30,875 bases of DNA from a virus: positions 1-30,875 of the IMG/VR virus record IMGVR_UViG_3300010331_000031; one strand, written 5' to 3'. Below, piece by piece: positions 1 to 30,875 of the stretch; the first letter of the stretch is position 1; the number at the start of each line of letters is the position of its first letter. A program made the position numbers and the translations under genes. The notes under the pieces were generated by a model. It was not told where the DNA came from. It saw only the letters and a program-made list of their open reading frames with translations, and did no database searches.

Positions 1-1
1 A

Positions 2-799
2 AATGGCGAAGGCAAGTTCGTTACTGCTTCTAAAGCATTTGTAGAACTAGACCTAGCTATTTGTTACCTAGAAGAACAACACCGAGCTGAGGACGCTGAA
101 TTAACAGACATTCTCAACTCAATGAGGGCTGGCACATTAAAGATGAAGCACCTCAGATGGCTACAGGCTCGTTTAGGGAAGAAACCGAAAGGTCCAATCA
201 CTAAGTTATACACTCTTAACAGGGACGTAGAACAAGAAAATGAAGCACAATTATCAAAGTTAAAGGGAGATACTCACTACTTTCTTAGGACTAGCAAAGC
301 AAGGAACCGAATGGAGCTTAACCGGCTTCAGGAGAACGTCCTTGCCCCTGAAATCCTAAAGTTGAAGGTAGGAGCACTCGTGATGACTGTTAAAAATGAC
401 TCTATGAGACGATGGGTAAATGGAAGCATTGGAACGGTAATACGTTTTGGTGTTGGTGGTTTACCTGTTGTCCAGTTCCAAAGCGGAGGAGTTCATGGTA
501 TCGGTCCAGAAGAATGGGAACATACTAGTGGAGGGGCGAGTCTATCGCAGATTCCTCTCCGTCTAGCATACGCTATCACAGTTCACAAGTCTCAGGGTAT
601 GACCCTTGACAGTGCAGAAATAGATTTAAGTAATGCATTCGTAGGAGGTATGGGTTATGTTGCATTAAGTCGAGTTCGCTCGCTACACACTCTGTATTTG
701 CTTGGCATTAATCGTCGGACGTTCCAAGTAAGTGCAGAGGCACAAAGAATAGACAAAAAGTTCCGAGAAAAGACACAGGAACTATTGACAAAAAGTTAA
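2..799 (+). CDS. Pif1/RecD-like DNA helicase, C-terminal part (5' truncated by window)
   Basis: The reading frame is open from base 2, so the gene starts outside the window and 265 C-terminal residues are visible. The first residues contain an LEEQHR...LTDILNSMRAG stretch typical of Pif1/Dda-type helicases. Further on is the UvrD_C_2-like end of a superfamily 1B helicase: a PLRLAYAITVHKSQGMTLD segment (motif V region) followed by GMGYVALSRVRS (motif VI with the arginine finger). The Walker A and B motifs must lie upstream, out of view. Family knowledge: an ATP-dependent 5'-3' DNA helicase used in phage replication or recombination. Here it precedes a RecB-type exonuclease and an SSB-like gene, which fits a replication/recombination block. 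The last codons overlap the -35 box of the next promoter. Confidence 0.9.
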   Translation, partial: NGEGKFVTASKAFVELDLAICYLEEQHRAEDAELTDILNSMRAGTLKMKHLRWLQARLGKKPKGPITKLYTLNRDVEQENEAQLSKLKGDTHYFLRTSKARNRMELNRLQENVLAPEILKLKVGALVMTVKNDSMRRWVNGSIGTVIRFGVGGLPVVQFQSGGVHGIGPEEWEHTSGGASLSQIPLRLAYAITVHKSQGMTLDSAEIDLSNAFVGGMGYVALSRVRSLHTLYLLGINRRTFQVSAEAQRIDKKFREKTQELLTKS

Positions 800-813
800 T
801 CGTGTGCTACAAT
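785..813 (+). promoter_or_regulatory. Sigma-70 promoter of the exonuclease operon
   Basis: TTGACA (785-790), a 17-base spacer and TACAAT (808-813), with a TGC extended -10 at 805-807. The -35 box lies in the end of the helicase gene. The start site is predicted near 820, leaving a leader of about 60 bases before the ATG at 883. Confidence 0.75.
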
Positions 814-882
814 GGTAACATAGTCAGAGATGACGGTGGTTCATTAACAATTTGGCAATATTATCCTTAAGAAAGGAAAAAT

Positions 883-1818
883 ATGAGTGAATTAATAACA
901 GTAAAACTTACTGGTGTAATTCCAACAGCACAATATGCAAACCTCCAACCAGAGATTGAGGCTCAGGGAAAAAGTTATGAAGAAGCCCAAGAGTTAGCTC
1001 TTTCTCGTATGACGGAGATTTGGAATCGTGTCTGTGAACCAGGAAAAGAACTTAAGGTTGCCCAACCTGTAGGAAACAATGTGCCGACTGAGAAAATTAG
1101 TTATGAAAAGTTGTTCTCTAAGCTAACAGGCGTTGAAGTCCTATTTGATAAGGTAGCCCATAAGTATATTACTCCTGATGGCAAAGACTATCTAAGTGGT
1201 AGTGTATTTGCAGGACGTTACAAGAGTAAGTTCGATAGCGACGCTATCAGTAAATCATTCGCAAAGAAGCATGACGTTCCCCAAAAAGATATCCAAGATA
1301 TGTGGTCTCTTAATGGCGACGTTTCCGCAACCTTGGGGACAGCAGTCCATAATGCTCTAGAGCTTTATGGCAAGTACCTACAGCTGTCCTTGCACACTAA
1401 GGGTACTAATGAGTCCGCTCTCACTAAAAACGGGATTCTCCAACCTATTGTGGAAGCTTTCTACAAGGGACGAGAGGATGAAAAAGCTGGTTACGAGGTG
1501 TTCGTAGCCGATGAGACACACGGTTTGTGTGGCTTCATTGATAGATTACTAATCGTGGACGAGAAGAAGAAAATCTGTCGAGTTCAGGATTATAAAACTA
1601 ACCACACCATTAACAAGCCAGAAACCATCAAAGCTCCGTTTAAGGGACAAGTTCCAAACACTACATTAGGCTCTTATTGGTTGCAGTTAAGCTTTTACGC
1701 TTACATCTTGCAACTTCACGGCTGGACAGTAGAGGGACTAGACATCTTTAACTGGGAAGACAATGAGTGGAAGCTTTACATGAACGATGTCATTGACATT
1801 AGTTCAGAAATAAAATAG
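883..1818 (+). CDS. RecB/Cas4-family PD-(D/E)XK exonuclease
   Basis: A 311-residue protein with the full RecB-type nuclease signature. GTAVHNALE has His156, CGFIDRLL has Asp220, VQDYKT has Asp236 and Lys238, and QLSFY supplies the downstream Gln268-xxx-Tyr272 motif. The family degrades DNA ends with Mg2+ and in phages usually makes 3' single strands for recombination or replication. The N-terminal 130 residues are unassigned and may bind DNA or a partner. It starts at an ATG behind GAAAGGA and has its own promoter at 785. A putative SSB gene follows after 14 bases in the same operon, as expected for a recombination pair. Confidence 0.88.
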   Translation: MSELITVKLTGVIPTAQYANLQPEIEAQGKSYEEAQELALSRMTEIWNRVCEPGKELKVAQPVGNNVPTEKISYEKLFSKLTGVEVLFDKVAHKYITPDGKDYLSGSVFAGRYKSKFDSDAISKSFAKKHDVPQKDIQDMWSLNGDVSATLGTAVHNALELYGKYLQLSLHTKGTNESALTKNGILQPIVEAFYKGREDEKAGYEVFVADETHGLCGFIDRLLIVDEKKKICRVQDYKTNHTINKPETIKAPFKGQVPNTTLGSYWLQLSFYAYILQLHGWTVEGLDIFNWEDNEWKLYMNDVIDISSEIK

Positions 1819-1832
1819 GAAGGAGAACAATA

Positions 1833-2243
1833 GTGCAAGATAAAGACTATAAGATTATCTCTGTAGACCCTCGGGCTGCCTATGATACACAGTACGGTAC
1901 AATGCAACCATATGCCCTCAAGCTTGAAGGTGTAGAAGGCTTTGTACAACTAAGTCAGAAGCCAGAGACAGACGCTCCTTATGTAGGTCAGACCCTACAC
2001 GGTCATACCTTTGAGCAAAATGGTCCACATGGTCCTTTCCTCAAGTTCAAGAAAGTAAACCCCGAATATGCAGGCAATGAAACAGCTTCCAAACCTGAAT
2101 CATCTGCTGACAGTGGGCGTGTCTTAGAACTCTTAGAGGCTATTGCTATTGCAGTCGATGCAGATGTAGCACCTAAGAAAGACACTATACTAGAAGACAT
2201 TGAGGATGGTGCACCAATCGACCTCAGTGAAATACCATTCTAA
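1833..2243 (+). CDS. Putative single-stranded DNA-binding protein
   Basis: A 136-residue protein starting at GTG behind a strong GGAAGGAG. The first 80 or so residues are predicted beta-rich, with glycine and aromatic spacing compatible with an OB fold. The remainder is acidic and low-complexity, and the protein ends in PIDLSEIPF, closely resembling the conserved C-terminal tip of bacterial SSB (acidic residues then I-P-F), which recruits exonucleases, helicases and other partners. Its position between a RecB-type exonuclease and other DNA genes agrees. The OB fold itself is inferred, not seen by motif. An alternative is another small recombination-mediator protein. Confidence 0.6.
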   Translation: MQDKDYKIISVDPRAAYDTQYGTMQPYALKLEGVEGFVQLSQKPETDAPYVGQTLHGHTFEQNGPHGPFLKFKKVNPEYAGNETASKPESSADSGRVLELLEAIAIAVDADVAPKKDTILEDIEDGAPIDLSEIPF

Positions 2244-2257
2244 GAAAGTAGGAGTAG

Positions 2258-2683
2258 ATGAACCAGAACGCAATCATAGAAGCCCTTGAAGCTGAAATTC
2301 AAAAACTAAACGAACACGCTATAGACGAGTTTTCTGGTGATACCCTTACAAGAATTGGTGTACGCCTAGCGGCTTACAAAGCAGGGCTTGGTAATTACGT
2401 TGCCAACGCTAAGACCGAGGCTCTGCGAGCTGAAAAGGCATTCACAGAGGCAAAAGCCAAAGGATACCTCAAACTGAGGGATGACGGTAAAACGCAAGGA
2501 GACGCTGAACAGCTCCGAGTATTAGAAGCGTCGGCTGAGTACGATGTGCTCATTACCGCTAAACAAGCAGAGAATAAGCTCGTAGGGCTTTCGTACAACA
2601 TCTCTGACTTGATTGACGCAGTAAAGAGTCGAGTCATTCATCAACAGATGGAGTTAAAGGAATCAACATCCTTTAATGGGTAA
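2258..2683 (+). CDS. Hypothetical alpha-helical protein in the DNA-processing operon
   Basis: A 141-residue, almost entirely helical protein with heptad-like stretches, rich in Ala, Glu, Lys and Leu. It is preceded by AGTAGGAG and follows the SSB-like gene after 14 bases. No catalytic or metal-binding motif is visible. Its length, charge pattern and operon position suggest a coiled-coil accessory or DNA-binding partner of the recombination genes, but no family is recognised. The stop codon overlaps the start of the next gene. Confidence 0.75.
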   Translation: MNQNAIIEALEAEIQKLNEHAIDEFSGDTLTRIGVRLAAYKAGLGNYVANAKTEALRAEKAFTEAKAKGYLKLRDDGKTQGDAEQLRVLEASAEYDVLITAKQAENKLVGLSYNISDLIDAVKSRVIHQQMELKESTSFNG

Positions 2684-2909
2684 CGCTACCAAAGGCTTTG
2701 CCTCAAACTCAGAAGCACAACAAAAGTATGTATCTGCTAAAGGAGGACGAATTAAAGTCCCCAAAGGTCTGAAAAAGATGACCCAGGAGAAAGCACGAGA
2801 AATACAAAGGTTGGGTGGCTTGAGACGACAACAACAACTAAAGGAGAATAAGAATGTCAAAGATTCTATACCCAGTGGGAACGCAAGTTACCCTACGGAA
2901 GTTTCCTGA
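2676..2909 (+). CDS. KGG-motif (YciG/Con-10-like) small basic protein
   Basis: A 77-residue basic protein. Residues 6-50 contain KGFAS...AQQKYVSAKGGR...TQEKAREIQRLGGLR, which follows the two-block pattern of the stress-induced KGG family (YciG/Con-10), where KGFAS, SKGG, EEAR and GRKGG are conserved. Its biochemical role is poorly known; a DNA-binding or stress-related function is often suggested. The start overlaps the end of the upstream gene by 8 bases. The last 56 bases overlap the next gene in another frame, so the C-terminal tail after about residue 58 is constrained by that overlap. Family placement is by pattern only. Confidence 0.65.
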   Translation: MGNATKGFASNSEAQQKYVSAKGGRIKVPKGLKKMTQEKAREIQRLGGLRRQQQLKENKNVKDSIPSGNASYPTEVS

Positions 2910-3315
2910 AGCTGGTACATTTGAAGTTACAGAATACATTAAGGGTTCAAAGTTCCCTTACCGTGTAGAAAATGACTCAGGTGACGAAGGCTTCAGTGGA
3001 AAGAGCAAGTTCTCAGTGAAAGGTCTGAAACGGTATAACCCGACACAGGCTAAAGTTACACAGGCAGTTTCGACACCTGATGTTCCATCACGAGTAACAG
3101 TTCCAGAAACAAAAAGCTGTAACAATTGTTACACAAGTGAAGAAGTTGATGTCTTAATGGCACAACAGTACGAAGACCTACTTAGCCTTGTCGCAACAGT
3201 CGATAAGGTAGCATACGAGGCTTTCCAAAAGTCTAACCGTATCGCTCAAGTAGTAGACACGAATTTCTGCCGTGTATCAAAGCAGTTCAAAACACTAAAC
3301 CATGATGACGACTAG
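2854..3315 (+). CDS. Hypothetical protein with beta-rich N-terminus
   Basis: A 153-residue protein starting at ATG behind AAAGGAGAATAAGA. Residues 5-60 alternate hydrophobic and charged residues with glycines and look like a small SH3-like or KOW-like barrel. The middle is Pro/Thr-rich and the last 55 residues are helical and acidic, ending in DDD. A CNNC pair near residue 90 could bind metal or form a disulfide, but only two cysteines are clustered. No family is recognised. It belongs to the same tightly packed operon. Confidence 0.7.
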   Translation: MSKILYPVGTQVTLRKFPEAGTFEVTEYIKGSKFPYRVENDSGDEGFSGKSKFSVKGLKRYNPTQAKVTQAVSTPDVPSRVTVPETKSCNNCYTSEEVDVLMAQQYEDLLSLVATVDKVAYEAFQKSNRIAQVVDTNFCRVSKQFKTLNHDDD

Positions 3316-3340
3316 TCAATCAGAAAAGGAATTAAACAAT

Positions 3341-3541
3341 ATGACAACTATCCGAGAAAAAATCCGTTACGCAACACTAGCTAAAGACGAACGAATCCTT
3401 CGTGAATCAGGAGTTCTTAGCGACTCAGGTAACTTGACCGATGTAGGTCGCCGTGTCCTTGCAGACGTACTGTTTGCAGACAAAGCTAACCGTGACGCTA
3501 TCGTCAAGTTAGTTGAAGCAACACTCCCAAAAGAGAAATAG
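3341..3541 (+). CDS. Hypothetical 66-residue protein
   Basis: The start at 3341 is preferred because AAAAGGA lies 8-10 bases upstream. An in-frame ATG at 3302 would add 13 residues and overlap the previous gene by 14 bases. The protein is helical, with SGVLSDSGNLTDVGRRVLADVLF in the centre, reminiscent of small phage helical proteins that begin a helix after a Leu-Thr-x-x-Gly-Arg turn. No function can be assigned. Confidence 0.65.
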   Translation: MTTIREKIRYATLAKDERILRESGVLSDSGNLTDVGRRVLADVLFADKANRDAIVKLVEATLPKEK

Positions 3542-3629
3542 TCAGATACCAGTACATTCAGCTTTGGCAACGTGTAACACTAATCTTTAGTAGTTTACTT
3601 GTCCTAGCAGGTATTGTATCATTAGTTCT

Positions 3630-3911
3630 ATGGGTAAACGTACTAACGAATGGCTAAAAGTGCGTCGGGAATGGGTTCGAGAGAATCCACCCGACCACCA
3701 AGGTTATTATATCTGTGGAATATGTGCTCTACCAGTTCACTTCTCTGATATGGAAGTTGACCACGTAGTAGGACGGTTGGGGAGGAACCTTGTCGATAAA
3801 GAAAACCTCCAACCGACTCACGTATTATGCAACCGTAAAAAGGGAAGCAAAAAACAAAAGCCAAAAGTGTCGTTAACCGAGTACGCTTTTCGTAGAACGC
3901 TAGACTTGTAG
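3630..3911 (+). CDS. HNH endonuclease
   Basis: A 93-residue protein carrying a compact HNH (beta-beta-alpha metal) nuclease. Visible elements are the first zinc knuckle Cys29-x-x-Cys32, the catalytic pair Asp44-His45, Asn59, His64 and Cys67-Asn68 followed by the typical KKGS. The family cleaves DNA with a divalent metal. Small free-standing HNH proteins in phages act in packaging, as homing nucleases, or in host DNA breakdown. This one lies in the early block far from the terminase, so a packaging role is less certain. No clear ribosome site precedes the ATG. Confidence 0.85.
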   Translation: MGKRTNEWLKVRREWVRENPPDHQGYYICGICALPVHFSDMEVDHVVGRLGRNLVDKENLQPTHVLCNRKKGSKKQKPKVSLTEYAFRRTLDL

Positions 3912-3931
3912 AGAGTAATCCGTGAAACCTG

Positions 3932-3950
3932 CCTCATATCCATTATGAGG
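3932..3950 (+). promoter_or_regulatory. Hairpin next to the ribosome site of a tiny ORF
   Basis: A perfect 7-base-pair inverted repeat, CCTCATA (3932-3938) and TATGAGG (3944-3950), with loop TCCAT. Its 3' arm runs into the GGAGAGGAG ribosome-binding sequence (3949-3957) of the 25-codon ORF, so it could modulate initiation. There is no T-tract, so it is not an intrinsic terminator. Confidence 0.4.
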
Positions 3951-3964
3951 AGAGGAGTACTACA

Positions 3965-4042
3965 GTGTATTCCTTCGAGGTAGTGGGTAGAGAACCTGGG
4001 TTATTTTCAAGCGTGTATTATGAGACACCACTAAAAAGATAA
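3965..4042 (+). CDS. 25-residue mini-ORF
   Basis: A GTG start sits 7 bases after GGAGAGGAG, an excellent ribosome site, and the frame reads MYSFEVVGREPGLFSSVYYETPLKR before TAA. The stop merges with the AAGGAG site of the next mini-ORF. There is no similarity that I can name. Support comes from the ribosome site, the tight spacing and the absence of any other explanation for this intergenic stretch. It could be a small phage effector or only a coupling ORF for translation of its neighbours. Confidence 0.4.
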   Translation: MYSFEVVGREPGLFSSVYYETPLKR

Positions 4043-4052
4043 GGAGAACATT

Positions 4053-4136
4053 ATGTCAAAGATTAAACAACTAGTACCAGAGACCGTCAACGAGTTTGAC
4101 GAGCTAGATTTTGAGCAACATGCAGAGGCAATATAA
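4053..4136 (+). CDS. 27-residue acidic mini-ORF
   Basis: An ATG lies 7 bases after AAGGAG. The 27-residue product is acidic (net negative, with EFDELDFEQ in the centre) and its end overlaps the start of the endonuclease gene by 17 bases, suggesting translational coupling. No family is recognised. The good ribosome site makes translation likely; the function is unknown. Confidence 0.45.
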   Translation: MSKIKQLVPETVNEFDELDFEQHAEAI

Positions 4137-4491
4137 CGGTCCAACTACTAAAAAAGGTTGGTACACGAGTGGGGACAAAAAGTATTACTTAAAGTCCTCA
4201 TGGGAACTTAGCTACGCACAATACCTTGACTCAGAGCTAGTAAATGGTAAAATAGTTCAGTGGGAGTACGAACCTGACACGTTCTGGTTTGAAAGAATCA
4301 GGCGTGGTGTTCGCTCTTACACCCCTGATTTCAAGGTTAAACACCTTAATGGAGAGGTTGAATATCATGAAGTCAAGGGTTATCTCGATAGCAAATCAAA
4401 GACGAAATTAAACCGCATGAGGATTTACCATCCTGAAATACAGATGGTTCTCATAGATAGAGCGGTAATGAAATCGTTACGATTACTGTAG
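4120..4491 (+). CDS. PD-(D/E)XK nuclease, T7 endonuclease I-like resolvase
   Basis: A 123-residue nuclease from ATG 4120; an in-frame TTG at 4111 would add three residues. Glu29 (SSWE), Asp70 in YTPDF, and Glu84-Val-Lys86 in HEVKG form a PD-(D/E)XK site with the spacing of T7 endonuclease I, whose sequence also has a leading Glu, an FEYE strand, YTPDF and ETKG, then a HPEL-like stretch (here YHPEIQMVLID). T7 endonuclease I cuts Holliday junctions and branched replication intermediates before packaging. Smaller than T7 gp3 (149 residues), it lacks the C-terminal extension. Another branched-DNA or recombination nuclease of the same superfamily is possible. Confidence 0.75.
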   Translation: MQRQYNGPTTKKGWYTSGDKKYYLKSSWELSYAQYLDSELVNGKIVQWEYEPDTFWFERIRRGVRSYTPDFKVKHLNGEVEYHEVKGYLDSKSKTKLNRMRIYHPEIQMVLIDRAVMKSLRLL

Positions 4492-4546
4492 AGTTCTAAA
4501 TTAAAGGGAGAATTTTAAGTTGAGGTAATCCATACCTTGGCAAATT

Positions 4547-5308
4547 ATGAGTGACTTACTCACAACAATAACTGTGACAGCAGTAGCACCGTTCCTCTGG
4601 GGCAACTCATGGACACCAGTGTCACAACCATTATATCAGTCTACACAGACGAGTATAGTGGCTAAAAAAGAAGCCGAAGCACCTAAGAAGGAAGAAAAAG
4701 TCGAGGTCAAACAGGAAACTGTAGTACCCGAAACTCCAAAGGTAGTTACCTATGTAGTGCAAGAAGGCGACAATCTTACTGTCATAGCAGAGAAGTTCCA
4801 AATTAATTGGGTTCGTATCTGGCAAAAGAATGAACAGTTGCAAAACCAAGACCAATTAAATGTCGGTGATACTATCACAGTCCCTAGCACGGACGAGACA
4901 TTAGCTGAGAGGGGCTTAATAGCTCCTGTGAGCGTTCCTAGTACACAAAATGGGTCAGTAGCCACATCCACACAAACAAGCTCATACAGAGCTTCTGGTG
5001 GTGCTAACAGCTATGCCTATGGTTGGTGTACGTGGTGGGTAAAAGAGAAACGACCTGATATCGGCGGATATTGGGGTAATGCAGTAGGTTGGTACCAAGC
5101 AGCCATAAATGCTGGCTATAACGTAGGAAGTAATCCTGTAGCAGGTGCTATAGCTTACTCTCCTAGCGGTCCTTATGGACACGTAGCTTACGTGGAGTCC
5201 GTGAATGGGTCTACAGTAAATATATCTGAAATGGGATGGGGCTATCGAGCCAATACCACTCCTAATTACAGAACAGTACCTACTACATCTTTTATATACA
5301 TCTATTAA
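4547..5308 (+). CDS. LysM-CHAP peptidoglycan hydrolase
   Basis: A 253-residue protein. A hydrophobic N-terminus (about residues 4-19) may act as an anchor or uncleaved export signal. A Lys/Glu-rich linker (40-65), one LysM peptidoglycan-binding domain (about 68-113) and a C-terminal CHAP domain (about 153-253) follow. Catalytic candidates are Cys161 in WCTWW, His212 in YGHVAYV and Glu228 in ISEM. CHAP enzymes are amidases or endopeptidases of peptidoglycan. The CHAP sequence resembles those secreted by Saccharibacteria and Gram-positives. Tryptophan is unusually frequent (10 residues), and a tRNA-Trp gene follows downstream. It is separate from the lysis cassette with the amidase, so it may be a second lysin, an entry enzyme or an exported factor. 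The ribosome site is weak; the ATG is chosen because an in-frame TAA lies 18 bases upstream. Confidence 0.85.
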   Translation: MSDLLTTITVTAVAPFLWGNSWTPVSQPLYQSTQTSIVAKKEAEAPKKEEKVEVKQETVVPETPKVVTYVVQEGDNLTVIAEKFQINWVRIWQKNEQLQNQDQLNVGDTITVPSTDETLAERGLIAPVSVPSTQNGSVATSTQTSSYRASGGANSYAYGWCTWWVKEKRPDIGGYWGNAVGWYQAAINAGYNVGSNPVAGAIAYSPSGPYGHVAYVESVNGSTVNISEMGWGYRANTTPNYRTVPTTSFIYIY

Positions 5309-5550
5309 CGCATAGGTTGCCTACTCACCTTAAGCAGTAGGGCAAGGTGGCGAGTACCCTAAAGGTATGAGCCATCAACATATGTTCACACTTCGGCTGG
5401 TTGCGACAGCACGTTGCTTACATACCGACTAGTACTTGGAGTTTGTAAGTAGAATCAACGACTCAAGAAGCGAGACTTGAGAGGTGTACACCTAATCATT
5501 CACTTGAGCAGTTTTCGGCTGGTTTCTGTCCAAAAAACCTTCCTTCATGT
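5309..5550 (+). ncRNA. Candidate structured RNA between the lysin and tRNA-Trp
   Basis: This 242-base stretch has no convincing gene but many complementary segments. Hairpin A pairs 5319-5325 with 5336-5343. Its loop (5326-5331) is complementary to 5344-5349, and an alternative hairpin B pairs 5322-5331 with 5344-5348 plus 5352-5356, so A and B exclude each other. Further on, 5412-5422 pairs with 5444-5449 and 5456-5460 (11 pairs with a 6-base bulge), 5462-5467 pairs with 5476-5481, and 5482-5493 is a perfect 12-base palindrome. TTCGGCTGGTT occurs twice (5392-5402 and 5514-5524). No promoter is evident, so it is probably transcribed with the lysin gene. I do not recognise a known RNA family. 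Confidence 0.45.
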
Positions 5551-5624
5551 ACAGAATTGGTCTAATGGTAAGACAAGAGATTCCAAACCTCTTAACAGCA
5601 GTTCGATTCTGTTATTCTGTGCCA
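5551..5624 (+). tRNA. tRNA-Trp (anticodon CCA)
   Basis: A full cloverleaf can be drawn. The acceptor stem 5551-5557 pairs perfectly with 5614-5620, followed by discriminator G5621 and an encoded CCA (5622-5624). The D stem is GTCT 5560-5563 with AGAC 5571-5574 and a GG in the loop. The anticodon stem is 5576-5580 with 5588-5592 (one A-C mismatch at the loop end), with loop TTCCAAA placing anticodon CCA at 5583-5585. The T stem is 5597-5601 with 5609-5613 around TTCGATT. The anticodon reads UGG. It is the only tRNA visible here. Confidence 0.93.
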
Positions 5625-5702
5625 TATTCCTAGTCATAAGCTTTCTTTCATCCTTTCAAAGTTTGTGGCTGGGAATATCATCATAACTTCGGTTGTGGTG
5701 AT
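5625..5702 (+). other. Stem-loops downstream of tRNA-Trp
   Basis: ATATTCC and GGAATAT, about 40 bases apart just after the tRNA, form a 7-pair stem. Immediately after comes an 11-pair hairpin with a UUCG tetraloop: 5677-5687 pairs with 5692-5702, loop 5688-5691, with three G-U pairs. There is no T-tract, so this is not a terminator. It may define the 3' end of the tRNA precursor or belong to the same structured transcript as 5309-5550. Confidence 0.5.
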
Positions 5703-5742
5703 AGTACCTTAAACCCCCTTATACCCCCTATTCTAAATAAAG

Positions 5743-5772
5743 ACCCTCTACTTAATTGTAGGGGGTTCTTTT
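5743..5772 (+). terminator. Intrinsic terminator after the tRNA region
   Basis: A 9-pair stem, ACCCTCTAC (5743-5751) with GTAGGGGGT (5758-5766), loop TTAATT, followed by TCTTTT. It should end the long plus-strand early transcript. Confidence 0.9.
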
Positions 5773-5794
5773 AACTTTGCACGGAAGGAGATTC

Positions 5795-6187
5795 ATGCTA
5801 AAGCTATATCACAGAGAATTAGGTTTTCCAATAACCTTTAAATATCCATCTACAAAAGTAGAACTTAGTTGGAGTAAACATGCCCATCGCCAAGCAGAGG
5901 TAGATAGGTATGGTTATATTTCTAAGATGAAAACACTTCATACAGACGACTATATACCCATTGAGATAGAATATGACTTAGAGAAATCTAAGCCAATCAA
6001 AATGCTACTCAGGAGTAAGTTCGAGGTACACGGTTGTAACATAGTTATAGCTGTTATGCCATCTACTAAAGGTGCTACCAAGGCTTTCATTAAGACAGTC
6101 TGGTATAACCGTGTAAATGATACGCATAAAACACTTGACCCAAGTAAGTACGATGTGCCTGCTTTCAAATTGAAGCTTGACAAATAG
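5795..6187 (+). CDS. Putative RelE-fold/DUF4258-like protein
   Basis: A 130-residue protein starting at ATG 5795, which has GGAAGGAG 5-12 bases upstream; an in-frame TTG at 5777 would include that ribosome site and is unlikely. Visible elements are a SWSKHAHRQAEVDRYG helix and a late FIKTVWYN...DTHKTLDPSKY segment, a pattern shared by small phage proteins related to the DUF4258/RelE-like fold. Members of that fold include mRNA-cutting toxins, but catalytic residues cannot be assigned here and no antitoxin gene is adjacent. It is the last plus-strand gene before the convergent terminator, and its final codons contain the -35 box of the next promoter. Confidence 0.6.
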   Translation: MLKLYHRELGFPITFKYPSTKVELSWSKHAHRQAEVDRYGYISKMKTLHTDDYIPIEIEYDLEKSKPIKMLLRSKFEVHGCNIVIAVMPSTKGATKAFIKTVWYNRVNDTHKTLDPSKYDVPAFKLKLDK

Positions 6188-6205
6188 TATCAAGTGTGCT
6201 ATAAT
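6177..6205 (+). promoter_or_regulatory. Perfect-consensus sigma-70 promoter for a short RNA
   Basis: TTGACA (6177-6182), a 17-base spacer and TATAAT (6200-6205), preceded by TGC (extended -10). Both hexamers match consensus at all six positions. The -35 overlaps the stop region of the upstream gene. No gene lies downstream before the terminator at 6302. Confidence 0.85.
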
Positions 6206-6211
6206 ACCTAA

Positions 6212-6335
6212 TATAGTACGCAAGTACTAAGCACATTGTTCTTACACAACACACCGTTCGTCTTAGGCTAGGATTCTATACCCCTAGCCAAAAACAAGAA
6301 TAGCCCCTAGATTTCTCTAAGGGCTTTTTCTTTTC
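6212..6335 (+). ncRNA. Candidate small RNA of about 120 bases
   Basis: The predicted transcript runs from about 6212 to the T-tract near 6335. It begins with a 6-pair hairpin closed by a GCAA tetraloop (6214-6219 with 6224-6229), continues with a 7-pair hairpin (6266-6272 with 6283-6289) and ends in an intrinsic terminator (6302-6325). The unpaired stretch 6230-6265 could be a seed region for pairing to mRNA. No ORF with a ribosome site is present. Promoter, 5' cap hairpin and terminator together are the typical layout of a bacterial small RNA. Expression is not shown. Confidence 0.65.
6302..6335 (+). terminator. Convergent, probably bidirectional terminator
   Basis: AGCCCCTAGA (6302-6311) pairs with TCTAAGGGCT (6316-6325) with one mismatch, loop TTTC, followed by TTTTCTTTTC. 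Read on the minus strand the same hairpin has a GAAA loop and is followed by ATTCTTGTTTTT, so it can also stop the lysis operon transcribed from the right. Confidence 0.85.
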
Positions 6336-6345
6336 TTGATTTTAT

Positions 6346-6513
6346 CTACAATAGTCCAAGACGGGCTACGAAGACGACTAGTGCTACTAAGCCACCAGCA
6401 ATCCAAGCATATTTGTTGTTAGGTGTCTTGTCGAAAATCATTCCGACTAGAGCCACAACTAAACCTGCTATGAGTGCGATGAGAGCGGCTAAAAGGATTA
6501 CTCCTAGTGTCAT
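6346..6513 (-). CDS. 55-residue two-helix membrane protein of the lysis cassette
   Basis: The minus strand has an ATG at 6513 behind AGGAGG and reads 55 codons to TAG. The product starts MTLGVILLAALIALIAG, has a polar turn FDKTPNNKYAW near residue 30 and a second hydrophobic helix GGLVALVVFVARLGLL. Two hydrophobic helices with a short polar loop fit a holin-like or antiholin-like protein. It is the last gene of the lysis operon, 20 bases after the holin gene, and directly precedes the terminator. Confidence 0.75.
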   Translation of the reverse strand: MTLGVILLAALIALIAGLVVALVGMIFDKTPNNKYAWIAGGLVALVVFVARLGLL

Positions 6514-6533
6514 ATTGCCTCCTATTTAGTTTT

Positions 6534-6740
6534 TTAGAATGGGACAAGTCCCTTAGCAGTTGTGGTTTCATCTTCGTGGATACCCTTGTCGATAGAACGG
6601 AGGATGTATAGGATTGGAACTCCATATGCACCAGCGAGTTCAGGACTCTGGGTAAACAGTAGAATCAACGCACCAGGTAGTGAGAAGATAACTAGACGAG
6701 CTAGCTCTTTCAAAAATGCTACGAGTGTGGTTTTATTCAT
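6534..6740 (-). CDS. Holin
   Basis: A 68-residue protein with two predicted membrane helices (about residues 16-31 and 37-50) and a charged C-terminus RSIDKGIHEDETTTAKG. The segment ELAGAYGVPILYILRSIDKGIHED resembles holins in actinobacteriophage lysis cassettes. Holins pore the cytoplasmic membrane to release or activate the endolysin. The start is ATG 6740 behind AAGGAG; the amidase stop lies 10 bases upstream. Assignment rests on size, helices and location beside the endolysin. Confidence 0.75.
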   Translation of the reverse strand: MNKTTLVAFLKELARLVIFSLPGALILLFTQSPELAGAYGVPILYILRSIDKGIHEDETTTAKGLVPF

Positions 6741-6750
6741 GCTATTCTCC

Positions 6751-8112
6751 TTATGACTTAAAGTTTTTAAATAGGTTACTTAAGAATTGTATCACATAAG
6801 CAACTAGTTTTTCAAGTACACTTACACGTTGTTCTAGGTCAGTATCAGGGTTCTTTATTTCAGTATCACTTAGGTATACTGTTTCAATAACTTCCTTACT
6901 GCCTTCGAGAACAAGTAGGTCTTTACCGATTATCTGAGTAGCGTGGGTTACACGAACCTTTGTATTGATAGGTAAACGACGGAGAACATTACCATTTACA
7001 ATGTCTAGTACAGGTGTCTCTGAACGTGTCCAGAAGTCCTTGTCTTCAATGTCTTGTAGGTTCTTCAACCATTCTGGCTTTTCCTCTACTGGAACCTCTA
7101 AAGGAGTACCAAGTTCGCTTGCGAGTATACCATTAGCGATATTACCATTAGCTGAGTAACTTGAAATTAGGAACTTAACACCACCTACAATAGTTTCTTT
7201 AGCTATGTCTACTTGTGTACCCTTAGCAATCAGAACGTCTTTGAGTGGCTCTAGTGTTATAAGGTTGATTACCTTAGCACCGCCAGCTGGAAGTACAGAA
7301 AGTTTAACGTCTGTGATGTCTTTAAGGTTACGAATCCACTCTGCAACTGCTGGAACTTCAACAAATGGAGTTGCGTTAGCTGAACGGAAACCTTGTGCTA
7401 GTTCTTTGTCAGAGCTGTATTGAGTGCGATACCATACAGAGCCATCACTCATAGTGAGTTTTTGTTTGATGTCTACTTGTTCATTAGCCTTGAATACTTT
7501 ACCATTACCAGCGTCTCCACCATTAGGAATACCTTCTAGAATACAGTCTTGGGTGAATACAAACTTTTTAACAGGGTTATATACATCACGAGCGACTTCC
7601 TTAATAGCAGGAGGCGTAGGTGTTACTGGTGCTGGGGCATTGATTTGTCGAGCACGAATTGCGATACGATTAAGGTAATAGTTACCAGGACATTGTGTAG
7701 CTTTCCATGAGTTGTGAGGAACAAGGGGAATCTCTCGTCCGTAATAACGCCATGTTTCTGCTACGTCTTGGGCTACTGCTTCATAGTCTTCATCACGACA
7801 ACGAGGGTCACATTCAAACCCTAGAGATGTTGCATTACCCTTGGCGTTACCTGCGTGCCAAGCTGCGTCTAAATAGTCAACAATGACTGCTACACGACTA
7901 CCTGTACCTGTGATGATATCGTGGGCAGAGGCTTGTGAACGGGGATTACAAAGCCATGCAATAACACCCTCATAGCTAGGGTTAGTGTTAGGGTCTCCCC
8001 ACCAGTGAATCGTAATGGTATCAATGGAGCGAGGGTATCCGAAAGCTCCTCGTACAGAAGCGTTTCCAGTATAATTGGGTGAGTTTTTACTATAGTCTAC
8101 GTTATTTGCCAT
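6751..8112 (-). CDS. N-acetylmuramoyl-L-alanine amidase endolysin
   Basis: A 453-residue protein starting at ATG 8112 (AAGGAA upstream; the stop of the previous gene is one base before). Residues 25-155 form an Amidase_2/PGRP domain with zinc ligands His36 (TIHWW), His133 (PHNSW) and Cys141 (QCPG) and a DAAWHAGN substrate loop. A Pro-rich linker follows at about 165-175. The C-terminal region has SH3-like beta segments, two of which begin with a related EW(I/L)(R/K)NL(K/Q)DI motif (about 265 and 340), probably wall-binding repeats, and ends in a short coiled coil and hydrophobic helix. The enzyme cuts the bond between MurNAc and the stem peptide. It sits between membrane proteins and the holin. 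Confidence 0.9.
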   Translation of the reverse strand: MANNVDYSKNSPNYTGNASVRGAFGYPRSIDTITIHWWGDPNTNPSYEGVIAWLCNPRSQASAHDIITGTGSRVAVIVDYLDAAWHAGNAKGNATSLGFECDPRCRDEDYEAVAQDVAETWRYYGREIPLVPHNSWKATQCPGNYYLNRIAIRARQINAPAPVTPTPPAIKEVARDVYNPVKKFVFTQDCILEGIPNGGDAGNGKVFKANEQVDIKQKLTMSDGSVWYRTQYSSDKELAQGFRSANATPFVEVPAVAEWIRNLKDITDVKLSVLPAGGAKVINLITLEPLKDVLIAKGTQVDIAKETIVGGVKFLISSYSANGNIANGILASELGTPLEVPVEEKPEWLKNLQDIEDKDFWTRSETPVLDIVNGNVLRRLPINTKVRVTHATQIIGKDLLVLEGSKEVIETVYLSDTEIKNPDTDLEQRVSVLEKLVAYVIQFLSNLFKNFKS

Positions 8113-8113
8113 A

Positions 8114-8530
8114 TTATTCCTTATTAGTTTTATTATAACCATTTCCTATTATTCCGTCAATAGCTTGGTCTTTAAATAGTTCATATTCTTTACGCATAGT
8201 AACTAACATATCTCTCAACTCTTTATTTTCCTTGCGAGAAAGTCCAAGTTCTTGATGTGTAATAGCTAAAGAGTTTTCTAGTTTACGTACCATAGCACGA
8301 GTATCAGATAGTTCATCTTCTAATTCTAACATCAGTTTCGCCTTCCTTCCATCTTCTATATCTTTCTGTTTAATAAGTCTTTCATACCCATCAAACATTT
8401 GTTCCATTCTATCTTTTGGTTCTTTTTCTGCTCTAATCTTTTGTACCTTTTTAGAGGCAACATTAACAATGTAAGCAATAGCTATGCCACTAATAGCAGA
8501 AATTAACGGTACATATAGTGATTCGTTCAT
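8114..8530 (-). CDS. Membrane-anchored coiled-coil protein of the lysis cassette
   Basis: A 138-residue protein with one N-terminal hydrophobic helix (about residues 5-26), a basic stretch KKVQKIRAEK and a long coiled coil (about 40-125). Its ATG overlaps the stop of the upstream gene (TAATG). Similar short proteins, one helix plus coiled coil, accompany lysA and holin in many actinobacteriophages. The role there is unclear; control of lysis or a second holin is possible. A spanin function is unlikely if the host has no outer membrane. Confidence 0.7.
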   Translation of the reverse strand: MNESLYVPLISAISGIAIAYIVNVASKKVQKIRAEKEPKDRMEQMFDGYERLIKQKDIEDGRKAKLMLELEDELSDTRAMVRKLENSLAITHQELGLSRKENKELRDMLVTMRKEYELFKDQAIDGIIGNGYNKTNKE

Positions 8531-8991
8531 TACTTTTTATCCAATTTAATATCTTTAGGCTCTGCATTAGCTGGTGGAAAAAACCAAATATAAGACGCCA
8601 TCTGCAACAATGCAACTGTAATCCATAACAAAGTTAAGAATATTGTTCCAGAGTGAGTAAATACTCTTATAATAAGGGCAACCATCCATGCGGCTTTAAC
8701 TGATACGCCTATAAATAAAGTTTTTCTTGCAAGATTCCAATTATTAGACCAAAGAGCAAATAATTTTAATAATCCTATAAGAATAAAGACTATGCCCCAA
8801 AATTTAAACGTAAATATATCATTTACAATTAATAAAGACGCTGCCAATCTACTATCATCTATAGTAAACAAGAAACTTAATCCTAATACTACATTGAATA
8901 TAGCCATTATTAACACAGTTGAATATGCTAGTGGCGAAACAAGTTTTAACTTTGGTCGTGCACGTTGAATATTTTTTGTAATATTATTCAT
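8530..8991 (-). CDS. Four-helix membrane protein of the lysis cassette
   Basis: 153 residues from ATG 8991, or 161 from an in-frame GTG at 9015; neither start has a strong ribosome site. Four hydrophobic segments are visible, starting near LVSPLAYSTVLIMAIF, FTFKFWGIVFILIGLL, LFIGVSVKAAWMVALII and IFLTLLWITVALLQM. The C-terminus is short, polar and lysine-rich. The gene overlaps the end of the 1450-residue protein and the start of the next gene, so it is translated with the late operon. It could be a holin partner or a membrane protein altering the infected cell envelope; no family is recognised. Confidence 0.75.
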   Translation of the reverse strand: MNNITKNIQRARPKLKLVSPLAYSTVLIMAIFNVVLGLSFLFTIDDSRLAASLLIVNDIFTFKFWGIVFILIGLLKLFALWSNNWNLARKTLFIGVSVKAAWMVALIIRVFTHSGTIFLTLLWITVALLQMASYIWFFPPANAEPKDIKLDKK

Positions 8992-11900
8992 CTGTTTTAC
9001 TTCTGGTGCTTTCACTTCGTTTAGTTAATGTAATATATACGTTGCTTGTTAACTGGTCTTTCAACTCAGTATCGAGGTCAGGATACTTCTTATAGAAGTC
9101 TATAAGTTTCTGGTCAACCTTGTCGTTGTATGCTTTGGCGGCTCTCTTAGCGGCTTCAGGACGACCCTCTTTGAATAACTTAGTTACTTCTTTGTTTGCG
9201 TCAGTTCTGCCAGTTATCTTATCAGTTGCTTTAAAGAATTGATAGTACTGGTCTTGAAGTCCTGCGGGAGCGTCCTTTACAGCCTGTGAATCAGATTCAC
9301 TTAATGCACCGCCTCCTGGTTTGCCCATGTTGTCAATGTATTCACGACCTTCTGGTGTAGAGTATTGACCAAAGATGTTACGCTGTAAATCACTTTCTGG
9401 GTTAGTTTGAAACCTCATACCACCCTTGTCAGTTTCAGAGTATCCTTGTTCGCTAGCCTTAATACCTTCGAGTGAACGCTTACCTTGTGAATAACCTGGT
9501 ATTAAGAAACTTGGTAGAAGTTCAGTAAAGAACTCAGCTTGACGTTCTGTACGAGTAATGTTATCACCTGATTCAGAATACTTGTCTCCTGATTGTGATG
9601 TGAACGCACCCATGACACCAGTCTTGTACTCGCTACCGAAGATAAACTGTAGTGCTGGTGAGCTGTATGTTTGTGCGTTGAATGGGTTAGGTACAACTTC
9701 ATCTTGTCCCGTTACGTTACCGATAACTTGTCCTACACCATAGATTGCTCCTAGTGTGAAGACTCCCTTAGAAATGTCATCAATGTCTTTCATGAACTCA
9801 GCACGAGTAATTGATTGTCCCTTAAGACCGTGACCAATAATATCTGCACCACCCCTAATTGACTTAGCACCAATTTCAGCACTACGTACAACCATACCAG
9901 GAACGAATGTAACCATTGAGCCCAGTGTCTTTGCGACTTGTGATTTAAAAGCGTGAGGTGTTTCTAGCTTGCTAAAGTTCTGGTTGACTTCGTTTACTCT
10001 TTCGTAAATATATCGTTCAGAAGCAATCTCATCTAGACCCATGCGGTCAGCTTTAAGTTTAGCACCATAGTAAGTAGACATACGTAGGAATCGGTCAGCA
10101 CCAGTAATACCAGCATAAGCAAATTTGTTTCCCATATTAGTGTATTTGTTCAGTGTTTGTTCAGGAAGGATGTGTGAAGACCCTTCAAATACGCCCATAC
10201 GAGCCATGTGCTTAAACTCAGTTGTCTCAGTACGAGTCAGTGTGTTCTTAGCAAGTTTACCAGTTAGTGTCATACCTTTAAAGAGTCCATAGATTGAACC
10301 ATCTAAGTTTAGAGACCCTGGTAGTAATGCCACCTGTGAGAGTGTGTTAACTGCTGATGTAGCAGAGAAACCAATGTGGGATAGCGACATAGCACTTCGG
10401 AAACCACGTAGGCTCTTAGTACCCAAGTTAGTTGTGAGAGCAGAACCAGGAAGGTTTTCAGTTAAGCTGTTAAACCAATCGTCCAAGTTACGGTCTACGT
10501 CTGCTTTAGTACCACGCATTTTGTCAATCTCAGCTTGGAAGAACTTTTGAGCACCTCGTTCTGGTGTCAACTCTTTAGCATTCGCAAAGGCTTGCATAGT
10601 AGGTTCAAGGTTTACTTTAGTATTAGCTGCGTTCATGTATGAGTCAGTAGCTTTCCAGAAGTCTTCCTTGTAGCCCTCAGCACCTTCACGTTTCTTCAAG
10701 AATCGGTTAGAGTAGTCTCCATTTTCTTTAATGAAGTCTTCATACTTAGCTACGTTATCTTTACCAACCATCTCTTTAATCTGTTCGTTCAGCTTATTGA
10801 TGTGTGTCTCTTTACGCTTGAGGTCTCCACCTTCAAGTTTACCAGAGTCAAGTGCTTCTTGTGCTTTCTTTAGTCGTAGTTGGATTTCAAGTAGCTTAGG
10901 CTGTTTGCTTGCGTCTACGAATAGGTGAGGAATGTAGTAGTCTTGTGCAAGTAGTTCATCTGGGAGTCCCATTTGCTTACCAAGTTCTTTACGGGCAGTT
11001 TGCCATTCTTCAACAACCTTACGTCCACCAGGGGTAAGGCGTTTGAATGCACCAGCGTCACCATTAGCGGCTTGGAAAAGGTCTTTACTTTTATTACCCT
11101 TAGCAACAGTTCCCCATTCCTTAACGGTTTCTTTAATACCATAGGCTTGTTTGTTGTAGGCTAAGATAGCGTCACTACGTTGGTCGGCTAGCTTGCTGAA
11201 TCCAGCAGAGCGTAACCAGTTAGCAGGTTGTGTCCAGATACGTCCTAGTTTAGCACCAGCACCAACAGTAGTATTAGATACTTGTTCTAGGGCATCATCA
11301 AGAACCTGAGCGGTTTGTCCCTCAGTCTTAGGAATTTCTGGGTTAGATGTCTTTAGTTCAGTAGCCTCAAACTTAGCACGTTCTGAGTTTAGTTCTTGGT
11401 AGCGAGTAAACTGTTTAGACTTGGAAGCACCGTCTGCAATGAGAGGGTGAGTACCATCTTGCATATACATGAGTTCTTCGTCAACATCTTTAAGTGATTT
11501 GTTGTCGTTCTCGTAACGCTTACCTGCGTCTTCGTATCGACTTTCAAGTTTAGCTTTTTTCTGTTCTAGGAATGTTTTATGTTCTGCAATCTTAGCTTCA
11601 TTAGGTGTTTGAGCAATCTTACTAGCTTCCGCACGAGCAATCTCTGCTTGTTTATTAGCTACGTTGTCGATAGCTTGCTGTGCGTCCATCTTTTGTGTCT
11701 GTACAGTCTTTTCTGCTTCATCAAGCATTTGTACTTCTACGGCACCTTCTGGGTCTTTCTGTAAGAGTTCATCAATACGTCCTTGCTGTGCTTTAGCTAG
11801 GTCATCATATCGTTTGTTAACTTCTGTAGACAGGTCTGGGAAAGCGTCAGGAGCAAAACCACTGTTAGGGTCATCTGCCATCTGCTTTAGGTTTTCAAGG

Positions 11901-13336
11901 TCGCTTGCACGTTTAGCTTCAATGTCATCTAGTTTAGTCTTAATGTCATCTACTTTACGAGCTAGTGGATTTTTAACACGAAGGTCATTGTAGTATTTAA
12001 TCTGGTCATCAGCGTCAGCAATAGCTTTAGAAGCCTCTGGCATACCAGGGACTTTCTGCACATCAGACATCATTTCTTCGTATTTAGCGTCAGCGGCTTC
12101 TTTATTAAGGAGACCATTATTCGCTTGATACTCAGGTGTATCAACCTCAGACATACGTCGGTCGATATCAGTAATACGAGTCTTGATGTTAGTGTTGCTT
12201 GCTGTAGCACCGTCAGATAGAACGTCAAACTTCTTAGTATTATGTGCTTCTTCAAGGATGTTATCAACCTCTTTTTGGAAGTTCTTACCACTCATATCAG
12301 CACCCTTAAGAGCATTCAACTTGTCAGCGAATGTCTTAGGAAGTTCAGCAGAGTCTAATTGTTCAAGTGCCGTAGCTAATTGTTTAGAGTTTTTAGCCGT
12401 TCTCATTGTGCGAGTAAGTGTGGAAAGACCACTACCAGTTAAACCGATAGCTACGTCTATTGCTGTATTAGCACCAATGTTCTCTGGTGTAAGCTGTGTA
12501 GGGTCTTTGATTGCACCCACTCCTGTAGCTGCGGCTCCACCAACCACGTTAGCGGCTACGTTAGCACCTGTACGAGCTAATGCACTACCCTTTGAGGCTT
12601 TAGATACCCAACCAATACCACGAAAAACTTTTTCAGCACCTGCACCTGGGATAAATGTAGTCATGATATCAGCGGCTATGCGTTGGCTATCGCCTGCAAT
12701 CTTACCTGCTTTAGAATAAGCACCAGTTTCGTTTTGAATTTGTTCAGCTAGTATTTCATCTGGTGTCTTTTGTTTAACACCATCCCAACCTACCTTTGTA
12801 GATTCAAGCGAAGTAAGACCAGTTTGTTTGTCTCTAAGACCGGCTGTATCCATAAAATCAGCAGTTCTTTTAGTTGTTTCATCTTGGTTAAAACCTGAAC
12901 CAACAAAGTTTACTGCATTAGCGGCACTTTCAACAGCTCCGCCCATGAATGCTTTGTTAGATTCATCTGCAAAGTTGCCAATGTTATTGATGTTGCGTAC
13001 TACGCCTTCACCGAATGACTCAGTATATTTTATCTGCTTATCATCTTTAATGATGTAAGGGTCAAGCTTTTTTACTTTTTCATACTCTGGGTTATTTTCG
13101 TCTTTTAAAATGTTATCCCATATTTGACGAGATGACTTAAATCCATCTTTGTTCTTTACTTCATCATTGTAGCCCTGAATGAGTTTCTTTTCTTCATCAG
13201 TAAGGTCTTCGTATGCTGGGCGTGAATCTGCCTCCTGTGAGCCTCCATATTCTTCATATACAGACTTGCCACTTGAGGAACCCCAAAGATTAGAACCGCT
13301 ATCGTTCTTGCTTTTGCTTTCCCATAATCCAGCCAT
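8984..13336 (-). CDS. Very large internal virion / DNA-ejection protein
   Basis: A 1450-residue protein starting at ATG 13336 behind GGAGG; TAATG couples it to the previous gene. The N-terminal 190 residues are polar. Residues about 190-310 hold Gly/Ala-rich amphipathic or membrane-active helices (IMTTFIPGAGAEKVF, NVVGGAAATGVGAI). About 320-680 is coiled coil rich in Lys, Glu and Ala. The rest is mixed, with further hydrophobic helices near residues 980-1080 and 1180-1260. No lysozyme, protease or polymerase motif is evident. Size, helices and position between tail genes and lysis genes match podoviral internal virion proteins (T7 gp15/gp16 role), which form the trans-envelope DNA channel. 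Large polyvalent phage proteins are an alternative comparison. Confidence 0.65.
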   Translation of the reverse strand: MAGLWESKSKNDSGSNLWGSSSGKSVYEEYGGSQEADSRPAYEDLTDEEKKLIQGYNDEVKNKDGFKSSRQIWDNILKDENNPEYEKVKKLDPYIIKDDKQIKYTESFGEGVVRNINNIGNFADESNKAFMGGAVESAANAVNFVGSGFNQDETTKRTADFMDTAGLRDKQTGLTSLESTKVGWDGVKQKTPDEILAEQIQNETGAYSKAGKIAGDSQRIAADIMTTFIPGAGAEKVFRGIGWVSKASKGSALARTGANVAANVVGGAAATGVGAIKDPTQLTPENIGANTAIDVAIGLTGSGLSTLTRTMRTAKNSKQLATALEQLDSAELPKTFADKLNALKGADMSGKNFQKEVDNILEEAHNTKKFDVLSDGATASNTNIKTRITDIDRRMSEVDTPEYQANNGLLNKEAADAKYEEMMSDVQKVPGMPEASKAIADADDQIKYYNDLRVKNPLARKVDDIKTKLDDIEAKRASDLENLKQMADDPNSGFAPDAFPDLSTEVNKRYDDLAKAQQGRIDELLQKDPEGAVEVQMLDEAEKTVQTQKMDAQQAIDNVANKQAEIARAEASKIAQTPNEAKIAEHKTFLEQKKAKLESRYEDAGKRYENDNKSLKDVDEELMYMQDGTHPLIADGASKSKQFTRYQELNSERAKFEATELKTSNPEIPKTEGQTAQVLDDALEQVSNTTVGAGAKLGRIWTQPANWLRSAGFSKLADQRSDAILAYNKQAYGIKETVKEWGTVAKGNKSKDLFQAANGDAGAFKRLTPGGRKVVEEWQTARKELGKQMGLPDELLAQDYYIPHLFVDASKQPKLLEIQLRLKKAQEALDSGKLEGGDLKRKETHINKLNEQIKEMVGKDNVAKYEDFIKENGDYSNRFLKKREGAEGYKEDFWKATDSYMNAANTKVNLEPTMQAFANAKELTPERGAQKFFQAEIDKMRGTKADVDRNLDDWFNSLTENLPGSALTTNLGTKSLRGFRSAMSLSHIGFSATSAVNTLSQVALLPGSLNLDGSIYGLFKGMTLTGKLAKNTLTRTETTEFKHMARMGVFEGSSHILPEQTLNKYTNMGNKFAYAGITGADRFLRMSTYYGAKLKADRMGLDEIASERYIYERVNEVNQNFSKLETPHAFKSQVAKTLGSMVTFVPGMVVRSAEIGAKSIRGGADIIGHGLKGQSITRAEFMKDIDDISKGVFTLGAIYGVGQVIGNVTGQDEVVPNPFNAQTYSSPALQFIFGSEYKTGVMGAFTSQSGDKYSESGDNITRTERQAEFFTELLPSFLIPGYSQGKRSLEGIKASEQGYSETDKGGMRFQTNPESDLQRNIFGQYSTPEGREYIDNMGKPGGGALSESDSQAVKDAPAGLQDQYYQFFKATDKITGRTDANKEVTKLFKEGRPEAAKRAAKAYNDKVDQKLIDFYKKYPDLDTELKDQLTSNVYITLTKRSESTRSKTDE

Positions 13337-14082
13337 TAGAATCCTCCACCCTTGTAGAAGGCTCCTGTGTTTTTAACTAGGTAGTTGTAAGCGGCTACTG
13401 GGTTCTTACCTACGTTGTCCATGTAATATGTAGCTGCTTTTCGGTCGCCTGCTGAACCAGCTGCAAGTAGCGATACTAGGTTCGAAATACCACCACCTTG
13501 AGACCTGACTGCTGTTGCAAGGTCAACTCCACCAGTTGTGTTATAACCACCAGCACCATTCTTAGCCCATGAATATGTAACAGGTGTAGCTGCGGCTTGA
13601 CGAGCGTTATCAGAAGCCATCTTAGCACGTTCAAGTGATTGCTGTGCTGAGAACTTCTCTTTTTCCCATTGCATTTGACGTTGTTCAGATAGATATGCTT
13701 CTAATGATTTTTGTTGTCCTTGACGAGTATCCATAGCCCGAAGTTGTCGGTCTTGATTTATCTTTGACAATGCGTCATCAAGTGCTAGATTCGAGTCATT
13801 CTCTTGTGTAGAAAGCTGTGTAAGACCTGGAAGATATTTTGTTGATAAATAGTTGGCTTGTTCATCTGCTGTGATTCCACCAAAAGAAATACCACGACCT
13901 GTCATCTGGTTATTAATTGTGTTGAATCCCTGAACCTTTTCAGCTCCTAGTGCTTGGCGTTGAGCCTCGAACTGTGTAGGAATTTGTGCTCGACGCTTTG
14001 CGATAACGTCCATACTTCCTTGGTAAACTGGATTAAGGTCAGCAACGATTTGCTCTACTGATTGTACTACTGGTTCTGCCAT
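13336..14082 (-). CDS. Putative internal core protein
   Basis: A 248-residue, mainly helical protein rich in Gln and Ala, with a coiled-coil centre (about 100-165) and a Gly-rich C-terminus ending in YKGGGF. It starts at ATG 14082 behind AAAAGGAACC and has its own promoter upstream. It is directly coupled to the giant putative ejection protein. Position and composition suggest a small internal virion protein comparable in role to T7 gp14 or gp15, but no family motif is seen. A virion assembly chaperone is an alternative. Confidence 0.55.
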   Translation of the reverse strand: MAEPVVQSVEQIVADLNPVYQGSMDVIAKRRAQIPTQFEAQRQALGAEKVQGFNTINNQMTGRGISFGGITADEQANYLSTKYLPGLTQLSTQENDSNLALDDALSKINQDRQLRAMDTRQGQQKSLEAYLSEQRQMQWEKEKFSAQQSLERAKMASDNARQAAATPVTYSWAKNGAGGYNTTGGVDLATAVRSQGGGISNLVSLLAAGSAGDRKAATYYMDNVGKNPVAAYNYLVKNTGAFYKGGGF

Positions 14083-14113
14083 TTAGGTTCCTTTTATTTT
14101 ATTCTCTTAGCAT

Positions 14114-14142
14114 ACTATAACATATAGTTGCAGTTATGTTAA
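14114..14142 (-). promoter_or_regulatory. Promoter of the ejection/lysis operon with an inverted repeat
   Basis: On the minus strand: TTAACA (14137-14142), a 17-base spacer and TATAGT (14114-14119), preceded by TGT (extended -10). A 7-base inverted repeat, 14118-14124 and 14135-14141, sits between and into the two boxes and could be an operator. Confidence 0.65.
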
Positions 14143-14147
14143 TACCT

Positions 14148-15152
14148 TTAAGCACTATTATTGTTCTGATACATAAAAATACGGAAAGTAAAGATTTGAG
14201 TAGTGTAACTTTGAGCCGAAGCTGCATAGTTTGTTATCTTTATTACTGGTCGTATTTGCATACCACTTGTTTCTATACTTGTGACAGCAACTAAGTTAGT
14301 AGCTAGTTGAAATTCTGCATAATGTTGATTACTTGTGTTTGTTTGACCACTCCATTTTACTACCGAGTCATAAGCAATTTTATTACCAGGAATGTCAATC
14401 CATGCACCATTAACAGTTCTTGTTGTATTTGCACCTATAGTAGCAGAGTCTGTAAGGTCTATGTCTAAATTGCTAGGTAAAGCAAAAGAATATTTATCTG
14501 AGTTAAAAATATAAGGACTGTCTTGAGTAAGAGAAATTAATTGTATTTTATAAAATATCTTAGTTCCAGCAGCTAATACTCCTGGATAAGTCGTAATATA
14601 TCCTCGTACTAAATTGTTAGCATAATCATAAAACGGCGAAAAGCTTCCATTACTTGAGTTACCAGCAATAATATTTGCACTTTGACCTTCAATTTGCCAT
14701 GTACCACGTAATATATACTTACCCATTAAGCCAGATGGAATAGTTATTTCCCAAGAGTTTACTCCTCCTGGTGCTATTACAAAACCATCAAGACTTTTTG
14801 AGGTTTGCTCTAAAGTACCTTGTGATATAAAGTTGAATACTCGGTTTTTAGGGTAAATCCGCCAGTGCAAGTTGCCTGTAAACTTAGAGCCAGCAGATTG
14901 AGCACCTTTAAATACCCTGAGTTCATTACCAACAGTGTAATTTATAATCGTATCAGATAAAAATCTTTCACCAATAGTAGACTGACCAGGATATTCTAGG
15001 AATATACTATAGTAATCTCCGTCGGTATACTTATCAGACATTGTAAAATTGGCAGGAATATCAACGTTGATATATTCCTTAGTACCAGAATAGTACCCTA
15101 CAGGATACCAGAAGTCTGAATGAAAGATGAAGTTATCTGGATTGATAGCCAT
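14148..15152 (-). CDS. Beta-rich virion appendage protein
   Basis: A 334-residue protein rich in Asn, Thr, Tyr, Ser and Ile, predicted almost all beta. No enzyme motif is visible. The N-terminus MAINPDNFIFHSDFWYPVGYYSG resembles the head of phage appendage proteins that sit on a tail or head fibre. It is coupled by TAATG to the small protein upstream and ends before a promoter. The late-operon context suggests a tail or capsid fibre component; receptor binding is possible but not shown. Confidence 0.6.
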   Translation of the reverse strand: MAINPDNFIFHSDFWYPVGYYSGTKEYINVDIPANFTMSDKYTDGDYYSIFLEYPGQSTIGERFLSDTIINYTVGNELRVFKGAQSAGSKFTGNLHWRIYPKNRVFNFISQGTLEQTSKSLDGFVIAPGGVNSWEITIPSGLMGKYILRGTWQIEGQSANIIAGNSSNGSFSPFYDYANNLVRGYITTYPGVLAAGTKIFYKIQLISLTQDSPYIFNSDKYSFALPSNLDIDLTDSATIGANTTRTVNGAWIDIPGNKIAYDSVVKWSGQTNTSNQHYAEFQLATNLVAVTSIETSGMQIRPVIKITNYAASAQSYTTQIFTFRIFMYQNNNSA

Positions 15153-15370
15153 TACTTATCCAATTCTTGAATGACGTTTTTTGTAGGGACTGTAATAGCC
15201 ACTACATAGTTACCTTTCGGAGCACGACCAATCAGAACACGGTCTACTCCCGACTCATCACGTACTACTTTAGTACGATTCTCTGATTCAAGTTGGTCAG
15301 CGATACTATTAATAACCGTAGCTAAATCAGCTGGGGACATACCAGGAGTAGCTCGCATGACCGAAATCAT
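15152..15370 (-). CDS. Small appendage-associated protein
   Basis: A 72-residue protein with an N-terminal helix (PADLATVINSIADQLESENRT) and a beta hairpin VDRVLIGRAPKGNYVVAIT. The phrase LIGRAPKGNYVVAI follows the pattern of short segments in phage fibre proteins where an attachment strand is followed by the fibre body. It is coupled by TAATG to genes on both sides, which are fibre-like, so a linker or fibre-chaperone role is possible. No firm family assignment. Confidence 0.6.
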   Translation of the reverse strand: MISVMRATPGMSPADLATVINSIADQLESENRTKVVRDESGVDRVLIGRAPKGNYVVAITVPTKNVIQELDK

Positions 15371-15888
15371 TAAATCTTCTCCGTAGCCTGAACGTAGATT
15401 ACACCATTAAATGTAAGACTATTACCTAGTCCTGAGGCAACATATTGGTTTCCTAACATAGGAGCAATGCTTGTTCCTGCACCAGCTTCTATACCAGGGA
15501 CTGCGTGTCCCGCATAACCACCATACCACGAACATGTAAATACAAGATTGTCTCGTGTACGCCCCACTGGTGGCTGAACAACTGGAAGGTTATCTTTACG
15601 AGCACCATTTATAATACTTACGCCATTGATTGCTACTGTATAACTATAAGTCTTAGTTGTGCCTAAGTCATTTACTGTCCATCCATTAGCGTCTACGTAA
15701 CGGTCTACTGCAATTTTATCAGAGCTAATAGCTCCTGTTGCAATTTTTTCTCTTGTTACTGAACCATTTTTAAGGTTATCAGAATCAATGTTTCCATTGA
15801 CGACTTCCGTAATAGCTGCATACCTACTGTTCCAAAGGTTTGGTGAGGCAGCGTCTCCTGGTGCAATAGGGGTAATGTTAATTATCAT
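15370..15888 (-). CDS. Small tail or head fibre protein
   Basis: A 172-residue protein starting at ATG 15888 behind TAGGAG. Residues 25-60 (NGNIDSDNLKNGSVTREKIATGAISSDKIAVD) form the I/L-x-S/T-x-x-K-I ladder found in trimeric phage fibre shafts. The last 100 residues are a beta-rich, Gly-rich domain likely to be a small trimeric tip. It fits a short fibre attached to the virion; whether it binds a receptor is unknown. Confidence 0.7.
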   Translation of the reverse strand: MIINITPIAPGDAASPNLWNSRYAAITEVVNGNIDSDNLKNGSVTREKIATGAISSDKIAVDRYVDANGWTVNDLGTTKTYSYTVAINGVSIINGARKDNLPVVQPPVGRTRDNLVFTCSWYGGYAGHAVPGIEAGAGTSIAPMLGNQYVASGLGNSLTFNGVIYVQATEKI

Positions 15889-15897
15889 ATTATTCTC

Positions 15898-18309
15898 CTA
15901 TAGTTTCTTTGCTTTATATGTGAACTGCACTCCCATGAATGCAACTTGATTGTTTACAGCGTCCCTGCGTACCTGGAATTGCATGTAGCGAGAGTATCCT
16001 GAGATAGCTGTTTTCTTCGGCTTAAACGCTGTAGCACCAGTAATGATGGTTCCATCGTCAATGAAGAACTCGCCAATTTTTGCTCCACCTACGTTAAGTT
16101 GCTGTTCTTTTTCTCTAGGTGCACCCTCGAAATCCTTATCGCTACCGAAAGTAATTGGGAATGATTTACCTACTGCTTGGACTAATGGGAAGTATCGTTT
16201 GAACTTCTTACGTTGTCCAGGCAATCCTCTTGAATCATACTTCAATCTGTAGTCAAAGTCAATCGGAGCACCGAGAGAGTTAAAATCGGTTTCTGCGTAA
16301 TAGAGGCTTGCCACTTGTGAGCTAAACTCTACTAGTTCCATCTGGTCATCAGAGTCTGAGTAGAACAACGCTCGTGATACATAAGTATCTGTGTCTAACA
16401 TCCATTCACTATAGTCATTACTAAAGATAGCTGTTATATCGTGTGTGCTTGCAAACTCAGAAGCCATGTATGCACGAACTTGACTTTTCCATAAGTTTAA
16501 AGTAATTTCATGCTTTAATGGACAGTTGTCGAATAGTGGTTGAATTAATCCTGATAGTTTTTCATCTTTTGCACCATTAAATCGGTAGATACCATCATGT
16601 GCTACAAAGTAGATGTAGTTAGGGTCAGAGATTACGCCCCTGCGTGATAGAGCACCTTCATTACCAGTTGATTCACGGAGGAAGTAATTCCCTCGGTCAG
16701 AACCACTTAGAACATATTTCATGTCTTGTGTCAAGATGATTAGATTGTCTTGGAATGGAATCAATGCTGTGATTGGTGAGCCATTCTTAGGACGAGGAAC
16801 ATAAATAAACGATACTGAAAGCCATTGATAGTACCATTGCTGACGTATTGGTGAATTTGATGGATTTCCTGGATTCTCTGAGAATACCATACGGTTAGCG
16901 TCAGCTGCTGATACACCAAACATACGGTCTTTGTGGAAACAAATCTCTTTAAGGATAGGAAGTTCTGTATCAATAATGTATTCAATACCTGTGTTTTGAA
17001 CTGTAACGTCATCAATGAATACATTATCACTAGCGGCTTTAAACTCAAGTGAGGTTACGTCTACACCAGGAGTGTAATAGAACTCACGCTTTACCCATGC
17101 TGTTGTAACAGGGTTTGTAGTACCTACCAATGCCGTAGTACCGTTATTAAGTGTAAGAAATGTGTTACCAGTAGCAGTTGAACCTTTAACATAGTAACTA
17201 ATTTTGTATCGTCTATTAGTTTCCATGCCTATCAAGAGAACTGCACCACGAATACCTGAAGCTGCTGTAACTTGTAATGAAGCAGGAGTAGATTGAAAGT
17301 CTGATGTAACACGGGCGATACTTGAACCACTGATTGCTGACCAGCTAGTCGTATTTACTGCAAAGCTAGGGTTAGTAACTAAATTGAGAGCTGATGTCTC
17401 AAGCGTTCCGTCCCATGCTGTGAGTTGGTCGTATCCATTTACCCAGAAAACTTTACCATCACCATTTGTAAATGAATAGTTACTAGCACTAGCAGAGAGT
17501 CCAGTAAGTAGTGGACTAAGATTTTTAGTAGATTCGTCAACCATATACATTGTAGTACCATAAGCCGCTACTGTTCTGTTCACTGTATCATCTCTATTAA
17601 AACGATAAGCACCTAATGGTTTTGCTTCGGGGGCTGTGTATACTCTATGTAGGATACCGTATGTCTGAATACTTGCACCTAAAATACCAGAGTTACCAGC
17701 GTAAGCCATAGTGCCTACTGTACTTGTCTTTAATTTAGCTAAACCAGTACCATCATCTTGAAGATATATTACCATCCAATATTTGTTACCGATTGTCAAT
17801 AGTGGTGAATTGAGAAATCGAGCCTTAAGCCATGCAAAACTAGTCCCTAAGTCTGAAATAGAGGAACGTGTAATTCGTGTTGAGGGCTTATTGCCGTCAT
17901 CATTATAAATGTCTATACGTAATGCAGAGTTGGATGTATTAGTAGCTGTCTGTAAGTCAATAGCCGTTAAACGCCCCGTAGAAGCCGCTGTAAACGGTTG
18001 TAGCTGAATAAACGTCTCAATACCCACATTAACGTCACTAGCGCCCGTAGCGGACGTATTAGACACGTTGAGGGCTTCTGACAATGGAGTAACATACTGT
18101 CCTGAGCCTTTGCGCGTAGAAACTGCTACTTCACGACCGCCTAATGTTTGTGCATATAAACGAAAGTCATGTGCCTCAGGGGTACGTCCTGGTTGCATTT
18201 CATCAACTGGACTAACCATATCAAGACCAGCAAGCCTTGTAATAACATCACCAGATGTACTATTACCAGATACTTTAGGAATCTGTACCTTACTAAATCG
18301 ACTAGCCAT
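15898..18309 (-). CDS. Tail nozzle-like protein with inserted carbohydrate-binding-like domains
   Basis: An 803-residue protein. The core is beta-propeller-like, as in podoviral nozzle proteins (T7 gp12 role): N-terminal MASRFSKVQIPKVSG, then ICFHKDRMFGVS, FQDNLIILTQDMKYVLSGS and NYIYFVAHDGIYRFNG (about residues 450-600). Two beta-sandwich-like insertions are visible. Residues about 85-220 resemble a jelly roll (LRIDIYNDDGNKPS, WLKARFLNSPLLTIGNKYWMVI). Residues about 300-440 resemble a CBM_4_9-type module (NLVTNPSFAVNTTSWS, RYKISYYVKG, FIDDVTVQNTG). It follows the adaptor gene by two bases in the operon, so it closes the tail tube. Confidence 0.75.
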   Translation of the reverse strand: MASRFSKVQIPKVSGNSTSGDVITRLAGLDMVSPVDEMQPGRTPEAHDFRLYAQTLGGREVAVSTRKGSGQYVTPLSEALNVSNTSATGASDVNVGIETFIQLQPFTAASTGRLTAIDLQTATNTSNSALRIDIYNDDGNKPSTRITRSSISDLGTSFAWLKARFLNSPLLTIGNKYWMVIYLQDDGTGLAKLKTSTVGTMAYAGNSGILGASIQTYGILHRVYTAPEAKPLGAYRFNRDDTVNRTVAAYGTTMYMVDESTKNLSPLLTGLSASASNYSFTNGDGKVFWVNGYDQLTAWDGTLETSALNLVTNPSFAVNTTSWSAISGSSIARVTSDFQSTPASLQVTAASGIRGAVLLIGMETNRRYKISYYVKGSTATGNTFLTLNNGTTALVGTTNPVTTAWVKREFYYTPGVDVTSLEFKAASDNVFIDDVTVQNTGIEYIIDTELPILKEICFHKDRMFGVSAADANRMVFSENPGNPSNSPIRQQWYYQWLSVSFIYVPRPKNGSPITALIPFQDNLIILTQDMKYVLSGSDRGNYFLRESTGNEGALSRRGVISDPNYIYFVAHDGIYRFNGAKDEKLSGLIQPLFDNCPLKHEITLNLWKSQVRAYMASEFASTHDITAIFSNDYSEWMLDTDTYVSRALFYSDSDDQMELVEFSSQVASLYYAETDFNSLGAPIDFDYRLKYDSRGLPGQRKKFKRYFPLVQAVGKSFPITFGSDKDFEGAPREKEQQLNVGGAKIGEFFIDDGTIITGATAFKPKKTAISGYSRYMQFQVRRDAVNNQVAFMGVQFTYKAKKL

Positions 18310-18311
18310 GG

Positions 18312-18959
18312 CTACCTGCCTACTTGACGGTTCTTCATCCTTATCGGACCTCCGCCTATTCTAAAGCCATATCGGTTTGCCATTTGTTCTATTTTTGCAC
18401 GGAACTCGCTTTTAGTAAGTAGACCTTCATCTGAATCACCTTCACGGTATTGTACACGATAGAAAGCACCTAAGATGAGTGCTTCTTCATATTCTGCTGG
18501 CACTTCTGGGATATCGCTATCCTGTAATAGTGTCTTTGGAACTTTATTGTAATAAATTGTCATATTGTATTCGAGGTCAATAGGACGAGATGTAATAAGT
18601 TTGCCTCCGTATAATGTCCAGTTAATAACTGAACCTACATCTGTAGATACTGGGCTTGGAAAACGACCATTGAATGTCTGGAAGTCCATGAACTTATTTT
18701 TAATGTCTACCGCTTGACCGCTAGGACTTGTGATAACTATTGATTGTAGATGTGAAACATCGTCTGGGAACTGAAACATATATGCACCCTGTGGAAGATT
18801 ACCTGTAAAAATCTTTTCCGTAAAAGGCAGTTCAAATTCACTAAAGATATCTCGCTGTGCGTCATTAATAAAGTTGTCAAGTACTTGTGTGTCGAAATCT
18901 TCGTCATCAAGTTTGTCAACTAATATCCTATTTCTAATTCCTGCTAATGTGTAACTCAT
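18312..18959 (-). CDS. Head-tail adaptor (tail tubular protein A-like)
   Basis: A 215-residue protein. Residues 1-45 (LAGIRNRILVDKLDDEDFDTQVLDNFINDAQRDIFSEFELPF) match the helical start of podoviral adaptors that dock on the portal ring. The central part is beta-rich, and a C-terminal helix pair holds PEVPAEYEEALILGAFYRVQYREGD, characteristic of this family. In T7-like phages gp11 plays this role and is followed by the nozzle gp12, as seen here. The start is ATG 18959 behind AGAGGA. Confidence 0.8.
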   Translation of the reverse strand: MSYTLAGIRNRILVDKLDDEDFDTQVLDNFINDAQRDIFSEFELPFTEKIFTGNLPQGAYMFQFPDDVSHLQSIVITSPSGQAVDIKNKFMDFQTFNGRFPSPVSTDVGSVINWTLYGGKLITSRPIDLEYNMTIYYNKVPKTLLQDSDIPEVPAEYEEALILGAFYRVQYREGDSDEGLLTKSEFRAKIEQMANRYGFRIGGGPIRMKNRQVGR

Positions 18960-18986
18960 ATGTATACTATATCCTCTTATTTTACT

Positions 18987-19262
18987 TTAGTCAATAGGGT
19001 CTGTCTCTACGTTAAGCTCTTTGTATTGAGCCTCAAAGTCAGTAGGAGTTATGCCTATTTTCTCTCCTTTTCGACTAGTTAGAAGATAGTTACCTATTGT
19101 GACTATAATATCACCATATTGAGGGTGATTTATTATTTTATCTTCTTTAACTTCTTCTTTAATAACAATGAGACCATGGAACAAGTCTCTTGCTTCTTTG
19201 TCCATGATATCGTAGCCCTTTTGGTGCATAGCCAAATTTTTTGGCATGTATTCTTTTTTCAT
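18987..19262 (-). CDS. PGDYG-like small protein
   Basis: 91 residues from ATG 19262. An upstream in-frame ATG (19280) lies inside the GGAGGAG ribosome site and is rejected. That site is read in the overlapping frame as the C-terminal WRRTT of the upstream collar protein. The C-terminal half (GDIIVTIGNYLLTSRKGEKIGITPTDFEAQYKEL) follows the pattern of PGDYG-type phage proteins, where GDYI, a KGE turn, a P-x-x-F position and a final Y-E-x are conserved. Function in that group is unknown. Stop and start overlap as TAATG, indicating coupling. Confidence 0.6.
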   Translation of the reverse strand: MKKEYMPKNLAMHQKGYDIMDKEARDLFHGLIVIKEEVKEDKIINHPQYGDIIVTIGNYLLTSRKGEKIGITPTDFEAQYKELNVETDPID

Positions 19263-20008
19263 TATGTTGTTCTCCTCCATATATAAACTGTAACGTATGG
19301 TTGCAGGTTGTTGTGTGCTCCACCACCACCAGCTGGTTGTGTTTGTTGACCTTGGTCATAAGCACCAGACGCAGCATCGGCAACATAGTCTTTACGAACT
19401 GCAGGACCAGAGTTAGCGGTGACGTACTGACCGTGGGTGTGCCAGGGCATTTCAGCTTGGCTTAGTGTATGGGTTTCAGCTCCACCAGTTGAACCTGCTG
19501 TAGAGAACGTACCTGACACAGCCTTACCTACAGGAACTCGTCCCTCGGCGTATGCTACCCAAGTACCGAAACCAAGTAACGTAGCTGGGTTAGTTGCTAC
19601 ATCTGCATTAAAGTACATTGAGCCTACTGGATAAGCTTCTTGCTTTGCTTGAGCTACAGCACTTGCAACTGCTGCTACGATAGCTGCTGTTACTGCTGTC
19701 GATACAGGCTTGTTAACGTCAGAAGTATTATCTGCATTACCTAAACCTACAGCTGCCTTATCTAATGCTCCCCATGATGTATCATAGTTTGTTGCACTAT
19801 TCTTTTTTAATACCTGTCCTATACTACCGCCAGTAGAGACACCTTGTCCATTTGTACCGTTAGTACCAGCAACTCCCTTTAAAGAGGAATATTGAATAAG
19901 TGTGTTCTGATATGTTCCGTCACCATTAGAAACAAGCGTAGGTATTAAATCTCCGCTGTTCGGTGCTACGTTAATTTCATACTCAGAGAGCTTCTTGTAT
20001 GTCGCCAT
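19262..20008 (-). CDS. Tail collar-domain fibre protein
   Basis: A 248-residue protein. A short collagen-like tract (GVAGTNGTNGQGVSTGG) near residue 45 and an Ala-rich helix (residues about 102-122) precede the C-terminal receptor-tip domain. This holds AYPVGSMYFN, LGFGTWV, EGRVPVG, GGAETHTLSQAEMPWHTHG and finally GAHNNLQPYVTVYIWRR, the standard phage tail-collar/short-fibre tip. The HTH motif normally coordinates an iron ion in the trimer, as in T4 gp12. It is likely a receptor-binding fibre. The start overlaps the end of the repeat fibre gene by 26 bases. Confidence 0.82.
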   Translation of the reverse strand: MATYKKLSEYEINVAPNSGDLIPTLVSNGDGTYQNTLIQYSSLKGVAGTNGTNGQGVSTGGSIGQVLKKNSATNYDTSWGALDKAAVGLGNADNTSDVNKPVSTAVTAAIVAAVASAVAQAKQEAYPVGSMYFNADVATNPATLLGFGTWVAYAEGRVPVGKAVSGTFSTAGSTGGAETHTLSQAEMPWHTHGQYVTANSGPAVRKDYVADAASGAYDQGQQTQPAGGGGAHNNLQPYVTVYIWRRTT

Positions 20009-21953
20009 TTTCTATTCTTCCTGCGATGAATCTTCCTTCTGTTGATATCATATTTATTATATCATCTTTAGTGAATTCTCCCACTATAATTTCCTTATTA
20101 TCTTCTGATAACCATATAAAGTTATCTTCAAATAGTAGAATTACATAATCATTATTACTTTTTATAATACCAAAGTCGTCATTTCCAATAATGAATATTC
20201 CGCTATCTACTGTGCTAACTTTTATTGTTCCAGTTTCTGGGCTAGAACCTTCATTAAGATTGCCGCTATCTGGTGAAGATGACTTAATAGAACCATAAGT
20301 ACCATTACTATTAATGTACCTATCATTAGGTATAAATACTTCTGGTATAGTATTTTTATCATATATACGGAACTTACCAACCTGAGGCTTGACTCCTAAA
20401 TATTCTATTCGGAATGAACCCACTTGAGGTTTATTATTAGTCTTTTGTACTCGGAAAAGTCCTACTTGAGTGATATTTGTGGTTGTTCTTACTCTAAAAC
20501 GACCAAGTTGTAGTCTATCACTCTGTAGTTTAACCCTAAATATACCTGTTTGTAATTTGTCATAAGTATTAAGAACACGAAACTTACCAGCTTGTGCTTT
20601 ATCGTACTTAACAGATATACGGAATTGACCTGTAATATCTTTTGTATTAGTAACACGAATTCGGAATACACCTACTTGTAGCTTGTCAGGGGTCGTGCGA
20701 ACCCTAAACTGACCTACTTGAGTGATATCTGTAGTACTTTTTACTCTAAACTTACCAGCTTGAGGTCGGTCTATGGGTGTTGAAACAAGGAACGAACCTA
20801 CTTGAGGCTTATCAAATGTAACTTTGACTCTGAACTTACCTATTTGTAAACGTAAAGGTTCACTTGCTATACGGAACTGACCTATTTGGTCTTTTGTATT
20901 AAGAGTTCTAATCCAGAATTTACCTATTTGAGTAATATCAAAAGTTTTCTTAACTCTGAATATACCAGTTTGAGTTTTGTCAAATACTTTCTTAACTCTA
21001 AATTGACCGAGTTGTACCTTATCGTAGGTCTGACGTACCCTAAACTGACCTACTTGTAATTGGTCAAATGTTTTCTTTACACGGAATTTACCTATTTGAT
21101 TTTTATCTAAGGTGACTCGTACTCTGAATTGACCAATCTGGTCTTTCTCTTGAACAGTAGCTGTAGGATAGTAAGCTGTTGCGTAGCCCTGACCATAACC
21201 CGCTATACCACCGTAACCACCACTATATCCATTTGCGGGAGCTGATGTAGGGGGTCCGACTACGACCCTAAACTGACCTACTTGAGTTTTATTTGTTATA
21301 GCATACATAGGAGCAGTGTCGCCACCCGTACCTGCTGAGAACTGTTTAACGTATAGATAGCTGTCTGCTTGATACGTACCTACACCCGAGTATACTGTTC
21401 CTATCGTTGGAGGAGTCGCTGTACTACTAAATGTCCATGTGCCTGGCTCTGCTACACTAGCTGCCCATATTTTTACTTGTCTTGATGTGCCTGATAAACG
21501 AGTACGAATAAAGTAATCTGTAGACATTCCCCATGCCATGTTTGTATACTGAACAACTCCTGTAGAGTCTTCATACATAACAATAGATTTAACACTTGAC
21601 ACTGGCACAAAGCTGATTGCATAACCTATAGTACTTGCTTCTGTAGTACCACCATAGCGAATATATGAAGCACCATAGCGACCAATACTGCCATCGCTAC
21701 CAGATTTGAATATCCAGAACTTAACAAGAGTCTCAATATTATCAGAGACTCCATTTAGTGGATTATAACCTAGTACACGAGAACCATTTGTAGTAGAGGC
21801 TAAAACACGAAGAAACTTGCCGTCAGCGTCACCACCATCAAGTATACGAAAATCAGAAGTACCATTGGCAATCTTAATAGCCCAGTCAGATTGTCCGCTG
21901 GTTATTATGTCTCCTACTGGGTATTCATCAAAGTTTGTAAAATAAGTTGCCAT
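19983..21953 (-). CDS. Long fibre protein with 19 tandem 14-residue repeats
   Basis: A 656-residue protein. Residues 1-215 form a beta-sandwich region with lectin-like (LamG/jelly roll-like) spacing. Residues about 216-270 are a Gly/Tyr-rich linker with one early QVGQFRV. Residues 272-537 are nineteen consecutive 14-residue units with the consensus Q-(I/V)-G-x-F-R-(V/I)-(K/R)-x-T-x-D-K-x, without gaps. The last 119 residues are acidic and Ser/Gly-rich. Periodic Gly, Phe and alternating Val suggest a beta-spiral or beta-solenoid shaft. It lies between two tail-collar genes, so a side or tail fibre is likely. ATG 21953 has AAAAGG upstream. Confidence 0.75.
   Translation of the reverse strand: MATYFTNFDEYPVGDIITSGQSDWAIKIANGTSDFRILDGGDADGKFLRVLASTTNGSRVLGYNPLNGVSDNIETLVKFWIFKSGSDGSIGRYGASYIRYGGTTEASTIGYAISFVPVSSVKSIVMYEDSTGVVQYTNMAWGMSTDYFIRTRLSGTSRQVKIWAASVAEPGTWTFSSTATPPTIGTVYSGVGTYQADSYLYVKQFSAGTGGDTAPMYAITNKTQVGQFRVVVGPPTSAPANGYSGGYGGIAGYGQGYATAYYPTATVQEKDQIGQFRVRVTLDKNQIGKFRVKKTFDQLQVGQFRVRQTYDKVQLGQFRVKKVFDKTQTGIFRVKKTFDITQIGKFWIRTLNTKDQIGQFRIASEPLRLQIGKFRVKVTFDKPQVGSFLVSTPIDRPQAGKFRVKSTTDITQVGQFRVRTTPDKLQVGVFRIRVTNTKDITGQFRISVKYDKAQAGKFRVLNTYDKLQTGIFRVKLQSDRLQLGRFRVRTTTNITQVGLFRVQKTNNKPQVGSFRIEYLGVKPQVGKFRIYDKNTIPEVFIPNDRYINSNGTYGSIKSSSPDSGNLNEGSSPETGTIKVSTVDSGIFIIGNDDFGIIKSNNDYVILLFEDNFIWLSEDNKEIIVGEFTKDDIINMISTEGRFIAGRIENGDIQEAL
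20343..21140 (-). repeat. Coding tandem repeat, 19 units of 42 bases
   Basis: A continuous 42-base period in the fibre gene. Units are conserved at the protein level (Q-x-G-x-F-R-V/I) but vary at most other codons, so the array is old or kept by selection rather than freshly duplicated. Unit 6 replaces FRV by FWI, unit 9 has FLV and unit 13 begins with Ile in place of Gln. Confidence 0.9.
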
Positions 21954-21967
21954 TGTATTGCCTTTTA

Positions 21968-21985
21968 TCTCATTGTATTGAGATT
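21968..21985 (-). promoter_or_regulatory. Small hairpin upstream of the repeat fibre gene
   Basis: ATCTCA and TGAGAT form a perfect 6-pair stem with a 6-base loop, ending 6 bases before AAAAGG, the ribosome site of the fibre gene. The loop contains a copy of the start-context string found at three start codons. It may tune translation; no T-tract is present. Confidence 0.3.
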
Positions 21986-21991
21986 AATCTG

Positions 21992-22795
21992 TTAGCTCGC
22001 TATAACCTCATAGTTAATTACCATAGTAGGTTGTAAAATTGGGTGAGAACCCCCACCAAATCCAAGGTTAAAGTTTACTCCATATAATACAGAGTTTGCG
22101 CCACCAGTTGAACCTGGGGGAGCTTTATACTGACCAGTAGTTCCCTGAGCAGTTACCATACCAGAAGTATTTGCAAAGAAGCTACCATTCTCTCCACCAT
22201 GAAGACCGATAGAACCAGTTGAGTTTGGAACTTGGGCTGCCGTAAGTTGGTGTGTTTCCGTACCTACTGTTGCACCAAGAGCAAGATTAAATGCTCCCGT
22301 AGTCTTTTTACCAGCAGTAGTAACGCCAGACATATCTTTTAATGTAAAAGTAGTTGATGTAGTTGTACCATATCCTGCGTTATTTAAAACATGGTCATAA
22401 AGTAGTGGAAAATCTGATTTATTAAGTACTTGTCCAGCCATAAATACACGACCATTTTGAGGTGTACTGTTAAGCGTTTGAATAATGTCACCTACTGCGA
22501 GAGATGTTTCACGTAGGATTGAGGCACTACAAATCCAACCAGTTCCGATTGAACGAGCCGTAGTACCTTTCTGTGCACGGACAACCGTCAGCGTATCAAC
22601 ACTAATCGCCGAAACAAGTACAATTTCACTGTTGCCCATAGTAGATAATTGACTAGGAGGAGTATAGGTCATAAAGAAAGGAACTGCTGGCATGGTTGTA
22701 CCATATCCCGCTTGAAGTGGAATTGAGGTAGCAGTAGTAGAAGCAGTCATTGTTCCTACTATTGCATTTGCCAAGTTCTTTCTATATTCAGCCAT
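21992..22795 (-). CDS. Tail collar-domain fibre protein (second copy)
   Basis: A 267-residue protein. Residues 1-100 form a beta domain with repeated short strands (TSIPLQAGYGTTMP, EIVLVSAISVDTLTVVRAQKGTTA) resembling the attachment region of phage fibres. Residues about 115-267 carry a tail-collar tip: GQVLNKSDFPLLYDHV, TFTLKDMSG, GTETHQLTAAQVP, and GGSHPILQPTMVINYEVIAS at the end. The HTHG metal motif of the other collar protein is replaced here by VPNSTG, so the tip may not bind iron in the same way. The ATG overlaps the previous gene by 8 bases. Confidence 0.78.
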   Translation of the reverse strand: MAEYRKNLANAIVGTMTASTTATSIPLQAGYGTTMPAVPFFMTYTPPSQLSTMGNSEIVLVSAISVDTLTVVRAQKGTTARSIGTGWICSASILRETSLAVGDIIQTLNSTPQNGRVFMAGQVLNKSDFPLLYDHVLNNAGYGTTTSTTFTLKDMSGVTTAGKKTTGAFNLALGATVGTETHQLTAAQVPNSTGSIGLHGGENGSFFANTSGMVTAQGTTGQYKAPPGSTGGANSVLYGVNFNLGFGGGSHPILQPTMVINYEVIAS

Positions 22796-23222
22796 TTAGT
22801 GTGATTACTTTCTTTTGAACCCTATCCTTATTATCAGTATATTCGTAACCGAAACTATAACCGACAATACGAGCTTCCTGTTCTTCTCCGTCAATCCAAT
22901 CTTTTTCTACAGTTCTGTAGTAAATTAGTTTGCGGTCAGACGCTCTGTCAGATTCGTCTCCTAGTTCTATTTCTGTTCCATCTATAGTGAATCTACCACG
23001 AGTTAAATCAACTGTATGTACTGTGCCATCACCGACAAGCACGAATAGTTCCACCTTAATACCCTCATCAGTTCTGTCAAGAACGTCTCGAAAGGCAGAT
23101 GGATTCCATTCTGCTGATTCATCATGTTTGCTATAGTGGTCATCTTCTGGTTGCTCGATAACTACTTCGTTATCTAAGTAAGCTGTCCAGAGAAAGTCTA
23201 GTGGTTTTGATACTGTAGACAT
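22788..23222 (-). CDS. Hypothetical phage virion protein
   Basis: A 144-residue, acidic, beta-rich protein. The order WTAYLDNEVVIEQPEDD, SAFRDVLDR, KVELFVLV, HTVDLTRGRFTIDGTEI is a pattern often seen in phage late-operon proteins of unknown role (a short question-and-response beta fold of about 130 residues). AAGGAGAAGACAATACA precedes ATG 23222. It stands between decoration proteins and a collar protein, so a small structural role is likely. Confidence 0.65.
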   Translation of the reverse strand: MSTVSKPLDFLWTAYLDNEVVIEQPEDDHYSKHDESAEWNPSAFRDVLDRTDEGIKVELFVLVGDGTVHTVDLTRGRFTIDGTEIELGDESDRASDRKLIYYRTVEKDWIDGEEQEARIVGYSFGYEYTDNKDRVQKKVITLNG

Positions 23223-23240
23223 TGTATTGTCTTCTCCTTA

Positions 23241-23765
23241 TTAGTTTTCTGAGTATCGGAGTGTAAGCGTAATATTACCGCTGTCTCCTGGACTCGCTGA
23301 ACCTGTGGTTCGTGCTTGTGTTGCAAGATACTGCGTGTAACCTGCGGCACTAAGCGTTGATGTAGGCGAAGCACCTTCTGGACCAACGGTAGAAAAACTA
23401 ACTGCTGTTCCTGCTGTGATTGCCGTGATTGAGCTTATGTCTAAAAGACCTGCTGTTGCTGTTTGAGCTGGCGTAGCATACGTACTAGTAACTGCTCCAT
23501 AAAGAGTCGTGTTAGTAGGTAATGCTCCTGCTGTATGAGACCAAAGTCCATTACTAATCTGGTTAAATGTTCCCGTGAACTTACCAAATTGATACTTAGA
23601 AAAGCTGTTCTCGCCAGCGTTGATAGGAGCTGCACTATAAGCAGTAGCTACATCGTCAACTGATTTCCAGTTAACCTGTGTAACAGCAGTATTACGAACA
23701 GTACCTTTTGCTGGTGCTCCTGTTTGTGCTCCGTTATCTTCATTATATTCAAATGTAGCTGCCAT
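23241..23765 (-). CDS. Virion surface protein, beta-rich
   Basis: A 174-residue protein rich in Ala, Thr, Ser and Gly with no charged clusters after residue 40, typical of exposed phage head or tail decoration proteins. The first 40 residues are more polar; the rest alternates short strands and turns. ATG 23765 lies behind TAGGAG. The placement two genes after the major capsid protein suggests a head decoration or fibre-base role. No family is recognised. Confidence 0.6.
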   Translation of the reverse strand: MAATFEYNEDNGAQTGAPAKGTVRNTAVTQVNWKSVDDVATAYSAAPINAGENSFSKYQFGKFTGTFNQISNGLWSHTAGALPTNTTLYGAVTSTYATPAQTATAGLLDISSITAITAGTAVSFSTVGPEGASPTSTLSAAGYTQYLATQARTTGSASPGDSGNITLTLRYSEN

Positions 23766-23774
23766 ATATTACTC

Positions 23775-24515
23775 CTAAATGTATGTTCCGTGAATTTGTA
23801 CACCTGCAACTGCGACTGCTGTATCAGTAGCTAACATACCCGCTGTAACTGCGATACCTATACCAGTAGCTAATCGTTTACCTTGTCCACCTGGAACGTA
23901 AGATATAAAACCACCTGCTGGGACTGGAAGTGTCATAACTGGCACATCAGTACCTACTGTTGGAGCTGTTGATTTGTTATAAACCTTTAGATAGGCTGCT
24001 GTAGCTGTAGGGTTAGAAGCTGTAATTTCAAACAAGTTACCCGCCGTAGACTTCTGAACAGAAGCGTTAGTGGTAGCTGCTGTAACTACGCTGATTGCTG
24101 TACCAGAAACAAGTGTACCTTGGTTAGAAGTAACCGTTCCAGCGACTGTACTAGCGTTGCCTGCTGGGTTTAAGTTACCAGTAGTTACTGTGTTATATTC
24201 GAGTACCATAGTACCAGAAGTAAAAGCAGTAGAAGTTAATCTTACGAATTGGAAAGATGAGATGTCAATAGCATATACACTAGCTACGGATACGTTACCG
24301 CTTGCTAGATATGCACCAGAAGTCAAGTTTAGAATTGATGTAGACCCTGTTACGTTGCGCCATGTTGTACCATTAATCGAGGTCTGGACTTGTACGGTTG
24401 CTACAAAAGTACCAGAAACATCTACAACTAGAGTGCGATATTCTGACACGTTAAGAGCAGGAGTAGATTGTGCATTTCCTGTAATGTTGGTAACTCTTTG
24501 TTGTGTGTTAGCCAA
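23775..24515 (-). CDS. Head decoration or fibre protein
   Basis: A 246-residue, Thr/Val/Ala/Gly-rich beta protein. Residues 20-110 form an Ig-like or jelly-roll sandwich (YRTLVVDVSGTFVATVQVQTSINGTTWRNV...FQFVRLTST), a domain used in capsid decoration proteins. The second half is another beta domain. It starts with TTG at 24515, chosen because AAGGAG lies 8 bases upstream; TTG is a rare start. The gene has its own promoter immediately after the capsid-gene terminator, consistent with high late expression. Confidence 0.65.
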   Translation of the reverse strand: MANTQQRVTNITGNAQSTPALNVSEYRTLVVDVSGTFVATVQVQTSINGTTWRNVTGSTSILNLTSGAYLASGNVSVASVYAIDISSFQFVRLTSTAFTSGTMVLEYNTVTTGNLNPAGNASTVAGTVTSNQGTLVSGTAISVVTAATTNASVQKSTAGNLFEITASNPTATAAYLKVYNKSTAPTVGTDVPVMTLPVPAGGFISYVPGGQGKRLATGIGIAVTAGMLATDTAVAVAGVQIHGTYI

Positions 24516-24550
24516 GTTAATTTCTCCTTGTAATTATTATTGCTAAAGTT

Positions 24551-24579
24551 ACTATAACACATAATAAAGACCCCTGCAA
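24551..24579 (-). promoter_or_regulatory. Promoter overlapping a terminator, decoration operon
   Basis: On the minus strand: a weak -35 TTGCAG (24574-24579), a 17-base spacer and TATAGT (24551-24556) with TGT before it. The -35 lies in the 3' arm of the terminator hairpin behind the capsid gene. Predicted start near 24544, leader of about 30 bases. Confidence 0.5.
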
Positions 24580-24590
24580 TAGCAAGGGTC
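24563..24590 (-). terminator. Intrinsic terminator after the major capsid gene
   Basis: On the minus strand GACCCTTGC (24582-24590) pairs with GCAGGGGTC (24569-24577), 9 pairs including one G-U, with a 4-base loop, then TTTATT. It separates capsid transcription from the downstream tail/decoration genes. Confidence 0.85.
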
Positions 24591-24613
24591 AATATTATCT
24601 TATCCTATTAGGA

Positions 24614-25471
24614 CTAGACTGTTCGTGGAATCACTACAATGTGGTCTGGTCGAATAACCTTACCACCGAATAGTGTTGAGCCTGCAACAATCCAGCTCTT
24701 AGAAAGAATACGTCGGTCTGTTTCAACCTCTGGGTCAATTTGTACAGCAGCCGTAAGTGCGTCACGGTGAAGTAGGAGGAAGCCCCAGTTTACGTTTGTA
24801 TTAATCTTAGGAACTTGGTTTGTTACGTATACAGGAGTATCATAGATAGTTCCTGCGTAACCAGCACCAGAGATTGATACGCCATTACCTTGACGGTCAG
24901 CCCAAGTCATATCTTGGTCTAGACGAAGGTCGGCTTTACCGAATCCGTTGATGATGAGTGAGCGACCTTCTGTAGGTACGTTCAATGCGTCAAGCTTTGC
25001 GTGAGCAGCTACAAGAGTTGCTTTGTTCAATGCTGAAACAGCAGTCAAGGTGTTACCACCTGCCACACCTGCTAGTGCAATACCGATAAGGTATTTGTCA
25101 ATAGCGTCTGCTAGTGCGAATCCGATTTTCTCAGTGTATGGACGGCGAAGGTCGTATGTAGACTGCTTCATAAGCATGTCTTGAACTTCAGCTGGTACAC
25201 CCTTGTACTGGTCAATGACCAAGAGTTGTTCGGTTGGTACAAGTGGAGTGACTGTCATCTCAGTACCAGGAACGATGTCCTGTGCTACCATGTCAGGTAG
25301 TGAGATAATGTGAACGGTGTCACCGTGGTTCTTAATCTGCCCCTCATAGTCGTGGTTAACTAATTGTTCCATAACCAGACGATTACGTCGGTTTTCTAGG
25401 ATTTCTTTAGCCCAGACTTCGTCAATTACGACAGGTGAGTTGGCAGGAGTGTTCATTGGAAAAGTTGCCAT
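24614..25471 (-). CDS. Major capsid protein (HK97 fold)
   Basis: A 285-residue protein with the order of HK97-fold coat proteins. An N-arm with VIDEVWAKEILENRRNRLVMEQLVN, then KNHGDTVHIISLPDM (E-loop region), a long spine helix DLRRPYTEKIGFALADAIDKYLIGIAL, a P/A-domain LNVPTEGRSLIINGFGKADLRLD, and C-terminal AAVQIDPEVETDRRILSKSWIVAGSTLFGGKVIRPDHIVVI. No protease gene is adjacent, and a scaffold gene lies immediately upstream. ATG 25471 is behind AAGGAG. This is the expected abundant shell subunit. Confidence 0.93.
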   Translation of the reverse strand: MATFPMNTPANSPVVIDEVWAKEILENRRNRLVMEQLVNHDYEGQIKNHGDTVHIISLPDMVAQDIVPGTEMTVTPLVPTEQLLVIDQYKGVPAEVQDMLMKQSTYDLRRPYTEKIGFALADAIDKYLIGIALAGVAGGNTLTAVSALNKATLVAAHAKLDALNVPTEGRSLIINGFGKADLRLDQDMTWADRQGNGVSISGAGYAGTIYDTPVYVTNQVPKINTNVNWGFLLLHRDALTAAVQIDPEVETDRRILSKSWIVAGSTLFGGKVIRPDHIVVIPRTV

Positions 25472-25497
25472 GTGATGGACTCCTTAGTGGAAAATAC

Positions 25498-26307
25498 TTA
25501 ATATACTTTCCCGCCACCATTCATAAACTTATCAAGTTTCGCTCGGTGTTCAGCATTTGTAGGGTCGTATTCTGCTTTAATCCAGTCTACTGTGACCTCA
25601 TCTTTTACTGGTGTGTCAGACGTTGAAGCGTGTGCACCATCTGCTGAGCCTGATTGTAACTTGTTCAGACGTTCTCTTTCTTCCTTGCGTCCCTTTTCGG
25701 CAATAACTTCTGGGTCAAATGCACCAGCGTTATGCTTAGCTTCTCGAACTAAACGTGGCATGTTGCCCGCCAAACGTAACATAGCGTCGTCACCATATTG
25801 CTCTTTCTCCGATTGGAGTAAAGCTATAGCTTCGGCTTCATATGCCTTGTCATCTGGGTTTTCATTCCAGTACTGTCGAATGCTGTCAACCATGTCTCTT
25901 TGTTTCAAACGAAACTCAAAGTACTCACGGTCTGGTAGGTCAGATTCTTTATCAATCTCACTTACAGCTTTTTCAACTGCACCTTTATTTTGTGTTTCAA
26001 GTTGCTTACGAGTCTCTTTTACTTGCTTGTGGGCAATACCTAAAGCTTTAATTTCACCATCTGACAAATTGTCTGGGTCAAATCCTTGGCTTTTGGCGAA
26101 TCGTTTGAGGTCTGCGTCAACCTTTGATTGCTCATCCTCTCCATTGGTTGGTGAGTCTATCGAGCCTGGTTCCGTAGTTTCCTCGGACGCAGTATCTTCA
26201 ACTGAGTCAACCGCTGGTTCATTAGTATTATCTGCTGGTAAGTCTGATTGCTCAGAGCCAACAGGTGTATCTACTACTTCTTCAGTAGGGGTTGTAGTTT
26301 CCGTCAT
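25498..26307 (-). CDS. Scaffolding protein
   Basis: A 269-residue, highly acidic, helical protein. The first 75 residues are low-complexity Glu/Asp/Thr/Ser. Coiled-coil helices follow (about 85-190, KQVKETRKQLETQNKGAVEKAVSEID), and the C-terminus is short and partly basic-acidic, the part that in scaffolds contacts the coat protein. The position just before the capsid gene and after the portal is diagnostic. ATG 26307 lies behind CAGGAG, with a promoter about 65 bases upstream. Confidence 0.87.
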   Translation of the reverse strand: MTETTTPTEEVVDTPVGSEQSDLPADNTNEPAVDSVEDTASEETTEPGSIDSPTNGEDEQSKVDADLKRFAKSQGFDPDNLSDGEIKALGIAHKQVKETRKQLETQNKGAVEKAVSEIDKESDLPDREYFEFRLKQRDMVDSIRQYWNENPDDKAYEAEAIALLQSEKEQYGDDAMLRLAGNMPRLVREAKHNAGAFDPEVIAEKGRKEERERLNKLQSGSADGAHASTSDTPVKDEVTVDWIKAEYDPTNAEHRAKLDKFMNGGGKVY

Positions 26308-26369
26308 GGATACTCCTGATTGTTTTGATTAGTTTTGGGTGACTACGTTTTTACAGTAGTACAGTTATA

Positions 26370-26398
26370 GTTATAACACTATTGTTTAGTGCTGTCAA
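26370..26398 (-). promoter_or_regulatory. Promoter of the scaffold-capsid operon
   Basis: On the minus strand: TTGACA (26393-26398), a 17-base spacer and TATAAC (26370-26375), preceded by TGT. A second TATAAC follows directly after the first. A 5-base inverted repeat (26377-26381 and 26387-26391) lies inside the spacer. The leader to ATG 26307 is about 57 bases. Confidence 0.75.
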
Positions 26399-26413
26399 CA
26401 CTTTTCTCGAAGA

Positions 26414-26704
26414 TTATTCTTGAGAGCTTTCAATTCGTAGCTGTGGATACTGTAATGCATACTTGATACCCATTTTGCGTTGATTGATTAGAGCAGCTCG
26501 CTCACTATCAATAGCTTGCTTGGTTAATACTCCTGGTATAGCAGTAGGACGAGATTCTGTCATGTTATCAACATTATCCTGAATAAGGGCGATTGTTTCT
26601 TCCATGCTGAGAATCCAGTCTTTATATGCATCTGTACGTGAGAATGCTACCCATTGTGCTACGATTTGTTCTTGTAAATGTGCGTTCTGATTATCTTTTG
26701 CCAT
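26414..26704 (-). CDS. Hypothetical protein between portal and scaffold
   Basis: A 96-residue protein, mostly helical (EQIVAQWVAFSRTDAYKDWILSMEETIALIQDN, then IPGVLTKQAIDSERAALINQRKMGIKYALQYPQL). Such short helical proteins between portal and scaffold are common in podoviral genomes and may be packaging or head-assembly chaperones. ATG 26704 is behind TAGGAGACCAATACA. No family is recognised. Confidence 0.75.
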   Translation of the reverse strand: MAKDNQNAHLQEQIVAQWVAFSRTDAYKDWILSMEETIALIQDNVDNMTESRPTAIPGVLTKQAIDSERAALINQRKMGIKYALQYPQLRIESSQE

Positions 26705-26723
26705 TGTATTGGTCTCCTATTAA

Positions 26724-28517
26724 TTACATGCTTACTGGAAGTGGACCTGATGGTACACCACCTGGGTTTTGAATACTTCTGCCTTGTCCGCCTGCTTCTG
26801 GTGGAGCGATTGGTGGAGCTGGGTTTTCCTGTGGTTGAACAACTAATTTCTTCAACTTATCTGCATTCATATCGAGCATAGCTTCAAGGTAAAGTTTTGT
26901 AAACTCGAACTGGTTAACGTAAGGCGATTGTGCAAACATCTGGTGGATGAGAGCATACTTCTGACCTTCTTCGGCACGAACTGCTTTGGTTGTGCTATCA
27001 AGTTGTACCTTAGGTTCGTATTGACCAGAGTATTCCTCAGGGTCAAAGTCTCGCCACTTCATACCATCGTCAGCACCGATGACTTTAACAGCCATAGTTT
27101 GGTCTACAAAGATTTGTACCATCTTAAAGATAATACGTCCAAGTTGTGCGTAACCTTCGTCTTCAAGGTTCGTAAGCTTAGTAGAGAATCGCTGTGAAGC
27201 TTGGTTCATCTGAGCTTGAATCTCTGTAGCAGTAATACGTCCCTTGTCTTGTGATACACCTTGGATAACTTCGTCAGCTGCTGTAGCTCGACGCATTTCT
27301 TCTTTAATACGATACATCTCATTGTCTGCGTCTGCACCAATAGATTGTTTTTCGATTGCGGTTAATGCACCTTGAGGTAGAGGGAAGACTGCACCAGGGA
27401 ATGATTCAATCTGTTCAGCCAAGTGCTTGTATTGTGGGTCAATCTGCCACATGTTATTCATTGTGTAAGTCAGGTTGTCCGTCTTCTGGCTAGAGATGTC
27501 GTTAAGTCGTTCTTGTCGTGGAAGTATAACTTCAACATCACCCTTAGCGTAGAATAAACTAGTATCAACATAATTTCGCAGAATTGCAAATGGTAGAAAA
27601 CCCTTGATTTCTGGGAACTCAATATCAGTAGTCATAGGAGCCATATCAATAATACGAGTAACAGATTTAGTCTTCTTGTCTCGCTTGTATGGATTTTCGC
27701 CATCGTAGATTAGAGTCTCACGGTTAGCAATAACAATCTTTTTCTTGCGTGTGTAATAAACAATTACTTCTACTTGTCCCTTTTTATCGGGAAGTGTACT
27801 ACCGAGTAGCTTTTCTTTAACAGTCTTGTCTGTTGGGTCGTCTTCATTAAGTTCACCAATGTCATCTAGGTGTTGGTAGAGTAAGCTCATATCGCCCGTC
27901 TTAGGGTCAACAATCTTACGGTTTTTTAGTTCCCCTACAGTGGTGAGGAAACGATAACCTGCATACTTAGGATAGCCAGGAGTTCCTGGGCGGTTCATGT
28001 GAGTAGCAGTAGGGTCAACGAAGAAGTCACGCAAAGGAATGTTTGTCATGTGAGGCATGTCGCCTTCCCATGAAACCATCATAATACCATTTCCGTATAC
28101 AAGCATATCTTGTACCCAGTCTTGGACTTTTTCTGTCATGTTATTTTGGTCCCAGTAGAAATCTACTAGGTCATTGATTACTTCTGTTTCTTGGTTCTGT
28201 TCTTCCCTAATTGGAACGAAGTTGAACTTAGGTTTACCACCAGCGATGTTAGCTTTAATCGACTCAACAATAGTAAAGGTCTCAGGTACAAAATCATCTG
28301 CAACACCGTCATATCCTCGTTTTGTTCGTATGTTATTATATGCTGACCAACAGTCGTCCCAAACATTCTGTTTGAACTTCTTAATATAATCTCGTGCATT
28401 CTTAAAATCTTTGTTTACTAATTCAACAAGTTGTGATTCGTAAACCTCAACCGTGTCGTCTCGACGTTGCTGTTTATCAGCCTCGGTCAAATCTGGTGCT
28501 ATTTTATCTTCATTCAT
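26724..28517 (-). CDS. Portal protein
   Basis: A 597-residue protein following the large terminase, with the length and order of podoviral portals. Visible hallmarks are the wing segment DFVPETFTIVESIKANIAGGKPKFNFVP, WVQDMLVYGNGIMMVSWEGDMPHMTNIPLRDFFVDPTATH, a stem/crown helix RQERLNDISSQKTDNLTYTMNNMW and a long clip region with TATEIQAQMNQASQRFSTKL. The C-terminus is Pro/Gly/Gln-rich. The ring sits at the capsid vertex, docks the terminase and then the adaptor. ATG 28517 follows the terminase stop by four bases. Confidence 0.93.
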   Translation of the reverse strand: MNEDKIAPDLTEADKQQRRDDTVEVYESQLVELVNKDFKNARDYIKKFKQNVWDDCWSAYNNIRTKRGYDGVADDFVPETFTIVESIKANIAGGKPKFNFVPIREEQNQETEVINDLVDFYWDQNNMTEKVQDWVQDMLVYGNGIMMVSWEGDMPHMTNIPLRDFFVDPTATHMNRPGTPGYPKYAGYRFLTTVGELKNRKIVDPKTGDMSLLYQHLDDIGELNEDDPTDKTVKEKLLGSTLPDKKGQVEVIVYYTRKKKIVIANRETLIYDGENPYKRDKKTKSVTRIIDMAPMTTDIEFPEIKGFLPFAILRNYVDTSLFYAKGDVEVILPRQERLNDISSQKTDNLTYTMNNMWQIDPQYKHLAEQIESFPGAVFPLPQGALTAIEKQSIGADADNEMYRIKEEMRRATAADEVIQGVSQDKGRITATEIQAQMNQASQRFSTKLTNLEDEGYAQLGRIIFKMVQIFVDQTMAVKVIGADDGMKWRDFDPEEYSGQYEPKVQLDSTTKAVRAEEGQKYALIHQMFAQSPYVNQFEFTKLYLEAMLDMNADKLKKLVVQPQENPAPPIAPPEAGGQGRSIQNPGGVPSGPLPVSM

Positions 28518-28521
28518 ATGC

Positions 28522-30222
28522 TTATCTTATCACCTTATGCTTCTTAACGCCAGTAGGCTTTATAACTTTTAATTCTTTCTTATTATTAGCAGACCAGTCC
28601 CATAATTGCAAGGCTATAGCTTTTGCCATAACCGTATCATCATGTGTACCAGATTCCGCATTCGTTCTGCCCTTCTCATCTCTAACATACGAGAACGCTT
28701 CTTCGATAAATACAATGTCCTCATCTTTGACAAGTCCCTCTCTGATTGCTTCAGCGAGATAGTCAATCGCAAGCGGCTTTGTAATAGTCGTAGTTTTCCA
28801 ACCAAATTTTGTAGTCGATGTTTCAAATACTTCATCTAAACCTGTCTCCCTTTTGTAAAGGTTACTATAAAACAAATCACGCAATCTTTGAACAACTGCT
28901 AAACCGTGGTTATTAATCTCTGGTCCGATTAGTGCGTAATTGTAAAGGCGTCCAAGTTTATCCAATACATGGGCAAACTCATCAGGGTCTAGTCGGTCTG
29001 TTCGCAAACGAGCTACGGTCTTCATGTCTCGTACACGTATGACATCTGCTACTGAGAAGTCTCCACCTTCGATACCTTCTGCCACATCGGCTCCGATAAC
29101 GTATTCTTCCCCTTGCTCAGGCATATACCATATCTTTAGTTTAGCATGTCTGTCTTCTGTAACATAGGGTTCACGAGAATCATTATCGTGGATTGAATAT
29201 GTAGGTGCGTCATTTACAAGTTTTTCCATGTGAGCAAGTGCTTTCACGTTGAATACTGTAGAACCACTAGCAATAAATGCTTCGTGTGGTGTAGATGGAT
29301 ATTCCTGGTATAGAAGCTCTGGGCTTGCAACGAACTCTCGTTCTTTGTGTCGGCGGAATCGAATCTTATCATCAATCATATTCTCTGGTACAATGTATGT
29401 TTCATTACCAATCGTAATACCTTCACGCATTAGGTCTACTACATCTTGTTCATCAATAGTGTATTCTTCTATCTTTTCACCAGGAAATGCATATTCTTCT
29501 TGAATCCACCAAGGAAAAAAGAAAGTCTCAAATACTGAGTCGCCCTTAACAGACTTATCCCACATCTTTGCAAAGAAGTTACCTCGTCCGTTAGCTGTAC
29601 TCTCAAGGAAAATCATAGTGTTCTTCCTGTAAGGAACAGTCTGCATTAACGAACCGACCAAATCTTCACCGTTGTCCCAGAACGCAACCTCCGAGCCATG
29701 GACAAGTTGAATCGTGTCCGAGCGTCCAGCACCTGTATTCTTAGCTGTAGCAGTCTTGATAACAGAGTTAAGACCGATTTCGTTACCATCTTTGTCTTGA
29801 AGTCCAAAAGTAAGGTCAGACCGAGTGTCATACTTACGATTAGGCTTAAATAGTGGATTGCTGTTATCATAATACCTCTTAAACATATTATACAAGTTAC
29901 GTGAAGCTGGGTCTTCGTGTGCGATAATAGCCGCTGTAACATTCTTGTGTGTTGTTGTGTACCAGTAAATGAGAGCCTCAATAGCTGTAGACAATCCCAT
30001 TTGTCGTGCTTTCAATACGATAATACGTATAGGTAGGTTGTTTTCAAGTAAATAGACTACTCGTTCAATCAAAGCTCTTTGTGCAATGTTGGGTTCAAAC
30101 TTTACAATCTCAGCGTCTTTGCTTTTTATATAAAGATTACCTTTAGCATAACGATAGAAGCTCTTGCTGATTTCAAGAATCTTCTGGTTTTGTGCGTCAG
30201 TTAAGCCTACTTCGTTATCCAT
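28522..30222 (-). CDS. Terminase large subunit
   Basis: A 566-residue protein with a complete ATPase and nuclease pair. Walker A-like KARQMGLST is at residues 71-79; a Walker B region lies near IQLVHGSEVAFW, followed by the coupling motif IFLESTANG. The nuclease domain carries IGADVAEGIEGGDFSVADVI, a later IGPEINNHG and HDDTVMAKAIAL, giving the acidic metal-binding set of RNase H-like terminase nucleases. It packages the genome using ATP through the portal. ATG 30222 overlaps the RHH gene by 8 bases, with AGAGGA upstream. Confidence 0.95.
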   Translation of the reverse strand: MDNEVGLTDAQNQKILEISKSFYRYAKGNLYIKSKDAEIVKFEPNIAQRALIERVVYLLENNLPIRIIVLKARQMGLSTAIEALIYWYTTTHKNVTAAIIAHEDPASRNLYNMFKRYYDNSNPLFKPNRKYDTRSDLTFGLQDKDGNEIGLNSVIKTATAKNTGAGRSDTIQLVHGSEVAFWDNGEDLVGSLMQTVPYRKNTMIFLESTANGRGNFFAKMWDKSVKGDSVFETFFFPWWIQEEYAFPGEKIEEYTIDEQDVVDLMREGITIGNETYIVPENMIDDKIRFRRHKEREFVASPELLYQEYPSTPHEAFIASGSTVFNVKALAHMEKLVNDAPTYSIHDNDSREPYVTEDRHAKLKIWYMPEQGEEYVIGADVAEGIEGGDFSVADVIRVRDMKTVARLRTDRLDPDEFAHVLDKLGRLYNYALIGPEINNHGLAVVQRLRDLFYSNLYKRETGLDEVFETSTTKFGWKTTTITKPLAIDYLAEAIREGLVKDEDIVFIEEAFSYVRDEKGRTNAESGTHDDTVMAKAIALQLWDWSANNKKELKVIKPTGVKKHKVIR

Positions 30223-30421
30223 TAAGTTCCTCTACAATATCCATTTGGTGTAATCGTTTAATCTTATTCTCGAACTCAGTAGACTTATCTTCTACATAGC
30301 CCTCTAGGCGTTTTTCTTTTAGTTTCTTATTAATCCATTCAGATTTGTCCTTCATGTTCTCATAAAACTCTAGGTTATCATCTGAGACATAAATCATTTT
30401 CTGGTTTTTGCGTGTGCTCAT
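30215..30421 (-). CDS. Ribbon-helix-helix-like protein upstream of the large terminase
   Basis: A 68-residue protein. Residues 8-37 (KMIYVSDDNLEFYENMKDKSEWINKKLKE) have the beta strand, helix, S-E-W-I-N turn and helix of a ribbon-helix-helix DNA-binding domain; the tail is a short charged helix. RHH proteins bind DNA as dimers and often repress their own promoter. The position just before the large terminase would also fit a small terminase-like recognition protein, although it is shorter than usual ones. No ribosome site precedes the ATG, and the promoter -10 ends only 7 bases upstream, so the mRNA is probably leaderless. Confidence 0.65.
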   Translation of the reverse strand: MSTRKNQKMIYVSDDNLEFYENMKDKSEWINKKLKEKRLEGYVEDKSTEFENKIKRLHQMDIVEELNG

Positions 30422-30427
30422 ACAAAT

Positions 30428-30455
30428 ATTATAACAGGTATATATATAATGTCAA
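30428..30455 (-). promoter_or_regulatory. Promoter of the terminase operon, likely leaderless mRNA
   Basis: On the minus strand: TTGACA (30450-30455), a 16-base spacer and TATAAT (30428-30433), preceded by TGT. The ATG of the RHH gene begins 7 bases after the -10 box, so the predicted start site coincides with the A of ATG. Confidence 0.75.
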
Positions 30456-30458
30456 CAT

Positions 30459-30486
30459 AAAAAAGAAGCCCCCTTGCGAGAGCTTC
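30459..30486 (-). terminator. Intrinsic terminator or attenuator upstream of the terminase operon
   Basis: On the minus strand, GAAGCTCTC (30478-30486) pairs with GGGGGCTTC (30465-30473) with a GCAA tetraloop; 9 pairs with two G-U pairs; followed by TTTTTT. It ends transcripts from the promoter at 30570-30598. Confidence 0.88.
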
Positions 30487-30563
30487 CTAGTATTAATTTG
30501 CCTGTATGATTCTGGCTCTATACGTAATCGGCAGTACGTAGTCCATGAGCTTTAGTAGAGTGC
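30464..30563 (-). ncRNA. Candidate small RNA or attenuated leader
   Basis: The minus-strand transcript predicted from about 30563 to the terminator T-tract is roughly 100 bases. A hairpin pairs 30547-30550 with 30515-30518 and 30535-30540 with 30521-30526 (both inner arms read TACGTA) across an internal loop, with the 8-base loop 30527-30534. A terminator hairpin closes the 3' end. No ORF with a ribosome site is visible. It could be a free small RNA or a leader in which the terminator controls read-through into the terminase operon. Confidence 0.55.
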
Positions 30564-30569
30564 TAATTT

Positions 30570-30598
30570 AATATAGCATACTATAAATCAAAAGTCAA
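30570..30598 (-). promoter_or_regulatory. Promoter of the small RNA/leader at the right end
   Basis: On the minus strand: TTGACT (30593-30598), a 17-base spacer and TATATT (30570-30575), preceded by TGC. It begins just after the stop codon of the 88-residue gene. Confidence 0.7.
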
Positions 30599-30607
30599 GA
30601 TGGGTTC

Positions 30608-30874
30608 TTAGAAGAACTTTGCACCTGTAGAAGTTTCGTCGTCACGATTGCGACCCTTAGCTTCTTGGTCTTCTTTGACTTTACTAGCGATGTTTTTGTG
30701 ACCTTTATAGCCATTTACTTCTTTCGCTTTTTCCTCAGATACTGGACCTAAGTTTTCTTGTACTGGAACTGGACTTTCAAATGTAACGCCTTCAACACTA
30801 GTGTCAGTGTTTCGTGCTTTGCCATCTTTAGTAGCGTCAGCTACAGTTTCTGGGGTTGCTTGGTCTTTTGCCAT
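30608..30874 (-). CDS. Small acidic/basic low-complexity protein, late-type
   Basis: An 88-residue protein beginning at an ATG one base from the window end; upstream sequence is missing, so a longer start cannot be excluded. It is highly polar, rich in Lys, Glu, Asp, Thr and Asn, with no hydrophobic core and probably disordered. The C-terminus ends STGAKFF. No motif is recognised. Position upstream of the terminase block would fit a small DNA-packaging or head-completion accessory, but this is only context. Confidence 0.55.
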   Translation of the reverse strand: MAKDQATPETVADATKDGKARNTDTSVEGVTFESPVPVQENLGPVSEEKAKEVNGYKGHKNIASKVKEDQEAKGRNRDDETSTGAKFF

Positions 30875-30875
30875 G

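What the first reader, a model, noticed from the sequence alone, without database searches (positions are those of the whole stretch)
6177..6335. Autonomous small RNA gene at the convergent junction
A promoter matching the sigma-70 consensus at all twelve hexamer positions with a 17-base spacer and a TGC extended -10 leads to no gene. About 10 bases into the expected RNA a GCAA-capped hairpin starts, then a 7-pair hairpin, then an intrinsic terminator about 120 bases from the start. The open stretch 6230-6265 is available for base pairing. It is the strongest promoter match in the window and apparently serves only this RNA.
Basis: partly seen in the sequence, partly recalled or inferred. Interest (0 to 1): 0.65.

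Follow-up and report, generated by a model that had tools for sequence, protein, structure and literature searches.

The report
Conserved small-RNA gene in a podovirus
Between the two halves of an uncultivated podovirus genome, where the genes run head-on into each other, a very strong promoter makes only a roughly 120-base untranslated RNA that related phages keep, so it is very probably a real phage small RNA, although its target is unknown.

Summary
A 12/12 sigma-70 promoter with a 17-base spacer and extended -10 (6177-6205) is followed, with no gene between, by a GCAA-capped hairpin, a 36-base open linker, a 7-pair hairpin and an intrinsic terminator (about 6212-6331; folding z = -4.95). 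A 12/12 match is rare (0.03 expected per window), but a second one exists at 30455(-), so 'the strongest promoter' is only shared.

Relatives support a genuine RNA gene. A phage about 84% identical keeps the promoter, has a compensatory C-G to U-A change in hairpin 1, a one-base deletion in the linker, and then 158 identical bases. A phage with 72% identical terminase has its only 12/12 promoter at the same junction, driving hairpin - linker - hairpin - terminator with rewritten but paired stems and the shared linker motif ACACCGTTC. Several more distant podoviruses have an extended -10 just before the junction terminator, but not this RNA sequence. There is no Rfam match.

The proposed base-pairing role has no support: no phage target beats shuffled linkers. 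Best reading: an autonomous phage small RNA, a new member of a known kind. Right beside it, distant relatives carry a clearly covarying, undescribed structured RNA, which may deserve its own study.

The parts
6177..6205 (+). sigma-70-type promoter, TTGACA-17-TATAAT with TGC extended -10
   Evidence: 12/12; kept 12/12 in G002 and, at the same junction, in G007
6212..6331 (+). predicted noncoding RNA, about 120 bases
   Evidence: start inferred from the -10, end from the terminator; z = -4.95
6214..6229 (+). hairpin 1, 6 pairs, GCAA loop
   Evidence: fold; pair 6219-6224 is C-G here and U-A in G002
6230..6265 (+). open linker
   Evidence: unpaired in the MFE fold; one-base deletion in G002 excludes a conserved reading frame
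6251..6259 (+). linker motif ACACCGTTC shared with G007
6266..6289 (+). hairpin 2, 7 pairs (GGCTAGG/CCTAGCC)
   Evidence: fold; identical in G002; a different but paired 5-pair stem in G007
6296..6331 (.). intrinsic terminator, probably bidirectional: ends this RNA and the convergent late operon
   Evidence: hairpin 6302-6325, T-run 6325-6329 on the plus strand; the convergent ORF's stop end lies just beyond, at about 6345

Best explanation
It is a stand-alone phage small-RNA gene, read by host RNA polymerase with its main sigma factor from a near-ideal promoter and stopped about 120 bases later by the terminator that probably also ends the opposing late operon. The 5' hairpin and the terminator hairpin probably protect a stable RNA whose working part is the linker, above all ACACCGUUC, presumably acting in trans on a host RNA or protein. 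Shown by comparison: promoter, element order, paired stems, conserved linker motif, absence of coding. Inferred: that it is transcribed, its timing, stability, trans action and partner.
For: 12/12 promoter, rare by chance; z = -4.95; compensatory C-G to U-A in hairpin 1 of G002 and 158 identical bases from 6248; in G007 the only 12/12 promoter of the genome sits at the same junction and drives hairpin 1 - linker with ACACCGTTC - hairpin 2 - terminator, z = -7.52; the full arrangement recurs in IMG/VR only in this clade, and other readable hits of the pattern mostly lead into start codons.
Against: No expression data. Only three distinct homologues with the motif, two of them close. No target found. 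The relative at 59% (G009) has no such promoter at its junction. The 158-base identity runs into the neighbouring gene, so recombination may explain part of it.
Confidence: 0.66

Rival explanations
1. Antisense control of the late operon: the 3' end of this RNA overlaps the 3' end of the convergent late (lysis) mRNA, and rare read-through would make an antisense RNA to the lysis genes.
For: Tail-to-tail geometry with a shared terminator.
Against: The terminator is well formed in all close relatives, so read-through should be low; the most conserved unpaired motif (6251-6259) lies upstream of the expected overlap; the RNA stops before the convergent ORF.
Confidence: 0.14
2. Collision insulator: constant firing of the promoter blocks late polymerases that pass the terminator, and the RNA itself is a by-product.
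For: Extended -10 elements recur just before the junction terminator in MW202692, G011 and G013 and weakly in G012 and G014, although the RNA sequences differ.
Against: Does not explain the compensatory change, hairpin 2 or the linker motif; G009 and G015 lack the promoter.
Confidence: 0.12
3. A chance or vestigial promoter with an ordinary terminator; the RNA has no function.
For: No transcript data and no identified target.
Against: In G002 and G007 the single 12/12 promoter of the whole genome is this one; structure and linker motif are conserved.
Confidence: 0.08

Closest known systems
Lambda OOP RNA (PMC12197685)
   Same: Short phage RNA with its own promoter (pO)
   Different: OOP is antisense to the cII coding region; this RNA ends before the opposing gene and overlaps at most its mRNA 3' end
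Phage T4 stable RNAs C and D (from own knowledge, no paper found in the library)
   Same: Small stable noncoding RNAs of a virulent phage near tRNA genes, function unknown
   Different: No sequence comparison was made; here the RNA has its own strong promoter and lies at a convergent junction
phi29 pRNA (packaging RNA; from own knowledge)
   Same: About 120-base phage RNA from a dedicated host-type promoter
   Different: No Rfam match; this phage has an ordinary TerL and the RNA has a simple three-hairpin architecture

Membership tests
Autonomous bacterial/phage small RNA gene | Own promoter | tested here: met
   12/12 sigma-70 consensus, conserved in relatives; sequence evidence only
Autonomous bacterial/phage small RNA gene | Own intrinsic terminator and no open reading frame | tested here: met
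   Terminator 6302-6331; no ATG, linker indel in G002
Autonomous bacterial/phage small RNA gene | Conserved secondary structure | tested here: met
   One compensatory pair G002; rewritten paired stems in G007; few sequences
Autonomous bacterial/phage small RNA gene | Discrete transcript of 50-300 bases | not testable with these tools
   Needs RNA sequencing or Northern blot
Trans-acting base-pairing small RNA | Complementary targets near ribosome-binding sites | tested here: not met
   Phage targets only: no better than shuffled linkers, not shared; host targets not testable, host unknown
OOP-type cis antisense RNA | Overlaps a coding region on the other strand | tested here: not met
   RNA ends about 6331; the convergent ORF ends beyond it, at about 6345
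phi29 pRNA or any of 4227 Rfam 15 families | Match to the covariance model | tested here: not met
   Only the tRNA at gathering threshold; nothing credible at E up to 10

The most novel reading that the evidence does not exclude
The junction is a dedicated RNA module of a whole podovirus group: a strong promoter with a small RNA whose C-rich unpaired linker (ACACCGUUC here, ACCUCCCCCAACACCGUUC in G007, CACCUUCC in G008, tandem CACCUUCC/ACACCUCCC/CUCCACCUCAC beside the junction in distant kin) mimics the 16S anti-Shine-Dalgarno tail and competes for mRNA start sites, next to a second, undescribed structured RNA.
Probability: 0.1. Interest if true: 0.72.

Novelty: new member of a known kind. Interest (0 to 1): 0.43.

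Why it matters
Few small RNAs of virulent phages have a comparative record; this one gives a specific, testable transcript with a conserved 9-base motif. The same intergenic region in relatives holds covarying structured RNAs absent from Rfam, suggesting that these podoviruses rely on RNA elements that annotation has missed.

Tried and rejected
Coding: no ATG in the RNA, and the linker indel in G002 breaks any TTG frame. Rfam: none. Near-identical annotated phages: none. Phage mRNA targets of the linker: not above shuffles; exact GAACGGTG in the window lies only antisense to genes or in the RNA's own complement. Other readable hits of the promoter-plus-motif scan mostly lead into start codons and are not relatives. 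A pattern scan for more close kin through the neighbouring two-hairpin RNA found only the same three phages. MAFFT on the three RNAs misaligned G007, so that comparison was made by structure and motif instead. Plus-strand ORFs downstream of the terminator look like shadows of minus-strand genes (stops in G002 or poor match). Pairing of the linker with the structured RNA at 5309-5550 was looked at by eye: only 5 bases, not pursued.

Full report
What the window is. It is a 30.9-kb fragment of an uncultivated podovirus (IMG/VR). Early/replication genes run rightward (helicase, exonuclease, endonuclease, LysM-containing lysin, tRNA-Trp, ORF 5777-6187) and the late operon runs leftward from the terminase (30222) through portal, capsid and tail to an amidase (6751-8142) and two short ORFs. 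The two blocks meet at about 6300. No near-identical annotated phage was found, but IMG/VR holds an almost identical 45.2-kb contig (G001) and a 45.6-kb relative (G002) at 84% over aligned DNA. Through terminase and portal profiles I reached relatives with the same architecture: G007 (72% terminase identity), G008 (69%), G009 (59%), and more distant ones at 41-47%, namely G010-G015, MW202692 and a contig from a Dependentiae bin (G021). A further relative lies in a Saccharibacteria bin. The host of the window phage is unknown.

The observation. All the stated elements are present. The promoter is 12/12 with a 17-base spacer and TGC before the -10. Generic promoter-like sites occur at chance frequency here, but 12/12 is expected 0.027 times per window, and 12/12 with TG never occurred in 150 simulations. 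A second 12/12 promoter at 30455(-), spacer 16, precedes the late operon, so this one is not uniquely strong. Hairpin 1 starts 2-3 bases after the expected start, not about 10. The 120-base RNA folds at z = -4.95.

Test by close relative. In G002 the promoter is 12/12. Within the RNA region the only changes are one base before hairpin 1, the two partners of one base pair in hairpin 1 (C-G to U-A, GCAA loop kept), one base in the linker, and a one-base deletion in the linker. That two of four substitutions fall on partners of one pair and compensate is unlikely by chance (my own rough estimate, about 0.005). The stretch 6248-6405 is identical, the second-longest such run in the window after one in the capsid gene. 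As this run includes the 3' end of the next gene, recombination may contribute.

Test by a more distant relative. In G007 the noncoding sequence has otherwise diverged, yet at the same junction lies that genome's only 12/12 promoter, followed by a 10-pair hairpin at the 5' end, a 19-base linker, a 5-pair hairpin and a strong terminator (z = -7.52). The stems are different sequences but paired; the linker shares ACACCGTTC with the window at the same place, between hairpins 1 and 2 (chance about 0.001 for these linker lengths, my estimate). G008 has an extended -10 TGCTATAAT, a 5' hairpin followed by CACCTTCC, and further hairpins before the terminator: a plausible but unproven counterpart.

Family level. 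Upstream of the junction terminator, MW202692, G011 and G013 also have extended -10 elements that score high for their genomes; G012 and G014 have weaker ones; G009 and G015 have none. The combined p-value excluding the window clade (but including G007) is 1e-5; the null includes coding DNA and the terminator positions were chosen by eye, so I treat it as suggestive. The short RNAs there do not share the window's sequence.

Function. Linker pairing with translation-start regions of G001, G002 and G007 gives energies within the range of shuffled linkers, and the best hits differ between relatives. So antisense action on phage genes has no support; a host RNA or a protein partner remains open. 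I commit to a stand-alone small RNA acting through its linker (0.66), with 3'-overlap antisense control of the late operon, a collision insulator, and no function as rivals.

Novelty. Small RNAs with their own promoter are a known kind of phage element (OOP and others, PMC12197685); this is a new, uncatalogued member. The surrounding region is possibly richer than the finding: see the passing notes on the covarying RNA in distant relatives and on the two-hairpin RNA at 5625-5737.

Noticed in passing
L011 (MW202692) 3183-3357; also G011, G012, G013, G015, G021 at the same place: Undescribed structured RNA of roughly 180 bases between the lysozyme gene and the junction promoter: 15 of 25 predicted pairs in its 5' part show compensatory changes on both sides; conserved CTTGCCGTGG, GTGCACAC and GCCGTCCCTCCCA; no Rfam match for MW202692. 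Possibly more interesting than the finding itself.
   Followed up: partly
window 5625-5737: Two-hairpin noncoding RNA directly after tRNA-Trp; 121 identical bases in G002; in G007 both stems are rewritten but still pair, with the tail AGTACCTTAWACCCCC kept.
   Followed up: partly
window 5309-5550: Structured region between the lysin gene and tRNA-Trp, part of 5309-5776 that folds at z = -4.15; no Rfam match. Possibly the counterpart of the distant-clade RNA.
   Followed up: no
L011 (MW202692) about 3640-3710 minus strand; also G021, G015; plus strand in G012: Tandem anti-Shine-Dalgarno-like motifs (CACCTTCC, ACACCTCCC, CTCCACCTCAC) beside the junction, conserved across distant relatives and on the opposite strand in one: candidate second small RNA.
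   Followed up: partly
window 30415-30455 minus strand: A second 12/12 promoter places the expected start on the ATG of ORF 30215-30421, suggesting a leaderless mRNA at the head of the late operon.
   Followed up: no
window 785-845 and G007 about 44931-44990: Transcripts from two strong promoters begin with ATTAACAATTT, which resembles the rRNA boxA antitermination region.
   Followed up: no
L057 (G007) 544-3272: G007 carries at least 22 tRNA genes between lysin and junction where the window has a single tRNA-Trp.
   Followed up: no
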